From Microbispora hainanensis (GTDB taxonomy: Bacteria > Actinomycetota > Actinomycetes > Streptosporangiales > Streptosporangiaceae): a stretch of 64,000 nucleotides of DNA. The notes under the pieces are model-generated. The model saw only the letters and a program-made list of their open reading frames with translations, was not told the DNA's origin and made no database searches. The stretch is taken from positions 3,286,001 to 3,350,000 of the forward strand of contig NZ_CP108086.1 in the NCBI RefSeq assembly GCF_036186745.1, written 5' to 3'. Below are positions 1 to 64,000 of this stretch, in pieces. Every line of letters starts with the position of its first letter. The first letter of the stretch is position 1. Both the position numbers and the translations under genes were made by a program.

Positions 1-2
1 CG

Positions 3-2384
3 TCCACGGCCCGGCAGGTCGTGCTCGTCGGCGGCGAGCCCGGGGTCGGCAAGACGAGCCTGCTCAGGAGGTTCCGCGCGACCGCCGGCGTCCCGGTGGG
101 GTGGGGAGCGAGCCCCGGCCACGAGACGGCGCCCGCCCTGTGGCCGTGGGAGCAGGTGCTGCGCGATCTCGCGGACGCGGTGCCCGGGGCCGTGCTGCCC
201 GAGGAGGTCCGCACGTTCCTGTCGGGCGGGGTCGAGGCGATCCCGGCGTACGACGCGCAGGGGGCGCGGCTGCGGTTCTTCGAGGCGGTGTCGGCGTTCC
301 TGGCCGATCTCGGCCCGGTCGCCGTCGTCCTGGAGGACGTCCACGCGGCCGATGACGCGACGCTGCGCCTGCTGGTCCACGTCGCGTCCGTCGCGCGGCC
401 GGGCCCGCTGGTCGTGGCCAGCTTCCGGCGGCACGAGGCGTCGGCGCTGACCGCCACCCTGTCGGCGCTGTCGCGGCTCGGCGCGCGCAGGCTGGGGCTC
501 GACGGGCTCGCGGCCGAGGAGGTGCGCGCCCTCGTGCTGGAGCTGTCCGGCCGTGACCCGGGCAGCCGGAAGGCCGAGGAGCTGCGCGGACGCACCGGAG
601 GCAACCCCTTCTTCCTCACCGAGCTGGCCCGGGCGGGCGAGGAGCTGCCGCAGGGCGTGCTCGACGTCGTGCTGCACCGGGTGGCCGGGCTGGGCGAGGA
701 GACGGCGGCCCTGCTGGAGCTGGCCGCGGTCGCGGGCGACGAGTTCGAGGCGCGGGTCATGGCCGAGGTCGCCGGGCGCGACCTGGGCGACCTGGTGCCG
801 TCGCTGGACGCGGCGCTGGCGGCCGGTCTGCTCCGTGAGTCGGGCACACGCCTGGGCGGATACGCGTTCGCGCACGCCCTGGTGACCGACGCGTTGCTGT
901 CGCGCCGCTCCCGCCTCTGGCGTGCGGGCGTGCACGCGCGGCTGGCCGGGGTGCTCACCCGGGTGTACGGAGACCGGGACGACCAGGCGGCGGCCATCGC
1001 GCGGCACTGGCTGGCGGCGGCCGGGCTGGGCCCGGAGCCGGCCCGCATGGCGATGGACTACGCCGCACGCGCCGCACGTGCGGCCATGCGCAGGCACGCG
1101 CTCGACGACGCGGCCGCATCCTGGCAGGAGGCGCTGGCGGCGGCCGAGCTCGCCGGGGCCGGGGCGGCCGAGCGGTTCGAGCTCGCGGCGGGCCTGGCCG
1201 AGAGCCGCTACGCCGCCGGGCGATACGACGAGGGCTACGAGGCGATCGGCCAGGCGCTGGCCCTCGCGGGAGACGACCCGGAGCGGGCCGTCCGGGCCGC
1301 CGACATCGCGATGGGGCATGGTGTCTGGGTCCCCTTCCGGCACGACCTGGACGTGCGGGTCCTGCGGGAGTCGATGGACCGCGCCGTGCGCGAGCTGCCG
1401 GAAGACACCCCAGCCTGGGCGTCCGCGCAGGCCGTACGGGCCGTGGTGCTGGCGCAGACCGGCGGCGAGGACCAGATCGACCGGGTCTCGTCGCAGGCCG
1501 TGGCGGCGGCCGAGCGGCTGGGCGACCCCGCGCTGCTGCGGCGCGTGCTCCACCTGCGGCTGCTCGCCATGCAGGGGCAGGACTTCATGGACCGGAAGGC
1601 CGAGACCGCGCGGCGCCTGCTGGCGGAGCCGGATCTGTCGCCCCAGCTCAGGGTGATCGCACAGCTCCACCTCGTCGCCCATCTCGTCGAGCACTGCCGG
1701 GTGGCGCAGGCGCGCGAGCTGCTGACGGAGACCGACGCCCTGCTGCGCGACCTGCACAACCCGGCGCTGGCGCTGCAGGCGGCGATCGCGCACGTGGGGC
1801 TCGACCTGTTCCAGGGAGTGCCCGACCCGGCCCGCCATTTCGAGCCGGTCAGGGCGACGTTGTCCCTCTCCGACCTCGCGTACTTCGAGGTGGCCATGCT
1901 CACCGTGCGGGCCGAGACGCTGATCCAGGAGGACCGCCTCGTCGCGGAGGTGGCCTGGATCGAGGAGATGCATCGCCGTACGGGCCTGGCGGGGTTCGCC
2001 TACGTCCTGGCCTGCGCGCTCGCGGACCTGGGCGAGCGTGACCGGGCCCTGCGGCTCCTGCGGGAGACCCCGCTGCCGCCGCGCGACTACCAATGGGCCA
2101 CGGCCACCATGTGCCGGCTGCACGCGGCGATCCGGCTCGGCGAGCCGGACGTCGTGCGGGAAGTCTACGACGCGTTCCGTCCCTTCGCCGGCCTGCTGCA
2201 CGTGAACGGCTCCTGTACCACGGTCGACGGGGCGTACGACGGCCACCTCGGCGAGGCGCTGCTGGCGCTGGGGGATCGCGCGGGAGCGCGGGCCCATCTG
2301 CGCGAGGCGGTGCGCGTCCTGGAGGAGGCGGGCGCCGGCTACTGGCTGTCAAGGGCCCGACAAGCCCTCGACAAGTGCTCATAA
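3..2384 (+). CDS. AAA/NB-type ATPase, LAL- or SARP-like regulator, 5' end outside the window
   Basis: The frame is open to the window edge, so the true start lies upstream; an internal GTG at 21 is not a convincing start because in-frame coding continues above it. A Walker A motif (GGEPGVGKTSL) opens the visible part and a Walker B-like VVLEDVHAADD follows about 100 residues later. After that come roughly 500 residues of Ala/Leu/Arg-rich helices of the TPR-like kind found in LuxR-LAL and SARP-type regulators. No LuxR helix-turn-helix is present at the C-terminus, which ends ARQALDKCS. Any DNA-binding or BTAD domain must therefore be in the missing N-terminal part, or the protein is a cyclase- or kinase-type signalling ATPase. 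ATPase fold confident, biological role unknown. Confidence 0.8.
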   Translation, partial: STARQVVLVGGEPGVGKTSLLRRFRATAGVPVGWGASPGHETAPALWPWEQVLRDLADAVPGAVLPEEVRTFLSGGVEAIPAYDAQGARLRFFEAVSAFLADLGPVAVVLEDVHAADDATLRLLVHVASVARPGPLVVASFRRHEASALTATLSALSRLGARRLGLDGLAAEEVRALVLELSGRDPGSRKAEELRGRTGGNPFFLTELARAGEELPQGVLDVVLHRVAGLGEETAALLELAAVAGDEFEARVMAEVAGRDLGDLVPSLDAALAAGLLRESGTRLGGYAFAHALVTDALLSRRSRLWRAGVHARLAGVLTRVYGDRDDQAAAIARHWLAAAGLGPEPARMAMDYAARAARAAMRRHALDDAAASWQEALAAAELAGAGAAERFELAAGLAESRYAAGRYDEGYEAIGQALALAGDDPERAVRAADIAMGHGVWVPFRHDLDVRVLRESMDRAVRELPEDTPAWASAQAVRAVVLAQTGGEDQIDRVSSQAVAAAERLGDPALLRRVLHLRLLAMQGQDFMDRKAETARRLLAEPDLSPQLRVIAQLHLVAHLVEHCRVAQARELLTETDALLRDLHNPALALQAAIAHVGLDLFQGVPDPARHFEPVRATLSLSDLAYFEVAMLTVRAETLIQEDRLVAEVAWIEEMHRRTGLAGFAYVLACALADLGERDRALRLLRETPLPPRDYQWATATMCRLHAAIRLGEPDVVREVYDAFRPFAGLLHVNGSCTTVDGAYDGHLGEALLALGDRAGARAHLREAVRVLEEAGAGYWLSRARQALDKCS

Positions 2385-2435
2385 GGGGGAAAAGCGCACG
2401 CTTCACGTGCGAAACCGATCCCTTGGAGTCATGCC

Positions 2436-3416
2436 ATGGTCACCCTGACCACCTGGCCGCGCGAGGCGGCCGAGCTGTTCGAGCGCGCCGTCGTCTGCGA
2501 GTACGCCTCGCTCACCCGCGACGGGCGGCCCGTCACCTGGCCGGTCACACCGTACGTCGGCGCGGGCGGCACGCTCGACGTGAGCACCGGCCTCACCTAT
2601 CCCGACAAGGCGGAGCGGGCCCGCCGCGACCCGCGCGTCGCGCTGCTCTACTCCTCCGCCGTGGGCAGCGGCCTCGACCGGCCGCCCGTCGTCCTCGTGC
2701 AGGGCCGGGCCGCCGTACGCGACGCCGACCTGCAGGCCAACACCGACAGGTACGTCCGGGAGTCCCTGGCCAAGACGGGCTCCGGGTTCGCCGGGATGCC
2801 GTGGTTCCTGACGAAGCGGCTGGCCTGGTATTTCGCCCGCGTCTACGTGGAGGTGACCCCGGAGCGCATCGTCTGGTGGCCCGAGGGCGACCTGTCCCGG
2901 ACGCCGGAGGTGTGGACCCGGCCCGGTCCGGCGGCCGCGCCCGTCTCCGACCCCGCCCCGGACGGCCCCCGGCTGCCGAGCCGGTCCGTCGCGCCGGCGG
3001 ACTGGCGGCCCTTCGCCGGCCGCGCGGCCCGCCTCGGCGAGCCCGTCGTCACCATGGCCGGCGGCATGCCGCTGCCCGTGCGCACCCGATCGGCCGTACG
3101 CACAGAGGAGGGCTTCGACCTGCTGCTGCCCGCGGGTGTGGACGCCGTCGCGGGGCCGGTGTGCCTCACCTTCCACCGGCACGGCCCGGCGATGGAGTGG
3201 CAGGAGAACGTGGTGCTCGTCGGGACCGCGACGGGGACGGGCGACCGGTTGAGCGTACGGGTCGAGCGGGCCCTGAACGACTGGAGCCTCGCGGGGAGCG
3301 GTCGAGAGCGGTTCCGGTCGTTCGCCGGGCAGGGCCGGATGCTGAGCAAGCGTCTGCGCGCCGAGGCCGCACGCCGCGGCCAGCCCGTGCCCGTGGTCCG
3401 CCGTCCGCGCGCCTGA
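2436..3416 (+). CDS. Pyridoxamine 5'-phosphate oxidase-like split-barrel protein
   Basis: 326 residues. The N-terminal half (about 10-175) has the split-barrel pattern of FMN/F420/haem-binding PPOX-like proteins: a first strand at EYASLTRDGRPVTWPVTPYV, then DVSTGLTYPDKAERARRDPRVALLYS. The second half (about 210-300) looks like a degenerate second barrel without an obvious cofactor site. It starts 51 bases after the upstream ATPase gene and is followed after 22 bases by an MFS exporter, so the three may be cotranscribed. Likely a cytoplasmic flavin- or deazaflavin-dependent reductase or oxidase. Substrate cannot be read from sequence. Confidence 0.75.
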   Translation: MVTLTTWPREAAELFERAVVCEYASLTRDGRPVTWPVTPYVGAGGTLDVSTGLTYPDKAERARRDPRVALLYSSAVGSGLDRPPVVLVQGRAAVRDADLQANTDRYVRESLAKTGSGFAGMPWFLTKRLAWYFARVYVEVTPERIVWWPEGDLSRTPEVWTRPGPAAAPVSDPAPDGPRLPSRSVAPADWRPFAGRAARLGEPVVTMAGGMPLPVRTRSAVRTEEGFDLLLPAGVDAVAGPVCLTFHRHGPAMEWQENVVLVGTATGTGDRLSVRVERALNDWSLAGSGRERFRSFAGQGRMLSKRLRAEAARRGQPVPVVRRPRA

Positions 3417-3438
3417 CGACGTACGGCAGCATGGTCGG

Positions 3439-4680
3439 GTGTCAGAAGGACCATCACTGTGGCGTGACCGGAACTTCACCGTGTTCTGGGCATCCCAGAC
3501 GCTGTCGGTCGCGGGGGACTCGTTCGCCCTCATCGCCGTACCCCTGCTCGTGCTGCACGTGACCGGATCGGTCGCGCAGATGGGCCTGCTGACCGGTGTG
3601 GCGAGCGCCGCGTCGGTGGTGGCGGGGATCTTCGCCGGGGTGCTGGTCGACCGGCTCGACCGCAGGCGCCTGCTGATCTGGTGCGACGTGGCGCGGATGG
3701 CCCTGTATGGCGTCGTCCCGGTCGCCTGGGCCTTCGGGCCGAAAATCTGGCTGCTCTACGTGGTCCTGCCGCTCAGCGAGGCGATCGGCATGGTCTTCCA
3801 GGTCGCGTACGTCACGGCGGTGCGGGGCCTGGTCGACGCGGACCGGATCACCGAGGCCAACGGGCGGCTGAGCGCCACTGCCGCCGCGGCCGGGATCGGC
3901 GGGCCGCTGCTCGCGGGAGTGGTGGCGGGTTGGTTCGGGCCCACGGCCGCGATCGCGATCAACGCGGCCAGCTTCGGGGTCTCGGCGCTCGGCGTCCTGC
4001 TGATCAGGCTCAGGCGGCAGCCCGCGCCGTCAGCGGAGGAAGCGGACGAAGCGGCGCGGGGGCCCTGGCACGAGCTGCTCGCCGGGGCCCGCTTCCTGTG
4101 GCGGCAGCCGGTGCTGCGTGCCCTGACCATCCTGCTGTCGTTCTTCATCTTCCTGACGCTCGGGCTGACCGACGTGCTGATCTATCACCTCAAGCACGAC
4201 CTCGGCCAGTCGGACGGCGCCGTGGGCGTGGTGCTCGCGGCCGCCGGGCTGGGCACCGTCGCCGGCTCGCTCCTCGTCGGTCCCGTACGCCGCCGGATGG
4301 GGTTCGGTGCGTCGTGGATCGGGGCGATCGCGGTCGCCGGGCTCGCCATCATGGGGCTCGGCGTGTCCACCGGCGTCCCGGTGGCCGGGGTGACGGCCGC
4401 CGCCTATCTCGCCTGCGTCAGCGTGGCCGGGATCTGCTCGATGTCGCTGCGCCAGCAGGTCACCCCCGACCACCTGCTCGGCAGGGTCACCTCGGCCTTC
4501 TGGATGACCCACTACGCGCTGGGCCCGGCCGGGGCGGCCGTGCTGACCTGGGGCGCGCAGCACCACGGGGTCGAGGTGGTCTGCCTGCTGGCGGGGGCGG
4601 CCTGCCTGCTGATCGCGGTCGCCGCGTTCTTCACGCCCATCCGCCAGCAGAACCCGGAGCTGTCGGCCGCCACCGGCTGA
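3439..4680 (+). CDS. MFS transporter (drug-efflux type)
   Basis: 413 residues with about 12 hydrophobic helices. The N-terminus WRDRNFTVFWASQTLS is typical of the MFS_3 / enterobactin-exporter-like group, and the loop between helices 2 and 3 carries the DRLDRRRLL version of the MFS motif A region. A GTG start at 3439 follows the split-barrel gene by 22 bases, which suggests one transcript. Integral cytoplasmic-membrane exporter, substrate unknown. Its 3' end converges on the FAD monooxygenase gene with only 28 bases between stop codons. Confidence 0.85.
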   Translation: MSEGPSLWRDRNFTVFWASQTLSVAGDSFALIAVPLLVLHVTGSVAQMGLLTGVASAASVVAGIFAGVLVDRLDRRRLLIWCDVARMALYGVVPVAWAFGPKIWLLYVVLPLSEAIGMVFQVAYVTAVRGLVDADRITEANGRLSATAAAAGIGGPLLAGVVAGWFGPTAAIAINAASFGVSALGVLLIRLRRQPAPSAEEADEAARGPWHELLAGARFLWRQPVLRALTILLSFFIFLTLGLTDVLIYHLKHDLGQSDGAVGVVLAAAGLGTVAGSLLVGPVRRRMGFGASWIGAIAVAGLAIMGLGVSTGVPVAGVTAAAYLACVSVAGICSMSLRQQVTPDHLLGRVTSAFWMTHYALGPAGAAVLTWGAQHHGVEVVCLLAGAACLLIAVAAFFTPIRQQNPELSAATG

Positions 4681-4708
4681 CGGCCGACCTCCAGCGACGC
4701 CTGACCTT

Positions 4709-6250
4709 TCAGCGAGCGGGGCCGAAGGCGGAGGCCAGGGCCGTACGCAGGGTGTCGAGTTCCTTCGTGTCGGGCCGGAGGGAGTCCGACGCCCAGGCCA
4801 CGTAGCAGTCGGGACGCAGCAGCAGCCCGGTCGGGACGCCTTCCCGGCTCGTCGTCGCGGTGACCAGGTCGACGCGGTCGCGCCGGCCGTCGAGGGCACC
4901 AGCGAGCGTGCCGTCCGGCGTCAGATCGATGAGCAGCGGCCGGGCGGTCCTGGTCAGCTCGGCCAGCCGTACGGAGCCGGTCTCCGTCTCCAGCACGAGG
5001 TCGGGGGCCGGACGGCCGGTCAGGGGGTGGGTTCCTTCGAGGTCATACCTGATGTCCGCGCCGGACATCATGTCCGCGATGTGCTTGATGGTCCGCTCGT
5101 CGCGCAGCAGCTCGCCGAACAGCACGCGCAGCGCGGTGACCTCCGGCCCGGGGGCGATGAGCGCCGCCTGCGCCTGGGTGTGCATGACCACGCGCTCCGC
5201 GGCCGGGCGCCGCTCGGTCTCGTACGTGTCGAGCAGGCCGGGCGGGGCCCAGCCGCGGATCTCGGCGGCCAGCTTCCAGCCGAGGTTGACCGCGTCCTGG
5301 AGGCCCAGGTTGAGGCCGGGGCCGCCGATCGCACTGTGGACATGCGCGGCGTCGCCCAGCAGCAGCACCCGGCCGTCCCGGAAGCGCTCGGCCAGGCGGG
5401 TGTTGCCGCCGTTGAGGCGGCGCAGCAGGTGGGGCCCCGCGCCCTCGGGCGGCCCGAACGGCAGGTCGGCGCCACCGAGGACCCGGCGGGCGCTCTCCCG
5501 CAGCTCGTCCAGGCTCATCGGCTGGTCGCCGCCGTCCCCGTGCCACTCCGTCGTGCTGACGAGCGTCTTGGTGGGGAACGGCGCGAACGCGAACATTCCG
5601 TGCTCGGTGCGGTGGTGCATGAACGGGGGGATCGGTCCGTAGCCCGGCACGTTCAGCCCGCCGGTGGCGGGATCGATCAGCTCGGCGGGCACGGTGACAT
5701 GCGCGGTGCGGGAGACCGAGTCGTCCCTGGTCACCCCGGGGAAGCCGATGGCGCACAGCTTGCGGGTGACGCTGCGCCCGCCGTCCGCGCCGACGAGATA
5801 GCGGGCTCGCAGCCGGTAGGGCCCCTCGGGGCCGGCGATCTCCGCGGTGACGCCGTCCTCGTCCTGGGAGAGGCCGGTCAGCTCGTGTCCCCGGCGGATC
5901 TCCACACCGAGCTCGCGGGCGCGCTCCTCGAGGATCTGCTCAAGGCGCTTCTGCGGCACCTGCAGCGTGTAGAGCGAGTTGTCGTCGAGCCTGCCCAGGT
6001 CGAGGGGAATCGCGCCGAACACGAAGCCCGGGCTCGGCCGGGGCGGCTCGGTGCTGCCGCTCAGGCGTTCGTACAGGCCGCGCCGGTCGAGAACGCGTAC
6101 GACCTGGCCGACGAGCCCGTTGGCCCGGTCCTCCTTGGCCTGTCCGTTCAGGCGTTCCAGCACGATCGGCCGCACTCCGGCCAGGCTCAGCTCGCAGGCG
6201 AGCATCAGCCCGTTCGGTCCGGCTCCGGCGATCACGACGTCGGTGGTCAT
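4709..6250 (-). CDS. Class A FAD-dependent monooxygenase (phenol hydroxylase/PHBH type)
   Basis: 513 residues from ATG at 6250, chosen because AGGAGGA lies correctly upstream and the protein then begins directly with the Rossmann strand. The dinucleotide motif is VVIAGAGPNGLMLACELSLAG, a DG-type motif is seen in ARYLVGADGGRS, and the second FAD motif is LLLGDAAHVHSAIGGPGLNLG. The thioredoxin-like C-terminal extension (after about residue 390) is typical of the phenol-hydroxylase/aromatic-polyketide hydroxylase branch. Reaction: NADPH- and O2-dependent hydroxylation of an aromatic or polyketide-like substrate, possibly antibiotic inactivation. The tetR gene upstream on the same strand is the likely regulator. 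In-frame sequence upstream of the chosen start is a repeat tract, not protein. Confidence 0.88.
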   Translation of the reverse strand: MTTDVVIAGAGPNGLMLACELSLAGVRPIVLERLNGQAKEDRANGLVGQVVRVLDRRGLYERLSGSTEPPRPSPGFVFGAIPLDLGRLDDNSLYTLQVPQKRLEQILEERARELGVEIRRGHELTGLSQDEDGVTAEIAGPEGPYRLRARYLVGADGGRSVTRKLCAIGFPGVTRDDSVSRTAHVTVPAELIDPATGGLNVPGYGPIPPFMHHRTEHGMFAFAPFPTKTLVSTTEWHGDGGDQPMSLDELRESARRVLGGADLPFGPPEGAGPHLLRRLNGGNTRLAERFRDGRVLLLGDAAHVHSAIGGPGLNLGLQDAVNLGWKLAAEIRGWAPPGLLDTYETERRPAAERVVMHTQAQAALIAPGPEVTALRVLFGELLRDERTIKHIADMMSGADIRYDLEGTHPLTGRPAPDLVLETETGSVRLAELTRTARPLLIDLTPDGTLAGALDGRRDRVDLVTATTSREGVPTGLLLRPDCYVAWASDSLRPDTKELDTLRTALASAFGPAR

Positions 6251-6290
6251 GGCGGTCCTCCTTGGGATTCGGCGGGCGTGACGAATGAAA

Positions 6291-6412
6291 GGCATGGCGA
6301 ATGGAAGACATGGCGGTTTCGGGGCATGGCGGTGGCGGGGCGTGGCGGTTTCGGGGTACGGCGAACTCGCGGTGTGGCGACTTCGCGGCATGGCTGATGA
6401 CGGGACGGCGCC
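6291..6412. repeat. Degenerate tandem repeat, about seven copies, period 15-17
   Basis: The 304-base gap between the monooxygenase start (6250) and the tetR stop (6555) contains no gene. Its first part is a run of variants of GGCATGGCGGTTTCGGG, with copies drifting in length by one or two bases. In reverse it keeps an open frame with recurring RHA/PRxRHA residues, which artificially lengthens the monooxygenase reading frame. The monooxygenase promoter, if separate from tetR, must lie in or beside this tract. Confidence 0.7.
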
Positions 6413-6505
6413 GGGCGCGTACAGCGTCCGCGTCAGGGCGTGAAGGGCCGGGTGGCGTGCCGGCGCGGCACGTCACAGCGCGGTACGGAGGGTCCTTGTG
6501 TCAGG

Positions 6506-6565
6506 GCCCGGGGTTGTAACGAGGGGTCCGGGGTTTGTACGAGGTGCCCGGGGTTTATGTGAGAG
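6506..6565. repeat. 20-bp tandem repeat, three copies, at the 3' end of tetR
   Basis: Three consecutive 20-base units of the form GCCCGGGGTTTGTACGAGGT at 6506-6525, 6526-6545 and 6546-6565. The third unit overlaps the tetR stop codon, so the array has grown out of, or into, the 3' end of that gene. Confidence 0.75.
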
Positions 6566-7184
6566 GCTCGGGCAGTCCGGCGGAGAGCCGGTCGAGCGCG
6601 TCTTCGATGAGCGGTCTGACGGGCACCGGTGGATCGGCCCGCAGCCACTGGTCCATCGCCACCCGGATCGCGGCGCCTACCGCGCCCGCCACCAGGCGCG
6701 CATAGACGTCGCGGTCGACGTCGGTGCCGGTCCGTTCGGCGATCGCCGCGGCCAGCTCCTCCTCGGCGATCGCGTTGGCCTTGAGCATCTCGCCCAGCAG
6801 CGAGGGCTCATTGATCATCAGGCGGATGCCGGTCTGCCACTGCTGGTCCGGCTGTCCCTCGCCGTATTCCGCACCCAGGGAGAGCTGGGTGACGACGGCG
6901 TTCTTGATGGCCTTCCACAGAGGCTCCGGCGCCGGACGGCGGCGCAGCTCCTGTGCGATCAGACGGGCGCGGTCAAGGTGCCTGGCGGCGATCGCCTCGC
7001 CCTTGCTGGAGAAGTAGTTGTTGAAGGTCCGCGGGGCCACGCGCGCCTCCGCGGCGATGTCCTCGACGCGTACGTTCTCCAGCCCGCGCTCCGCGGCGAG
7101 CTTGATCGCCGCCCAGCTCAGTGCGATGCGCGTCTCCTGTTTCTTGCGCTCGCGCAGCCCCGGGCGCTCGTCTCCCCTGCTCAC
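6555..7184 (-). CDS. TetR/AcrR family transcriptional regulator
   Basis: About 209 residues. An N-terminal TetR helix-turn-helix is clear (VEDIAAEARVAPRTFNNYFSSKG), with the usual F-NYF-SKGE signature, followed by an all-helical ligand domain. I choose GTG at 7184: a TATGGT -10-like element sits 7-13 bases upstream, which would give an essentially leaderless mRNA. An in-frame TTG at 7199 has no ribosome site. Three operator palindromes lie just upstream, so autoregulation is likely, and the monooxygenase gene downstream on the same strand is the probable target. No inducer can be inferred. Confidence 0.85.
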   Translation of the reverse strand: MSRGDERPGLRERKKQETRIALSWAAIKLAAERGLENVRVEDIAAEARVAPRTFNNYFSSKGEAIAARHLDRARLIAQELRRRPAPEPLWKAIKNAVVTQLSLGAEYGEGQPDQQWQTGIRLMINEPSLLGEMLKANAIAEEELAAAIAERTGTDVDRDVYARLVAGAVGAAIRVAMDQWLRADPPVPVRPLIEDALDRLSAGLPEPLT

Positions 7185-7204
7185 GAGAACACCATACAAC
7201 TAAT

Positions 7205-7251
7205 TGCGTGAGACGCAAAGATGCGTGAGACGTATTTTTGCGGGAGGCGCA
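7205..7251. promoter_or_regulatory. Three 13-bp TetR operator palindromes at 17-bp spacing
   Basis: TGCGTGAGACGCA (7205-7217) is a perfect inverted repeat of TGCGT around GAG. It recurs as TGCGTGAGACGTA (7222-7234) and TGCGGGAGGCGCA (7239-7251). Start-to-start distance is exactly 17 bases each time. The nearest copies cover the -35 region of the tetR promoter. Operator function is inferred from symmetry and position. Confidence 0.7.
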
Positions 7252-7276
7252 CTTTTTCTGCGCTCGGTGAGGTGCC

Positions 7277-7498
7277 TCAGTCGCGCGCCCCGGTCAGGCG
7301 GATGAACTCCTCCAGGGAGAACCGGCCGTCGGCGTCCACGTCGGCGTCGCGGTCGAGCGCGCCGATCGCCTCCGGCGGCAGACCGGGAAAGTACGCCCGC
7401 AGCTCCGCCTCGGTGATGAAGCCGTCACCGTCGCCGTCGATCGCCTCGAATTCGCGCTTGAGGGTCTCGAACCGCTCGTGGCTGAGTTCGTTAGTCAC
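7277..7498 (-). CDS. Small two-EF-hand calcium-binding protein
   Basis: 73 residues from GTG at 7498, which has AGGCAGG upstream; a further in-frame GTG at 7516 would put that ribosome site inside the gene. Two canonical 12-residue EF-hand loops are visible: DGDGDGFITEAE (21-32) and DVDADGRFSLEE (53-64), both with D1, D3, D5, G6 and E12. No signal peptide or membrane segment, so cytoplasmic. It resembles the calcium-buffer EF-hand proteins of actinomycetes. It is transcribed in the same direction as tetR, but the tetR operators lie downstream of its stop. Confidence 0.85.
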   Translation of the reverse strand: MTNELSHERFETLKREFEAIDGDGDGFITEAELRAYFPGLPPEAIGALDRDADVDADGRFSLEEFIRLTGARD

Positions 7499-7575
7499 CT
7501 GGACCTGCCTTCGCACCGGGGGACGACATCAGACAACCTATGCCGTACGGCGCGAAAGTTCGACGGCAGGTCCGG

Positions 7576-9930
7576 TCATGTCGAGGCGCGGACCACCAGG
7601 CGCGTGGGGAGGACGACAGAGCTGGTGTGGCGGCCGTCGAGGCGCGACAGGAGCAGCCGCGCCAGGGCCAGGGCCTGGTCCGCGGCGGGCACCCGCACGG
7701 TGGTGAGCGCCGGGGTCGTGCACGAGGCGGCGTGGATGTCGCCGAAGCCGACGACCGCCAGGTCTTCCGGCACCCGCAGCCCCCTCTCACGCGCCGCCTC
7801 CATCGCGCCGATCGCCAGCTCGTCGGAGGTCGCGAACACGGCATCCGGGGCCTGGCCGCCGGACAGCAGCTCGCGGGCGGCGGCGGCCCCCGATTCGCCG
7901 TCGAGGCCGGCGAGCGCGATCATCGGCCGCAGCCCGTCCTCGTGGAGCGTCGCCAGGTGCCCGTTGAGCCGGTCCTGTACGGCGACGAGGTCCATCGGGC
8001 CGCAGACCACGCCGATCCGACGGCGGCCCCGGTCGAGCAGGTGCCGGGTGGCCGCCCTCGCGCCGCCCGCGTTGTCCACATCCACGTGCGGCACCAGGGA
8101 TGCGATCGCGGGCTTGCCGAGCAGCACGACCGGCACCCCGGTGCGGGCGAGCCGTTCGGTGAGCGTGTCCGGGCCGTCCGGGGGGACGAGCACGACCCCG
8201 TCGACCTGCCGCGCCTCCACGTGCCGGACGATGCGCCGGTGGCTTTCGGCCGTGTCGGCGAGCATCAGCGTGATCTGCTTGCCTGCCCCTTCGAGGACGC
8301 TGGTGACGTACTGGACGACGGCAGAGATCAGCGCCTCGCCGCCGTGCCGGGGCACCGACAGGACGAGCGCGACCGAGTCGGTCCGCCGGGTGACCAGGCT
8401 CCTGGCGGCGGCGTTGGGCACGTAGCCCAGCTCCTGGACCGCGCGCAGCACGGTGGCCCGCACGTCGGGGCTGACCCGCGCCTCCCCGTTCACCACCCGC
8501 GAGACCGTGGCCCGGGAGACGCCCGCGCGGGCGGCGACGGTTTCGAGCGTGGGCCGCTTCGGCCGCTCCGCCCCGAGCCCGTTGCGCTTGATGACGTCGC
8601 GATACCACAGCGCGCTGTCCTTGAGCAGCCGCCGCTGCGTGGTGAAGTCGACGTGGACGATGCCGAACTTGCGCCGGTAGCCGTCCGCCCATTCGACGCA
8701 GTCGAGCAGCGACCAGAGCAGATAGCCGCGCACCCGGGCGCCCTCGTCGATCGAGGCCCGCAGGGCGCGCAGGTGCTCCTCGATGAAGCTGATCCGGTCG
8801 ACGTCGTGGATGCCGTCGGCGGTGACGACGTCCTCGAAGTCCGCGCCGTTCTCCGTGATCATCAGCTCGGTCTCGGGATACTCCTCCGACAGGCGCCGCA
8901 GGAGCACGGAAAGGGCGCTCGGCATGATGGGCCAGCCCATCGCGGTGACGGCCGTGGGCACGCTGCAGAACAGCACGCCCTCGCTGCCCGGGAAGGCCGG
9001 GTCGGCCGGGGCGCTGGGCTGGGCCTGCACCGCGATGGGCGCGTAGTAGTTGACGCCGAGCAGGTCGATGGGCCGGCCGATGAGGTCGAGGTCTTCGTCG
9101 TGGATGTGGCCGAGCCCGGCGGCCTTCTCGACCAGCGGCAGCAGCTCGGCGGGATAGCGGCCGCGCAGCACCGGCTCGAGGAACTGGCGGTTGTGCAGGG
9201 CGTCGATCCGCGCCACCGCCTCGGCGTCCTCCTCGGGGATGCCGGTGGACATGTCCCCGAGCTGCGCGGGGGTGAGGACGGGCGAGAGGTTGAGCACGAC
9301 GCCGGCCCGCGCGGCGCCCCGCGCGCGCAGCGCCTCCAGGCCAAGCCCGTGCGCGAGCAGCATGTGGTGGGCGCTGACGAAGGCGTCGGCCGCCGACCGC
9401 AGGCCGGGGGCGTGCACTCCCGAGGCGTGGCCGAGAAAGGCGGCGACCCACGGCTCGTTGAACGTGAACCAGGTGTCCACGCGGTCGCCGATCCTGTCGG
9501 ACACGACCTGGGCGTAGTCGGCGAAGCGGCGGGCGGTGTCCCGTGCGGTCCATCCCCCGGCGTCCTGCAGCGCCTGCGGCAGATCCCAGTGATACAGCGT
9601 CGCGTACGGCGCGATGCCCGCCCTGAGCAGCTCGTCCACGAGCCTGTCGTAGAAGTCGAGCCCCGCGCCGTTGACGCGGCCGTGCCCCTCGGGCAGCACG
9701 CGCGGCCAGCTGACCGAGAACCGGTAGGCCGAGAGGCCGAGGTCCTGCATCAGCCGTACGTCCTCCGCATGGCGCGCGTAGTGGTCGCAGGCCGGGTCGC
9801 CGTACGCCCCGCCCGGGAAGGCGTCCCAGATGGAGGGGCCCCGGCCGTCGAGGTCGGTGGCGCCCTCGATCTGGAACGCGGACGTGGACACTCCCCAGAC
9901 GAAACCCTCTGGGAACAACGCGGTACGCAT
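7576..9930 (-). CDS. Fused GH1 beta-glucosidase and LacI-family repressor
   Basis: One 784-residue frame. Residues 1-445 are a complete GH1 glycosidase: start FPEGFVWGVSTSAFQIEG, acid/base Glu159 in TFNEP, nucleophile Glu360 in ITENG, and the aglycone-site YLLWSLLDCVEWADGY. Residues 458-784 are a complete LacI repressor: helix-turn-helix RPTLETVAARAGVSRATVSR with hinge, then a PBP-I effector domain (VDGVVLVPP, DNAGGARAATRHLLDRG, AVVGFGDI). Across the junction (about nucleotides 8565-8600) there is no in-frame ATG, GTG or TTG, so no separate lacI start exists. Such pairs are normally two genes. A lost stop codon or a sequencing indel is the alternative. Probably a cytoplasmic enzyme for beta-glucosides or cello-oligosaccharides that also senses its ligand and binds DNA. 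Confidence 0.85.
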   Translation of the reverse strand: MRTALFPEGFVWGVSTSAFQIEGATDLDGRGPSIWDAFPGGAYGDPACDHYARHAEDVRLMQDLGLSAYRFSVSWPRVLPEGHGRVNGAGLDFYDRLVDELLRAGIAPYATLYHWDLPQALQDAGGWTARDTARRFADYAQVVSDRIGDRVDTWFTFNEPWVAAFLGHASGVHAPGLRSAADAFVSAHHMLLAHGLGLEALRARGAARAGVVLNLSPVLTPAQLGDMSTGIPEEDAEAVARIDALHNRQFLEPVLRGRYPAELLPLVEKAAGLGHIHDEDLDLIGRPIDLLGVNYYAPIAVQAQPSAPADPAFPGSEGVLFCSVPTAVTAMGWPIMPSALSVLLRRLSEEYPETELMITENGADFEDVVTADGIHDVDRISFIEEHLRALRASIDEGARVRGYLLWSLLDCVEWADGYRRKFGIVHVDFTTQRRLLKDSALWYRDVIKRNGLGAERPKRPTLETVAARAGVSRATVSRVVNGEARVSPDVRATVLRAVQELGYVPNAAARSLVTRRTDSVALVLSVPRHGGEALISAVVQYVTSVLEGAGKQITLMLADTAESHRRIVRHVEARQVDGVVLVPPDGPDTLTERLARTGVPVVLLGKPAIASLVPHVDVDNAGGARAATRHLLDRGRRRIGVVCGPMDLVAVQDRLNGHLATLHEDGLRPMIALAGLDGESGAAAARELLSGGQAPDAVFATSDELAIGAMEAARERGLRVPEDLAVVGFGDIHAASCTTPALTTVRVPAADQALALARLLLSRLDGRHTSSVVLPTRLVVRAST

Positions 9931-9955
9931 CTACGCGAAACCCCCGGTGACTCGG

Positions 9956-9965
9956 TGAGCGCTCA
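9956..9965. promoter_or_regulatory. LacI/CebR-type operator half-symmetric site
   Basis: TGAGCGCTCA is a perfect 10-bp palindrome 26-35 bases upstream of the GH1-LacI start. It has the GAGCGCTC core known for actinobacterial LacI repressors such as CebR. It probably mediates autorepression by the LacI half of the fusion. Confidence 0.55.
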
Positions 9966-10074
9966 GTTTCCCGCGTCGCGGCCGGGCTCGCTACTCCGTC
10001 GCGGAGAACGCGATGCAGTGCCCGGCGCGGCGGAGACGGAGGTGGGGCGGGTCGTCGGCACATAATGAAGTGCG

Positions 10075-11949
10075 ATGGATACGGGGAGTGGCCAACGCGT
10101 CGATCGGGGGATCGACGTCAGCGTCGTCGTCCCGGCGTACAACCGCCGGGCGTCGCTCGACCGTTGCCTCACCTCGTTGCTCGTGCAGCGGGTCGCCAAG
10201 GAGATCGTCGTGGTCGACGGCGGTTCGCGCGACGGCACCCGCGCGCTGCTCGGCCTCTACGCCGCCCACCACCCGCGCGTGATCACCGTGATCCAGGACG
10301 CCCAGCCCGGCACGCCCGGCGGCGCCCGCAACCGCGGGCTCGAACGGGCATCCGGCCGCTACGTCTTCTTCTGCGACGCGGGGGACCATCTCGCGCCCGA
10401 CGCGCTGGCCCGCCTCGTCGCCGTGGCCGACCGGAACGGCGCCGACGTCGTCGTGGGCAGGATCGCCGGCGCCCGCCAGGGGCTGCGGGAGAGCGCCGAC
10501 AGGGCCTCCTTAACCGCGGTCTATGACGATCTGTCCTGTTTCAAGCTCTTCCGCCGGGACTTCCTGGAGCGGCACGCCATCCGGTTCGACGAGACGCAGC
10601 GGCGTGGCGAGGACATGACCTTCGCCGTCCACGCGTACTGCCATGCACGGGTGATCTCGGTGGTCGCGGACGGGGACTGCTATTACGCGGAACGGCGCTC
10701 CGCGGAGGGCGGGGGCGAGGCGTCCGCGCGGGACCCGCTCGGCTGGCTGCGCGTGGTCCGCACGCCCATCGAGGTCATGGCGCGGCACGTGCCGCCCGGC
10801 GCGCTGCGCGACCGCCTGCTCCTGCGGCACCTGCGCCGCGACGTGCTCGCCCAGCTCGGGGTGCCGTTCCTGGCGGCCTGCGAGGCCGAGCGCGAGAAGA
10901 TCGCCGTCGAGGTGGCCGACATCTGCGGCCAGTGGCTGACGCCGGGCGTGCGCGCCGGTCTCGACGGCGTCGACGCCGCCCGCGTCGCCGCGCTCGACGA
11001 CCCCGACCGGCTCGTACGGCTCGCGCTCGTCGAGGCCGCGCCGCTGCGGCATCGGCTGACCGGCGTCGAGTGGCGGGGCGACCGCCTGGTGATCGAAGGA
11101 TGGGCCGCCCTCGGCGACATGGACGGCCTGCCGGGCGGCCGGTCGGACGGCCGGTCGGACGGTCTGCCGGGCGACATGGGGTTGACCGGTGCTGTGGGCG
11201 TGGTCTTGCGCGAGCGCGCGTCGCGCCAGGAGCGTGTGCCGTTCGTGACCCACGGCGCGACCGGCGCCTCTTTCACCGCCGTGCTCGACGTGGCGGCGCT
11301 GCCGCCCGGAGTGTGGGACGTCCACGTGGCCGTCGAGTGCGAGGGGGCGCGCAGGCTCGCCAGGCTCGGCTCCCGCCGCGAACCCGGCGTCGGCGTTCCG
11401 GCCGCCCACATGGTGGGCGGGGTCGTCGCGGTGCCCTTCCTCACCCGGTCCCACGGCCATCTCGGCCTCGACCTCGGGGGGCACGTCGTGCGGGTCCCCG
11501 CAGTCGTACGGCTCACGCGGACGCGGTGGCGGGGCAGGCGGCTGCGCGTGGAGGGCAGGGCGCTGGTGGGCGAGGAGGCCGCCGCCGCGGCCGTACGGCA
11601 GGTGATCTGGCGTGAACGGGCGTCCGGACGCGAACACCGTGAGCGGGCCGTGGCGGCCGGGCCGCGGGAGTTCGCGGCCGAGACCGCCGGCCTGCGGCCC
11701 GGCACCTGGGACGCCTACCTCGAACTCGGCCTCGGCGGACCTCCGGTGCGCTTCCCGGTCAAGGTCGCCGAGGCCGACGCGCTGGACCGGCCCCTGCGGT
11801 GGTGGCGCGGCGCGCTGAGAGGGGGAGTGGCGCAGTGGACCATCCGGCCGTACGCCACGGCGGTCAACCGGCGGCTCAGCGTGTCGGTGCGGGTGGTGAC
11901 CCCGTTGACCGTGGTCAGGCGGATGGCCAGGCACCTGCGGCAGCGCTAA
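10075..11949 (+). CDS. Family 2 glycosyltransferase with tandem C-terminal beta-sandwich domains
   Basis: 624 residues. The N-terminal GT-A domain begins DVSVVVPAYNRRASLDRCLTSL; the metal-site region reads FFCDAGDHLAPDALARL and QRRGEDMTFAVHAY follows. After about residue 320 two similar units start HRLTGVEWRGDRLVIEGWA and VRLTRTRWRGRRLRVEGRA, each with a later RERAS and PG-WD motif. I know this arrangement from actinobacterial GT2 and CDP-glycerol phosphotransferase proteins of teichoic-acid-like polymers. CATAAT 9-14 bases before the ATG looks like a -10 box and would make the mRNA nearly leaderless. A local in-frame micro-repeat encodes GGRSDGRSDGLPG. Acceptor polymer unknown. Confidence 0.82.
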   Translation: MDTGSGQRVDRGIDVSVVVPAYNRRASLDRCLTSLLVQRVAKEIVVVDGGSRDGTRALLGLYAAHHPRVITVIQDAQPGTPGGARNRGLERASGRYVFFCDAGDHLAPDALARLVAVADRNGADVVVGRIAGARQGLRESADRASLTAVYDDLSCFKLFRRDFLERHAIRFDETQRRGEDMTFAVHAYCHARVISVVADGDCYYAERRSAEGGGEASARDPLGWLRVVRTPIEVMARHVPPGALRDRLLLRHLRRDVLAQLGVPFLAACEAEREKIAVEVADICGQWLTPGVRAGLDGVDAARVAALDDPDRLVRLALVEAAPLRHRLTGVEWRGDRLVIEGWAALGDMDGLPGGRSDGRSDGLPGDMGLTGAVGVVLRERASRQERVPFVTHGATGASFTAVLDVAALPPGVWDVHVAVECEGARRLARLGSRREPGVGVPAAHMVGGVVAVPFLTRSHGHLGLDLGGHVVRVPAVVRLTRTRWRGRRLRVEGRALVGEEAAAAAVRQVIWRERASGREHRERAVAAGPREFAAETAGLRPGTWDAYLELGLGGPPVRFPVKVAEADALDRPLRWWRGALRGGVAQWTIRPYATAVNRRLSVSVRVVTPLTVVRRMARHLRQR

Positions 11950-11966
11950 TTGCGAATTATTTGCAA
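11950..11966. promoter_or_regulatory. Nur (nickel-responsive Fur-family) operator
   Basis: TTGCGA-N5-TTGCAA fits the published actinobacterial Nur-box consensus tTGCaa-N5-ttGCAA with one substitution. It begins immediately after the glycosyltransferase stop codon, 60-76 bases upstream of cbiM, and its right half is also the likely -35 element. This points to nickel rather than cobalt as the metal carried. Confidence 0.65.
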
Positions 11967-11988
11967 CTACAACCTCGTGCTCTAAAGT
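11961..11988 (+). promoter_or_regulatory. Promoter of the cbiMQO operon
   Basis: TTGCAA (11961-11966), 16-base spacer, TAAAGT (11983-11988). The -35 overlaps the right half of the Nur box, so repressor binding would exclude RNA polymerase. Confidence 0.5.
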
Positions 11989-12025
11989 GGGAGGAGATTC
12001 GTCCGTTTCGAAGGGGTTATAAGCC

Positions 12026-13075
12026 GTGCACGTGCCCGATGGGTTCTTCGACGTTCCCGTGTCCGTCGGTGCCGGAGTCTTCGCCGCCGCCGGGGTGGCC
12101 GTGTGCCTTCGCGGCGCGAAACGGGAGCTCGACGACAGAACGGCCCCCATGGCGGGCCTGGTGGCCGCGTTCATATTCGCGGCGCAGATGCTCAACTTCC
12201 CCGTGGCGGCCGGCACCAGCGGTCACCTGCTCGGCGGGGCCCTGGCGGCGATACTCGTCGGGCCGTACACCGCCGTTTTATGCGTCGCGGTCGTGCTGCT
12301 CGTGCAGGGGTTCTTCTTCGCCGACGGCGGGCTGACCGCGCTGGGCGTCAACATCACGCTGATGGCGATCGTGACCTCGGTCGTCGGCTGGGCGGTCTTC
12401 CGGCTGATCACGCGGGGTGCGCCGCGCGGGCGGCCGACGCTGGTGGCCGCGTCGTTCGTGGCGGCGCTGGTCTCCGTGCCGACGGCGGCGCTCGTGTTCA
12501 CTGCCCTGTTCTGGCTCGGCGGCACCGCGCCGATCGAGCCGGGCTCGGTCGCCGCCGCGATGGTCGGCGTGCACCTGCTCATCGGGCTCGGCGAGGGCTT
12601 CATCACCGCGCTCACCGTGAGCAGCGTGCTGGCCGTGCGTCCCGACCTCGTGTACGGCGCGCGCGGCATGACCAGGACGCTGACGCTGCGCACCGCCGAC
12701 GGGGACGTCGAGGTCGGGCCGGCGGCTCCGGAGGCTCCTCCGGCCCGGATGGGCCTGCGCCCGGTGCTCGTGGGCGGCGCGCTCGTGGCCGTGCTGCTGG
12801 CCGGTGTCGTCTCGTTCTACGCCTCCAGCGCCCCCGACGGGCTGGAGAAGGTGGCGGCCGACAAGGGCCTGAGCGCGCAGGAGAAGCCGCACGCGGCGGA
12901 GAACGGCCCGCTGGCCGGATACAGCGTCAAGGGCGTGGAGAACCAGCGGCTGTCCAACGGCCTGGCCGGGGTGGCGGGCGTCGCGCTGACGGTCGCGGCC
13001 GGAGGCGGCGTCTTCTACGTCGTCCGCCGGCGCAGGCGCGGAACCGACGCCATGACGCCCGCGAGCGCCCGGTGA
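12026..13075 (+). CDS. cbiM: ECF transporter S component CbiM with fused PDGLE (CbiN-like) domain
   Basis: 349 residues, GTG start with AGGGG upstream. The N-terminus MHVPDGFF is the family hallmark: His2 of the processed chain forms the metal-binding amino-terminal site. Six to seven membrane helices follow, with conserved NFPVAAGTSGHLLGG and QGFFFADGGLTALGVN. From about residue 255 there is a transmembrane helix, then the PDGLE motif (APDGLEKVA) and a last helix with an RRRRRG tail. This domain replaces a separate CbiN. Forms a membrane importer for Ni2+ or Co2+ with CbiQ and CbiO downstream; the Nur box favours Ni2+. Confidence 0.92.
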   Translation: MHVPDGFFDVPVSVGAGVFAAAGVAVCLRGAKRELDDRTAPMAGLVAAFIFAAQMLNFPVAAGTSGHLLGGALAAILVGPYTAVLCVAVVLLVQGFFFADGGLTALGVNITLMAIVTSVVGWAVFRLITRGAPRGRPTLVAASFVAALVSVPTAALVFTALFWLGGTAPIEPGSVAAAMVGVHLLIGLGEGFITALTVSSVLAVRPDLVYGARGMTRTLTLRTADGDVEVGPAAPEAPPARMGLRPVLVGGALVAVLLAGVVSFYASSAPDGLEKVAADKGLSAQEKPHAAENGPLAGYSVKGVENQRLSNGLAGVAGVALTVAAGGGVFYVVRRRRRGTDAMTPASAR

Positions 13076-13088
13076 GCCGCGCGAGCTC

Positions 13089-13133
13089 GACGGCCACGAC
13101 GGCCACGACGGCCACGACGGCCACGACGGCCAC
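13089..13133. repeat. 9-bp tandem repeat, five perfect copies
   Basis: Five consecutive GACGGCCAC units between cbiM and cbiQ. The tract stays open from a GTG overlapping the cbiM stop (13072-13152, repeated Thr-Ala-Thr), but nothing supports a real product there. Confidence 0.85.
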
Positions 13134-13210
13134 CGCGCCGCCGAGGCCGTGAGCGGCCTGCCCGCGTGCCGGGCGGGACGGGGCGGCGATGATGACACGG
13201 TGAGTGCGAA

Positions 13211-13975
13211 GTGAGTGCCGGACACCATCACCCGATCTACCGGCCCGCCGACACGCCCGTCCACCGGCTGCCGCCCCAGTGCAAGCTGGCGGCGGTCGTC
13301 GCGTTCGCGGTGTTCGTGGTCGCCACGCCGCGCGAGCGCTTCTGGGCGTTCGCCGTCGACGCGCTGCTGCTGGCCGCCGTCGCGGTCGCCGCCCGGGTGC
13401 CGGCCGGCGTGATCGTCCGGCGCATGGCGATCGAGGTGCCGTTCGTGTTGTTCGCGCTGGCGATCCCCCTGATCGGCACCGGCGAGCGGGTGCAGGTGCT
13501 CGGCCTGTCGCTGAGCGCCCCCGGCCTGTGGGCGGCCTGGAACATCCTGGCCAAGGCCACCTTGGGCGTGGTCGCCTCGATCCTGCTGGCGGCCACGACC
13601 GAGCCCCGCATGATGCTGCTCGGCGCCGAGCGGCTGCGGCTGCCCCGGCTGCTCGTGCAGATCGCGACGTTCATGCTGCGCTACCTGGACGTGATCCTCG
13701 ACCAGATGCGGCGCATGCGGATCGCCAGGGAGTCGCGGGGATTCGTCGCCCGGGACCTCCGGCAGGCCCCCGTGCTGGCGAAGTCGGCGGGCGCCCTGTT
13801 CATCCGCGCGTACGAGCGGGGGGAGCGGGTCCATCTCGCCATGCTGAGCCGCGGCTACATGGGCGAGATGCCGACGATTAGGGATATATCAGCAACTGGG
13901 CGAGACTGGGCGATGGCGGGCATGCTGCCTTGCCTCGCCGCGGTGACGGCCCTACTGGCGTGGAGCACGACATGA
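13211..13975 (+). CDS. cbiQ: ECF transporter T component CbiQ
   Basis: 254 residues from GTG at 13211. It has the T-component layout: a His-rich N-terminus (SAGHHHPIYRP), membrane helices, and the two cytoplasmic coupling helices. The coupling helices show the A-R-G type motifs seen as RIARESRGF and MLSRGYMG. It couples CbiM to the ATPase CbiO. The stop codon overlaps the cbiO start as ATGA, indicating translational coupling. Confidence 0.9.
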   Translation: MSAGHHHPIYRPADTPVHRLPPQCKLAAVVAFAVFVVATPRERFWAFAVDALLLAAVAVAARVPAGVIVRRMAIEVPFVLFALAIPLIGTGERVQVLGLSLSAPGLWAAWNILAKATLGVVASILLAATTEPRMMLLGAERLRLPRLLVQIATFMLRYLDVILDQMRRMRIARESRGFVARDLRQAPVLAKSAGALFIRAYERGERVHLAMLSRGYMGEMPTIRDISATGRDWAMAGMLPCLAAVTALLAWSTT

Positions 13976-14724
13976 CCTCCGGCAGCCCCTCGCTCACGGT
14001 GAGCAGGCTCGCGTACGCCTACCCCGACGGGACACAGGCGTTGTACGGCGTGGACCTGACGATCGAGCGGGGGGAGCGGGTCGCCCTGCTCGGCCCGAAC
14101 GGCGCGGGCAAGACCACGCTCGTCATGCACCTCAACGGCATCCTCACGGCAGGCCACGGGACGGTGGAGGTGGCCGGGCTCCCCGTACGCGCGGACACCC
14201 TGCGGGAGATCCGCCGCCGGGTCGGGCTGGTGTTCCAGGATCCGGACGACCAGCTCTTCATGCCGACGGTGCGGGAGGACGTCGCGTTCGGCCCGGCCAA
14301 CCTCGGGCTGCGCGGCGCGGAGCTCGACCGCCGGGTGCGCGACGCGCTGGAGCGGGTCGGCATGCTGGACGCGATCGACCGGCCGCCGCACCACCTGTCC
14401 TTCGGCCAGCGCCGTCGGGTGGCGGTGGCCACGGTGCTGGCGATGGAGCCGGAGATCCTCGTGCTCGACGAGCCGTCGTCGAACCTCGACCCGGCCTCCC
14501 GCCGCGAGCTGGCCGAGATCCTCAAGAGCCTGGACGTGACCGTGCTGATGGTCACCCACGACCTGCCGTACGCGCTGGAGCTGTGCGAGCGCTCGCTGGT
14601 GATGTCCGAGGGGGTGATCGCGGCCGACGGGCCGACGCGCGAGCTGCTCGCCGACGCGCGGTTGCTGGCCGCGCACCGGCTCGAACTTCCCTACGGCTTC
14701 GCCGTCCCTGCTCAGCCGGGGTGA
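13972..14724 (+). CDS. cbiO: ECF transporter ATPase CbiO
   Basis: 250 residues from ATG at 13972 overlapping the cbiQ stop; an upstream in-frame start at 13930 would lie inside cbiQ. Walker A is GPNGAGKTT, Q-loop VFQDPDDQLF, Walker B ILVLDEPSSNLDP and H-loop VTHD. The ABC signature is LSFGQRRRVAVA rather than LSGGQ. A single ATPase gene implies a CbiO homodimer powering nickel or cobalt uptake. Last gene of the operon. Confidence 0.92.
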   Translation: MTSGSPSLTVSRLAYAYPDGTQALYGVDLTIERGERVALLGPNGAGKTTLVMHLNGILTAGHGTVEVAGLPVRADTLREIRRRVGLVFQDPDDQLFMPTVREDVAFGPANLGLRGAELDRRVRDALERVGMLDAIDRPPHHLSFGQRRRVAVATVLAMEPEILVLDEPSSNLDPASRRELAEILKSLDVTVLMVTHDLPYALELCERSLVMSEGVIAADGPTRELLADARLLAAHRLELPYGFAVPAQPG

Positions 14725-14764
14725 TGGATAAGTAAAGTGGGCCGGAGCTGAGGAGGTCCCGACG

Positions 14765-15112
14765 ATGAAGCTGCGGCTCGCCCGCCAATCGCTTTCCAAC
14801 GCCGTCGTGGTGGTGGCCGTGGAGGGGGAGCTCGACTTGTTCACGGCTCCGTTCCTGCGTGACGAGATACGGGACGCCATACGCGACGACGGCCCGACAC
14901 TCGTGCTGGACCTCGCCGAGCTGTCGTTCATGGACTCAAGCGGGCTCAGCGTGCTCATCGAGGCCTGGCGGCTCGCCACGAGCGAGGGCGGCGCCGTATG
15001 CCTCGCCTCGCCGCAGCCTCCGGTGGCCCGCATCCTGCGTACGACCGGCCTGGATCGGCGGATCAAGGTCTACCCCGACGTCGATACCGCGATTTTGCAG
15101 CACCCCGAGTAG
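14765..15112 (+). CDS. STAS-domain anti-sigma factor antagonist
   Basis: 115 residues, a single STAS domain. The regulatory phosphoserine motif is FMDSSGLSVL (about residues 56-65). A strong GAGGAGG precedes the ATG. Proteins of this kind bind a partner-switching anti-sigma kinase when unphosphorylated and release a sigma factor. No kinase or sigma gene is adjacent; the HATPase-bearing phosphatase at 27-29 kb could be a partner, which is speculation. Confidence 0.88.
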   Translation: MKLRLARQSLSNAVVVVAVEGELDLFTAPFLRDEIRDAIRDDGPTLVLDLAELSFMDSSGLSVLIEAWRLATSEGGAVCLASPQPPVARILRTTGLDRRIKVYPDVDTAILQHPE

Positions 15113-15145
15113 AACTTCATTCGGTTCGCGCGTTAAGGTCCGGCT

Positions 15146-15925
15146 ATGGATCTGAACGGAGCAGCAGCAATCATCTCGGGCGGTGCCAGCGGCCTCGGCG
15201 AGGCCACGGCCCGCGAGCTGGCCCGCGTCGGCGCGACCGTGGTCGTGGCCGACCTGAACGCGGAGCGCGGCAAGGCGCTGGCCGACGAGATCGGCGGCGT
15301 GTTCGCCCACACCGACGTGGCCGACGAGGCGTCGGTGCAGGCCGCGGTGGAGGCGGCGGTCGCCACCGGCAAGCCGTTGCGCGCCGTGATCAGCAGCGCC
15401 GGCATCGGCTGGGCCGAGCGCACGGTCAACCGGGACGGCTCGCCGCACAACCTGGCGTCCTACCGCAAGGTGATCGACGTCAACCTGATCGGCACCTTCA
15501 ACCTCATGCGCATCGGCGCGGCGGCCATGGCCAAGACCGAGCCGGTGGACGAGGACGGCGCCCGCGGCGTCGTCATCAACACCGCGTCGGTGGCCGGCAT
15601 CGAGGGCCAGACGGGCCAGGTGGCGTACTCCGCGTCCAAGGGCGGCATCATCGGCATGACCCTCCCCGCGGCCCGCGACCTCGCGGCCATCGGCGTGCGC
15701 GTGCTGACCATCGCCCCGGGCATCATCGACACCCCGATCTACGGGAAGATCGGCGACAAGAACGCCGAGGAGTTCAAGGCCAAGCTCATCGCGCCGGTCG
15801 CGTTCCCCAAGCGGCTCGGCAAGGCCTCCGAGTTCGGCCACCTGGTGCGCGTGCTGATCGAGAACGACTACATGAACGGCGAGGTCATCCGTTTCGACGG
15901 CGGCATCCGCTTCCAGCCCAAGTAA
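15146..15925 (+). CDS. SDR family dehydrogenase, 3-hydroxyacyl-CoA dehydrogenase type II-like
   Basis: 259 residues. NAD site IISGGASGLGEATARELA, NNAG-equivalent ISSAGIGW, catalytic Ser in NTASVAGIEG and Tyr/Lys in VAYSASKGG. The pattern IEGQTGQVAYSASKGGIIGMTLPAARDLA is characteristic of the HSD10/type-II 3-hydroxyacyl-CoA dehydrogenase branch. An enoyl-CoA hydratase gene starts 15 bases downstream, so both probably act in one beta-oxidation-like pathway, in the cytoplasm. Confidence 0.88.
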   Translation: MDLNGAAAIISGGASGLGEATARELARVGATVVVADLNAERGKALADEIGGVFAHTDVADEASVQAAVEAAVATGKPLRAVISSAGIGWAERTVNRDGSPHNLASYRKVIDVNLIGTFNLMRIGAAAMAKTEPVDEDGARGVVINTASVAGIEGQTGQVAYSASKGGIIGMTLPAARDLAAIGVRVLTIAPGIIDTPIYGKIGDKNAEEFKAKLIAPVAFPKRLGKASEFGHLVRVLIENDYMNGEVIRFDGGIRFQPK

Positions 15926-15940
15926 GGCGAGTGAGGTCAG

Positions 15941-16738
15941 GTGTCCGAGGTCAACTCCGGGCCGGCCGCCGAGCCGGACGCGGTACTCGTAGAGATCGTC
16001 GACGGCGGCGTGGCCGTCGTCACCATCAACCGGCCCAAGGCCAGGAACGCCGTGAACGGCGCGGTGGCGCGCGGGATCGCGGCCGCCATGGACGAGCTGG
16101 ACGGCAGCCCCGACGTGTCCGCGATCGTCCTCACCGGGGCCGGTGGCACGTTCTGCGCGGGGATGGACCTGAAGGGCTTCCTCACCGGCGACATGCCGGT
16201 GGTCGAGGGCCGGGGCTTCGGCGGCATCACCGAGGCGCCGCCCAGGAAGCCCGTCCTCGCCGCGGTCGAGGGATACGCGCTGGCGGGCGGCTTCGAGCTG
16301 GCGCTGTCGTGCGACATCATCGTGGCGTCCGAGGAGGCCAAGTTCGGCCTTCCCGAGCCCAAGCGCGGCCTGGTCGCCGGCGCGGGCGGGATCATGCGGC
16401 TGCCGCGCCGGATCCCGTACCACGCCGCCATGGAGATCGCCCTGACCGGCGATCACTATCCGGCGGCCCGGCTGTACGAGCTGGGGCTGGTCAACCGGAT
16501 CACCTACCCGGGCGAGGCGCTCAACGGCGCGCTCGAACTGGCCCGCACGATCGCCAAGAACGCGCCGCTGGCGCTCGCCGCGACCAAGCGGGTCATCGTC
16601 GAGTCGGCCGACTGGCCGCTCGACGAGATGTTCCGCAGGCAGAGCGAGATCGTGGGCCCGATCTTCGCCTCGAAGGACGCGATGGAGGGCGCGGCGGCGT
16701 TCGCCGAGAAGCGCGCCCCCATCTGGAAGGGCGAGTAG
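15941..16738 (+). CDS. Enoyl-CoA hydratase/isomerase (crotonase family)
   Basis: 265 residues from GTG at 15941. Crotonase fold signatures: oxyanion-hole residues in AGGTFCAGMDLKGF and in LAGGFELALSCD, and a helix with FGLPEPKRGLVAGAGG carrying the Glu/Pro-Glu catalytic region. Hydrates 2-enoyl-CoA esters or isomerises them. Shares a transcript with the SDR dehydrogenase, matching consecutive steps of fatty-acyl or branched-chain acyl-CoA breakdown. Confidence 0.88.
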   Translation: MSEVNSGPAAEPDAVLVEIVDGGVAVVTINRPKARNAVNGAVARGIAAAMDELDGSPDVSAIVLTGAGGTFCAGMDLKGFLTGDMPVVEGRGFGGITEAPPRKPVLAAVEGYALAGGFELALSCDIIVASEEAKFGLPEPKRGLVAGAGGIMRLPRRIPYHAAMEIALTGDHYPAARLYELGLVNRITYPGEALNGALELARTIAKNAPLALAATKRVIVESADWPLDEMFRRQSEIVGPIFASKDAMEGAAAFAEKRAPIWKGE

Positions 16739-16771
16739 ACCGCACCTTCGCAGGGACCCGCGGGAACCGTT

Positions 16772-16798
16772 CGGGGCGCTCCGTCCAGGGGCGCCCCG
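16772..16798. terminator. Hairpin after the enoyl-CoA hydratase gene
   Basis: CGGGGCGC (16772-16779) pairs with GCGCCCCG (16791-16798) around an 11-base loop, 33 bases after the stop. No U-tract, as often in actinomycete terminators. Confidence 0.5.
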
Positions 16799-16841
16799 AG
16801 CCATGTCCGGGCCCGTCGCAGACGTCGCCTCGCGGCCTTCC

Positions 16842-16909
16842 CGCCCCTTCCCGCTTTCCGCCCCTTCCCGCTCCCCGCCCCTTCCCGCTCCCCGCCCCTT
16901 CCCGCTCCC
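16842..16909. repeat. 17-bp pyrimidine-rich tandem repeat, four copies
   Basis: Units of CGCCCCTTCCCGCTCCC at 16842, 16859, 16876 and 16893, with a partial fifth. It lies in the gap between two convergent genes. One strand is purely C/T/G-poor, so it could form triplex or stall polymerase; no function is established. Confidence 0.8.
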
Positions 16910-16976
16910 CGCCGCTTCACTTTGCCCGCCTCCCGCTGCTCGCAGGGGCCGGACGCCGGGCGAACGCGAAGCCGGG

Positions 16977-17885
16977 TCAGAGCGGGTCGCCGAGCGGGCC
17001 GTGCTCCTCCTCCAGCGCGTCCGCCCAGTGGGCGGCGAAGTCCGGCTGGGTGCCGTCCACGTCGGTGAAGCCGTACTCCTTGTAGAGCCCCCAGGTGGCC
17101 AGCGCGCGTCCGGTCTTGGCCATGACGCCGGGGTCGGCGGCCAGGGCGGCGACGGCCCGTCCCAGGTAGGCGGGGGTCTCGGAATGGGCGAAGTGAGGAT
17201 CCTGCGCGATCGCGTCCCGCCAGGTGGCCTCGGTCACGCCGAAGTGGTCGAGCATCGCCTCCGACCGCAGATAACCCGGCGTGATGGCGACCGCCGCCAC
17301 GCCGTACGGCTTCAGCTCCGCGGCCTGGGCGACGGCGAGGCGGATCACGGTGGACTTGGCGATGTCGTAGAAGAACACGCCGCGATAGCGGGCGGTGTTG
17401 CCGTCGGTGACCTCCACGACCAGGCCGCTCCGGCGGGCCACCATCAGCGGAAGCGCGAACCGGCTCGTGATGATGTGCGTCTCCACCGCCCGGCGCAGCA
17501 CGCGCAGGCCGGTGTCGATGTCCTGCTCCCACAGGGGATGCTCCCAGTCCATCAGCGCGTCGCCGCCCCACACCGAGTTGACCAGGACGTCGAGCCGCCC
17601 GTCCCGCTCGGCGGCGATCCGGTCGACCAGGGCGCGCACCTGCTCGGGGTCGCTGTGGTCGGTGCGCACCGCGATGCCGGTGCCGCCGGCGGCGGTGACC
17701 CGCGCCGCGGTCTCCTCGATGGTCTCCGGGCGGTCCAGGTCGGAGCGGCCGGCCGTGCTGCTGCGGCCGGTGACGTAGACCGTGGCGCCCGCGGCCCCGA
17801 GCTCGACGGCGATGCCGCGTCCGCCGCCCCGCGTGCCTCCGGCGACCAGGGCGACCTTCCCGGCGAGCGGCTGGGTGTCGTTCAT
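16977..17885 (-). CDS. SDR family oxidoreductase, DHRS1-like
   Basis: 302 residues from ATG at 17885, which follows AAGGAGAT closely; the frame is open far upstream but that part is antisense to other genes. NAD(P) site ALVAGGTRGGGRGIAVELG with a G-rich insertion and TGRSS (NADP-type). VLVNSVWGGD is typical of the DHRS1-like SDR group. The catalytic pair is YDIAK; the usual Ser 13 residues before the Tyr is Thr (EVTDGNT). Substrate unknown. Its start overlaps the stop of a possible small upstream ORF. Confidence 0.85.
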   Translation of the reverse strand: MNDTQPLAGKVALVAGGTRGGGRGIAVELGAAGATVYVTGRSSTAGRSDLDRPETIEETAARVTAAGGTGIAVRTDHSDPEQVRALVDRIAAERDGRLDVLVNSVWGGDALMDWEHPLWEQDIDTGLRVLRRAVETHIITSRFALPLMVARRSGLVVEVTDGNTARYRGVFFYDIAKSTVIRLAVAQAAELKPYGVAAVAITPGYLRSEAMLDHFGVTEATWRDAIAQDPHFAHSETPAYLGRAVAALAADPGVMAKTGRALATWGLYKEYGFTDVDGTQPDFAAHWADALEEEHGPLGDPL

Positions 17886-18049
17886 GCGATCTCCTTCGAG
17901 CGGGCACGCGGCCGCCGCCTCGCCGGGCAGGGCCAGGATCGCCCCTCGCTGCGCCTCGTGGACGACCAGTGCTGCGGATCGGTCGGGTCCATGCACAGGA
18001 ACGCCAGGTGGTTCTTGATACTCCCGCCCGGCCCTCCTGGCAACCCCAT
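17882..18049 (-). CDS. Possible 55-residue small protein coupled to the SDR gene
   Basis: ATG at 18049 begins MGLPGGPGGSIKNHLAFLCM and a DPTDPQHW segment follows. The stop TGA overlaps the SDR start as ATGA, a layout normally kept for coupling. The first half has a protein-like composition and high-GC3 codon use; the second half is Arg/Pro/Ser-rich and encodes the SDR ribosome site. No clear ribosome site precedes it and I do not recognise the family. It may be the end of a decayed gene. Confidence 0.35.
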   Translation of the reverse strand: MGLPGGPGGSIKNHLAFLCMDPTDPQHWSSTRRSEGRSWPCPARRRPRARSKEIA

Positions 18050-18113
18050 GGCATGATCCCGCCGGATCAGGGCAGTCCGCTCGTTTGTGAGCGGGACTGC
18101 GTACGGTGAAAGC

Positions 18114-18740
18114 ATGAGTGATTCCGGGCCCGGGCTCCCCCGGCCGGGCCGGTCGATGCGGGAGCGAACGTCGGCGCTGCTCACCGGCGCCCTCGGCAGC
18201 GCGATCCTGATGATCGTGCTCGTCTCGGTGATGTGGGCGATCGAGATCGTCGACTACGTGGAGGACGGACGGCTCGACAGGTATGGCATCGTCGCCCATG
18301 AAACGGACGGCCTGCCCGGGATCCTGTTCGCGCCGTTCCTGCATGCCGGGTTCGGCCATCTGATGGCGAACTCGGTGCCGCTGCTGATCCTGGGGTTCGT
18401 GGCCGCCATCCGGGGGATCGGCAGGTTCCTCGCGGCGAGCCTGGTCGTCATCCTGGTCAGCGGGCTGGGCGTGTGGTTCACCAGCCCGCCGGACACCCTG
18501 ACGATCGGCGCGAGCGGCCTCGTCTTCGGATATTTCGGTTATGTCGTGGCCCGGGGCCTCTTCGACCGCCGGACCCTCGACATCGTGCTCGGCGTCGTGG
18601 TCGCCGTGCTCTACTACTCGATCCTGTGGGGAGCCCTGCCCACCCAGCCGGGCGTCTCCTGGCAGGGCCACCTGTTCGGCCTCATCGGCGGCGTGCTGGC
18701 CGCCTGGCTGCTGCGCCGCCGCAGGCCCGTGACGATCTGA
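18114..18740 (+). CDS. Rhomboid family intramembrane serine protease
   Basis: 208 residues from ATG at 18114 (an in-frame GTG at 18087 is also possible). About six membrane helices. The catalytic Ser is in TIGASGLVFGYFGY and the catalytic His in SWQGHLFGLIGG. HAGFGHLMANSVPLLILG is the conserved helix-2 region with the oxyanion His and Asn. Cleaves transmembrane substrates in the cytoplasmic membrane. Substrates cannot be inferred. Confidence 0.9.
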   Translation: MSDSGPGLPRPGRSMRERTSALLTGALGSAILMIVLVSVMWAIEIVDYVEDGRLDRYGIVAHETDGLPGILFAPFLHAGFGHLMANSVPLLILGFVAAIRGIGRFLAASLVVILVSGLGVWFTSPPDTLTIGASGLVFGYFGYVVARGLFDRRTLDIVLGVVVAVLYYSILWGALPTQPGVSWQGHLFGLIGGVLAAWLLRRRRPVTI

Positions 18741-18752
18741 CCCGCGAACGGC

Positions 18753-19430
18753 TCACGAGCCGGGAGACGGCGTGGCGTTCCCGATCTCGAACGCGGTGGG
18801 GTCGTCGACGACCCGGCAGGGCTGCACGGGCCCTTCCGTCAGCCGCCCCGAGAACTGCCAGGCGACTCCCGGGTGGCCGGCGTCCGGCTCCACCGGATTC
18901 TCGTTGACCTCGATCATGACGGTCTGCCCCGGCTCGATGAACTCGGGGTGGATGGTGATGCCGTTCTCCGGCCGGATCGCCTTGCTCGACGGCGTGTTCT
19001 CCAGTTGCCTCCGGATGCGCGCCTGGACGGCCGGGTCCCTGCTCTCCAGGTCCTTCTTGGCGAAGGAGGTCCGGTCGCCCTTCACGAAGGGAGCGCGCCC
19101 GTCGGCGCACCTCTTGCCCAGTGGCAGATAGGTGATGTCGGCGTGCACACCCATCTTCGCCAGGTCCCGCTCGACCGGGTCCGGGTCCCGGAACTCGTTG
19201 ATCTTGAGGTTGATCGAGCCGTCCGGGTTCTTCGTCAGCGCGTACGCCGGGGTCTGCCCGCCGACCACCAGCGGTACGGCGGCGGCCACCGCGGCGGCGG
19301 CGACCACGGCGCCGGCCAGGTATCGGGGCCGGGCGATCCGGCGTACGGCCGGCACGCGCGTCCGCGCCTCACGGGCCACGATCTCCGCCTTGAGCTGCGC
19401 GAGCAGTCTGTCCTCGAAAGTGGCGTTCAC
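18753..19430 (-). CDS. Anti-sigma-factor-like single-pass membrane protein
   Basis: 225 residues from GTG at 19430. A cytoplasmic N-terminus of about 35 residues (FEDRLLAQLKAEIVA), one membrane helix (about 37-58) and a soluble extracytoplasmic domain with two cysteines. This layout and position are usual for the partner gene of SigE-type ECF sigma factors in Streptosporangiales. The start overlaps, as GTGA, the stop of a short sigma-factor remnant, so the normal partner gene has been lost. Function therefore orphaned or taken over by another sigma factor. Confidence 0.7.
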   Translation of the reverse strand: MNATFEDRLLAQLKAEIVAREARTRVPAVRRIARPRYLAGAVVAAAAVAAAVPLVVGGQTPAYALTKNPDGSINLKINEFRDPDPVERDLAKMGVHADITYLPLGKRCADGRAPFVKGDRTSFAKKDLESRDPAVQARIRRQLENTPSSKAIRPENGITIHPEFIEPGQTVMIEVNENPVEPDAGHPGVAWQFSGRLTEGPVQPCRVVDDPTAFEIGNATPSPGS

Positions 19431-19549
19431 TTCGTTCCTCCGATCAGTTCCATGACCCCGGGAAAGCGCTGGACATGCCGCCGGTAGAAGGCCTCGAACG
19501 CGTCGGGATCACGGGCGAAGCCCGCCGGACCCGTCTGTCTACGGCGCAC
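19427..19549 (-). pseudogene. Remnant of a SigE-type ECF sigma factor gene (40 codons)
   Basis: GTG at 19549, with GAGGGGAG upstream, starts a 40-residue frame. Residues 11-29 (FARDPDAFEAFYRRHVQRF) are the typical opening of sigma region 2 in these factors. The frame then jumps to PGVMELIGGTK and stops, overlapping the next gene start as GTGA. Start, ribosome site, first helix and stop overlap survive, while about 120-150 codons (rest of region 2, region 4) are missing. An in-frame internal deletion is the simplest explanation. It could still act as a leader peptide that drives translation of the downstream gene. Confidence 0.65.
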
Positions 19550-19645
19550 CGGCGCTCCCCTCGGTCGTGTGAGAAAACACATCCCTGCGTGGACGGAGCG
19601 CCGCACACCGTTACAAGGCCGGAGAAACCACCGGCCGGAGAAACG

Positions 19646-19674
19646 AAAAAGCCGACGGTCCGGAGACCGCCGGC
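19646..19674 (-). terminator. Intrinsic terminator of serC
   Basis: Read on the minus strand, a 10-bp stem (19665-19674 with 19651-19660, one G-T pair) with a four-base loop is followed by five U residues (19646-19650). A second GC-only hairpin (19682-19704) lies between it and the serC stop. Confidence 0.8.
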
Positions 19675-19715
19675 GGGATCGGCGGCCGCCGGAGAGGCGG
19701 CCGCCGCGAGAACCG

Positions 19716-20831
<1,116 letters not shown>

Positions 20832-20952
20832 TCAAGCCTAGTGAGACCTGCGGATGCTCTAGACCATGGTCCGGATTCTGAGACATCATGGTCGGGTTTT
20901 AAGATCACACACCACCTGAAGACCGGCACTCCGCCTCCCGGGAGACTTTCGC

Positions 20953-23667
20953 GTGGCCGACCCGCACGCCGTCATCGAGGCACTGGTTCGCAGGCCGTTC
21001 ATCTGGCGGGCCGACCGTCCACTGCCTCTGGTCCTCGTCGTCGGCCGCGACGGCGGCGCGTTCGACACGGCCCGGCGTCTCGCCGAGCCCTTCGAGGACT
21101 TCCTACCGCAGGCCACGGTGCGGGCGGGGGAGTACGACACGCTGCGCGAGCTGGTCGAGGCGCTGGCGGGCGAGCACGGCCAGCTCGGCAAGCCGGTCGG
21201 CGGCTCGTTCCTGCCCCCGCCGCGGTTCCCGCTCGTCCAGTTCGTGCTGTGGGCGCGGCGTCAGCGCGAGGAGCCGCCTCCCGGGGAGCAGGTCGACGTG
21301 CCCGCCCGGACCTGGCCGCCCGATCCCCGGTCGCGTACGGGCCAGGACGAGTTCAAGGAGCGGCTCAAGGACTGGCGCAGGGGCAGGTACGGCGGCGACA
21401 GAGGGCGCAGGACCGCGGCGGACTTCATCGGCCGCGCGGCCACCACCTGGGTGCCGGTGGGCACGCTCGCCGTCTGGTCGCTGGGCGGCGCCTCCGACCT
21501 GGTCGGCGTGGTCCCGTGGGCGCTGGGCGTGCTCGTCGCCGTCGTCGGCACGTTGATCCAGGCCATGCTCTCGATCCGGGGGTCCTTCTTCAACGGCTGG
21601 TTCAGGAAGCAGCCCTACCTCGCCAGGAAGCCCTTCGAACGCCTGCCGAAGTACGCGCTGCGCATCGCCAACGCGAGCGAGGCGGAGATCGAGCGGCTGC
21701 TCGTCCACGCGCTGTGCCAGGACCTGCGCCAGGCCTACGGAAAGTGGCTGATCCCGTGGCCGAGCTGGGGGCGCGGCCTCTACGCGATGCTCGTCCTCGA
21801 CGCGCGCTGGCCCGGCGACGTCAACGAGCGGTTCCTGCGCACCCTGGAGGAGACGGTAGAGGAGACCGGCCTGCTGCCGCCGCTCCTCGTGCTGGCCGCG
21901 GTGCCCGAGTCGTTCGCGCCGGGCCGCCGCCCGGTCACCGCCGGCCGGCTGGCGGACCTGCCCGCGCTCGTGTCGGCGTGGCGGACGGCGGCGCGGCGGA
22001 GGGTGCCGCCGCTGCGGCTGATGGTCAGCGCGCCCACGATGCCACTGGACGACGACTATCGGCCGCACCTGCTGGCCCCCCGGATGCGGGCGATCGGCTA
22101 CTGGTGCGTGATGGCGCTGCTGCTGATCGGGCCGGTCGTCCTGCTGGGACGCATCCAGCAGGACCGGAACGCGCACTGCGGCGGCCTGTCGTGGGTCGAG
22201 CGCATCGGCACGGAGTGCGTCGGCGTCGTGAACGCCGACGGCCCGGCCCCGGAGGACATCTTCCCCTCGAAGGACATAAAGGATCTCGTCGCCAGGATCG
22301 ACGGCAACAACGCACTGGCCAGGAAGGCCGGGACGTACGTGAGCGTGGTGCTGTTCGGCGAATACTCCGTCGCGGAGAACGAGAACGACAGCGCGTTCGT
22401 CGGGGCCCGGGCGGAGCTGGCGGCCGTGGAGGAATACCAGCGGGGCGTCTCGAGCGCGCCCCGCCTCCAGGTGCTGGTGGCCAACGCCGGGACCAACTTC
22501 GCCCAGGGACGGCGTACGGCCGAGCTGGTCAGCGAGATGGCGGCCGAGGACCCGCGCATGCTCGGGGTGATCGGCTTCCAGCGCAGCGTCAGCGGCGTCG
22601 GGGACGCCATCAGGACGCTGCACACGGCGAAGATCCCGATGCTGGTCACCACCGCGACGGCCGACCGGCTCGGGTACGTCCCGGACGGTTCCGCCGGGTC
22701 CGACTACCCCTCGCCGTACGTGTTCCGCCTGGGGCCGTCGAACCTGCGGCAGGCGCGGCTGGCCGTCCGGTTCGCCCGCGAGCAGCTCTTCCGCGCCGTG
22801 CCCGAGCCGACCGCGGTGGTCGTCAAGGACCAGACGGACAACGACAACTACACGAACAACCTCGCCGACGACTACGTGAGCGAGGCCAGGGCGGAGCGGA
22901 TCAAGATCACCGAGAGCGTCCCCTACAAGGACCGGGGGACCGGCATGGACATGGCGGTGAGCCGGGCCTGCGCCCACCGGCCCGACCTGCTCCTCTACGC
23001 GGGGCGCGCGGCCGACTTCCTCGACTTCCTGCGCTACGTCGAGGGCAAGGACTGCGGCAAGGAGCAGATCAAGGTCCTCGCGGGCGACGACGTCATCAAG
23101 GCGGTGGCCAACAGCGGCGCCGAGATCGGGAACTACCGGCGTGTCCGGGTCTACTACGCGGCGCTGGCGAGCCGCGAACTGTGGCGGGACGGCGCGGCGG
23201 CGCCCACGGGCTTCCTCCAGGGCCTCCTGGGCGGCCGGCACGCCAAGGAGTCCGACGACAACCTCATCCTCAGCTACGACGCCGTCAAGCTGTTCTACGA
23301 GCGCGTCAACGCGGCCTATCGGGGCGGGCTGCCCAGCAGGGGAGACGTGCTCTACCAGATCTCCCTCATCTCCCCGCGCGACAGGTGGAACGGCTCCAGC
23401 GGGGTCATCTCCTTCGGCGCCACCGTCCACCAGCCCGAGAACAAGGCCATCGCGATCCTGAAGGTGACCGATTCGGGGAAGTCCGAGGTCGCGGTCCGCT
23501 GCGGGCTCCTCGCGACCACCGAGCCCCCGGACACCAGAGGCATCTGCCAGAACCTCGACGCGGAGCGCCCGGTGCCGAACGCCCCGGCGGCTCCCTCGGC
23601 CTCGGCCTTGTCCACGGCCCCGCCCACAGCCGGGCCCGCAGCCGGGCCCGCGGACTCCGGCCGCTGA
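20953..23667 (+). CDS. Membrane-anchored receptor-like protein with an extracellular PBP-I-like domain, function unknown
   Basis: 904 residues. Residues 1-160 are a soluble domain with LPLVLVVGRDGGAFDTARRL, lacking a Walker lysine. Hydrophobic segments lie at about 163-207. Residues 215-378 are a second soluble domain (FERLPKYALRIA, LPPLLVLAAVPES). One helix at 380-399 leads to an outer region of about 470 residues. That region resembles a type I periplasmic-binding/Leu-binding receptor: VSVVLFGEYS, LQVLVANAGTNFAQGRRTAEL, MLGVIGFQRSVSG, AKIPMLVTTATAD and PDLLLYAGRAADF. Cysteines C409, C422, C672, C701, C850 and C865 are all in the outer part, suggesting disulfides. A Pro/Ala tail ends it. The topology suggests ligand sensing coupled to an inner domain. 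I do not know a characterised family with this architecture. Confidence 0.75.
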   Translation: MADPHAVIEALVRRPFIWRADRPLPLVLVVGRDGGAFDTARRLAEPFEDFLPQATVRAGEYDTLRELVEALAGEHGQLGKPVGGSFLPPPRFPLVQFVLWARRQREEPPPGEQVDVPARTWPPDPRSRTGQDEFKERLKDWRRGRYGGDRGRRTAADFIGRAATTWVPVGTLAVWSLGGASDLVGVVPWALGVLVAVVGTLIQAMLSIRGSFFNGWFRKQPYLARKPFERLPKYALRIANASEAEIERLLVHALCQDLRQAYGKWLIPWPSWGRGLYAMLVLDARWPGDVNERFLRTLEETVEETGLLPPLLVLAAVPESFAPGRRPVTAGRLADLPALVSAWRTAARRRVPPLRLMVSAPTMPLDDDYRPHLLAPRMRAIGYWCVMALLLIGPVVLLGRIQQDRNAHCGGLSWVERIGTECVGVVNADGPAPEDIFPSKDIKDLVARIDGNNALARKAGTYVSVVLFGEYSVAENENDSAFVGARAELAAVEEYQRGVSSAPRLQVLVANAGTNFAQGRRTAELVSEMAAEDPRMLGVIGFQRSVSGVGDAIRTLHTAKIPMLVTTATADRLGYVPDGSAGSDYPSPYVFRLGPSNLRQARLAVRFAREQLFRAVPEPTAVVVKDQTDNDNYTNNLADDYVSEARAERIKITESVPYKDRGTGMDMAVSRACAHRPDLLLYAGRAADFLDFLRYVEGKDCGKEQIKVLAGDDVIKAVANSGAEIGNYRRVRVYYAALASRELWRDGAAAPTGFLQGLLGGRHAKESDDNLILSYDAVKLFYERVNAAYRGGLPSRGDVLYQISLISPRDRWNGSSGVISFGATVHQPENKAIAILKVTDSGKSEVAVRCGLLATTEPPDTRGICQNLDAERPVPNAPAAPSASALSTAPPTAGPAAGPADSGR

Positions 23668-23713
23668 CGCCTCGGGGCCTGGTCAGGGTCAGGACCACTC
23701 AGCGGCAGGACCC

Positions 23714-23781
23714 GTGAGCCAGCCGTGCGCGTGAGTGAGCCGTGCGCGTGAACGAGCCGTACGCGTGAGCGAGCCGTACGC
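23714..23781. repeat. 17-bp tandem repeat, four copies
   Basis: Four units of GTGAGCGAGCCGTACGC type (23714, 23731, 23748, 23765) with point differences only, lying between the receptor-like gene stop and the shared terminator. Confidence 0.85.
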
Positions 23782-23785
23782 GGAA

Positions 23786-23816
23786 ACGGCCCGCTCCCCG
23801 GAAGGGAACGGGCCGT
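23786..23816. terminator. Bidirectional terminator between convergent genes
   Basis: A 13-bp stem with one C-A mismatch (23786-23798 with 23804-23816) and a five-base loop separates the receptor-like gene from citrate synthase. Confidence 0.75.
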
Positions 23817-23902
23817 CACGTGTGCCGACGGGTGCGCGGGCGGGCCCTGCGGTCTCTCGGAGCTTGTGGCACGCCGCAGGGCCGCGACCCGCGCCCGGGG
23901 CC

Positions 23903-25009
23903 TCAGACCTTGCCGATGACCTCGGCGGCGCCGGGCACCTCGTTGATGGAGCGCTGCTTCGGGCCCACGTAGTTGGCGCTGGGGCGGACCAGCCTGCCCG
24001 TGCGCTTCTGCTCCAGGATGTGGGCGGCCCAGCCGGCGGTCCGGGCGCAGGTGAACATGGAGGTGAACATGTTCGACGGCACCTCGGCGAAGTCGAGGAC
24101 CACCGCGGCCCAATACTCCACGTTGGTCGCGAGGACCCGGTCGGGCTTGCGGGCGTGCAGTTCCTCGAGCGCGGCGGTCTCGAGCGCGGCCGCGACCTCG
24201 TAGCGGGGCGCGCCCAGCTCCTTGGCCGTACGCCGCAGCACGCGGGCACGGGGGTCCTCGGCCCGGTAGACCCGGTGGCCGAAGCCCATGAGCCGCTGGC
24301 CCTTGTCCAGCTCGCTCTGGACGTACTTGCGGGCGTCACCCATCTTCTCGACGCCCTCGATCATGTGCAGCACGCGCGCCGGCGCGCCGCCGTGCAGCGG
24401 GCCGGACATCGCGCCCACCGCGCCCGACAGGGCGGCCGCCACGTCGGCCCCGGTGGAGGCGATGACGCGGGCCGTGAACGTGGACGCGTTCATGCCGTGC
24501 TCCGCGGCGGACGTCCAGTAGGCGTCGATGGCCTTCACGTGCTTGGGGTCGGGCTCACCGCGCCAGCGGACCATGAAGCGCTCGACGATGCTCTCGGCCT
24601 CGTCCACGCGCTTCTGGGGGACCATGGGCTGGCCCAGGCCACGAGCCGACTGCGCGACGAACGACAGAGCGGTGACCGAGGCGCGTGCGAGATCGTCGCG
24701 GGCCTGGTCGTCGTCGATGTCGAGCAGCGGACGGAAACCGTACGACGGCGCCAGCATGGCCAGCGCGCTCTGTACGTCTACTCGGATGTCGCCGGAATGG
24801 ACGGGAAGTGGGTACGGCTCCGCCGGGGGCAGACCCGGCTGGAACGTGTTGTCGACGAGCAGGCCCCAGACGTGTCCATAGGAGACATTGCCCACGAGCT
24901 CTTCGATGTCGACGCCCCGATAACGCAGGGCGCCCCCTTCTTTGTCCGGTTCCGCGATCTCGGTCTCGAACGCCACCACGCCTTCGAGCCCGGGTTTGAA
25001 GTCGGACAT
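23903..25009 (-). CDS. Citrate synthase (short actinobacterial type, citrate synthase 2)
   Basis: 368 residues with a GGAGG site upstream of the ATG. Catalytic residues are seen as His in MSGPLHGGAPAR, His in LMGFGHRVYRAEDPR and Asp in VVLDFAEVP. Condenses acetyl-CoA and oxaloacetate, or possibly propionyl-CoA in methylcitrate formation; sequence alone does not separate these. The length matches the small second citrate synthase of actinomycetes. Divergent from pdxH, with 170 bases of shared upstream region. Confidence 0.9.
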   Translation of the reverse strand: MSDFKPGLEGVVAFETEIAEPDKEGGALRYRGVDIEELVGNVSYGHVWGLLVDNTFQPGLPPAEPYPLPVHSGDIRVDVQSALAMLAPSYGFRPLLDIDDDQARDDLARASVTALSFVAQSARGLGQPMVPQKRVDEAESIVERFMVRWRGEPDPKHVKAIDAYWTSAAEHGMNASTFTARVIASTGADVAAALSGAVGAMSGPLHGGAPARVLHMIEGVEKMGDARKYVQSELDKGQRLMGFGHRVYRAEDPRARVLRRTAKELGAPRYEVAAALETAALEELHARKPDRVLATNVEYWAAVVLDFAEVPSNMFTSMFTCARTAGWAAHILEQKRTGRLVRPSANYVGPKQRSINEVPGAAEVIGKV

Positions 25010-25179
25010 TCTCGGCCGCCTCCCTCTCTTGTGAAGTCCAGAGCCTTGATGTCGAGATACCGGCGGGTCAATTTAACCCGCAGCGCCCGACTGTCGCGCC
25101 CCCGGCCCTACCCAACGGGGTTCCCCCAGGCAGGGGCCACCGAGCGAGACGTGTACCGAGCACGCGAGAATACCTTTCC

Positions 25180-25824
25180 GTGGACAGCGCTTCGCACCTC
25201 CCCGGGCTCCGGCACAGCTACGAGGGTGAGCCCCTGCTCGAATCCGGCATGGCGGCCGACCCGGTGACGCAGTTCGCGCTGTGGTTCGCGGACGCGGTCG
25301 CCGCGGGCCTGCCGGAGCCGAACGCGATGGTCGTCGCCACCAGCTCCGCCGGTGGCCGCCCCTCGGCTCGCACCGTCCTCCTCAAGGGCTTCGACGAGCG
25401 CGGGTTCGTCTTCTTCACCAATTACGAGTCCCGCAAGGGCCGCGATCTCGGTGAGAACCCGCGGGCCTGCCTGCTGTTCCCCTGGCATCCCATCAGGCGG
25501 CAGGTCCGCGTGGAGGGCTCCGTCGTACGGCTCCCGCGCGAGGACAGCGCCGCCTACTTCCACTCTCGTCCGTACGGCTCCCGCATCGGCGCGTGGGCCT
25601 CCCGTCAGTCGGCGGTCGTGGAGTCGAGGGAGCAGCTCGACGCCAGGTTCCGCGAGCTGGCCGAGCGCTGGCCGCAGGACCCGCCGCTGCCGGACTTCTG
25701 GGGCGGTTTCCGGGTGGTGCCCGCGGAGGTCGAGTTCTGGCAGGGCCAGACCGACCGCATGCACGACCGGCTCCGCTACCGGCGGACCGGCGCGGCCTGG
25801 ACCCTGGAGCGCCTGGCCCCCTGA
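25180..25824 (+). CDS. pdxH: Pyridoxamine 5'-phosphate oxidase
   Basis: 214 residues, GTG start. Full-length PdxH: FMN-binding RTVLLKGFDERGFVFFTNY and SRKGRDL, the PLP/FMN region FPWHPIRRQVRVEG, SRPYGSRIGAWASRQS, and the C-terminal GFRVVPAEVEFWQGQ with DRLRYRR. Oxidises PNP or PMP to PLP, so it supports SerC, AspC and other PLP enzymes in this window. The end is 5 bases from the convergent udgX stop. Confidence 0.95.
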   Translation: MDSASHLPGLRHSYEGEPLLESGMAADPVTQFALWFADAVAAGLPEPNAMVVATSSAGGRPSARTVLLKGFDERGFVFFTNYESRKGRDLGENPRACLLFPWHPIRRQVRVEGSVVRLPREDSAAYFHSRPYGSRIGAWASRQSAVVESREQLDARFRELAERWPQDPPLPDFWGGFRVVPAEVEFWQGQTDRMHDRLRYRRTGAAWTLERLAP

Positions 25825-25829
25825 AGTTT

Positions 25830-26432
25830 TCAGGGCAGCCCGGCCGCGACCGTGAGATCGGCGAGGAAGCCGGAGTAGGCCTCGTCCCGGTCGGGCGCCC
25901 GCAGGACCGCCGAGGGGTGGATCGTCGCCACGTAGTAGGCCCCCTCGCGCCGGGGGACCGGCTCTCCCCGGTGCCTGGTCACCCGGAAGTCCGGGCCCAG
26001 CAGCGCCCGGGCGGCCGTGGCCCCGAGCACCAAAGTCACCTCGGGGTCCACCAGCCGCATCTCGGCCTCCAGCCACGGCCGGCAGGCGTTGATCTCTCCC
26101 ACGGTGGGTTTCCGGTGGATTCTGCGTTTGCCGCGTGGCTCGTATTTGAAGTGCTTGACCGCGTTGGTCACGTACACCGCCTCGCGCTCGATGCCGGCCT
26201 CTTCGAGCGCCCTGTCGAGCACGCGCCCCGCGGGCCCGACGAACGGCGCACCCTCGCGGTCCTCCTCGTCGCCGGGTTGCTCGCCCACCAGCATGAACCG
26301 CGCGTCGGGGGCGCCGTCGCCGAAGACCGTCTGCGTTGCGGCGCGGTAGAGGTCGCAGCCCTTGCAGCGCCGCGCGGCCTCCCTGAGCGCGGGCAGGCTG
26401 ATCTCCGCCGGAAGGAATCGCTGAGCCCCCAT
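25830..26432 (-). CDS. udgX: Uracil-DNA glycosylase of the UdgX family
   Basis: 200 residues from ATG at 26432; a second ATG at 26441 would add three residues. Motif 1 GEQPGDEEDREGAPFVGPAG and the C-terminal IHPSAVLR are shared with family 4/5 enzymes. The UdgX-specific loop KRRIH (102-106) is present; its His (here His106) is known in UdgX to form a covalent bond with the abasic sugar after uracil removal. Cysteines C23, C26 and C117 are visible for an iron-sulfur cluster, with His94 near the place where family 4 has another Cys. Long upstream frame is antisense to ideR. Confidence 0.9.
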   Translation of the reverse strand: MGAQRFLPAEISLPALREAARRCKGCDLYRAATQTVFGDGAPDARFMLVGEQPGDEEDREGAPFVGPAGRVLDRALEEAGIEREAVYVTNAVKHFKYEPRGKRRIHRKPTVGEINACRPWLEAEMRLVDPEVTLVLGATAARALLGPDFRVTRHRGEPVPRREGAYYVATIHPSAVLRAPDRDEAYSGFLADLTVAAGLP

Positions 26433-26519
26433 GTTTCCCATCCTGGGTCGCTTCCCCAATAGGGTCGGCTGCGAACACGGGGGAGGTCGTAGCATCGATT
26501 TACAAGGACTGGAGGAGCC

Positions 26520-27224
26520 TTGACCGCACACGGCCTGATCGACACGACGGAGATGTACCTCCGGACGATTTTCGAACTCGAAGAGGAGGGCATCGTCCCG
26601 CTTCGCGCCCGGATCGCCGAGCGGCTGCAGCAGAGCGGCCCGACCGTCAGCCAGACGGTGGCGCGTATGGAGCGCGACGGCCTGGTCAAGGTCGAGGGGG
26701 ACAGGCACCTCAGCATGACCGCGCTGGGCCGCACGCTCGCGATCCGCGTCATGCGCAAGCACCGCCTCGCCGAGTGCCTGCTGACGCAGGTGATCGGCAT
26801 GCCCTGGGAAGAGGTCCACATCGAGGCGTGCCGCTGGGAGCACGTGATGTCCGAGTCGGTGGAGACCCGGCTCGTGAACCTTCTCAAGAACCCCCGGGTG
26901 TGCCCGCACGGCAACCCGATCCCGGGTCTCGACGAGCTGGGGGTGCCCCAGTCCGGTTCGACCGGGGATGAGATGGTGTCTCCCATGGTGACCCTCGCGG
27001 GACAGGCCCCTGTGCCCGTTGTAGTGCGCCGAATCAGCGAACAAGTGCAAAGCGACCCGGCTGTGATGCTTAAACTCAAGCAAGTTGGGATACAACCGGG
27101 ACGCGAGGTCACGCTCGCGGCGAGTGACAACGGTGTAACGGTGACTGGTGATGGTGAGGTGGGAACCACGACCGCGGATCTTCCGAGGGACGTCGCCTCT
27201 CACGTTTTTGTCACCAGACGATGA
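26520..27224 (+). CDS. ideR: Iron-dependent DtxR/IdeR-family repressor
   Basis: 234 residues from TTG at 26520, with GGAGGAG upstream. The N-terminal helix-turn-helix (LVDTTEMYLRTI-like start, SGPTVSQTVARMERDGL) and the dimerisation/metal domain match mycobacterial IdeR closely. Metal ligands are visible: Met in TTEMYL, His in MRKHRLAE, and Cys, Glu and His in EACRWEHVMSESVE. A C-terminal SH3-like domain (about 150-234) is complete. With Fe2+ it represses siderophore and iron-uptake genes. Divergent from udgX with an 87-base gap. Confidence 0.92.
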   Translation: MTAHGLIDTTEMYLRTIFELEEEGIVPLRARIAERLQQSGPTVSQTVARMERDGLVKVEGDRHLSMTALGRTLAIRVMRKHRLAECLLTQVIGMPWEEVHIEACRWEHVMSESVETRLVNLLKNPRVCPHGNPIPGLDELGVPQSGSTGDEMVSPMVTLAGQAPVPVVVRRISEQVQSDPAVMLKLKQVGIQPGREVTLAASDNGVTVTGDGEVGTTTADLPRDVASHVFVTRR

Positions 27225-27344
27225 CGGAATGAGTTGTGCCTGGTTGAATCCCCTAGGGAGTCCTTTCATTTCTCGCGACCCAGCCATCGCAGGAGCGCCC
27301 GTGCCCGGCATAGCGAACCCACCTCGACAAGGGACGGTCGTGGC

Positions 27345-29573
27345 ATGAGGCGATGGGGAGATCTGTCACAGGACGCCGACGACCACCTTTCCGCCGGTTC
27401 CGTGCTCGACCACGCGGAGATGGCGGTGGTCGTGACCGACCGGTTCAGCAATGTCCTGTACTGGAACCCCTTCGCCGAGCAGCTGTTCGGCCGCGTGGGC
27501 GCGTCTCCGGCCAAGGAGTCGCTGCACACCCTCGGAATCTCGGAGAAGGACCATCCGCTCGCGGCCGAACTGGCCAAGCACGTGCTGCGCGGCAACGTGT
27601 GGGAGGGCACGTTCGACGTGACCCGCGGCGACGGCTCGACGATCTACGTGCGGGCGCAGGCCGTGCCGCTGCGCCACCCCTCCGGCTCCGTGAGCGGCAT
27701 CGTGATCACCGCGCGCGAGGCGATGCGCAGCAACGAGCGTGAGAAGGACCGCTTCGGCCTGCTCGAACGGATCGGCGAGCGGCTCGCCGGCTCCCTGTAC
27801 GTCGAGGAGACGCTCAACCGGGTCGCGGACATGCTCGTCCCGCAGTTCGCCGACCACTGCTTCATCGAGCTGAACGAGGGCGACCGCCTGGTGCGCAAGG
27901 TCTCCACGCACGTGAACGGCTGGACGCCGCCGCCGGACACCTGGCGGCCGGTGGGCGCGGAGATCAGATACCCCCTCGGGCACTACGCCGAGAGCGCGCT
28001 GCGCCGCCAGGAGACGATCCTCGTCGAAGACTTCTCCCAGGTCAGCTATCCGGCGCCGAGCGAGGGCGCGGCCCGGCTGTGCGGCGAGATCGGGATGACC
28101 TCGGCCATCGTCGCCCCGCTGTGCGTGCGCGGAGAGACGCTCGGCCTCATGTACCTCGGCCTGTCGAACCTCACCAGTCGGCGGTCGCCCCACTACGACA
28201 CCTTCGACCGCGACTTCGTCGGCGCCATCGCCACCCGCGTCGCGCTCGCCGTCGACAACGCGCTGCTGTTCGAGGAGGAGCGGCACACCGCCGAGTCGTT
28301 CCAGAAGCACCTGCTCCCGCGTCAGCCGCTGCCGTCGCTCGACGGCCTGGAGATCGCCGTACGTTACTACCCGGCCGCCCCGCTCGCCTCGCACGGCCAG
28401 GGCATCCAGACCCAGGTGGGCGGCGACTGGTATGACGTGATCCCGCTGTCGGCCGGCCGCGTCGGCATCGTGATCGGCGACGTCGAGGGCAGAGGAGCCA
28501 AGGCGGCGGCGGTCATGGGCCAGCTCAGGGCCGCGCTGCGGGCCTTCGCCCAGGACGACAAACCGCCCGCCGACATCCTCGCCCGCCTCGACGAGTGGAC
28601 CAGGATCGTCGCCGCGCCGGAGCGCGACGACTTCGGCGCCGACATCACCAACCCGCCGATCGTCACGTGCCAATACATGGTCTACGACGCGTGGTCGAGG
28701 CAGTTGTCGTTCGCCAACGCCGGGCACGCGCCGCCACTGCTGATCGTGGACGGCGAGGTCAGAGACCTGGACATCACCGAGGTCGGCCAGCCGCTGGGGG
28801 TGCGGGCCAAGGGCATGCACGCCGACCTGGTCTACAAGGAGGAGACGCGGGTGCTGCCGCCCGGCGCGACCCTGCTCCTCTACACCGACGGCCTGGTCGA
28901 CCGCAGGCCGCCGCGCGACTCCGCCACGGGAGTCGCCGTAGACGACGAGGCGCTCGACATCCTGCGGGAGAAGCTCGCCAAGGCGTCGGGGGAGTCCGTC
29001 GAGCGCATCGCCGACCTGGCCACGGTGGCCGTCCCCGGCGAGATCGACGACGACATGGCGATCCTCGTCGTCCGCTCCGCGGGCACCGAGCTGCAGTCCC
29101 AGGAGCGCACGTTCCCGGCCCAGCCGATCATGGTGAGCGAGGCCCGGCGGATGGCGTCCGAGGCGTTCGCCGGATGGCAGGTGCCCGAGGAACGCGCGGA
29201 GCTGGCCTGCCTGCTCGTCTCCGAGGTCGTGACCAACGTGGTGCTGCACGCCGCCAGCGCCAGCGTGCCGCGCCGCGAGCTGGTGCTCGACGGGCCGCCG
29301 CTGCCGTTCGACGAGTCGTGGGACGTGCCGGGCTTCGAAGAGGAGATCGCCGGCGACAAGGAGTTCACCCTGCGGCTGCGCCGGGGCGCGGAGTCCGTCT
29401 GGGTCGAGGTCTTCGACCAGGACCTGCGCCTGCCCCGCATCCGCAGCGCGGGGGAGAACGACGAGGGCGGCCGCGGTCTCTATCTCGTCGACCAGCTCGC
29501 GCGCCGCTGGGGCTCCCGTCCCACCCGCGAGGGCAAGGCGGTCTGGTTCGAGATCCCCATCGGCGGCCGTTAG
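27345..29573 (+). CDS. PAS-GAF-PP2C (SpoIIE/RsbU) phosphatase with C-terminal HATPase domain
   Basis: 742 residues from ATG at 27345. Order: PAS (about 15-125, MAVVVTDRFSNVLYWNPFAEQLFG), GAF (about 145-320), PP2C phosphatase (about 335-585, VGGDWYDV, IGDVEGRG, LLYTDGLVDRR, DDDMAILVV) and an RsbW-like ATPase (about 610-742, SEVVTNVVLHA and GGRGLYLVDQLARRWG). The PP2C metal motif reads GDVEGRG where GDVxGxG is usual, so activity is expected. It is a one-protein partner-switching module that senses a signal, dephosphorylates a STAS antagonist and possibly phosphorylates or binds sigma partners. Soluble, no membrane helix. Confidence 0.9.
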   Translation: MRRWGDLSQDADDHLSAGSVLDHAEMAVVVTDRFSNVLYWNPFAEQLFGRVGASPAKESLHTLGISEKDHPLAAELAKHVLRGNVWEGTFDVTRGDGSTIYVRAQAVPLRHPSGSVSGIVITAREAMRSNEREKDRFGLLERIGERLAGSLYVEETLNRVADMLVPQFADHCFIELNEGDRLVRKVSTHVNGWTPPPDTWRPVGAEIRYPLGHYAESALRRQETILVEDFSQVSYPAPSEGAARLCGEIGMTSAIVAPLCVRGETLGLMYLGLSNLTSRRSPHYDTFDRDFVGAIATRVALAVDNALLFEEERHTAESFQKHLLPRQPLPSLDGLEIAVRYYPAAPLASHGQGIQTQVGGDWYDVIPLSAGRVGIVIGDVEGRGAKAAAVMGQLRAALRAFAQDDKPPADILARLDEWTRIVAAPERDDFGADITNPPIVTCQYMVYDAWSRQLSFANAGHAPPLLIVDGEVRDLDITEVGQPLGVRAKGMHADLVYKEETRVLPPGATLLLYTDGLVDRRPPRDSATGVAVDDEALDILREKLAKASGESVERIADLATVAVPGEIDDDMAILVVRSAGTELQSQERTFPAQPIMVSEARRMASEAFAGWQVPEERAELACLLVSEVVTNVVLHAASASVPRRELVLDGPPLPFDESWDVPGFEEEIAGDKEFTLRLRRGAESVWVEVFDQDLRLPRIRSAGENDEGGRGLYLVDQLARRWGSRPTREGKAVWFEIPIGGR

Positions 29574-29575
29574 AC

Positions 29576-29626
29576 GGCGAAGACCGTCAGATGGTGAAGG
29601 CCGTAAGCGGGTGAAGGCCGTAGGAC
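29576..29626. repeat. 17-bp tandem repeat, three copies, directly after the phosphatase stop
   Basis: Units GGTGAAGGCCGTAAGCG type at 29576, 29593 and 29610; a truncated fourth copy runs into the terminator stem. Confidence 0.75.
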
Positions 29627-29627
29627 G

Positions 29628-29659
29628 CTGAAGCGCCCCCCGGTGCGGGGGCGCTTCAG
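29628..29659. terminator. Strong bidirectional terminator
   Basis: A perfect 13-bp stem (29628-29640 with 29647-29659), six-base loop, between two convergent genes. A 20-bp direct repeat (29653-29692) starts in its 3' arm and runs into the stop of the next gene. Confidence 0.85.
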
Positions 29660-29680
29660 GTCGGTGCCTCTGGCTTCAGG

Positions 29681-30574
29681 TCAGTGCTTCTGGTCGAGGC
29701 AGCTGTAGCCGTCCGGGCGCTCGGGTTCGAGCGTCACCTGCCGCAGCACGGTCGCCTCCATGGAGATGCGGAAGGTCTCCTGGTGCGCGCAGTCGTACAG
29801 CGCATACGTGCCCTCGCGTTCGCCGAGCAGCAGCACCTGCGCACCGTCGCGCAGCACCTTGCCGCTCTCGCGGTCGTTCAGCACCACCCACTGGTCCTGG
29901 AAGCCCACCATCGACAGCAGCATGCTGGCGGGCTGCCCCTTCTCGGCGACGGCGATCGCGTCGCTCTCCATCTGCCCCATCAACGCGAAGCCCAGCCCGA
30001 TGCCGGTGAACGCCGCCACCACGATCTTCATGCCCGCGCGGCCGGACGGACGCCGCCGCAGCAGCCGGAACGGCACGAGGAAGGCCAGGGCGCCGATCAG
30101 CACCGAGGTGATCACGACGCCGGCCATGGACACGCCCTCGCCCAGCCCGAGGTAGCCGAGGAAGCCCCAGTAGGTCGCCCCGCACCACAGCGCGCCGACG
30201 ATCGCGGCGGCCCACGGGCGCTCCCTGATGGCCTGGATCAGGCGGAACAGGTAACCGAGGGTCACCTTGTCGAGCAGCCACACGACGGCTACGACGACGC
30301 CCATGAGCAGGGCGCCGGCGATGACGAGCAGGACCAGCGACCCGACCAGGCGGCCGAACATGGTGGCCTGGTCGATGCCCGCCTGCTCGGGGCTGATGTT
30401 GAAGATGCCGTAGACCTGCTGGATGCCGAGGTAGAGCAGCGCGTAGAGGGCGACGCCGACGGGCACCACGACCGATCCGCCGCGCTCCAGCAGATCGACG
30501 ACGCTGGCCTTCGCGTCCGGCTCCGGCAGGTCGGAGACGGCGCCGGTGATTTCCTCCGGCTTAGTGATAGTCAT
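29681..30574 (-). CDS. Multi-pass membrane protein of unknown function
   Basis: 297 residues. An acidic cytoplasmic N-terminus (about 1-30) is followed by about five to six hydrophobic segments. The C-terminal domain of about 90 residues looks soluble (QDQWVVLNDRESGKVLRDGAQVLLLGEREGTYALYDC) and may be extracytoplasmic. No enzyme motif recognised. It ends at the bidirectional terminator and has its own upstream region of 138 bases shared with the divergent hydrolase gene. Confidence 0.7.
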   Translation of the reverse strand: MTITKPEEITGAVSDLPEPDAKASVVDLLERGGSVVVPVGVALYALLYLGIQQVYGIFNISPEQAGIDQATMFGRLVGSLVLLVIAGALLMGVVVAVVWLLDKVTLGYLFRLIQAIRERPWAAAIVGALWCGATYWGFLGYLGLGEGVSMAGVVITSVLIGALAFLVPFRLLRRRPSGRAGMKIVVAAFTGIGLGFALMGQMESDAIAVAEKGQPASMLLSMVGFQDQWVVLNDRESGKVLRDGAQVLLLGEREGTYALYDCAHQETFRISMEATVLRQVTLEPERPDGYSCLDQKH

Positions 30575-30712
30575 CTGTCGGTTTCATTCCATTTTCAACT
30601 ATTGTGACGAAACATGATTGCAGGTGCAGAAGACCAATGCGTTAACTGACGCCGACGGACGCGACGCGCCGCACGCTTCTTTCCGGTCGTTCCGGGTGCT
30701 TCACTCGGACAC

Positions 30713-31495
30713 ATGGAGCTCGCCCACGACCGCCGCGGCAGCGGCCCACCGCTGGTCCTCCTGCACGGCATCGGCCATCACCGGCACGGCTGGCTGCCGG
30801 TCCTCGACCTGCTCGCCGAGCGGCACGACGTCATCGCGGTGGACCTGCCCGGCTTCGGGGACTCTCCGCCGCTGCCGTACGGCACGCCGTACAACGCGGA
30901 GACGCTGGGGCGGGCGGTGCGCGAGTTCTGGACCGGCCTCGGCCTGAGCCGGCCGCACGTCGCGGGCAACTCGCTCGGCGGCTACATCGCGCTCGACCTG
31001 GCGTCGTCCGCCGACGTCCGCACGGCCGTCGCGCTGTCTCCCATCGGGTTCTGGTCCCGGTCCGAGCACATGTACGCGCGGGCGGTGCTGCGCCTGCTGC
31101 GGCTGGCGACGCGGGCGGGCGAGCTGCCCGCGCTCGCGGCCGGCACGGCCGAGGGCAGGGCGCTGGCCATGAGCCTGCTCGTGGCCCACCCGGAGCGGCT
31201 GTCGCGCGAGGCCGTGGTCGCGGCGGCCGAGGCGATGCGCGAGTGCGCGGGGTTCGAGGAGACGCTGGAGTCGATGGCGTGGGTCGCGCCGCCCGCGCCG
31301 CCCCAGGTGCCGGTCACGATCGCCTGGGGCGACCGCGACCGGCTGCTGCCGCGCCGTCAGGCCGTACGGGCGGCACGGTGGGCGGGGCAGCGGGCGCTGC
31401 TGCTGCGCGGCTGCGGTCACCTGCCGATGAGCGACGACCCGGAACTGGTCGCGCGGGTGATCTTCGAAGGCTGCGCTCGCGAGGACTCCCGCTGA
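30713..31495 (+). CDS. Alpha/beta hydrolase
   Basis: 260 residues, whole alpha/beta-hydrolase fold. Oxyanion motif VLLHGIGHH, nucleophile Ser in AGNSLGGYIAL, acid in IAWGDRDRLLP and His in RGCGHLPMSDDP complete the triad. No signal peptide, so cytoplasmic. Esterase, C-C hydrolase or haloperoxidase-like activity cannot be separated by eye. Confidence 0.88.
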   Translation: MELAHDRRGSGPPLVLLHGIGHHRHGWLPVLDLLAERHDVIAVDLPGFGDSPPLPYGTPYNAETLGRAVREFWTGLGLSRPHVAGNSLGGYIALDLASSADVRTAVALSPIGFWSRSEHMYARAVLRLLRLATRAGELPALAAGTAEGRALAMSLLVAHPERLSREAVVAAAEAMRECAGFEETLESMAWVAPPAPPQVPVTIAWGDRDRLLPRRQAVRAARWAGQRALLLRGCGHLPMSDDPELVARVIFEGCAREDSR

Positions 31496-31578
31496 GCCTT
31501 CCCGGGCGGCTTGTGCCGCTCATGCCGCTTGTGCCGACGGGCACGCGGGGGCGGGGAAACCCGCGCATACTGATCAGT

Positions 31579-31740
31579 GTGGACACCGGACTCATCCTTC
31601 TGGTCTTCCTGGCGTTCCTGTTCGCGTGGCTGCTGAACAAGGTGCGCAGGTTCTTCCGGCTGGGCCCGGTGGCCTACGGAGGCGTGATGGTCGTGTTCGT
31701 GGTGGCCATGCTGCTCATCTGGGGACAGCAGCACGGCTGA
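31579..31740 (+). CDS. Small two-helix membrane protein
   Basis: 53 residues from GTG at 31579 in a longer open frame. Helix 1 is TGLILLVFLAFLFAWLLN, then a basic loop KVRRFFRLGP, then helix 2 YGGVMVVFVVAMLLIWG. The positive loop predicts both ends outside. No good ribosome site is seen. The composition is too regular a membrane hairpin to be a chance frame, but the start is uncertain. Confidence 0.5.
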   Translation: MDTGLILLVFLAFLFAWLLNKVRRFFRLGPVAYGGVMVVFVVAMLLIWGQQHG

Positions 31741-31768
31741 TCCGGGGCCTTGCCGATCCGGGGCCCTT

Positions 31769-32914
31769 TCAGAAGCCGAAGGACCGGCCGATGATCTCCT
31801 TCATGATCTCGGTGGTGCCGCCGTAGATCGTCTGCACGCGGCTGTCCAGCCAGGCCTTCGCCACCGGATACTCCAGCATGTAGCCGTAGCCGCCGTGGAG
31901 CTGGACGCACCGGTCGATGACCTTGTTCTGCAGCTCGGTCGTCCACCACTTGGCCTTCGCGGCGTCGACGGCCGTGAGCTCCTTGGCGTTGAGCGCCCGG
32001 ATGCACTTGTCCACGTAGTGGCGGGCGATCTCCACCTCGGTGGACAGCTCGGCCAGCAGGAACCGGGTGTTCTGGAACTTGCCGATGCTGCGGCCGAAGG
32101 CCGTACGGTTGCGGCAGTATTCGATCGTCTGCTCCAGCACCGTCTCCGCCGCGGCCACGGCCGCCACCGCGATCGACAGCCGCTCCTGCGGCAGGTTGTT
32201 CATGAGCTGGAAGAAGCCCTGGCCCTCCTCGCCGCCCAGGAGGTTGGTCACCGGCACCCGGACGTTCTCGAAGAACAGCTCGGCGGTGTCCTGTGCGTGC
32301 ATGCCGACCTTCTCCAGGTTGCGGCCGCGGGTGAAGCCCTCCATGCCGCGCTCCACCACCAGGAGCGAGGTGCCCCGCGCGCCCGCCGAGGGGTCGGTCT
32401 TGGTCACGACCACGACGAGATCGGAGTTGATGCCGTTGGTGATGAAGGTCTTCTGACCGTTCACCACGTAGTGGTCGCCCTCGCGTACGGCGGTGGTGCG
32501 GATGCCCTGCAGGTCGCTGCCGGCCCCCGGCTCGGTCATCCCGATCGCCGTGATCAGCTCGCCGGACGCGAAGCCGGGCAGCCACCGCTGCTTCTGCTCG
32601 TCGTTGGTCAGATCGACCATGTACGGCGCCATGATGTCGTTGTGCAGGCCGAATCCCAGGCCGGTGGCGCCGACGCGGATGATCTCCTCGACGATCACTG
32701 CGTTGTAGCGAAAGTCGGTGATGCCCGAACCGCCGTACTCCTCCGGTACAGAGAAGCCGAACATGCCCAGCTCGCCCGCCTTCTTCCACACGTCGCGGGG
32801 GACGATGCCGTCCTTCTCCCACTGCGCGTGGTGGGGGACGACCTCGCGGGCCATGAACTCACGGACGGTCTCGCGGAAGAGGTCGTGCTCCTCGTCGAAG
32901 AGGTCTCGCCGCAT
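31769..32914 (-). CDS. Acyl-CoA dehydrogenase
   Basis: 381 residues, the standard length. FAD-binding ITAIGMTEPGAGSDLQGIRT and VVNGQKTFITNG, and the catalytic Glu in IYGGTTEIMKEIIGR near the C-terminus. Oxidises acyl-CoA to 2-enoyl-CoA with electron-transfer flavoprotein. GGAAGG precedes the ATG. Together with the thiolase, hydratase and second acyl-CoA dehydrogenase of this window it indicates fatty or branched acyl-CoA catabolism, though the genes are not in one operon. Confidence 0.93.
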   Translation of the reverse strand: MRRDLFDEEHDLFRETVREFMAREVVPHHAQWEKDGIVPRDVWKKAGELGMFGFSVPEEYGGSGITDFRYNAVIVEEIIRVGATGLGFGLHNDIMAPYMVDLTNDEQKQRWLPGFASGELITAIGMTEPGAGSDLQGIRTTAVREGDHYVVNGQKTFITNGINSDLVVVVTKTDPSAGARGTSLLVVERGMEGFTRGRNLEKVGMHAQDTAELFFENVRVPVTNLLGGEEGQGFFQLMNNLPQERLSIAVAAVAAAETVLEQTIEYCRNRTAFGRSIGKFQNTRFLLAELSTEVEIARHYVDKCIRALNAKELTAVDAAKAKWWTTELQNKVIDRCVQLHGGYGYMLEYPVAKAWLDSRVQTIYGGTTEIMKEIIGRSFGF

Positions 32915-33120
32915 CGGGTAAGCCTTCCGGTCCCAGGGTCTGTTGGCCGCACCAGAATACGATTCTGGTCCTCCCTGGTCGATCGGGATCAGCTTGTACG
33001 GAGGGTCACAACTCCGAAACCATCGTCATAACGACCCCTTTGGCCCGCTTCGGTTGCCTCTAAGATCTACCTTCGGTTTGCTATAGGCCCGCCAGGGCGG
33101 TCCTGTGATCGGAGTATGCG

Positions 33121-34557
33121 GTGATTCGGTGGAAAGCTGGTCTCCCTAGGACCATGGCCGCTCTAGCCCTCGGCCTGGCCGGTACGGCGTTCGTCGTCGG
33201 TCCCTCGATGACGGCGCAGGCGGAGACCGCGCAAATCGATATGGACTATCGATGCACCCGGGGAGTCGCCGGCTCCACGCCTGTGAATCTGAAAGTGACG
33301 CTCGCTCTGCAGACGGCACTGAAGGTCAGAGAGCCGTTGGATGTCAGATGGGGGCTCGCCTACAAGGACAGCCTGAACACCTTCCTGTCGCCTGGGCTGT
33401 TTCCGGCAGGTGCTCGAGTCACGGCCACTGGCGTGGTCGGCGTCCTTGGCGAGATGTGGGAGGGCGAGCTCAACTCGATCGGCTCGAAGGACGAAGGGGA
33501 ACTCGATAGCGGCGGTGCTCTCGGGTTGCCCGAACTGGTGTCCGGCTCTGTGGGTACGACCGAGCCGGGCGTCTGGGAGATCGAGCCGCGTAACCTCTAC
33601 ATTGACTTCACGCCGCCAGCCTCGGAGGAAGTCGTTAATGATGACGAGGCCGGGATCACCTACGACGCGAACTGGCAGGACTCCAGCGACCGGTTGCCGT
33701 ACTACGGGGACTATCTGAGAGACGTCCACTGGACCAAGGTCAAGGACGCGAGAGTTGACTACAAGTTCACAGGAACGGGGATCGACTTCATCTCCGAGCA
33801 GTCCACTCACGGAGGCCCGGTCCGGTTCTTCGTAGACGGCAAAGCGGGTATCCCCGCAACGGCCGACTCCTCGAAAGAGCGCAACGGCGCCCCGGTGCTG
33901 GTAGAGCACAAGGGCAACCACAACTTGTGGAGCATGCGTGGACTGTCGTACGGGCAGCACACTCTGACGGTGTATAACGGCGACGACACGGAGGCGTATG
34001 TGGATGCCTTCCGAGTCATCACCGAGGAGCTTCGCGACCCGCCGCAGCAGTTTCGGGCGGTATGCAAGCCGGTGAAGACGCCGACGGCGATCCGGGTGGT
34101 TATCGGCGGCGGGACGGGTAGCAGCCCGTCGGCTTCGGTGGAGCCGAGTGAGTCGCCGGACACCTCTGCCAGTCCTTCGGTCAGTCCGACGGACGAGAAC
34201 CCGGGCGAAGAGTCGCAGTCGCCTTCCCCGTCGCCCTCGGCCACGCCTTCGCCTTCTCCGTCGGCCAGTCCGTCGCCGGCTGCCGTGCAGACGCAGCACT
34301 ACATCGTGACGGCGGTGGTGACGCAGGGCAGCCCGTCGCCGACGGCGACGAGAACGGTGACGCTGACCGCGACGCCGAGCGTGGCACAGGTCGCGATCAC
34401 GCCGCAGGGCGGCGCGCAGACCGGTGAGGCTCCGGAGCGCGTGTCGTTCTCGGGCATGCTGCTGATCGGCTCGGGCGGCGCGCTGCTGCTTATCGGCATG
34501 CTCAGCGGTGTGGCGATGCTCCGGCGCAGGGCGGCGCACTCGGGTGAGCGGGGCTGA
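33121..34557 (+). CDS. Secreted Ser/Pro-rich surface protein 1 with TPQGGAQTG sorting-like tail
   Basis: 478 residues, GTG start with GGAG upstream. Signal peptide about 1-39 (cleavage near AQA-ET). A beta-rich domain begins with a YRCT strand. A second beta-sandwich (about 195-305) shows YKFTGTGIDFISE, FFVDGKAG, GLSYGQHTLTVYNG and DAFRV, the layout of carbohydrate-binding-like jelly rolls. A Ser/Pro/Thr linker (about 330-420) could span the wall. The tail is TPQGGAQTG (427-435), a helix, then RRRAAHSGERG: the order of a sortase signal but without LPXTG. A class F sortase gene starts 11 bases after the stop, so it is the likely substrate. Confidence 0.8.
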   Translation: MIRWKAGLPRTMAALALGLAGTAFVVGPSMTAQAETAQIDMDYRCTRGVAGSTPVNLKVTLALQTALKVREPLDVRWGLAYKDSLNTFLSPGLFPAGARVTATGVVGVLGEMWEGELNSIGSKDEGELDSGGALGLPELVSGSVGTTEPGVWEIEPRNLYIDFTPPASEEVVNDDEAGITYDANWQDSSDRLPYYGDYLRDVHWTKVKDARVDYKFTGTGIDFISEQSTHGGPVRFFVDGKAGIPATADSSKERNGAPVLVEHKGNHNLWSMRGLSYGQHTLTVYNGDDTEAYVDAFRVITEELRDPPQQFRAVCKPVKTPTAIRVVIGGGTGSSPSASVEPSESPDTSASPSVSPTDENPGEESQSPSPSPSATPSPSPSASPSPAAVQTQHYIVTAVVTQGSPSPTATRTVTLTATPSVAQVAITPQGGAQTGEAPERVSFSGMLLIGSGGALLLIGMLSGVAMLRRRAAHSGERG

Positions 34558-34568
34558 GGAGGATGACG

Positions 34569-35579
34569 ATGAACGACGGCATTCCTGACGGCGGCGCTCC
34601 CGAGCACGGCAGCGCTCCCCAGCAGGGTGGCGTTCCCGAGCAGGCCGGCAATCCCGCGCAGGGCGCTGCCTCGCAGGGTGGCGTTCCTGCGCAGGCGGAC
34701 GCTCCCTCGCAGGGTGGCGTGCCCGTGCAGAGCGGCGTTCCCGCGGAGGCCGACGCCAAGAAGGCGCGCAAGCCACTGCCCCAGCCGGTGCTCGCGACGC
34801 TGCTCGTGGCCGGGTCGTTCGGCGGCATCGCGGCGGTGATGGCCGGGATGCTCGTCGTGCTGAGCCCCTCGGACCCGCAGGAGAGCGGGCCGGTTCCGGC
34901 CACGGTGACCGTCCGGGACGCGGGCAACGCGGCCTTCCTGCCGCCGACCGTGGGCCCGGGCGGGCCGGGCGTGCCGCTCACGGCGGCCGACCCGACCGCG
35001 CCGCCGCCGGCTCCCGCGCTGCAGCCGATCGCCCCGCTGACCCTCACGAGCGCGGCCTCGTCGTCCTCGAAGCCGCTGTCGTCCTCGTCGTCCGGTGCGA
35101 AGAAGACGACGAGCAAGGCCGCCGCCGGCCGCCCGCTCAAGATCAGCATTCCCGCGATCGGCGTGAAGGCCGCGGTGGGCTCGGTCGGCGTGGACAAGTC
35201 CGGCGTCATCCAGGCGCCCCCGCTGAGCAAGCCCGGCCTGACCGGCTGGTACCGCTACGGACCGGCCCCCGGCGACCAGGGGCCGGCGGTCATCCTCGGA
35301 CACGTGAACACCCGCAAGGGCGCCGCCGTCTTCAGCCGCCTGCGCGAGCTCAAGCGCGGCAACAAGATCGCCGTTCTCCGCGCGGACGGCAAGATGGCGA
35401 TCTTCACGGTGGACGGGATCGAGCAGGTCAGCAAGTCGACCTTCCCGACCAAGCGGGTCTACAGCAACACGATCACGTCGTCGCTGCGGCTGATCACCTG
35501 TGGCGGGGTCTACAACGCCAAGCAGCACCACTACACCGACAACATCATCGTCTACGCGACGCTGACGCAGACCAAGTGA
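34569..35579 (+). CDS. Class F sortase 1
   Basis: 336 residues from ATG at 34569, which sits 6 bases from GAGGAGG; ATG at 34563 is too close to it. A cytoplasmic tail of about 60 residues rich in QGGVP/Q-type repeats is followed by one membrane helix (about 72-98) and a Ser/Ala linker. The sortase barrel begins KISIPAIGVKAAVGSVGVD. Catalytic His245 is in ILGHVNTRKG and Cys311 in RLITCGGVYN. No Arg is found in the stretch after the Cys where it is usually placed (YNAKQHHYTDN). Transpeptidase acting on the outer membrane face, most likely on the protein encoded just upstream. Confidence 0.88.
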   Translation: MNDGIPDGGAPEHGSAPQQGGVPEQAGNPAQGAASQGGVPAQADAPSQGGVPVQSGVPAEADAKKARKPLPQPVLATLLVAGSFGGIAAVMAGMLVVLSPSDPQESGPVPATVTVRDAGNAAFLPPTVGPGGPGVPLTAADPTAPPPAPALQPIAPLTLTSAASSSSKPLSSSSSGAKKTTSKAAAGRPLKISIPAIGVKAAVGSVGVDKSGVIQAPPLSKPGLTGWYRYGPAPGDQGPAVILGHVNTRKGAAVFSRLRELKRGNKIAVLRADGKMAIFTVDGIEQVSKSTFPTKRVYSNTITSSLRLITCGGVYNAKQHHYTDNIIVYATLTQTK

Positions 35580-35584
35580 TCACG

Positions 35585-35612
35585 GAGGTGATCAGCCCAG
35601 GCTGATCACCTC
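35585..35612. terminator. Perfect 12-bp hairpin overlapping the end of the convergent gene
   Basis: 35585-35596 pairs with 35601-35612, loop CCAG. It serves as terminator of sortase 1 but also contains the last codons and stop of the minus-strand gene ending at 35592. Confidence 0.8.
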
Positions 35613-36371
35613 TTCGCCCTCCCGCTCCTCACGCTCGGGCGGATCGTGGGGCCTTCGCCGTACGACCGGCCGGGCCGCGCGCTGGACCAGCAGCGTGCCC
35701 GCCACCGCCGCCACCGCGACGGCCACCAGCGCGTACGGCTGACGCCACGGCGAGGAGTCGCCGCCGGCCGCGGCCACCTGCGTCGGCGGGATGGCCCGGA
35801 CCACCTGAGGGGCGGGAGCCTGCTGGGAGGCACCGGCCGGCTGCGCGGACGCTGCGGGCATCGCCGTCGGCGGGCGGTTGGGAACGACGTTCGTCGCCTT
35901 CCAGGGGAACCCGGGCGGCTTCACCGGACCCCAATAATCCTTGATCACGATGCCGACGGGCACCGGGAACGGCGGCGGAGCCGTCTTCAGCCCGCCCGGC
36001 ACCGTGAGCGTCCCGATCTCGTACGTCGCGAATATGCCCTGCACACCCTCCACCCGCCATCGTCCGGCAGGCACGGTGATGGACGTGGCGTAGTGCGCGG
36101 GTTCCGGCAGCGGCGTCCCGTCGAACGTCAGGGTCGTGCCGTCCTTTCCGGTCAGACGCAGGCCGATCGGTCCGATGTCGCCGGGGCCGTCGTATGGGTG
36201 GGTGCCGTGCTGAAGCACCCAGAAGCCCACCGTGTAGGAGACATCGGGCCGCACCGTGGCGGGAAGCGGGTCGAGCTCGGTCACGGCCCAGCCGCCTGCC
36301 CGCGCGTGCGCGGGCAGGGCCGGAACGAGGATCGCCGCCATGGCCGCGAGAGCCACGAGCAGTCTTCTCAT
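35592..36371 (-). CDS. Secreted, C-terminally membrane-anchored beta-rich protein, unknown function
   Basis: 259 residues from ATG at 36371, preceded by GGAGGTG; the frame extends five codons further up without support. Signal peptide about 1-22 (LLVALAAMAAILVPALPAHA). A beta-sandwich-like domain (about 25-140) contains WAVTELDPLPATVRPDVSY, FWVLQHGTHPYDG and IFATYEIGTLTVPGGL. A Pro/Ala/Gln linker, a membrane helix (about 215-235) and a charged tail with RRRPHDPPEREEREGEE follow. Unlike its neighbours it has no GGAxTG motif, so it is membrane-held rather than sorted. Similar YtkA/CopC-like proteins occur in actinomycetes; metal binding is not evident. Confidence 0.65.
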   Translation of the reverse strand: MRRLLVALAAMAAILVPALPAHARAGGWAVTELDPLPATVRPDVSYTVGFWVLQHGTHPYDGPGDIGPIGLRLTGKDGTTLTFDGTPLPEPAHYATSITVPAGRWRVEGVQGIFATYEIGTLTVPGGLKTAPPPFPVPVGIVIKDYWGPVKPPGFPWKATNVVPNRPPTAMPAASAQPAGASQQAPAPQVVRAIPPTQVAAAGGDSSPWRQPYALVAVAVAAVAGTLLVQRAARPVVRRRPHDPPEREEREGEEVISLG

Positions 36372-36520
36372 GGTCAACACCTCCACCCTCCCTACTGTTG
36401 CGAGGCGATGAAGGTTCCCTGGGAATTTCCTGACATAGGCCGCCCGCCGGTTATGTCAATGGTCAACTCCTGGGAGACTGTTCGCTACGTGTACGTGACT
36501 GAGGTGGCAGGAGAGACGTC

Positions 36521-37801
36521 GTGCCCGACCCCAGTGCCCGGCGCAGGAGTGCCCAGCGTCGCATCGCGGCCCGTTCGGCGGCGGGAGCGGCGGTCGCGCT
36601 GGCCCTGATGACGTGGCCGGTGCTCGCCGAGACCAAAACCACGACGGTGCTGTATTCGTGCACTCCGGCCGGTGCCTCCGCCGCCGCGACCTACCCGGTG
36701 AACGTGACCCTGGTCGCGCCCGACGACCCGGTGGTGAGCAGCGCGGCGACCCTGACCTGGCAGATCGCTCCCGCGACGCCGTCTGAGGGCCAGAGCGCGA
36801 TGGTGGCGCCGGCGACGGGCATCGCGGCGAACGACGTCATGATCGCCGAGGGCCTGGTGGAGGTGACCGGCGCTCCCGTCGTGAGCGAGCCCGCGGACGC
36901 GTCGCCCAGCCCCAGCCCGAGTGCCAGTCCCAGCGCCAGTCCGAGCGCCGGCCCCTCGGACTCCCCGACGCCGAGCCCGTCGCCCTCCCCTTCCGTCTCC
37001 CCATCCGTCTCTCCCTCGGCTTCTCCTTCGGCATCGCCGTCGCCTTCCCCTGACGGCGACGAGTCGGCGACGGACGCCTCCCCGAGCCCGTCACCCTCCG
37101 CCAGTGCGACTCCGCCCGGCGAGGAGGGCGGCTCGACCACGGATGACACGGAGAACGGCGCCGAAACGGAGAACGGCACGGGGGAGAGCCCTGCGGCCAT
37201 CACGCTGAGCCCGTCCGCTTCTACGGTGCTCGCGTCGTCACTCTCGCCGTCGGCCACGCTGACGCCGATCCCCCAGCTGCTCGTCACGCTTACGCCGACG
37301 GCGACGGGCACGGTCGGAGTCGCGGCCGGGAACTTCACGCTGAAGCTGCGCGCCGCCGGGGACACCACAGGCGAGGGTGACGCGCTCTACACGTGCACGC
37401 TACCGGCGTCCGCGAGCAGGGCGTCGCTCGCGTTCGCCGTCGCCTCGTCCTCGTCCGCCTCGCCGTCTCCCTCCGCTTCGCCGTCCCCTTCGCCGAGCCC
37501 GTCCGACAGCGACGCGAGCGCCTCGCCCAGCCCCAGCGCCTCGGCATCGCCGACCCCGAGCCCGAGCCCGAGCATCACGGCGACCCGCACGGTCACGGCG
37601 ACCGCGACGGCCTCCCGCCCGGCGACCAAGCAGATCAAGACGACCCCGCTCGGCGGCGCGCAGACCGGGGGCGGAGGCGACGCGGGCCCGGACGCCCGGC
37701 TCGTCGTGCTCACCGGCCTGGCGCTGATGGCCGCCGCGGCGGCCGGAGGGCTGCTGCTGCGGCGGTTCGGCCTCAACCCCGGTTCGTACGGCAGGCATTA
37801 G
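36521..37801 (+). CDS. Secreted Ser/Pro-rich surface protein 2 with TPLGGAQTG sorting-like tail
   Basis: 426 residues, GTG start with AGGAGAG upstream. Long signal peptide with basic N-region (ARRRSAQRR) and cleavage near LAE. The mature domain opens with VLYSCTP and closes much later with ALYTCTLP (about residue 285), suggesting a disulfide that ties the first and last strands. A roughly 100-residue Ser/Pro/Asp/Glu stretch (about 125-225) is inserted within that domain. A second Ser/Pro linker leads to TPLGGAQTG (375-383), GGGDAGPDAR, a helix and an RR tail. Likely substrate of a sortase in this island, displayed on the wall. Confidence 0.78.
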   Translation: MPDPSARRRSAQRRIAARSAAGAAVALALMTWPVLAETKTTTVLYSCTPAGASAAATYPVNVTLVAPDDPVVSSAATLTWQIAPATPSEGQSAMVAPATGIAANDVMIAEGLVEVTGAPVVSEPADASPSPSPSASPSASPSAGPSDSPTPSPSPSPSVSPSVSPSASPSASPSPSPDGDESATDASPSPSPSASATPPGEEGGSTTDDTENGAETENGTGESPAAITLSPSASTVLASSLSPSATLTPIPQLLVTLTPTATGTVGVAAGNFTLKLRAAGDTTGEGDALYTCTLPASASRASLAFAVASSSSASPSPSASPSPSPSPSDSDASASPSPSASASPTPSPSPSITATRTVTATATASRPATKQIKTTPLGGAQTGGGGDAGPDARLVVLTGLALMAAAAAGGLLLRRFGLNPGSYGRH

Positions 37802-37957
37802 CGTCCGGCTGACGCGCACAGGTGGAGAACGGGAGAATGTTTGAGCAAGTGGAGACAGTCTTGGGGTTTTTGTCCGTAAGATCTCTACCTGACCGTGACC
37901 GTACGCTGGAATGCTGGTACGCCTGTTGACTGCGAGCATCGAAGTGGAGAGACGTCA

Positions 37958-38887
37958 GTGCTGAAGTCAAAGGCGCGGGGCCGTGTCGCCGGAAGGGCCG
38001 CCGCGGCCGGAGTGGTCAGCGCGGGCCTTCTCCTGGGCCTGAGCGCGCTCGGCGCGCACGCCGACACGAAGACCGTGACGTACAGCTGCACTCCGAACGT
38101 GGGTGGCGCTGCGGTGACGCACGATTTCATGGTGACGCTCACTGCCAGCACCTCGGCGGTGTCCGGCACTCAGTACACCGCGACCCTGAGCGTCCAGCCC
38201 GTCACCACGTCGGCGTTCCCCGCGCCGGTGGAGATCGCGAGCGGCGCGACGATCGAGCTCCAGCCCACCGTGTCGGCGTCGGCGCTGCCGGCCGGCATGA
38301 CCGCGGGCGTGTCCACACCCTCGCCGACCGGCACGCCGCTGACCGCGGTCGTCGCGTCGGGAGGGGCGATGCCCGCTCTTCCCACGGCCACGATGACCGT
38401 CACACCGCAAAGCGGGGCCACCTCCGTCGTGCTGACGGCGAAGGACTTCAAGATCAGTATGATCGCGCCCGCCGGCACGGGCACGACCACCACGACGCCC
38501 ACCGCGCTCTACAACTGCGTGGTCGCCACCACGGGCGCCAACACGGCGCCCGCCGTCGCGACGATCGCGGTGGCGAGCCCCTCGGCGTCCCCGAGCGCGA
38601 GTGCCAGTCCCAGCGCCAGCCCGAGTCCTTCCGCGAGCGCCTCGCCCAGGCCCAGTAGCACCAGGACGGTGTACGAGACGGTCTTCGCGTCGCCGTCGCC
38701 GGTCAAGACCAAGAAGTCGAAGTCCGCCCAGATCGAGAACACGCCCGGGGGCGGCGCGGCCACCGGCGGTGGAGGCGACGCCGGCCCCGACGCGCGGCTC
38801 TTCGTCCTGACCGGCACCGCGCTCATGCTGGCGGCGGGTGCGGGCGGGCTCGTGCTCCGGGCCCGGCGACGTCCGGTGAGGCAGTAG
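37958..38887 (+). CDS. Secreted surface protein 3 with TPGGGAATG sorting-like tail
   Basis: 309 residues. GTG at 37958 is chosen: GGAGAGA upstream matches the leader of surface protein 2, and a signal peptide follows at once (cleavage near AHA-DT). The mature domain (about 35-210) opens VTYSCTP and closes ALYNCVV, the same Cys-bracketed plan as protein 2. A short Ser/Pro linker leads to TPGGGAATG (262-270), then GGGDAGPDAR identical to protein 2, a helix and RARRRPVRQ. Sortase 2 starts 8 bases downstream, so coexpression and processing are likely. Proteins 2 and 3 look like paralogues from tandem duplication. Confidence 0.8.
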   Translation: MLKSKARGRVAGRAAAAGVVSAGLLLGLSALGAHADTKTVTYSCTPNVGGAAVTHDFMVTLTASTSAVSGTQYTATLSVQPVTTSAFPAPVEIASGATIELQPTVSASALPAGMTAGVSTPSPTGTPLTAVVASGGAMPALPTATMTVTPQSGATSVVLTAKDFKISMIAPAGTGTTTTTPTALYNCVVATTGANTAPAVATIAVASPSASPSASASPSASPSPSASASPRPSSTRTVYETVFASPSPVKTKKSKSAQIENTPGGGAATGGGGDAGPDARLFVLTGTALMLAAGAGGLVLRARRRPVRQ

Positions 38888-38895
38888 GACGAGTC

Positions 38896-39804
38896 ATGAC
38901 CACCCCGCCACCTGGACAGTACCCGCCGGGCCAGCCGTACGGCGTGCCTCTCGGGCCGGGCGGGCAGGGCTACCCACAGCCGGTTTACGGCCAGCCGGTC
39001 TTCCAGCCGGTGATGCTGCCCCAGATGCAGCCCGTGCAGGCGCCGCCCCCGCCGCCGGAGGAGAAGCCTCCCGGCAGCGGGGCGGAGGCCGTACGGCGGC
39101 TGCTGATCACGGCGGCCATCGTGGGCCTGGTCATCATGATCGTGGGTGTGGTGATCATGGTGAACAACCCGGACGAGTACGCCGCGTCGGAGCGTTCGAC
39201 GCTGAAGCGCGTGGCGCAGGACGGGCTCGCCCCCTCCGTGGGGCCGGGCGGAGTCGGGCAGCCGCTGACGCAGGCGGTCGCCACCGCGCCGCCGCCGGTT
39301 CCGAACATCCCGGCGGCTCCGGCGATGCAGCCGTCCACGCCCAAGCGCCTGGTCATCCCCAAGATCGGCGTCAACGCGCCGATCAAGTCGGTCGGCCTCG
39401 ATCGTTCAGGCGCGATCCAGACGCCGCCGATCAGCAACTCGAACCTGGTCGGCTGGTATCGCGGGGGCCCGACGGCGGGTGAGGCGGGCCCTGCCGTCAT
39501 GCTCGGCCACAAGGACACCACCACGCGCAGCGCCGTCTTCAGCCGCCTGCACGAGCTGGCGTACGGCGACAAGATCGAGGTGTATCGCCTCGACGGGACC
39601 GTGGCCATCTTCACCGTGGGCGGCATCGAGCAGGCGGACAAGCAGACGTTCCCCACCAACCGGGTGTACGGCCACGCCGACAACGCCGAGCTCAGGCTGA
39701 TCACCTGTGGCGGCACCTACAACCACACAACTGGCCACTATGTCGACAATGTCATCGTCTATGCCACGATGACCGGCACGCGCCTGGCGAAAAGAAAGTC
39801 CTGA
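38896..39804 (+). CDS. Class F sortase 2
   Basis: 302 residues, ATG 8 bases after surface protein 3. Pro/Gln/Gly-rich cytoplasmic tail (about 1-58), membrane helix (about 70-92), linker, then the sortase barrel from LVIPKIGVNAPIKSVGLD. Catalytic His205 in MLGHKDTTTRS and Cys271 in LITCGGTYN. As in sortase 1, the segment after the Cys (YNHTTGHYVDN) lacks an Arg. The two sortases share GxIQxPP, GWYRxGP, FSRLxEL and IEQxxKxTFPT blocks, so they are paralogues. Probable enzyme for proteins 2 and 3. Confidence 0.9.
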   Translation: MTTPPPGQYPPGQPYGVPLGPGGQGYPQPVYGQPVFQPVMLPQMQPVQAPPPPPEEKPPGSGAEAVRRLLITAAIVGLVIMIVGVVIMVNNPDEYAASERSTLKRVAQDGLAPSVGPGGVGQPLTQAVATAPPPVPNIPAAPAMQPSTPKRLVIPKIGVNAPIKSVGLDRSGAIQTPPISNSNLVGWYRGGPTAGEAGPAVMLGHKDTTTRSAVFSRLHELAYGDKIEVYRLDGTVAIFTVGGIEQADKQTFPTNRVYGHADNAELRLITCGGTYNHTTGHYVDNVIVYATMTGTRLAKRKS

Positions 39805-39885
39805 TCCCGGGCACCTCACGGGAAGGGCTCGTGGCGGGCGGCCGTCGGGGCTATGGTCTCTTCGACCCGATCATGAGGAGGGCCT

Positions 39886-41025
39886 GTGGGCTGGTTCTCG
39901 AAACTCCTGCTGCCCGGTCGGCTGCGCACGGGGCCCACGGCGCTGCTGCCTGCCCGGCCGGATCCGAAGACACTGCTGGCGGTCGCGCAACTCGCCGATC
40001 CCGAGGCGAGAACCGACGGCGACGACATCCTCGCGGGCGGGTCGCGCATCGAGGCGCCCGTCGAGCTGACCGGTGACGTCCTCGCCAAACTCGGCGTGCC
40101 CGACTCGGACACGCTCTGGGCGTGCCGGATCGCGGCCGAGGGCCCGCTGCCGGTGGACTTCTTCGACAAGAGTCTCGCCGAGGGCATCGCCTACCGCCTG
40201 GGCGGCTGGTCGCTCTGCCAGGGCGAGCCGCTCGATCCCGCGGAGGAGACCGTAGATCCGCTGGTCTACCTGCCGGCCGTGCCCGAGCCCGAGGAGATCC
40301 TGCCGGTCCTGACCGAGGCGCTGCGGCACGCCGATGCGGTGGACGCCGAAAGGTGGCCGGACGGCGAGCTGATCGAGGGCGTCGTCCACGTCTCCGTACG
40401 CCGAGGCAGGGTGGCCGACGTCTACGCCGGAGCCGACGTGCAGGTCACGATCGAGGAGGGGCACCGCCTGCCGCCCGCCGCCCAGACCCGCTGGCCGTAC
40501 CTCACGGAGATCGCCATCGCCAGGGTCTCCCCGGTCGTACGCACGGAGGAGACGGGAGCCGACGACGCGGCCGGCGCGGCCTCCGGAGAAGCGGCCGACG
40601 GCACGACGGAAGACGTGGCGGGCGCGGACGCGGCCCCGCTGGACGGCCACGCCGACACAACCTCGGACGCGGACGCCGGCTCGGGCACGGACGCCACTGC
40701 CGACACGGGCTCTGCCGCCGACACGGGCTCTGCCGCCGACACGGGCTCTGCCGCCGACGCGGACTCCGGCTCCGACGCAGACGCCACCTCGGACACGGGC
40801 TCCGCCGCCGATGCGGGCGCCAATTCAGATACGGACGCAGACCCAGACGTGGAGGACACGGCCAGCGAGACCGACGCGGAGGACGCCGACGAGGCGCGGG
40901 CGGCGCTGCTGGTCCGGGCGGACGTCGCGGTGACGCTCGCCAACGCGCTCCGGGGGATCGCGGCCGACAGCCGGGGCTTCCAGCTTGCCGAGCCTGCCGA
41001 CGCACTTCCGGGAGGTTATGCCTGA
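39886..41025 (+). CDS. Cytoplasmic protein with Asp/Ser/Ala/Thr repeat, unknown function
   Basis: 379 residues, GTG start with AGGAGG. Residues 1-220 form a globular domain (GWFSKLLLPGRL, FFDKSLAEGIAYRLGGWSLCQG). Residues about 225-330 are acidic low complexity, including three perfect copies of an 18-bp unit at 40697-40750 encoding DTGSAA. The last 50 residues (ARAALLVRADVAVTLANALRGIAADSRGF) are helical and may rejoin the folded part. No signal peptide. I do not recognise the family. It follows sortase 2 by 81 bases. Confidence 0.65.
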   Translation: MGWFSKLLLPGRLRTGPTALLPARPDPKTLLAVAQLADPEARTDGDDILAGGSRIEAPVELTGDVLAKLGVPDSDTLWACRIAAEGPLPVDFFDKSLAEGIAYRLGGWSLCQGEPLDPAEETVDPLVYLPAVPEPEEILPVLTEALRHADAVDAERWPDGELIEGVVHVSVRRGRVADVYAGADVQVTIEEGHRLPPAAQTRWPYLTEIAIARVSPVVRTEETGADDAAGAASGEAADGTTEDVAGADAAPLDGHADTTSDADAGSGTDATADTGSAADTGSAADTGSAADADSGSDADATSDTGSAADAGANSDTDADPDVEDTASETDAEDADEARAALLVRADVAVTLANALRGIAADSRGFQLAEPADALPGGYA

Positions 41026-41078
41026 ATATGTCCGTTTCCCCGCCTCCCCCGACGAAAGTTCTGATGTAACCTCTCACT

Positions 41079-41097
41079 AACCGAACATTGCTCGGTT
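41079..41097. promoter_or_regulatory. TetR-type palindromic operator before the thiolase gene
   Basis: AACCGAACATTGCTCGGTT is an inverted repeat with eight of nine positions paired around a central T. It ends 15 bases before the thiolase start, so it would lie over the promoter or leader. Palindromes of this ACCGA/TCGGT kind are common for TetR regulators of acyl-CoA genes. The regulator is not in this window. Confidence 0.55.
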
Positions 41098-41112
41098 TCT
41101 TATGGAGGCACT

Positions 41113-42258
41113 GTGGCAGAGGCGTACATCGTCGGGGCGGTTCGCACGCCGGTCGGCAAGAAGAAGGGCGGGCTCTCCACGGTCCACCCGGTCGACCTGG
41201 CCGCCCACACTCTCTCCGCGCTCGTCGAGCGCACCGGCGTCGACCCCGCCGCCGTAGATGACGTGATCATGGGCTGCGTCATGCAGTTCGGCCCGCAGTC
41301 CATGGACATCGCGCGCAACGCGTGGCTGAGCGCGGGCCTCCCGGAGACCGTGGCCGGGGTCACGATCGACCGGCAGTGCGGCTCGTCGCAGCAGGCCATC
41401 CACTTCGCAGCGCAGGGGGTGCTGTCGGGCACGCAGGACCTGGTCGTCGCGGCCGGCGTCGAGTCGATGTCCATCGTGCCGATGGGATCGAGCATCTCGG
41501 CGGCCCTGGAGAAGGGCATGCCGTTCCCGTTCGGCGACAAGTGGGTCGAGCGGTACGGCAAGCAGGAGATCTCCCAGTTCCGCGGCGCGGAGCTGATGTG
41601 CGAGAAGTGGGGCTTCGAGCGCGACGAGCTGGAGCGCTACGCCTACGAGAGCCACCAGCGGGCCGCGAAGGCGATCGCCAACGGACACTTCAAGGACCAG
41701 ATCGCGCCGATCAACGGCGTCGAGGACGACGAGGGCCCGCGACCCGACACCACGCTGGAGAAGATGGCCGGGCTGAAGACCCTTCGTGAGGGCGGCCGGA
41801 TCACCGCGGCCACCTCCTCGCAGATCTCCGACGGCTCGGGGGCGCTGCTCATCGCCTCGGAGCAGGCGGTGCGCGAGCACGGCCTGGTCCCGCGCGCCCG
41901 GATCGTCACGCTCGCGCTGACCGGCGACGACCCGATCTACATGCTGACGGCGCCGATCCCGGCCACCCGCAAGGCGCTGGCCAAGGCGGGCCTGTCGATC
42001 GAGGACATCGACGTCATCGAGATCAACGAGGCGTTCGCACCCGTGCCGCTGGCCTGGCTCAAGGAGATCGGGGCCGACCCGGCGCGCACCAACCCCAACG
42101 GCGGCGCCATCGCGCTGGGGCACCCGCTGGGCGGCACCGGCGCGATCCTCATGACCAAGCTCCTGCACGAGCTGGAGCGCACCGGCGGGCGCTATGGCCT
42201 GCAGACGATGTGCGAGGGCGGCGGCCAGGCCAACGTCACGATCATCGAGCGTCTCTGA
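41113..42258 (+). CDS. Acetyl-CoA C-acyltransferase (thiolase)
   Basis: 381 residues, GTG with GGAGG upstream. Nucleophile Cys89 in DRQCGSSQQA, His337 in GGAIALGHPLGGTGA and acid/base Cys367 in QTMCEGGGQAN: all thiolase catalytic residues are present. Degradative (FadA-like) type by the N-terminal YIVGAVRTPVGKKKGGLS and CGSSQQAIHFAAQ. Catalyses CoA-dependent cleavage of 3-ketoacyl-CoA in fatty acid or sterol side-chain breakdown. Monocistronic, ends at a hairpin. Confidence 0.93.
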   Translation: MAEAYIVGAVRTPVGKKKGGLSTVHPVDLAAHTLSALVERTGVDPAAVDDVIMGCVMQFGPQSMDIARNAWLSAGLPETVAGVTIDRQCGSSQQAIHFAAQGVLSGTQDLVVAAGVESMSIVPMGSSISAALEKGMPFPFGDKWVERYGKQEISQFRGAELMCEKWGFERDELERYAYESHQRAAKAIANGHFKDQIAPINGVEDDEGPRPDTTLEKMAGLKTLREGGRITAATSSQISDGSGALLIASEQAVREHGLVPRARIVTLALTGDDPIYMLTAPIPATRKALAKAGLSIEDIDVIEINEAFAPVPLAWLKEIGADPARTNPNGGAIALGHPLGGTGAILMTKLLHELERTGGRYGLQTMCEGGGQANVTIIERL

Positions 42259-42270
42259 CCGTTCGCGCGA

Positions 42271-42321
42271 AAAGGGCACCCCGGGTCGATTCCGAGGTGC
42301 CCTTTCCTCTGCCGGGCCGGC
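42271..42321. repeat. 51-bp direct repeat, copy 1, containing a terminator hairpin
   Basis: The first 35 bases fold as a 10-bp stem (42271-42280 with 42296-42305), acting as thiolase terminator. The entire 51 bases recur at 43061-43111 with a single change (G at 42285, A at 43075). Confidence 0.85.
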
Positions 42322-42408
42322 GACGTGCGGTGCACGAGCCCCGGCCCTCGTGGGCCCGCTGGGTTACGCTGAGTCGTGGCTCGTGGCATTCGGGGCGAAG
42401 GAGGCGGG

Positions 42409-43008
42409 ATGAGCGTCGCTTACGATGACAGAGAGCACTCCTACCACCACGGTCCGTACACGATCGCCGACCTGGATCGCATGCCCAGGGACGCGCGGTA
42501 CGAGCTCGTCGACGGATGGATCGTCATGTCCCCCTGGCCCAGCATTCGTCATGACCACGCGGTCCGGAACCTGCGCACGCGGCTGGATGCGGCGGTCGCG
42601 CGCGCCGGTGCCGATCTCTACGTGAACGGCCCGGTCGACGTGTTCACGTCGACCGGGATACGTGTGCCCGACGTCGCGGTCGTCGACGGCAGGGCCGCCC
42701 GGCGCGCGGTCGAGCGAGACGAACGGGCATATCAGGGAGTGGACCTGCTTCTCGTGGTCGAGGTCGTCTCCCGGGAGAGCGCCAGCGAGCGCACCGACAG
42801 GTACGAGAAGCCCAGCGAGTACGCCAAGGCGGGGATCGCCCAATATTGGGTGGTGGACCTGGAGCCCAAGCCGAACATCACGGTCTGGACGCTGGTGCCG
42901 GGTCATGACGTCTACCGGCGGGTCGATCGTGTCTTCGCCGGGGACCTGCTGGAGACGGATGTCCCAGTCGAGCTCTCCATCGATCCTGCTGTGCTTCTCT
43001 CGGTCTGA
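42409..43008 (+). CDS. Uma2 (DUF820) family PD-(D/E)XK nuclease-like protein
   Basis: 199 residues from ATG at 42409 with GGAGG upstream. Family pattern: YTIADLDRMPRDARYELVDGWIVM, then RVPDVAVVD, LLLVVEVVSRESASERTDRYEKPSEYAKAGIAQYWVVD. The Asp, Glu-x-Val and Lys of the PD-(D/E)XK core are all visible. Such genes are abundant in actinomycetes and cyanobacteria; their substrates are unknown. The gene sits exactly between two near-identical 51-bp repeats, so it may have arrived or been duplicated as a cassette. Confidence 0.88.
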   Translation: MSVAYDDREHSYHHGPYTIADLDRMPRDARYELVDGWIVMSPWPSIRHDHAVRNLRTRLDAAVARAGADLYVNGPVDVFTSTGIRVPDVAVVDGRAARRAVERDERAYQGVDLLLVVEVVSRESASERTDRYEKPSEYAKAGIAQYWVVDLEPKPNITVWTLVPGHDVYRRVDRVFAGDLLETDVPVELSIDPAVLLSV

Positions 43009-43060
43009 GCTCAGGCCCCGTCACCCCTGCAGAGGACGGGACGGCAGGGCACGGACACCG

Positions 43061-43111
43061 AAAGGGCACCCCGGATCGATTCCGAGGTGCCCTTTCCTCT
43101 GCCGGGCCGGC
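43061..43111. repeat. 51-bp direct repeat, copy 2, containing a terminator hairpin
   Basis: Matches 42271-42321 at 50 of 51 positions. Here it forms a bidirectional terminator between Uma2 and a small minus-strand gene. Confidence 0.85.
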
Positions 43112-43115
43112 TTAT

Positions 43116-43262
43116 TCAGCGGCCTTTCGGCAGGCGCCGCGGCTGGCGCACCGGTCGCATGGGCGGTGCCGGGATCTGCCGCGGCGGTGGGAAGGAACGC
43201 TGGGGCTGCGGCGTGCGGGGGTTCTGCCGCTTGCCGCCTTTGCTGGACGCGCGAGTACGCAT
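43116..43262 (-). CDS. Small basic Arg/Pro-rich protein (48 residues)
   Basis: ATG at 43262 is preceded at ideal spacing by AAGGAG. The product begins MRTRASSKGGKRQNPRTPQP and ends RRLPKGR; it is strongly basic with no acidic residue and several Pro, so probably disordered and nucleic-acid-binding. It ends at the duplicated terminator. Family not recognised. The good ribosome site and terminator support expression. Confidence 0.5.
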   Translation of the reverse strand: MRTRASSKGGKRQNPRTPQPQRSFPPPRQIPAPPMRPVRQPRRLPKGR

Positions 43263-43553
43263 ACGGGATCTCCTTGTACGTCGGGAACGCGGCACCGAGG
43301 TGCCGTCACTCAGCTGCCGCGTCGGATGGACAGGGCCGGAAAGCTGAGCGGATCAGCTGGGCTGATCAGCGGTCGCCGTACAGAATCCACATGCGGACGA
43401 CGGTAACAAGCCGCTGTATCGCCGGACAAAGGGTTTTCGCCGTCCGAGACGGCCAAACCGTCTCCAAGTGGCCCACCAGACCGCGACAAGTGGGGTCCTG
43501 TGTACTCAGACGCGTCAGAGAGACATCCCTTGCACAGGAGTCAGGAGATACCC

Positions 43554-43712
43554 ATGAAGTCGTTCAAGCGCGTCGCCGCCGTGCTCGCCACCACCGCCGT
43601 CGCGGTCACCACGTTCGGCGTCCTGTCCGCCCCGGCGCACGCCCAGAGGGCCGACGGCTGGTACCGCTGCTACGTCTCGGACCACGGCTGGATGTGGTGC
43701 CTCGACGTGTGA
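43554..43712 (+). CDS. Small secreted aromatic peptide precursor
   Basis: 52 residues, ATG with a double GGAG-TCAGGAG site. A textbook Sec signal (KSFKRVAAVLATTAVAVTTF, then GVLSAPAHA) ends at AHA-Q. The mature peptide would be about 22 residues: QRADGWYRCYVSDHGWMWCLDV, written as QRADGWYRC / YVSDHGWMWC / LDV. It has two Cys ten residues apart, three Trp and two Tyr, so a single disulfide loop is plausible. Family not recognised. Could be a signalling or antimicrobial peptide, but that is speculation. The upstream 291 bases hold only a possible hairpin and no other clear gene. Confidence 0.65.
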   Translation: MKSFKRVAAVLATTAVAVTTFGVLSAPAHAQRADGWYRCYVSDHGWMWCLDV

Positions 43713-43729
43713 GCCTGACCGGCTCGCCG

Positions 43730-43812
43730 CACGGCCCCGCCCGCGCACAAAGCACGGCCCCGCCCGCGCATAGAGCACGGCCCCGCACAAAACACGGCTC
43801 CACCGCATGAAA
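43730..43812. repeat. Imperfect tandem repeat, about four copies of a 20-23-bp unit
   Basis: Variants of CACGGCCCCGCCCGCGCA plus a short A/G tail follow the secreted-peptide stop. The last copy merges with the terminator stem, which is itself built from the same CGGCCCCGCCC core. Confidence 0.7.
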
Positions 43813-43848
43813 CGGCCCCGCCCCCGCACAGAAGGGGGCGGGGCCGTT
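43811..43848. terminator. Very stable bidirectional terminator
   Basis: Perfect 15-bp stem (43811-43825 with 43834-43848), eight-base loop, between the secreted-peptide gene and the convergent acyl-CoA dehydrogenase. Confidence 0.85.
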
Positions 43849-43853
43849 CCCGT

Positions 43854-45731
43854 TCAGCCGATGTGCCGGTGGACGTCGTCGAACATGGACGGCCCCGTGC
43901 GCTGGGGCGCGATCCACGGCCCCTCCAGCGACGGGTCGATGATGCCCTCCTCCAGGAACGTGTAGCGCCCGTCGAGCACCCGCCGGGCCAGCCGCACGTC
44001 CATGGCGTCGGTGTTGTCCCAGAGCCGGTCGAACAACGCCTCGGCCCGCTGCCGGGCCTGGTGGCAGAAGGTGTCGGCCAGCTCGTACGGCTTGCGCCCG
44101 AACTCGGCCCCGTCCTCCTGGGCGCGTACGCAGACCGCGGTGATGGCGAACAACTCGGCGCCGATGTCCACGATCCGCGACAGGAACCCCTGCTTGTGCT
44201 CCAGCCGTGCCTGCCAGCGCGACATGCCGTAGAACGTCGACCTGGCGAGCTTGCGGCAGGTCCGTTCGACGTAGCGCAGGTGCTGGGCCAGCGGGCCGAA
44301 CTCTGCGTACGACGTGGGCACCTGGCCGGGCCCGGCCATCAGGCTCGGCAGCCACTTGGCGTAGAAGGCGCCGGCCCGGGTGGCCGCCCGCCCCTTGGCC
44401 CGCAGGTCGGCCTTCGGATCGATGAGCTCGCCCGCGACCGACAGGTGGGCGTCGACCGCCTCACGGGCGATGAGCAGGTGCATGATCTCGGTCGAGCCCT
44501 CGAAGATGCGGTTGATCCGCAGGTCGCGCAGCATCTGCTCGGCGGGCACGCCGCGCTCCCCGCGGGCGTGCAGCGATTCGGCGGTCTCGTAACCGCGGCC
44601 GCCTCTCATCTGCACCAGCTCGTCCATCAGCCGCCAGGCCATCTCGGTGCTGTACAGCTTGGCGAGCGCGGCCTCGATGCGGATGTCGTTGCGCTCGTCG
44701 TCGGCCATTCGGCCGGCCAGGTCCACCACCGATTCGAGCGCGTACGTGGTGGCGGCGATGAAGGCGATCTTGCGGGCGATGGCCTCGTGGTGCCCGACCG
44801 GCCGGCCCCACTGGACCCGTTCGCGCCCCCACTCGCGGGCGATCTTCGTCGCCCACTTCGCCGCGCCGACGCAGGTGGCAGGAAGGGAGAGCCGGCCGGT
44901 GTTGAGCGTGGTCAGGGCGATCTTCAGGCCCTGGCCCTCGCGGCCGATCAGGTTTTCCACCGGCACCCGCACCTGGTGGAAGCGGGTGACTCCGTTCTCG
45001 ATGCCGCGCAGGCCCATGAACTGGTTGCGGTGCTCGACGGTGATGCCGGGCGCGTCGGCCTCGACCACGAAGGCCGAGATCTTGGAGCCGGTCCGGGCCA
45101 TCACCACCAGCAGGTCGGCGACCACGCCGTTGGTCGTCCACAGCTTGACGCCGTTGATCACGTACGCGTCGCCGTCGCGTACGGCGGTGGTCGAGAGCCG
45201 GGCGGGGTCGGAGCCGACGTCCGGCTCGGTGAGCAGGAAGGCGGAGATCTCGCCCCGGGCGCAGCGGGGCAGGAAGCGGCGCTTCTGCTCGGGGGTGCCG
45301 AACAGCCGCAGCGGCTGCGGAACCCCGATGGACTGGTGGGCCGACAGCAGCGCGGTGAGCGCGGGGGAGCACGAGGTCACGAGTTCCAGCGCGCGGCAGT
45401 AGTACAGGTGGCTCAGGCCCAGCCCGCCGTACTCCTCCTCGATGGTCATGCCGAACGCGCCGATCGCGGCCAGGCCTTTGATCACCTCGTCCGGAATCAC
45501 GGCGGTGCGCTCGATGAGCGCGGGATCGACCTTCTCCTGCAGGAACGCCCGCAGGGCGCGCAGGAAGTCGTCTCCCTTCTTGATCTCCTCCTCGGTGAGG
45601 CGGGGGGCGGGGTGCACGAGGTCGAGCCGGAAGTCCCCGAGGAAGAGCTGCTTGCCGAAGCTCGGGCGGGTCCACTCCGTCTCGCGCGCCTGCTCGGCCA
45701 CCTCCCTGGCCTTGGCATAATCGGTCGTCAT
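43854..45731 (-). CDS. Long acyl-CoA dehydrogenase (VLCAD/ACAD9-like length)
   Basis: 625 residues. The standard dehydrogenase domain has ISAFLLTEPDVGSDPARLST, YVINGVKLWTTNG and the catalytic Glu in RIFEGSTEIMHLLIAREAVD. About 170 extra C-terminal residues form a helical domain as in very-long-chain and ACAD9-type enzymes. GAGGAGG precedes the ATG. Expected to oxidise longer acyl-CoA substrates. Gene is monocistronic and begins 40 bases beyond the two-component system. Confidence 0.92.
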   Translation of the reverse strand: MTTDYAKAREVAEQARETEWTRPSFGKQLFLGDFRLDLVHPAPRLTEEEIKKGDDFLRALRAFLQEKVDPALIERTAVIPDEVIKGLAAIGAFGMTIEEEYGGLGLSHLYYCRALELVTSCSPALTALLSAHQSIGVPQPLRLFGTPEQKRRFLPRCARGEISAFLLTEPDVGSDPARLSTTAVRDGDAYVINGVKLWTTNGVVADLLVVMARTGSKISAFVVEADAPGITVEHRNQFMGLRGIENGVTRFHQVRVPVENLIGREGQGLKIALTTLNTGRLSLPATCVGAAKWATKIAREWGRERVQWGRPVGHHEAIARKIAFIAATTYALESVVDLAGRMADDERNDIRIEAALAKLYSTEMAWRLMDELVQMRGGRGYETAESLHARGERGVPAEQMLRDLRINRIFEGSTEIMHLLIAREAVDAHLSVAGELIDPKADLRAKGRAATRAGAFYAKWLPSLMAGPGQVPTSYAEFGPLAQHLRYVERTCRKLARSTFYGMSRWQARLEHKQGFLSRIVDIGAELFAITAVCVRAQEDGAEFGRKPYELADTFCHQARQRAEALFDRLWDNTDAMDVRLARRVLDGRYTFLEEGIIDPSLEGPWIAPQRTGPSMFDDVHRHIG

Positions 45732-45771
45732 CGTCGACCTCCTCGGCGGTGAAGCGAGCTGTGCTCGTTAA

Positions 45772-47157
45772 CTACCCGCCAGTAGCCTTTTGCATCGCGG
45801 GCAGCGCGATGTGTACGGCCGTCCCTTCGCCGGGGGAGGAGGCGATCCGGCACCGGCCGCCGTGCGCCTCCACGATGGCCTTCACGATCGACAGGCCGAG
45901 CCCCGCCCCGCCGGACAGGTGGTCCTCTCCGCGCTGGAAGCGGTCGAAGGCGCGTTCGGCCTGCTCCTGGCTCATCCCCGGCCCGGTGTCGCGCACCTCG
46001 ATCGTCACCGAATCCGGGGCACGCAGCAGCCGTACGGTGGCCTTGGTGCCCTCGGGCGTGTGCGCCCGCACGTTGCCGAGAAGATTGACGAGCACCTGGC
46101 GCACCCGGGCCTCGTCCACGGTCGCGACCAGGGAGGGCGGGGCCTCCACCGTCACGGGATAGGCGGGATCGAGGGCGGCCGAGTCGGCGGCGACCTCGCG
46201 GGCCATCTCGGCCAGGTCGGTCTCGTCGAGCGAGAGCGCGGCGCCGCGGTCGAGCCGCGCGAGCTCCAGCATCTCGCCTACCAGGCGGCCCATGCGGTTG
46301 GCCTCGGCCTCGATCCGTCCCATGATCTTCGGCAGGTCCTCGGACGGGATCGCACCGGCCCGGTAGAGCTCCGCATAGCCGGAGATGGTCGACAGCGGGG
46401 TGCGCAGCTCGTGGGAGGCGTCGGCGGCGAAGCGGCGCACGCGGTCCTCCGACGCCTGGCGGTCGCGGAAGGCGTCGGCGATCCGGTCGAGCATGAGGTT
46501 GATCGCGGCGCCGAGCCTGCCGACCTCTGACGGCCCCTCGGGCATCCGGGCCGACAGGTCGACGCGCTCGGCCACCAGGTGGGCGGTGCCCGCCATCTTC
46601 CCGAGCGGCGCCAGACCACCGGCGATCAGCAGCCGGCCGCCCGCGGCCAGCAGCAGGATCAGCGCCCCGCCGGTCGCCAGCTCGCTGATCAGCAGGTGGC
46701 GCACCGGATCTTCGACCGCGTCCAGGGGCACCGCCACGACCACCAGCCGCAGGCCGCTCGGCGACATCGCCGCCGCCGCGATCATCTCGTGGTCATGGCT
46801 CGGGTCGAGGTCGAACGTGCGGCCCTGTGCCGCGTACGCCAGCAACCTGTCCCTGCCCATCGCCTCGGCCAGCGTGGGGACCGCCGCGGCGTCGGCGGCG
46901 TCGCCGCTGACCAGACGGGCGCGGTTCTCGCTGAGGTCGTAGGCGGCGAGGGCATAGGTGGAGCCGGTCAGCGCCTGTTCGAGCGGGTCGCCCACGACCA
47001 CCCGGCGGGCCGCCGTGACGGTCGCCGCCACCACCTGCCCCTCCAGCCGCGTACGCAGGTGCCCGCGCAGCACGATGACGCTGACGAGGGAGAACACGAC
47101 GAGCAGGACGGCGCTCACCCCGAGCAGCCCGGCGAGCAGGCGCGTCCTGAGCGACAT
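45772..47157 (-). CDS. Two-component sensor histidine kinase
   Basis: 461 residues. Helix 1 at about 10-32, an outer sensor segment of about 120 residues, helix 2 at about 155-178, HAMP, the phosphoacceptor His in DASHELRTPLSTISGYAELY, and an ATPase domain with VNLLGNVRAHTPEG, DTGPGMS and GGAGLGLSIVKAIVEAHGG. Its ATG overlaps the stop of the response regulator gene (TGATG), so the pair is coupled. Signal unknown. Confidence 0.93.
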   Translation of the reverse strand: MSLRTRLLAGLLGVSAVLLVVFSLVSVIVLRGHLRTRLEGQVVAATVTAARRVVVGDPLEQALTGSTYALAAYDLSENRARLVSGDAADAAAVPTLAEAMGRDRLLAYAAQGRTFDLDPSHDHEMIAAAAMSPSGLRLVVVAVPLDAVEDPVRHLLISELATGGALILLLAAGGRLLIAGGLAPLGKMAGTAHLVAERVDLSARMPEGPSEVGRLGAAINLMLDRIADAFRDRQASEDRVRRFAADASHELRTPLSTISGYAELYRAGAIPSEDLPKIMGRIEAEANRMGRLVGEMLELARLDRGAALSLDETDLAEMAREVAADSAALDPAYPVTVEAPPSLVATVDEARVRQVLVNLLGNVRAHTPEGTKATVRLLRAPDSVTIEVRDTGPGMSQEQAERAFDRFQRGEDHLSGGAGLGLSIVKAIVEAHGGRCRIASSPGEGTAVHIALPAMQKATGG

Positions 47158-47855
47158 CAGGAGTCCTGGGGAGGCCGCAGGGCGTATCCGATACCGCGCT
47201 GGGTGTGGATCAGCGGCGGCCCGAGCGGGTCGAGCTTGCGGCGCAGATAGGAGATGTACGTCTCCAGCACCTGCGAGCTTCCGCCGTAGCCCCAGACCTC
47301 TTCCAGCAGCCGCCGCTTGGTGAGGACGAGGCCGGCGTTGGCCATCAGGAAGGCGAGCAGGCGAAACTCGGTGGGCGACAGGTCAACCGTGACGCCGCCG
47401 CGCCGCACCTCCCAGCGCGCCTCGTCGAGCTCCAGGTCGGCCACCCGGAGGATCGGCCCGTGGGCGCGTTCGGCCGCCGCCGGCACCGTCGTACGGCGCA
47501 GCACGGCGCGGATGCGGGCGACCAAGGCCTCGACGGAGAAGGGCTTGGTGACGTAGTCGTCGCCGCCGAGGGTCAGCCCGCGCACGGTGTCGGCGACCGC
47601 GTCGCGGGCGGTGAGGAAGATCACGGGAGGGTGCACGCCGTCGGCCCGGATCCGGCGGCACACCTCGAATCCGTCGATGTCGGGCAGCATGACGTCGAGG
47701 ACGACCAGGTCGGGCTGGTTTTTCAGCACCTCGCCGAGGGCCGCGGCCCCCGTGCCCACGGCCGTCACCCGGAAGCCGTGGAACCTGAGGGCGACTTCCA
47801 CGATGTCCCGGATGTTTGGCTCGTCCTCGACGACGAGGATCCTGGTTTCACTCAT
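47157..47855 (-). CDS. OmpR/PhoB-family response regulator
   Basis: 232 residues from ATG at 47855. Receiver domain with acidic pair EDEP, phosphoacceptor Asp in LVVLDVMLPDIDGFEV and Lys in DDYVTKPFS. Winged-helix output domain after residue 135 (LSPTEFRLLAFLMANAG, YISYLRRKLDPLG, IGYALR). Close in type to MprA/TcrA-like regulators. Cotranscribed with the kinase downstream; targets unknown. Confidence 0.93.
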   Translation of the reverse strand: MSETRILVVEDEPNIRDIVEVALRFHGFRVTAVGTGAAALGEVLKNQPDLVVLDVMLPDIDGFEVCRRIRADGVHPPVIFLTARDAVADTVRGLTLGGDDYVTKPFSVEALVARIRAVLRRTTVPAAAERAHGPILRVADLELDEARWEVRRGGVTVDLSPTEFRLLAFLMANAGLVLTKRRLLEEVWGYGGSSQVLETYISYLRRKLDPLGPPLIHTQRGIGYALRPPQDS

Positions 47856-47929
47856 GGGTGACCCATTGTGCAGGTAGAAAGCATTTGCCGCACAATTCGG
47901 GTTTACTTGGCCGCCCCGCGCGGCACCCG

Positions 47930-48661
47930 TCAGCGCGGAACGCGCGCCACGCAGAACACGGTCTGGCCGAACGGCGGGCGGATGAACCGCTCGATGAGCC
48001 GGGTCATCGGCACGACGGTGCGGTCGTAGATCTTCACGAGCCGGGGGTCGGGGTAGCCCACGCCGCCCCGCCGTACGGCCGCCCACCAGGCGATGCCGCC
48101 GAGGAAGTTGATCGGCTTGATCACCTGGACGTCGAGCCCGGCGTCGGTCACGGTCTTGCGCAGGGTGGCGGGGGTGTAGCGGGTGACGTGACCCACCTTG
48201 CGGTCGAAGTCCCCGTAGAGCTGCATGTAGCCGGGCACCCAGATGACGATCCGGCCGCCGGGAGCGGTCACCTTGGCCAGCGACCGCAGCGCCTCGGCGT
48301 CCTCCTCGATGTGCTCGAGGACGTTCATCATCACGACGGTGTCGACCGGATCGGCGAGGGGGATGTCGGTCGGCAGGCCGAACTGGAGCACCGACACGTC
48401 GTCGCGGTCGGCGAACCTCTTGCGCAGCTGTTCCACGCAGTAGGGATCGAAGTCGCTCACCACGAGCCTGTCGAGGCGCGGCAGGAACTGCTCGGCGAAG
48501 TGCCCGAGACCCGAACCGATCTCCAGGAGCGACCGCCCGACGTGCGGGGCGACCATGTCGAACTCGTATTGCCGGTAGTTCTTGGCCTCGTCGCCGCCGA
48601 GGTGGTTCTCCAGAGCCTCGTCCCCGGCCGCCGGCTGGACTACTCGGTCATACCCAGACAT
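47930..48661 (-). CDS. Class I SAM-dependent methyltransferase
   Basis: 243 residues from ATG at 48661, with GAGG upstream. SAM motif I LLEIGSGLGHFAEQF, motif II VVSDFDPYCVEQL, motif III/IV TVVMMNVLEHIEEDAEAL and APGGRIVIWVPG. The C-terminal half (YDRTVVPMTRLIERFIRPPFGQT) contains an amphipathic, possibly membrane-associated part, as in polysaccharide- or lipid-linked methyltransferases. Substrate unknown. Divergent from the FDER-repeat ORF and ECF sigma gene. Confidence 0.88.
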   Translation of the reverse strand: MSGYDRVVQPAAGDEALENHLGGDEAKNYRQYEFDMVAPHVGRSLLEIGSGLGHFAEQFLPRLDRLVVSDFDPYCVEQLRKRFADRDDVSVLQFGLPTDIPLADPVDTVVMMNVLEHIEEDAEALRSLAKVTAPGGRIVIWVPGYMQLYGDFDRKVGHVTRYTPATLRKTVTDAGLDVQVIKPINFLGGIAWWAAVRRGGVGYPDPRLVKIYDRTVVPMTRLIERFIRPPFGQTVFCVARVPR

Positions 48662-48747
48662 AGGATCCTCGATCTGCACGCTGACGGTCGTGGAAAGTGT
48701 AGTGCCCGCCTCATCGGCGGACGCCCGCTTCGCCGGAGGGGCCGCCG

Positions 48748-48960
48748 ATGACGGATTGCGCCCGCACTGTTCTTCCCGCGGCACGTTGGTTCGACGAGCG
48801 TTGGTTCGACGAGCGTTGTTTTGACGAGCGTTGTTTTGACGAGCGTTGTTTTGACGAGCGTTGTTTTGACGAGCGCTGTGGACGGGATGCCCGCATGATC
48901 GTAGGCTTCACCTCCATCCCACCCCCCGATTGCCCCCGATGGACGACGACGAAGCAGTGA
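48748..48960 (+). CDS. 70-residue ORF of (W/C)FDER pentapeptide repeats
   Basis: ATG at 48748 follows GGAGGGG at good spacing. After MTDCARTVLPAAR comes RWFDE twice and RCFDE four times, from the 15-bp tandem DNA repeat. A short unrelated tail ends 22 bases inside the downstream sigma factor gene. The overlap and ribosome site would suit an upstream ORF that couples translation to the sigma gene. It may equally be a non-coding repeat that happens to stay open. Confidence 0.35.
   Translation: MTDCARTVLPAARWFDERWFDERCFDERCFDERCFDERCFDERCGRDARMIVGFTSIPPPDCPRWTTTKQ
48784..48873. repeat. 15-bp tandem repeat, six copies
   Basis: Two units of CGTTGGTTCGACGAG then four of CGTTGTTTTGACGAG, exact within each class. 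Located in the leader of the sigma factor gene. The TTTTGAC steps are AT-richer than anything nearby. Confidence 0.92.
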
Positions 48961-49490
48961 CCCGCGCCCTGGCCGGTGACCTTGACGCCTTCGAGGTGCT
49001 GGTCACCCGATACAGCGCGGTCGCCCACCGTACGGCGAGCCTGCTCGGGGCGGCCGACGAGGCGGAGGACGTCGTCCAGGAGGCGTTCGTCAAGGCGTTC
49101 CGCCACCTCAAGGGATTCCGCCGGGGCTCGTCCTTCCGCCCCTGGTTGCTGCGCATCGTGGCCAACGTGACCCATGACCTCACCCGGTCGCGTGGCCGCC
49201 GCTCCGACCTCGCCGTACGGCTGGGCCGCGAGCGGGAGCCGTACGGGCCGGGGGATCCCGAGGACCCGGAGGACGCGGCGGTGGACGCCGACGGCAGGAG
49301 CAGACTGCTGGAGGCCGTACGCGCGCTCCCCGAACGGGAACGCGAGGCCGTGGTCTGCCGGTATTTCCTGCAGTTGTCCGAAGCGGAGACGGCCGAGGTC
49401 CTCGGCGTGCGCCTCGGCACGGTGAAGTCGCGGACGTTCCGGGCACTGCGGCGCCTGCGGGAGGAGGTGGGCCGTGAACAACTCGGGTGA
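48939..49490 (+). CDS. ECF RNA polymerase sigma factor
   Basis: 183 residues from ATG at 48939; TTG at 48930 is an alternative and no clear ribosome site is present for either. Region 2: FEVLVTRYSAVAHRTAS, DEAEDVVQEAFVKAFRHL, SSFRPWLLRIVANVTHD. Region 4: VRALPEREREAVVCRYFLQLSEAETAEVLGVRLGTVKSRTFRALRRL. The next gene overlaps its end and encodes a membrane anti-sigma-like protein, the usual control. Directs polymerase to a stress or envelope regulon. Confidence 0.92.
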   Translation: MDDDEAVTRALAGDLDAFEVLVTRYSAVAHRTASLLGAADEAEDVVQEAFVKAFRHLKGFRRGSSFRPWLLRIVANVTHDLTRSRGRRSDLAVRLGREREPYGPGDPEDPEDAAVDADGRSRLLEAVRALPEREREAVVCRYFLQLSEAETAEVLGVRLGTVKSRTFRALRRLREEVGREQLG

Positions 49491-50214
49491 CAGCGAACCG
49501 ATCGCACCGGACGATCTCGAATCACGGCTCCGGGCCCTCGGCGAGGACCTGGCCGTGCCCCCCGCGCCGCCGCCCGCCGGCGTGGCGCGTGCCGTACGCG
49601 CCCGCATCGAGAGCGGCGAGCCAGCACCCCGGCGGGCCGTGTGGCGGCCGACGCCGCGCGTGGCGGCAGCGGCGGTGGCGGTGCTGATGGCCGTGCTGCT
49701 CGGGGTCACCCCGCAGGGCCGGGCCGCGGTGGTGTCGGTGCTGCGCTTCGCGGGCGTCGAGATCCACGTCGGCGGCGCGGGGCCGCTGCCCACGGGGGTG
49801 CCGAGCCCGTTGCCCGGCGAGCGCCGGGTGACGCTGGAGGAGGCGCGGCGGGCCGTCCGCTTCCCCGTCCTCGTGCCGTCCGCGCTCGGCGCGCCGGCCG
49901 ACGTCCGCGTCGCCGACGGCGGCCGGGTGGTGACGCTGCTGTGGCCGGGCGTCCGGCTCGACGAGTACGACGGCACGCTGGGCGTCGTCTGGCGCAAGGA
50001 GCTCGGAGAACCGTGGCCCGATCAGGTGAGCGCGGTCGGCGGATGGTGGATCCGGCAGCCCCACGGGGTGTCGTACATGCCGTCGGGCGGGGGCACGCCG
50101 CGCCAGGAGCGGGTGGCCGGGCCGACGCTCATCTGGCAGCACAACCTGGTCGGGCTGCGGCTGGAGGGACCTGACCTGGAGGAGGCCGTACGGATCGCCC
50201 GCTCGGTGAAGTGA
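49474..50214 (+). CDS. Anti-sigma-factor-like membrane protein
   Basis: 246 residues from GTG at 49474, within the last 17 bases of the sigma gene, with GGAGG upstream. Cytoplasmic segment of about 65 residues, one membrane helix (about 66-83) and an outer domain (SALGAPADVRV, VTLLWPGVRLDEYDG, LIWQHNLVGLRLEG). I see no zinc-binding HxxxCxxC motif, so it is not a ZAS-type anti-sigma. The order sigma then single-pass protein suggests it restrains the sigma factor. Confidence 0.75.
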   Translation: MNNSGDSEPIAPDDLESRLRALGEDLAVPPAPPPAGVARAVRARIESGEPAPRRAVWRPTPRVAAAAVAVLMAVLLGVTPQGRAAVVSVLRFAGVEIHVGGAGPLPTGVPSPLPGERRVTLEEARRAVRFPVLVPSALGAPADVRVADGGRVVTLLWPGVRLDEYDGTLGVVWRKELGEPWPDQVSAVGGWWIRQPHGVSYMPSGGGTPRQERVAGPTLIWQHNLVGLRLEGPDLEEAVRIARSVK

Positions 50215-50291
50215 GGCGTGAAGTGAGGCGTGAAGTGACGCGTGAAGTGACCGGTGCGGTGACCGGTCAGGTGACCAGCGAGGTGACCGGC
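50208..50291. repeat. 12-bp tandem repeat, seven copies
   Basis: Units GAAGTGAGGCGT, drifting to GAGGTGACCGGC, run from the last two codons of the anti-sigma-like gene to just before the adenosine deaminase stop. The stop codon itself (GTGAAGTGA) is part of unit 1. Confidence 0.85.
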
Positions 50292-50307
50292 GAGATGTAC
50301 GGCGGGC

Positions 50308-51345
50308 TCACTCGGGAGAGGCGAGCCAGGCGTCGATCTCGCCGGCCAACTCCTTCTTGACCGAGTCGGGCGCCGTCGACGACCGGATCGACTGCCGGGC
50401 CAGCTCGGCCAGCTCGGCGTCGGCGAAGCCGTACACGTCCCGTGCGAGCTCATACTGCGGCAGCAGCCGGGCACCGAACAGCAGCGGGTCGTCGGCGCCG
50501 AGGGCGATCGGCACCCCGGCCTCGAACAGCCGCCGCAGCGGCACGTCCTCGGGCCGTTCCGCCACCCCGAGGCCCACGTTGGACAGCGGGCACACCTCGC
50601 AGGTGATCTGCCGGTCGGCCAGCCGTTCCATCAGGCGGGGCGATTCGGCCGCGCGCACCCCGTGACCGATCCGGTCGGCGCCCAGGTCGTCGAGGCACTC
50701 GGCGACGCTCGCCGCGCCCAGCAGCTCGCCGCCGTGCGGCACGGCGAGCAGCCCGGCCCGCCTGGCGATCCGGAAGGCGTGCTCGAAGTCCCTGGCCCGG
50801 CCGCGCCGTTCGTCGTTGGACAGGCCGAAGCCCACCACGCCCCTGCCCTCGTAGTGCGCCGCCAGGCGGGCCAGCGTCCTGGCGTCGAGCGTATGCCGGG
50901 TGCGGTTGGCCGCCACGATCACCGCCATGCCGATCCCGGCCTGCCTGGCCGCCTTGTCCGTCGCGTCGAGGACGAGTTCGAGCGTCTCGGTCAGCCCGCC
51001 GAACCGCTGGGCGTAGCCGGACGGGTCCACCTGGATCTCCAGCCAGCGCGACCCCTCCCGGGCCTCGTCCTCGGCGGCCTCCCGCAGCAGCCGGTAGACG
51101 TCCTCGCGCCGGCGCAGCACCGACCGCGCGATGTCGTACAACCGCTGGAACCGGAACCAGCCGCGCTCGTCGGTCGCCCGCAGCTTCGGCGGCCAGTCCT
51201 CAACCAGGGCGTCGGGAAGATGGACGCCCTGCTCCCGGGCGAGCTCGATCAGCGTCGAATGCCGCATCGAGCCGGTGAAGTGCAGGTGCAGATGTGCCTT
51301 GGGGAGCGTGTTTAGTGGACGTGCCATCTCCATATGTTGCCGCAT
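50308..51345 (-). CDS. add: Adenosine deaminase
   Basis: 345 residues from ATG at 51345; in-frame ATGs at 51333 and 51327 are also possible. Zinc ligands in KAHLHLHFTGSM, VPHGGE (His and catalytic Glu) and IALGADDPLLFG; the second His motif is RIGHGVRAAESP. The HFTGSMR variant of the first motif is the actinobacterial short ADA type. Converts adenosine and deoxyadenosine to inosine in purine salvage. Cytoplasmic. Divergent from a sigma factor gene. Confidence 0.92.
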   Translation of the reverse strand: MRQHMEMARPLNTLPKAHLHLHFTGSMRHSTLIELAREQGVHLPDALVEDWPPKLRATDERGWFRFQRLYDIARSVLRRREDVYRLLREAAEDEAREGSRWLEIQVDPSGYAQRFGGLTETLELVLDATDKAARQAGIGMAVIVAANRTRHTLDARTLARLAAHYEGRGVVGFGLSNDERRGRARDFEHAFRIARRAGLLAVPHGGELLGAASVAECLDDLGADRIGHGVRAAESPRLMERLADRQITCEVCPLSNVGLGVAERPEDVPLRRLFEAGVPIALGADDPLLFGARLLPQYELARDVYGFADAELAELARQSIRSSTAPDSVKKELAGEIDAWLASPE

Positions 51346-51401
51346 GTCGCTCTCAACCCGTGGCGGGGTTGGCGCGTTGGGGAGGGGCGAAAGGGGAGCT
51401 C

Positions 51402-51902
51402 ATGACCGAAGAAGACGAGGCGGCTTTCGACGAGTTCCTGGCCGCGCGCAGCACCGCTCTCCTGCGCACCGCGATCCTGGTCTGCGGCGCCTCGGAGTCC
51501 GACGCCGAGGACATGGTCCAGAACGCGCTGGAGAAGGTCTACCGGCACTGGCCGCGCATCCGCCACGACAACCCCGAGGCGTACGCGCGCCGGGTCGTGG
51601 TGAACGGCGCGATCAGCAAGGCCAGGCGGCGCAAGGTGCTCCAGGAGATCACTTTCGCCCAGCCGCCGGACACGCCGGTGGAGTCGCCGGACCTCGGCCT
51701 GCGCGACGTGCTCGTCGCCGAGCTCAGGAAACTGCCGGCCCGGATGCGGGCCGTACTGGTCCTGCGCTACTGGGAGGACCTGTCGGAGGCCGAGACCGCC
51801 GCGCTGCTCGGCTGCTCGGTCGGCACCGTCAAGAGCCAGGCCGCCCGCGGGCTGGCACGCGTGCGCGCACGCATGGAGAACTTGCAGGGAGTGTCCGCAT
51901 GA
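51402..51902 (+). CDS. SigE-family ECF sigma factor
   Basis: 166 residues from ATG at 51402, GGGGAG upstream. Region 2: FDEFLAARSTALLRTAILV, SDAEDMVQNALEKVYRHW, NPEAYARRVVVNGAISKARRR; region 4: LPARMRAVLVLRYWEDLSEAETAALLGCSVGTVKSQAARGLARVR. This pattern is the SigE-like group (ECF41/SACE-type annotation 'SigE family') common in Streptosporangiales. Its stop overlaps the next start as ATGA, so it is coupled with its membrane partner. Compare the remnant at 19.5 kb, where the same gene pair has lost its sigma factor. Confidence 0.92.
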   Translation: MTEEDEAAFDEFLAARSTALLRTAILVCGASESDAEDMVQNALEKVYRHWPRIRHDNPEAYARRVVVNGAISKARRRKVLQEITFAQPPDTPVESPDLGLRDVLVAELRKLPARMRAVLVLRYWEDLSEAETAALLGCSVGTVKSQAARGLARVRARMENLQGVSA

Positions 51903-52927
51903 ACGTCGAAGAGGCGCTGAAAGACGCCATGGCCGCTCAGGTCGCCGGCGTGCACGCGTCGCCGTCGCTGGGCCAGGCCGTACGGCGGGGCAACCGCCGC
52001 CACGTCGTCAGGTTTCGCGTGGCGGGGGCGGCCGTGCTCACGGCGGCGGTCGCCGTGGGCGTGCCCGTGGCGCTGACCGCCCGGCCCGACACCGTCCCGG
52101 CCGGCGGCAGCCTCGTGGGGGCCGGCGCCACCGGTCAGGAGGCCCCGGCCGCGTCGACGGCCGCCTCCGGTGACGCGGTCGCCACGCCGGAAGGGGTCGT
52201 GCCCGACCTGACCGGCAAGAGCGCCAAGGAGGTCGGCGCCATCCTCAAGGAGGCCGGATACACGATGCGATTCACGAAGATCGTCACCGACACCGCCCCG
52301 GCGGGGACGGTCTTCGGTCAGATGCCGCAGCCGGGGACGGCCGCTCCCCCCGGGGCGGCGGTCACGGTCATGATCGCCGGGACCGCCGGCCCGACCCCCG
52401 CCCCCTCGGAGGGCACCCCGTCGGAAGACACCTCGTCGGAGGGCGCCGAAAACCCGGGGATGCCCCAGGACCTCGGCGATCTCGGGGACGGCCGGACGCT
52501 CGGCGGAGTGCACGTCGGCTATCTGCCCGAAGGGCTCGAATGGGGCAAGTGGTCCGGCAAGGACGGCTTCGGCAAGCGGAGCTACACCACGAGCTGGGTG
52601 GAGCCCGGCCTGGAGCCCGGCATGTACAGCGTCCAGATGATCGTCTATCGGAAGGGCGCCGTGAGCCGGTTGAGCAAGCGCATGCAGAGCTACGCCGCGC
52701 AGGGCGTCAAGCCGATCGAGGTCGGCGGCAGGAAGGCCTACCTGGTCAGCGTGTCGGAGGGCGGCGACCGGGTCATGGACGGCGGCACCCGCACGATCGT
52801 GTGGACCCTCGCTCCCGGCGTCGGCGCCGAGGTCATGATCAGCCCTGACTACGCGGCCAAGATCGGTGCGGACGCGGCCGACAGCGAGCTCAAGAAGATC
52901 GCCGGGGGAGCCACCCTCGCCAAGTGA
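51899..52927 (+). CDS. Membrane anti-sigma-like protein with an extracellular PASTA domain
   Basis: 342 residues from ATG at 51899 overlapping the sigma stop, with GGGAG upstream. Cytoplasmic N-terminus of about 38 residues (EEALKDAMAAQVAG), membrane helix (about 40-60), then an Ala/Ser linker. One PASTA domain follows (about 98-158: VPDLTGKSAKEVGAILKEAG, APAGTVFGQMPQPG). The C-terminal domain has GYLPEGLEWGKW and WTLAPGVGAEVMI. PASTA domains bind peptidoglycan or muropeptides, so this could link cell-wall state to sigma activity. The coupling to wall sensing is inference. Confidence 0.8.
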   Translation: MNVEEALKDAMAAQVAGVHASPSLGQAVRRGNRRHVVRFRVAGAAVLTAAVAVGVPVALTARPDTVPAGGSLVGAGATGQEAPAASTAASGDAVATPEGVVPDLTGKSAKEVGAILKEAGYTMRFTKIVTDTAPAGTVFGQMPQPGTAAPPGAAVTVMIAGTAGPTPAPSEGTPSEDTSSEGAENPGMPQDLGDLGDGRTLGGVHVGYLPEGLEWGKWSGKDGFGKRSYTTSWVEPGLEPGMYSVQMIVYRKGAVSRLSKRMQSYAAQGVKPIEVGGRKAYLVSVSEGGDRVMDGGTRTIVWTLAPGVGAEVMISPDYAAKIGADAADSELKKIAGGATLAK

Positions 52928-52988
52928 CCCCGCTTCGATCCCGCGCCTCCGTGGTCCCCACGGGCCCGTGGGTCGTGCGCCGGCATGA

Positions 52989-53026
52989 CGAAGGCCCGGT
53001 CCCGCTTCTCGGGGACCGGGCCTTCG
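52989..53026. terminator. Bidirectional terminator between the PASTA protein and aspC
   Basis: Perfect 15-bp stem (52989-53003 with 53012-53026), eight-base loop, followed by AAATTTG. Confidence 0.85.
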
Positions 53027-53074
53027 CTGAAATTTGCAGAGTCCGGATGACCTCTTTCAGCGGGCTTCGGCTTC

Positions 53075-54280
53075 TCAGTGGGCCTCGGCCAGGAGCTTGC
53101 CCACCCGGCTGACGCCCTCGACCAGGTCGTCGTCGCCCAGCGCGTACGACAGGCGGAAGTAGCCCGGGGTGCCGAACGCCTCGCCGGGCACCAGCGCGAC
53201 CTCGGCCTCCTCCAGGATGAGCTCGGCCAGCTCGGCCGAGGTCTGCGGGCGCTTGCCGCGGATCTCCTTGCCCAGCAGCGCCTTGACCGACGGGTACGCG
53301 TAGAACGCGCCGAACGGCTCGGGGCAGACCACGCCGGGGATCTCGTTGAGCATCCGGACCATGGTCTGGCGACGCCGGTCGAACGCCGCGCGCATCTGCG
53401 CGACGGCCGACAGGTCGCCGGAGACGGCCGCGAGCGCGGCGGCCTGGGCGACGTTGGAGACGTTCGAGGTGGCGTGGGACTGCAGGTTCGTCGCCGCCTT
53501 GACCACGTCGGACGGGCCGATCAGCCAGCCCACCCGCCAGCCGGTCATCGCGTACGTCTTGGCCACGCCGTTCAGCACGACGACCCGGTCGCGCAGCTCG
53601 GGCACGGCGGTGGCGATGCTGGAGAACTTCGTGTCCCCGTAGACCAGGTGCTCGTAGATCTCGTCGGTCACGACCCACAGGCCCTTGTCGAGCGCCCAGC
53701 GGCCGATCTCCTCGACCTGGGCGGGGGAGTAGACGGCCCCCGTCGGGTTGGACGGCGAGACGAACAGCAGCACCTTGGTGCGGTCGGTCAGCTTCTCCTC
53801 CAGCTGCTCGACCGAGGCCAGGTAGCCGGTGGTCTCGTCGGTGACCACGTCGACCTGGACGCCGCCCGCGAGCTTGATCGCCTCCGGGTACGTCGTCCAG
53901 TAGGGCGCCACGACCAGGACCTCGTCACCCGGGTCGAGCAGCGTGGCGAACGCCTCGTAGACCGCCTGCTTTCCACCGTTCGTCACCAGGACCTGGGCGG
54001 CCTCGACCTGGAACCCGCTGTCGCGCAGCGTCTTGTCGGCGATCGCCTGCTTGAGCTCCGGCAGGCCCCCGGCCGGCGTGTACTTGTGGAACCTGGGGTT
54101 CCGGCACGCCTCGACGGCCGCCTCGACGATGTAGTCGGGCGTCGGGAAGTCGGGCTCGCCGGCGCCGAAGCCGATGACCGGGCGACCGGCCGCCTTCATG
54201 GCCTTGGCCTTGGCGTCCACGGCCAGAGTCGCGGACTCGGAGATCGCGGAAATACGCGCGGAGATGCGAGGTCGGGTCAT
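53075..54280 (-). CDS. aspC: Aspartate aminotransferase (class I, AspC)
   Basis: 401 residues from ATG at 54280; the longer open frame above it overlaps the tRNA region. Substrate/PLP motifs: [53 protein letters not shown], and the PLP Lys in [17 protein letters not shown]. Interconverts aspartate and 2-oxoglutarate with oxaloacetate and glutamate. Its position upstream of and convergent to no gene here, divergent from tRNA-Trp-secE, is the conserved actinomycete layout. Confidence 0.93.
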
Positions 54281-54410
54281 GCCTCCATCGTTCCAGACGC
54301 GCCACGCGGTTTCGTATCCATATCCAGGATCCGGACGGGTCCGCACGGTAGCTTTAGATCGCACAGAAACGGCACTCGGGCCGCCTTCGGGCGGTGCGGC
54401 GGTCATGTGG

Positions 54411-54440
54411 TTCGACGGAGTGGTGATTCCCGCGTACACT
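54411..54440 (+). promoter_or_regulatory. Candidate promoter for tRNA-Trp-secE-nusG
   Basis: TTCGAC, 18-base spacer, TACACT, about 75 bases before the tRNA. A second -10-like TATCGT at 54498 is nearer but has no clear -35. Confidence 0.4.
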
Positions 54441-54515
54441 TCACCGACTAGTGGGCCACGTGAACGACGCGACGGACGCTTCGGCGCGTTTCTCGGGTAT
54501 CGTGGTGCACGGCTT

Positions 54516-54588
54516 AGGGCACTAGCGCAATTGGTAGCGCACCGGTCTCCAAAACCGGCGGTTGGGGGTTCGAGTCCCTCGTGCCCTG
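54516..54588 (+). tRNA. trpT: tRNA-Trp (anticodon CCA)
   Basis: 73 bases. Acceptor arms AGGGCAC and GTGCCCT pair fully with discriminator G. D stem GCGC/GCGC; anticodon stem CCGGT/ACCGG with loop CTCCAAA, so anticodon CCA. T arm contains GTTCGAGTC. The 3' CCA is not encoded. It lies just before secE, as in other actinomycetes. Confidence 0.97.
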
Positions 54589-54654
54589 CGGAGTGCGGTC
54601 CGCGCAACAATGGCGTGAAAGCGCGCCGCAACTGCGACGGACACGACGGATCAG

Positions 54655-54921
54655 GTGAGGACTGTGGCGATCGACACCCGCGGTGAAACCGCTGGCAAGC
54701 CAGGCAAGCCGACCAGTGAGAAGAAGGCAAAGCGCACCTCGCCCGCTCTGTTCTACCGGCAGGTCGTCGCCGAGCTGCGCAAGGTCATCTGGCCCAGGCG
54801 CAATGACCTGATCTCGTACACCGTAGTTGTCCTGGTCTTCGTTGTGATCATGGTTGGGCTCGTGTTCGGGATCGATACGCTGCTGGGTAAGGCAGTGCTC
54901 TGGCTCTTCGGCGGATCCTGA
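54655..54921 (+). CDS. secE: Preprotein translocase subunit SecE
   Basis: 88 residues from GTG at 54655; GTG at 54664 is equally possible. A basic, disordered N-terminus precedes [29 protein letters not shown], the conserved amphipathic and clamp helix, then one membrane helix ([16 protein letters not shown]). It stabilises SecY in the translocon. First protein gene of the secE-nusG block. Confidence 0.95.
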
Positions 54922-54976
54922 TCCCGCCCGAGACGTCGTAGCACGTCAAGACACCAAGCGAAGAAGGAAGAGTCCC

Positions 54977-55750
54977 GTGTCCGAGTCCCCGATGCCGGCC
55001 GACCGCTCCCATGACGAGCATGACGAGTGGGGCACCGAGCAGGACGAGGCCGTAGCAGAGGTCGAGGAGACCACGGCCGCCGACTCTGACGGCGGTGACG
55101 GCGGCGAAGACTCGGCCGAGGTCGCCGCGCAGGTCGACGAGGACGGTGACGTCCTTCCGGATGTCGACCCGGTCGAGGAGTTCAAGCGTCAGCTTCGCGG
55201 TCAGTTCGGCGAGTGGTATGTCATCCACTCGTACGCCGGTTACGAGAACCGCGTGAAGCAGAACATCGAGAGCCGGATCGGGTCCCTCAACATGGAGGAC
55301 TTCATCTTCCAGGTCGAGGTGCCGACCCACACGATCACGGAGTTCAAGGGCGGCAAGAAGACTCCGATCAAGGAGCGTGTGCTTCCCGGCTACGTTCTGG
55401 TCCGGATGGACCTGACCGACGAGTCCTGGGCCGCGGTGCGCAACACGCCCGGCGTGACCGGCTTCGTCGGCCTGTCCAACAAGCCGAGCCCGCTGAACCT
55501 CGACGAGGTCGCCAAGCTGCTCGCGCCGGAGCCTTCCGAGGAAGTCAAGAAGGCCACGACCAAGACCACCACCGCGACCGTCGACTTCGAGATCGGCGAG
55601 TCCGTCACGGTCATGGACGGGCCGTTCGCCACGCTGCCGGCCACGGTCAGCGAGATCAGCGCCGAGTCGCAGAAGCTCAAGGTCCTCGTCTCGATCTTCG
55701 GCCGAGAGACCCCGGTCGAGCTGTCGTTCAACCAGGTCTCGAAGATCTGA
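54977..55750 (+). CDS. nusG: Transcription termination/antitermination factor NusG
   Basis: 257 residues from GTG at 54977, AAGGAAG upstream. An acidic extension of about 70 residues, usual in actinobacteria, precedes the NGN domain ([44 protein letters not shown]). The KOW domain is at the end ([24 protein letters not shown]). Binds RNA polymerase clamp and couples to ribosome or Rho. 55 bases after secE. Confidence 0.96.
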
Positions 55751-55776
55751 CCGCCTCGCGTAGACTCGATAGCCGT

Positions 55777-55812
55777 CCTCACGGCACGCCCTGCTTCGGC
55801 GTGCCTGTGAGG
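55777..55812 (+). terminator. Terminator/attenuator between nusG and rplK
   Basis: A 14-bp stem with one bulged T (55777-55790 with 55798-55812) is followed by CTTTTGT, an intrinsic terminator shape, only 34 bases before rplK. A TAGACT element at about 55761 lies just upstream, so it may also be a leader attenuator of rplKA. Confidence 0.65.
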
Positions 55813-55845
55813 CTTTTGTAGGACAAAGGACCCGGAGAAGGACAA

Positions 55846-56277
55846 ATGCCTCCAAAGAAGAAAGTCGCGGCCCTGGTGAAGGTCCAGCTTCCCGCTGGGC
55901 AGGCCACCCCCGCGCCGCCGGTCGGTACCGCGCTCGGTCCGCACGGCGTCAACATCATGGACTTCGTCAAGCAGTACAACGCCGCGACGGAGGCCCAGCG
56001 GGGCAACATCATCCCCGTCGAGATCACCATCTTCGAAGACCGCACCTTCACCTTCATCACGAAGACGCCGCCGGCGCCTGAGCTGATCAAGAAGGCCGCC
56101 GGTCTGCAGAAGGGCAGCGCGAACCCGCACAAGGACAAGGTGGGCAAGCTGACCCGCGAGCAGCTTCGCCAGATCGCCGAGACCAAGATGCAGGACCTCA
56201 ACGCCAACGACGTCGAGGCCGCCGAGAAGATCATCGCCGGCACCGCCCGTTCCATGGGCATCACCATCGCCGACTGA
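55846..56277 (+). CDS. rplK: 50S ribosomal protein L11
   Basis: 143 residues, full length. [21 protein letters not shown] is the conserved N-terminus that binds 23S rRNA near the thiostrepton site; the C-terminal domain NKDKVGKLT-like region and [23 protein letters not shown] are intact. Forms the GTPase-associated centre. Upstream AAGGA. Cotranscribed with rplA. Confidence 0.98.
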
Positions 56278-56348
56278 CTCTCAGCGGTGACCAACGCAGT
56301 GGGAGGGCCCGCGCAGGCCCGGACCACGATCTCCACGAGGAGCACGAA

Positions 56349-57062
56349 GTGAAGCGCAGCAAGAACTGGAAGAACGCGGCGGCCGAGATCGACCGCACGG
56401 CCCTGTACGCCCCGCTCGAGGGTGTGCGGCTGGCCAAGAAGACCGCGACCACGAAGTTCGACGCGACCGTCGAGGTCGCCCTGCGGCTGGGCGTCGACCC
56501 GCGCAAGGCCGACCAGATGGTCCGCGGCACCGTCAACCTCCCGCACGGCACCGGCAAGACCGCCCGGGTCCTGGTCTTCGCGACCGGTGACCGTGCCGAG
56601 GAGGCCCGCGCGGCGGGCGCCGACATCGTCGGCTCCGACGAGCTGATCGACGAGGTGTCCAAGGGCCGTCTCGACTTCGACGCGGTCGTCGCCACCCCGG
56701 ACATGATGGGCAAGGTCGGTCGTCTGGGCCGCGTGCTCGGCCCCCGCGGCCTCATGCCGAACCCGAAGACCGGCACCGTCACGCCCGACGTGGCCAAGGC
56801 CGTCAGCGACATCAAGGGCGGAAAGATCGAGTTCCGGGTCGACCGGCACGCCAACCTGCACTTCATCATCGGCAAGGCGTCCTTCGACGACCGCCAGCTC
56901 GTGGAGAACTACGCCGCGGCGCTGGACGAGGTGCTGCGTCTCAAGCCGTCGGCGGCCAAGGGCCGTTACCTCAAGAAGGTCACCTTCACCACGTCCATGG
57001 GCCCGGGCATCCCGGTCGACCCGAACGTGACGCGGGCGATGACCGCCGAGATCGACGCCTGA
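56349..57062 (+). CDS. rplA: 50S ribosomal protein L1
   Basis: 237 residues, GTG start with [46 protein letters not shown] and the signature [23 protein letters not shown] are all present. L1 stalk protein, and in bacteria the translational repressor of rplKA mRNA. Followed by a strong terminator. Confidence 0.98.
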
Positions 57063-57087
57063 GCCGTCTTCCCGGCCGACACGACGA

Positions 57088-57122
57088 CGGAAGCCCCCGC
57101 CCTCTACGGGCGGGGGCTTCCG
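57088..57122 (+). terminator. Terminator of the rplKA operon
   Basis: Perfect 15-bp stem (57088-57102 with 57108-57122), loop TCTAC, 26 bases after the rplA stop. The remaining gap to 57320 holds no gene. Confidence 0.88.
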
Positions 57123-57320
57123 CGCGTCTGTGGCCGTGTAGGGCCCCACGACGCTCGATCGGCTGCTGCGTCGCCTCTCGGCCGTCCCTCGCTCAGCCCC
57201 TGCTCCAGGCCCCGTCTTGTGAAGGTTCTGTGCACGGCTCATGGGGGTTCGTCCGCCGGCCACGCGCGGACGGCGTTAGGCGCATAAGGTCAAGGGCAGG
57301 TAAAGGGGGACATCGAAGGG

Positions 57321-58178
57321 ATGGACACAATGCGACGACTACTGGTGGCCGCGGGGGCGGTAGCCGCGATCACGGTCGCGGGATGCGGCACGACCGCGAC
57401 TCCGTCTCTCCAGAACGCCAGGCTCTCGGCGGCCGAGGTCATCCAGCAGACCGCGCAGAAGGCCGACGACGTCGACACCTATGCCGCCGACCTCGTGCTG
57501 AACGTCACCGACGCCGACGGCGGTCAGGGAGGGGTCGTCCAGGGCACCATGCTCTACCAGAAGACCCCGCAGATCTCCTCCGACATCAACCTCGGCCAGG
57601 TGTCGTTCAACGGGCAGAACATGCCCGGCGGGGTGCGGGTGATCCTCCAGGGCGACGTGGCGTACGTGAAGCTCGACATGCTCAGGACCCTGGTGGGCGC
57701 CACCAAGCCGTGGATCAGGCTCGACCTGAAGCAGCTCGGCTCTCAGGCCGGCGTGGACATCGAGCAGTATCTCGCCCAGGCGCAGCAGTTCGACCTGAAG
57801 ACGAGCGCCGCCATGCTCACGGCGTCGAAGGACGTCAAGCCGGTGGGCACCGAGCAGGTCGGCGGGGTGGACACGACCCACTATTCGGGCACGTTCCCCG
57901 TGGCCGAGGCGATCAAGCAGCTTCCGGAGGACCGGCGCGGCCACGTGCAGGACGAGCTGGCGAACGCCAAGGACGTCACGTTCGACGCCTGGATCGACGG
58001 CCAGGGCCTGCCGCGCAAGGTCGAGCTGAACGGCGGCAAGCCGGGCGCAGGCACGTTCAAGGCGACGGCGATGTTCAAGTCGTTCAACGAGCCGGTCTCG
58101 ATCAAGGCGCCGGCCGCCGACCAGGTCGGCGAGCTGCCGCGGACGCTGACGCAGCAGCCGTCCGGCGCCACAGGCTGA
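57321..58178 (+). CDS. Lipoprotein, LppX/LprG-like
   Basis: 285 residues (an internal ATG at 57330 has better spacing to GAAGGG). Lipobox ITVAGCGTT gives a lipid-anchored Cys. The mature part (DDVDTYAADLVLNVTDADGG, GTMLYQKTPQIS, WIRLDLKQLG, TTHYSGTFPV) matches the half-barrel fold of LppX/LprG-type lipoproteins that hold lipids. A lipoprotein gene between rplA and rplJ is usual in Streptomyces relatives. Anchored outside the cytoplasmic membrane; ligand unknown. Confidence 0.85.
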   Translation: MDTMRRLLVAAGAVAAITVAGCGTTATPSLQNARLSAAEVIQQTAQKADDVDTYAADLVLNVTDADGGQGGVVQGTMLYQKTPQISSDINLGQVSFNGQNMPGGVRVILQGDVAYVKLDMLRTLVGATKPWIRLDLKQLGSQAGVDIEQYLAQAQQFDLKTSAAMLTASKDVKPVGTEQVGGVDTTHYSGTFPVAEAIKQLPEDRRGHVQDELANAKDVTFDAWIDGQGLPRKVELNGGKPGAGTFKATAMFKSFNEPVSIKAPAADQVGELPRTLTQQPSGATG

Positions 58179-58199
58179 TTTGGCGTCTTGCCGGTTGAC

Positions 58200-58401
58200 A
58201 CCGTAGTCTGTCTCCTGCCGAAGACCGCCGGTCGTCACTGGGCCCACAACCCGGTGACCGAAGGATCCACGTGAGTGGACGGCCCGCGTAGGTGTGGAGA
58301 AGCTTGAGGACGTTCGACGTCTGTCCAAGCCCCGTGCGCCTGCGCCGGGGCTTGTCTGTTTTCTGAGGGCCTTCGCCGGCGGCACATCTGGAAGGAGGCC
58401 C
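58200..58401 (+). promoter_or_regulatory. Ribosomal protein L10 leader of rplJL
   Basis: The 223-base gap before rplJ contains TTGACA at 58195-58200, several GC-rich stems and a final hairpin (58327-58333 with 58347-58353) followed by GTCTGTTTTCT. This resembles the L10-leader class in which L10(L12)4 binds its own mRNA, with the last stem acting as attenuator. Assignment by position and shape only. Confidence 0.6.
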
Positions 58402-58926
58402 ATGGCGAAGGCGGAGAAGAGCGTCGCGATCGCCGAGCTCAAGAGTGAGTTCGAGGGATCCAGCGCCGCCGTTCTGACCGAATACCGCGGTCTCACCGTC
58501 GCTCAGCTCAAGCAGCTGCGCGTTTCTCTCGGTGGGAATGCGAAGTTCGCCGTGGCGAAGAACACGCTCACCAAGATCGCGGCCAACAGCGCCGGGATCA
58601 CCTCCCTGGACGACCTGTTCCAGGGCCCGACCGCCATCGCGTTCGTCAAGGGCGACGTGGTGGAGGCGGCCAAGGGTCTGCGTGACTTCGCCAAGGCCAA
58701 CCCCCTCCTGGTGATCAAGGGTGGTGTCGTCGACGGCAAGTCGATGACCCCCGACGAGATCACGAAGCTTGCCGACCTTGAGTCCCGCGAGGTGCTCCTC
58801 GCGAAGCTGGCCGGTGCGCTGAAGGCCAAGCAGTCCCAGGCTGCCGCCACCTTCGCCGCGCTGCCCACCACGATGGCTCGACTGGCCGAGGCTCTGCGCG
58901 CCAAGCGCGAAGAGGCCGGCGAGTAG
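58402..58926 (+). CDS. rplJ: 50S ribosomal protein L10
   Basis: 174 residues from ATG at 58402 with [49 protein letters not shown] and GPTAIAF are conserved. The C-terminal helix binds L7/L12 dimers. Forms the stalk base. 78 bases before rplL. Confidence 0.98.
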
Positions 58927-59004
58927 GTCCGCGCAGCGGACGGGGGAAGCGCGCACCGCGGTCCCTTTACACGTTTTTTGCTAGATCCACTGGAGGAACA
59001 CACC

Positions 59005-59400
59005 ATGGCGAAGCTCAGCACCGACGAGCTGCTCGAGACCTTCAAGGAGATGACCCTCCTTGAGCTGTCCGAGTTCGTGAAGGTCTTCGAGGAGACCTTC
59101 GACGTGAAGGCCGCCGCTCCGGTCGCCGTCGCCGCCGCCCCGGCCGCCGGTGGCGCCGGTGGCGCCGCCGAGGAGGCCGAGGAGCAGGACGAGTTCGACG
59201 TCATCCTCGAGGCCGCCGGCGACAAGAAGATCCAGGTCATCAAGGAGATCCGCGCCCTGACGAGCCTGGGCCTCAAGGAGGCCAAGGACCTCGTGGACGG
59301 CGCTCCGAAGCCGGTCTTCGACGGCAAGGTCAACAAGGAGCAGGCCGAGAAGGCGAAGGCCGCCCTGGAGGGCGCCGGCGCCACGGTCACCGTCAAGTAA
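59005..59400 (+). CDS. rplL: 50S ribosomal protein L7/L12
   Basis: 131 residues from ATG at 59005 with TGGAGGA; an ATG-like start further up is not conserved. N-terminal dimer domain ([19 protein letters not shown]), Ala/Gly hinge, and C-terminal factor-binding domain ([34 protein letters not shown]). Multi-copy stalk protein that recruits translation factors. Confidence 0.98.
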
Positions 59401-59425
59401 GACGGTCTTGTAACACGCTTCACCG

Positions 59426-59466
59426 AAGGGGCGGGTCCATCCAGGTGCCGGATGGGACCGCCCCTT
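59426..59466 (+). terminator. Terminator after rplL
   Basis: A 17-bp stem with two internal mismatches (59426-59442 with 59450-59466), seven-base loop and CTTTCG tail. The rest of the 254-base gap to the next gene shows nothing further. Confidence 0.75.
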
Positions 59467-59654
59467 TCGCGTGCCCGGACCCCGTGCGGAATCCGGAATC
59501 TATGGGCAGGGCGGGTCCGCTGATCTATCGTGCCGATTAGGGAGTGTCCGACGACGGCGCGCGCGGGTGGCACGCCGGCCTCGCCGGGCACGACCGTTGA
59601 TCCGCGCGACGTGAACGGGCCGAGACGACGACCGGGTGCTCAGGAGGTGCGGGG

Positions 59655-60143
59655 ATGCGGCGCGCGCTGACCGCCGGGCTCGTGCTCCTCGTGGTCGCGC
59701 TGGCCCTGACGGTCCGCCATCTCGCCCAGGCCCGTACGGAGGCCCTCGCGACGGCCGAGGACGGCGAGATGGCCGTGCGGGCCGCGGCGGCGCACGCGGT
59801 GAGCCTCATGTCGATCGACCACCGCCGCATCGACGACGACATCAAACGAGCGCTGGCGACCTCCACGGGCCCGGAGCGGGCGCAGTACGCCGCCGGGCAG
59901 GCGGCTCTGAAGGCCACCACGCTGAAGAACAAGGCCGTGCAGACGGGCGTCCTGCGGGCCTCCGCGCTCACCTCCCTCGCCGCCGACCGGCGCACGGCAC
60001 AGGTGCTGATCGTCGGCGACGCCGTGATCCACTGGGAGGACGGCAGGAAGGCCCCTCCGGAGGAGCGCTTCTTCCGCTGGCGCATGGACGTCACGAAGGC
60101 CTCGGGCCTGTGGCTGGTCTCACGGGCGGAGCTGGTGCGGTGA
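59655..60143 (+). CDS. Mce-associated-type membrane protein 1
   Basis: 162 residues. One N-terminal helix (RALTAGLVLLVVALALTV) anchors an outer alpha+beta domain with SIDHRRIDDDIKRALATSTG and a late FRWRMDVTKASGLWLVS. The layout (helix, then NTF2-like fold) is that of Mce-associated membrane proteins. Its stop overlaps the next start as GTGA. Between rplL and rpoB, related actinomycetes also carry Mce/Mkl-type genes. Function inferred only from family resemblance. Confidence 0.7.
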   Translation: MRRALTAGLVLLVVALALTVRHLAQARTEALATAEDGEMAVRAAAAHAVSLMSIDHRRIDDDIKRALATSTGPERAQYAAGQAALKATTLKNKAVQTGVLRASALTSLAADRRTAQVLIVGDAVIHWEDGRKAPPEERFFRWRMDVTKASGLWLVSRAELVR

Positions 60144-60646
60144 GGCGCCTGCTGCGGGCGCTGACGGCCCTCGTGGCGGCCGGGCTGGCCGTCGCCGCCG
60201 TGTGGCTCCTGCTCGATCTGCGCCGCCTCCAGGCCACCGAGAGAGCCTCCAGGGAGGCACTGTCGGCCGCCCGGTCCTACGCGCCCGACATGTTGTCGTA
60301 CGACTACCGTACGATCGATCAGGACATGCTGAGGGCGGGAGCGCACGCCACCGGGCAGCTGGCGGAGCACTACCGGACGCTCGTGGCGACGCTGGGACCG
60401 CAGGCGCGCGAGCGGCGGACGGTGCAGCACGCGGTCGTCGCCGCCGCAGGAGTGGAGTCGGCGACGCCGGAAGAGGTCCGGGTGCTGCTGTTCGTGAACA
60501 TGGTCACGACGCGGTCGGGCCCGGGTCAGGAGGAGCCGAAGCAGCAGGTCAGCCAGGGGAGAGCGCGCCTGGTCATGGTGACGCAGGGCGACGGCTGGCG
60601 GGCCTCCCGGCTGTCCACGCTCCTGGGTGACACGCCCGTTCCCTGA
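60140..60646 (+). CDS. Mce-associated-type membrane protein 2
   Basis: 168 residues from GTG at 60140, GGAG upstream. Same plan as the preceding protein: helix (ALTALVAAGLAVAAVWLLLDL) and an outer domain with LSYDYRTIDQDMLRAGAHATG and RARLVMVTQGDGWRASRLSTLLG. The two genes are coupled paralogues and may form a heteromer. No Mce or MlaE gene is visible in the window. Confidence 0.7.
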   Translation: MRRLLRALTALVAAGLAVAAVWLLLDLRRLQATERASREALSAARSYAPDMLSYDYRTIDQDMLRAGAHATGQLAEHYRTLVATLGPQARERRTVQHAVVAAAGVESATPEEVRVLLFVNMVTTRSGPGQEEPKQQVSQGRARLVMVTQGDGWRASRLSTLLGDTPVP

Positions 60647-61066
60647 GCCCGTGGCTAAATTGTTAGTAAAGAACACGTTTAAGCCGTGCCACCCGGTGGG
60701 TATCCAGGGCTCGGCGGCGTCGACCGACGGTCAGCGTTGGGTCGTTCGCGTGACTGAGCGTTACCCGTGTCCGGTCCCGGGTAGGGACTGGATCCCCGGA
60801 GCTCGCTCGGCCGCGAGGGCGGAAAAACCCTGCGAGACCCCTGCCGGTTAGGCGAAATGTCGGCTCTCGGGCTTGACGTTTCGGCGCTGACGGGTGATGC
60901 TGCCACCAACGTGGAGCGCAGAGCGATAGCGGAGTGGACAGGTGTATGCCGATCGGCTACACTGCCCCTTTGCGCTGCCCTTTGACGACCGTCTCTCTGA
61001 GTAACTCTTAGTCCTGGTCGTCTGGCGTGCGTGTAGTCAGTCCGCGAGCCCTCGGAAGGACATCTG
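60647..61066 (+). promoter_or_regulatory. rpoB leader and promoter region (420 bases, no gene)
   Basis: No convincing ORF on either strand. The best promoter is GTGGAC (60934-60939), 18-base spacer, TACACT (60958-60963), giving a leader of about 95 bases. A TTGACG at about 60982 and another near 60873 are further candidates. The first 40 bases are unusually AT-rich for the window. Confidence 0.45.

Positions 61067-64000
<2,934 letters not shown>

Follow-up and report, generated by a model that had tools for sequence, protein, structure and literature searches.

In the available text of PMC13251363 and PMC6998099, the roles of class F sortases are described as still unknown. One described system that resembles the locus studied here is the SrtE1/LAXTG system of S. 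coelicolor, which, as given in the accessible part of PMC5148588, is likewise actinobacterial and whose signal shares an Ala at P3 and the Thr-Gly pair, with LAXTG being one residue away from GAXTG. Another is SrtF of C. acnes, an enzyme called class F in print (presumably PDB 5UUS, an entry that PMC8361268 labels class F), which has the sortase fold and the class name in common with the enzymes described below but accepts LPQTG (PMC7451113, available text), unlike the class F signal found here. Finally, the NCBIfam domain NF058571 (GVDTG_CTERM), which we compared by its name and layout only, displays the same organization and register as the tails encoded at our locus, with GVDTG in place of their GA[QA]TG. 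A publication on a class F signal of the GVDTG type was not found in our literature search.

Genes and motifs of the Microbispora island

The island is part of a window of 64,000 nucleotides from the genome of Microbispora hainanensis, and it contains the following features:

33121..34557, + strand: putative substrate of pair A, a secreted protein of 478 residues (open reading frame)
34399..34425, + strand: sorting motif TPQGGAQTG, followed by EAPER (read from the sequence; alignment of 45 relatives)
34563..35579, + strand: class F sortase A, 338 residues, probable start at 34569 (NF033748, 195.3 bits; Pfam Sortase, 78.4 bits)
36521..37801, + strand: third putative substrate, 426 residues, with a tail of the pair-B type, TGGGGDAGPDAR (open reading frame)
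37643..37669, + strand: sorting motif TPLGGAQTG (read from the sequence; profile search)
37895..38887, + strand: putative substrate of pair B, 330 residues as listed (open reading frame)
38741..38767, + strand: sorting motif TPGGGAATG, followed by GGGDAGPDAR (read from the sequence; profile search; alignment of 77 relatives)
38896..39804, + strand: class F sortase B, 302 residues (NF033748, 204 bits; column counts; AlphaFold model)

As stated in the original prediction, the motifs TPQGGAQTG, TPLGGAQTG and TPGGGAATG lie in the C-terminal tails of three secreted proteins, neither LPXTG nor LAXTG is found in any of these tails, and both sortases belong to class F, with scores (195.3 and 204 bits) above the NF033748 cut-off of 166 bits. 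Sequence reading combined with a hydropathy filter assigns to each of the three proteins a signal peptide, the motif, a hydrophobic helix and a basic tail, the tail of the protein at 36521-37801 (RRFGLNPGSYGRH) being only weakly basic. The proposed gaps of 11 and 8 bases in front of the two sortase genes hold provided that the first sortase starts at the second ATG (34569), a probable start that suits a GGAGG sequence located just upstream. Judged from its relatives, the open reading frame at 37895-38887 probably starts with the GTG at 37958. The pair-A substrate consists of an N-terminal beta-sandwich region, a Ser/Pro/Thr-rich stalk and the sorting signal. In an AlphaFold model of its residues 29-330 (pLDDT 94.9), the N-terminal region may resemble the jelly roll of a carbohydrate-binding module, as suggested by inspection by eye and by weak matches to CBM36/CBM6 folds in a structure search in which TM-scores were low overall. 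Candidate peptides for sortases A and B are TPQGGAQTGEAP, TPGGGAATGGGG and TPLGGAQTGGGG.

The signal beside class F sortases

The case for a dedicated system had been made to depend on an enrichment of the motif beside class F sortases, and such enrichment was found. A strict version of the motif adjoins 78 of the 134 class F sortases among the matches listed, compared to a mean of 1.2 and a maximum of 5 in 200 composition-preserving shuffles, and LPxTG or LAxTG was detected beside none of these 134 enzymes. The class F regions, 119 in number, were hand-picked among the matches listed. Since the strict pattern had been composed after the tails had been seen, motif finding was run without any pattern, separately on the proteins that neighbour class F sortases in the own family (n=40) and in other families (n=69). 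Both sets yielded the same motif, P-x-G-[GA]-[VAP]-x-[TA]-G-x-G, with log-likelihoods of 316.9 (shuffles, 113–127) and 442.0 (shuffles, 128–151), respectively. Whereas a recognition sequence distinct from LPXTG is supported, its proposed form GGA-x-TG turned out to be too narrow, as it adjoins only 22 of the 134 class F sortases among the matches listed, the general form being that obtained from motif finding. In the register of LPXTG, the last five residues of the island motifs (GAQTG or GAATG) correspond to LAXTG with Gly for Leu; in the general signal, Gly or Ala mostly takes the place of Leu at P4, with Val, Ala or Pro at P3.

The same tails are recovered by a profile from which the family of the window proteins had been left out. 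When the genome (8.8 Mb) is searched in six frames, the three window proteins occupy ranks 1, 2 and 3, with the tail of 36521-37801 at rank 1 and the TPQGGAQTG tail at 34399-34425 at rank 3. This profile comprises 38 tails of other families, with 150 of 537 first-look candidates scored; the 38 were picked from 54 by the pattern P.G...G, and these three columns are consequently invariant by construction. A match of the same profile at 1952325 (E 0.9) was rejected, with no motif neighbour found by the filter. Among 80 named loci of the Streptosporangiaceae type, a motif-bearing neighbour is kept at 79, a count that relies on a pattern looser than the strict one and on 149 tails including one that is clearly spurious (L307, minus strand). 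Across 45 and 77 relatives the motif is aligned, with variable flanks.

There are also exceptions. With our filters, a neighbour carrying the core motif is absent at 44 of the 134 class F sortases among the matches listed, 18 of them being without any candidate neighbour and others showing variants such as GGIDTG, APNTG and VRGGLGGS. No convincing substrate neighbour was found at the fourth class F sortase of the genome (1547962). A small open reading frame on the opposite strand in its vicinity, which contains PPIGGVAAG, was dropped as a substrate because our search located it in this genome only and because the flanks of seven presumed orthologous congener loci (L034, L039, L040, L041, L044, L045, L048) are without a motif neighbour.

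The relation to NF058571 was investigated at the level of proteins and genomes. All 38 class F-linked tails that were scanned match the model within a limit of E 10, and the strongest match has an E of 1.8e-10. Relative to its cut-off of 29 bits, the third substrate scores 23.6 and the pair-B substrate 14.9 bits in a protein search, with no match for the pair-A substrate, and the search of the genome gave 28.7 bits for the third substrate (29 when neighbours are included), along with scores of 19.6 and 15.8 bits. The window proteins show x-[VAP]-x-[TA]-G ahead of a helix and basic tail, beside a class F sortase. At E<=1e-4, 45 of the 75 genomes with class F contain the domain, versus 0 of 73 class F-negative genomes (Fisher p 3.6e-18), of which 46 encode a class E sortase. 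Of 67 NF058571 matches, 54 are located within 3 kb of a class F sortase among the matches listed and 6 more are beside further class F sortases. By direct distance or flank check, another six are without a shown adjacent class F sortase, namely two in G108 at contig edges, one in G139:C24 and partial, motif-less matches in G102, G180:C91 and G110:C3. In a seventh case (G149), the NF058571 match is at the end of a contig and a class F sortase at its start, and both would be adjacent only if the contig were circular. The general motif and the tracking of class F genomes by NF058571 suggest that GGA-x-TG is probably a local version of a sorting signal of class F for which NCBIfam already has a model. 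Together, the enrichment, the ranks obtained with the foreign profile, the co-occurrence in genomes and the motif found de novo support the proposal of a dedicated class F sortase–substrate system that operates without LPXTG or LAXTG.

Catalytic residues and proposed anchoring

In sortase B, the catalytic residues are His205 and Cys271, with Asn285 in place of the Arg of other classes. The assignment of this Asn to the Arg site is based on its location where the last strand begins in the model and on PMC6998099, whose available text describes this exchange for class F enzymes of actinobacteria; in the accessible part of PMC8361268, the Arg is called universal in native sortases. The respective columns of the 134 class F sortases among the matches listed contain His 132 times, Cys 133 times and, at the Arg site, Asn 131 times, Ser three times and Arg never. 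The AlphaFold model of sortase B (pLDDT 92.7) shows the predicted fold of a sortase. Our search found no solved structure of the NF033748 family, the best PDB sequence matches being enzymes of classes A, C and D-type with E 1.6e-4 and worse.

We consider it likely that the locus serves to anchor proteins to the cell wall in Microbispora, that each of the two class F sortases forms an operon-like pair with a substrate of its own while one further substrate is of the B type, and that the signal is cleaved and the protein displayed on the wall. The secreted proteins would be exported and then held in the membrane by their C-terminal helix and basic tail. A class F sortase would read P-x-G-[GA]-[VAP]-x-[TA]-G just upstream of the helix, its Cys would cut between Thr (or Ala) and Gly, and the resulting acyl-enzyme would be handed to a wall precursor, leading to exposure of the protein on the surface of hyphae or spores. 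By analogy, cleavage of the motif between Thr and Gly is likely, and the upstream Pro and the downstream Gly-rich stretch are probably part of the signal. The sequences themselves show the order of the genes, the conserved motif, its link to class F enzymes and the Asn at the Arg site; the cleavage site, the wall acceptor, surface display and the service of each sortase to its neighbour are aspects that we infer.

An unlikely but conceivable alternative is that class F enzymes bind the signal without ordinary wall anchoring and that the Asn in place of Arg leads to hydrolytic release or to the joining of substrates to each other. Such activity would fit the composition of the Arg site (131 Asn and 3 Ser of 134 class F sortases among the matches listed, and never Arg), the lack of a detected catalytic domain in the substrates and the presence of two substrates with one tail type in pair B. 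It is at odds with the retention of His and Cys, the predicted sortase fold and the long Ser/Pro/Thr stalks of the substrates, as in wall-anchored proteins. We regard it as improbable that these proteins are anchored by the genome's class E sortase and that the adjacent class F enzymes have other targets, although GAQTG and GAATG differ from LAXTG in their first residue alone, one class E sortase is present in this genome and, in the available text of PMC13251363, phenotypes in A. missouriensis resulted from the class E enzyme only. None of the 46 genomes that have class E and lack class F contains a tail of the GVDTG type (NF058571), as opposed to 3 of 9 genomes in which class F occurs without class E, the class E gene of this genome adjoins a protein ending in LPFTG, and the available text of PMC5148588 describes a non-polar S4 pocket for Leu in class E. 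We thus rejected anchoring by class E as the main account, as these tails follow class F and not class E. Despite the Gly-rich, low-complexity tails, it is most improbable that the motif simply arises from linkers rich in Gly, Pro and Thr in genomes of high GC content, a reading that was rejected in light of the shuffles (mean 1.2 versus 78 observed of 134 among the matches listed) and the alignment of the motif in 45 and 77 relatives despite variable flanks, and that is also opposed by its occurrence in 0 of 32 similarly built open reading frames of a 400 kb control sequence, which is a small control.

Two proposed pairs and their relation to known systems

A point absent from the original prediction is that, by gene order and tail type, the island is composed of two distinct, co-segregating putative enzyme–substrate pairs. 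By our labelling, 45 of the 80 named loci contain an orthologue of the pair-A substrate with sortase A following it. As these loci were retrieved with sortase B, the B clade is in part a product of retrieval, and the tail labels GPD and TGE were picked after looking at the tails. More tentatively, class F in the sense of NF033748 might form a separate recognition world, with Asn for the catalytic Arg, the Leu at P4 lost and the signal extended by an upstream Pro and a downstream Gly-rich stretch, where the LPXTG-active "class F" enzyme is nearer to class E and the island would hold two orthogonal anchoring pairs that share one core and are split by the residues following the cleavage site (TGE versus TGGGG..GPDxR).

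A signal common to the class F family offers a peptide-cleavage test with named candidates, a means for genome annotators to find class F substrates and, possibly, a further orthogonal pair for joining proteins by means of sortases. What class F enzymes act on is now directly testable, with versions of the tag adjoining more than half of the related actinobacterial enzymes examined.

Compared to class E and LAXTG, the class F signal is without the Leu at P4 and has an extra upstream Pro and a downstream Gly stretch, the enzymes contain Asn for Arg, and the signal tracks class F across genomes and not class E. In A. missouriensis, AMIS_11010 and AMIS_36440 are described in the available text of PMC13251363 as secreted proteins that are encoded next to srtF1 and srtF4 and possess a helix and a basic tail. 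The authors of this 2026 study set them aside since no known pentapeptide was found; a quadruple class F deletion caused no phenotype in the traits tested, which speaks against the system proposed here. Both proteins are predicted to carry the class F motif. The top PDB match of the class E sortase of our genome is 5UUS (5e-29), and this entry is missing from the 23 PDB matches (E up to 10) of the class F profile. With 5UUS being presumably the C. acnes enzyme, this "class F" protein groups with class E at the level of sequence. If this enzyme, printed as class F with LPXTG activity, indeed belongs closer to class E, NF033748 would be without a characterised member in the literature that we searched. 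A curated NCBIfam model of such a signal already exists, and what is new is that the linkage of the signal to class F sortases has been quantified and does not depend on class E, together with the GA-x-TG variant of Streptosporangiaceae, the two co-segregating pairs and the placement of 5UUS near class E.

An island of three secreted proteins and two class F sortases

On its plus strand, the stretch 33121-39804 of the window, which comes from an 8.8 Mb Microbispora genome, encodes three secreted proteins and two sortases, both assigned to class F by NCBIfam; the genome holds four class F sortases and one of class E. One gene between these sortase and substrate genes is found on the opposite strand.

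33121-34557, plus strand: substrate A, motif TPQGGAQTG
34563-35579, plus strand: sortase A, class F (NF033748)
35592-36386, minus strand: open reading frame separating sortase A from the third substrate
36521-37801, plus strand: third (middle) substrate, motif TPLGGAQTG
37895-38887, plus strand: substrate B, motif TPGGGAATG
38896-39804, plus strand: sortase B, class F (NF033748)

The product of the minus-strand gene is secreted and carries a C-terminal helix and charged tail without a sorting motif, and similar reading frames are found at the equivalent position of further Microbispora loci (L069, L072, L073). The model of sortase B (pLDDT 92.7, pTM 0.89) displays a sortase fold, in which the cysteine closes one strand and the asparagine opens the last, and Foldseek matched it best to Actinomyces oris SrtA and a Thermobifida class E sortase. 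Residues 29-330 of substrate A are modelled as an all-beta structure (pLDDT 94.9). In its second half, the fold is similar to that of CBM36 and CBM6 modules (target TM 0.60 and 0.50, with E about 1e-3); the top matches by E-value in this structure search have low TM-scores.

The sorting signal and its linkage to class F

The neighbourhoods of 134 class F sortases, comprising those of the window and of 119 regions picked from the matches listed, were searched for sorting motifs in proteins encoded within 1.5 kb. The strict motif P-x-G-[GASHT]-[AVPMT]-x-[TA]-G is present in a neighbour of 78 sortases and a looser core motif in that of 90 (shuffles: mean 12.3, maximum 24), while LPxTG or LAxTG was found in none of the 134 neighbourhoods. 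GGA-x-TG, whose enrichment beside class F sortases had been set beforehand as the test of the original prediction, was detected for 22 of the 134, against a shuffle mean of 0.6 and a maximum of 4. None of these motifs occurs in 32 similarly built control reading frames, which come from 400 kb of sequence lying apart from class F sortases. Of the 80 named loci around sortase B, 79 include one or more motif-bearing neighbours, the sole exception (L297) starting 99 bases from a contig end.

An expectation-maximisation search without preset pattern, using one neighbour per sortase, recovered P(0.76)-x-G(0.86)-G(0.68)/A(0.13)-V(0.61)/P(0.17)/A(0.10)-x-T(0.61)/A(0.26)-G(0.94)-x-G(0.82) outside the Streptosporangiaceae (n=69) and P(0.91)-x-G(0.72)-G(0.58)/A(0.32)-A(0.51)/P(0.24)/V(0.15)-x-T(0.72)/A(0.20)-G(0.89) within this family (n=40). 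Shuffled sets scored at most one third of the real ones, and leucine at the fourth place appeared in one of 109 best sites, apparently a spurious one.

To search the genome itself, 38 tails, all from other families, were made into a profile, with which 150 of 537 first-look candidates were scored; among these, the three window proteins rank 1, 2 and 3 (E 5.5e-7, 2.7e-5 and 5.7e-5). The match at rank 4 (E 6.7e-5) is confined to the portion of the profile that covers helix and tail, rank 9 (E 0.02) is a doubtful reading frame near 1547962, and rank 14 (E 0.049) neighbours the class F sortase at 3404488. Adjoining the latter sortase, the reading frame L065:5237-5881 contains PTRAPHAGGGG, equalling APHAG in pentapeptide register, which is kept in congeners (L068, L071) and relatives (L076, L120). 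The original prediction was correct in that both the sorting signal and the class F system of the island are real; GGA-x-TG is one variant of a signal that is found through the class and is already modelled by NCBIfam.

Among 148 genomes of the class, 75 contain a class F sortase (E<=1e-30), and the 45 genomes with tails matching the sorting domain NF058571 (E<=1e-4) all fall within these 75 (Fisher p 3.6e-18). Such tails are found in 42 of 66 genomes with both sortase classes, in 3 of 9 with class F but not class E, and in 0 of 46 with class E but not class F. Of 67 NF058571 matches, at least 54 have one of the listed class F sortases no farther than 3 kb away, and 6 further matches adjoin class F sortases outside that list (genomes G065, G153, G171, G180 on contig C5, G151 and G117). 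The class E gene at 7454097 has a different partner, an opposite-strand protein ending in LPFTG. In this locus (L066, at about 7.45 Mb), the two genes occupy 3811-5769 (minus) and 4972-5715 (plus); LPFTG is followed by a helix and an RRRR tail, and the listed start of the neighbour's reading frame, which overlaps the sortase, is probably too early. The late catalytic position is Arg in the class E protein (QRLIV); among the 134 class F sortases it is Asn in 131 and Ser in the other 3. Where readable, this residue is mostly Asn as well in class F-like sortases that have diverged (95-150 bits by a custom profile), and GVPAG, NGVDTG or a comparable sequence occurs beside several of them. The linkage between the signal and class F sortases strongly supports its recognition by these enzymes.

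In L081, L134, L138, L141, L144 and L145, a conserved VRGGLGGS or VRGGIGGS replaces the TG core. This variant, mostly encoded on the other strand from the class F sortase, occurs in one family whose genomes each contain four to seven such enzymes, and is perhaps another sub-signal. Two class F-like sortases in tandem were observed in another family of the same taxonomic order (L121:8157-8924 and 8954-9676), for which the neighbour filter returned no motif-bearing neighbour.

Two probable enzyme-substrate pairs

Labelled by position, 65 sortases are first (A) and 81 second (B), including those of the window, and they form two exclusive groups (FastTree support 0.65 and 0.88). The residues GPD lie between motif and helix in all 77 substrates directly 5' of sortase B and in none of the 45 directly 5' of sortase A, 38 of which contain TGE. 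Substrates that adjacency did not assign to a sortase, to which the middle window protein belongs, carry GPD in 23 of 26 cases. The core is thus common to both pairs, and the residues following the presumed cleavage site track the enzyme.

Relation to described sortases and models

We take PDB entry 5UUS to be SrtF of C. acnes. It is the top PDB match of the own-genome class E sortase (5e-29) and is absent from the 23 PDB matches of the class F profile (up to E 10). Although presented as a class F structure in one report (PMC8361268), 5UUS groups by sequence with class E sortases, and the C. acnes enzyme is thus little informative for the NF033748 family. In the literature, this enzyme is described to accept LPQTG (PMC7451113), an Arg to Asn replacement is noted for actinobacterial class F sortases (PMC6998099) and their roles are stated to be unknown (PMC13251363, PMC6998099). 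PMC13251363 also reports a quadruple class F mutant with no phenotype and sets aside two secreted proteins adjacent to srtF as lacking a known pentapeptide. As far as we searched, which covered a collection of open-access papers, no publication describing the motif was found; the class F-linked tail is already modelled in NCBIfam as GVDTG_CTERM (NF058571).
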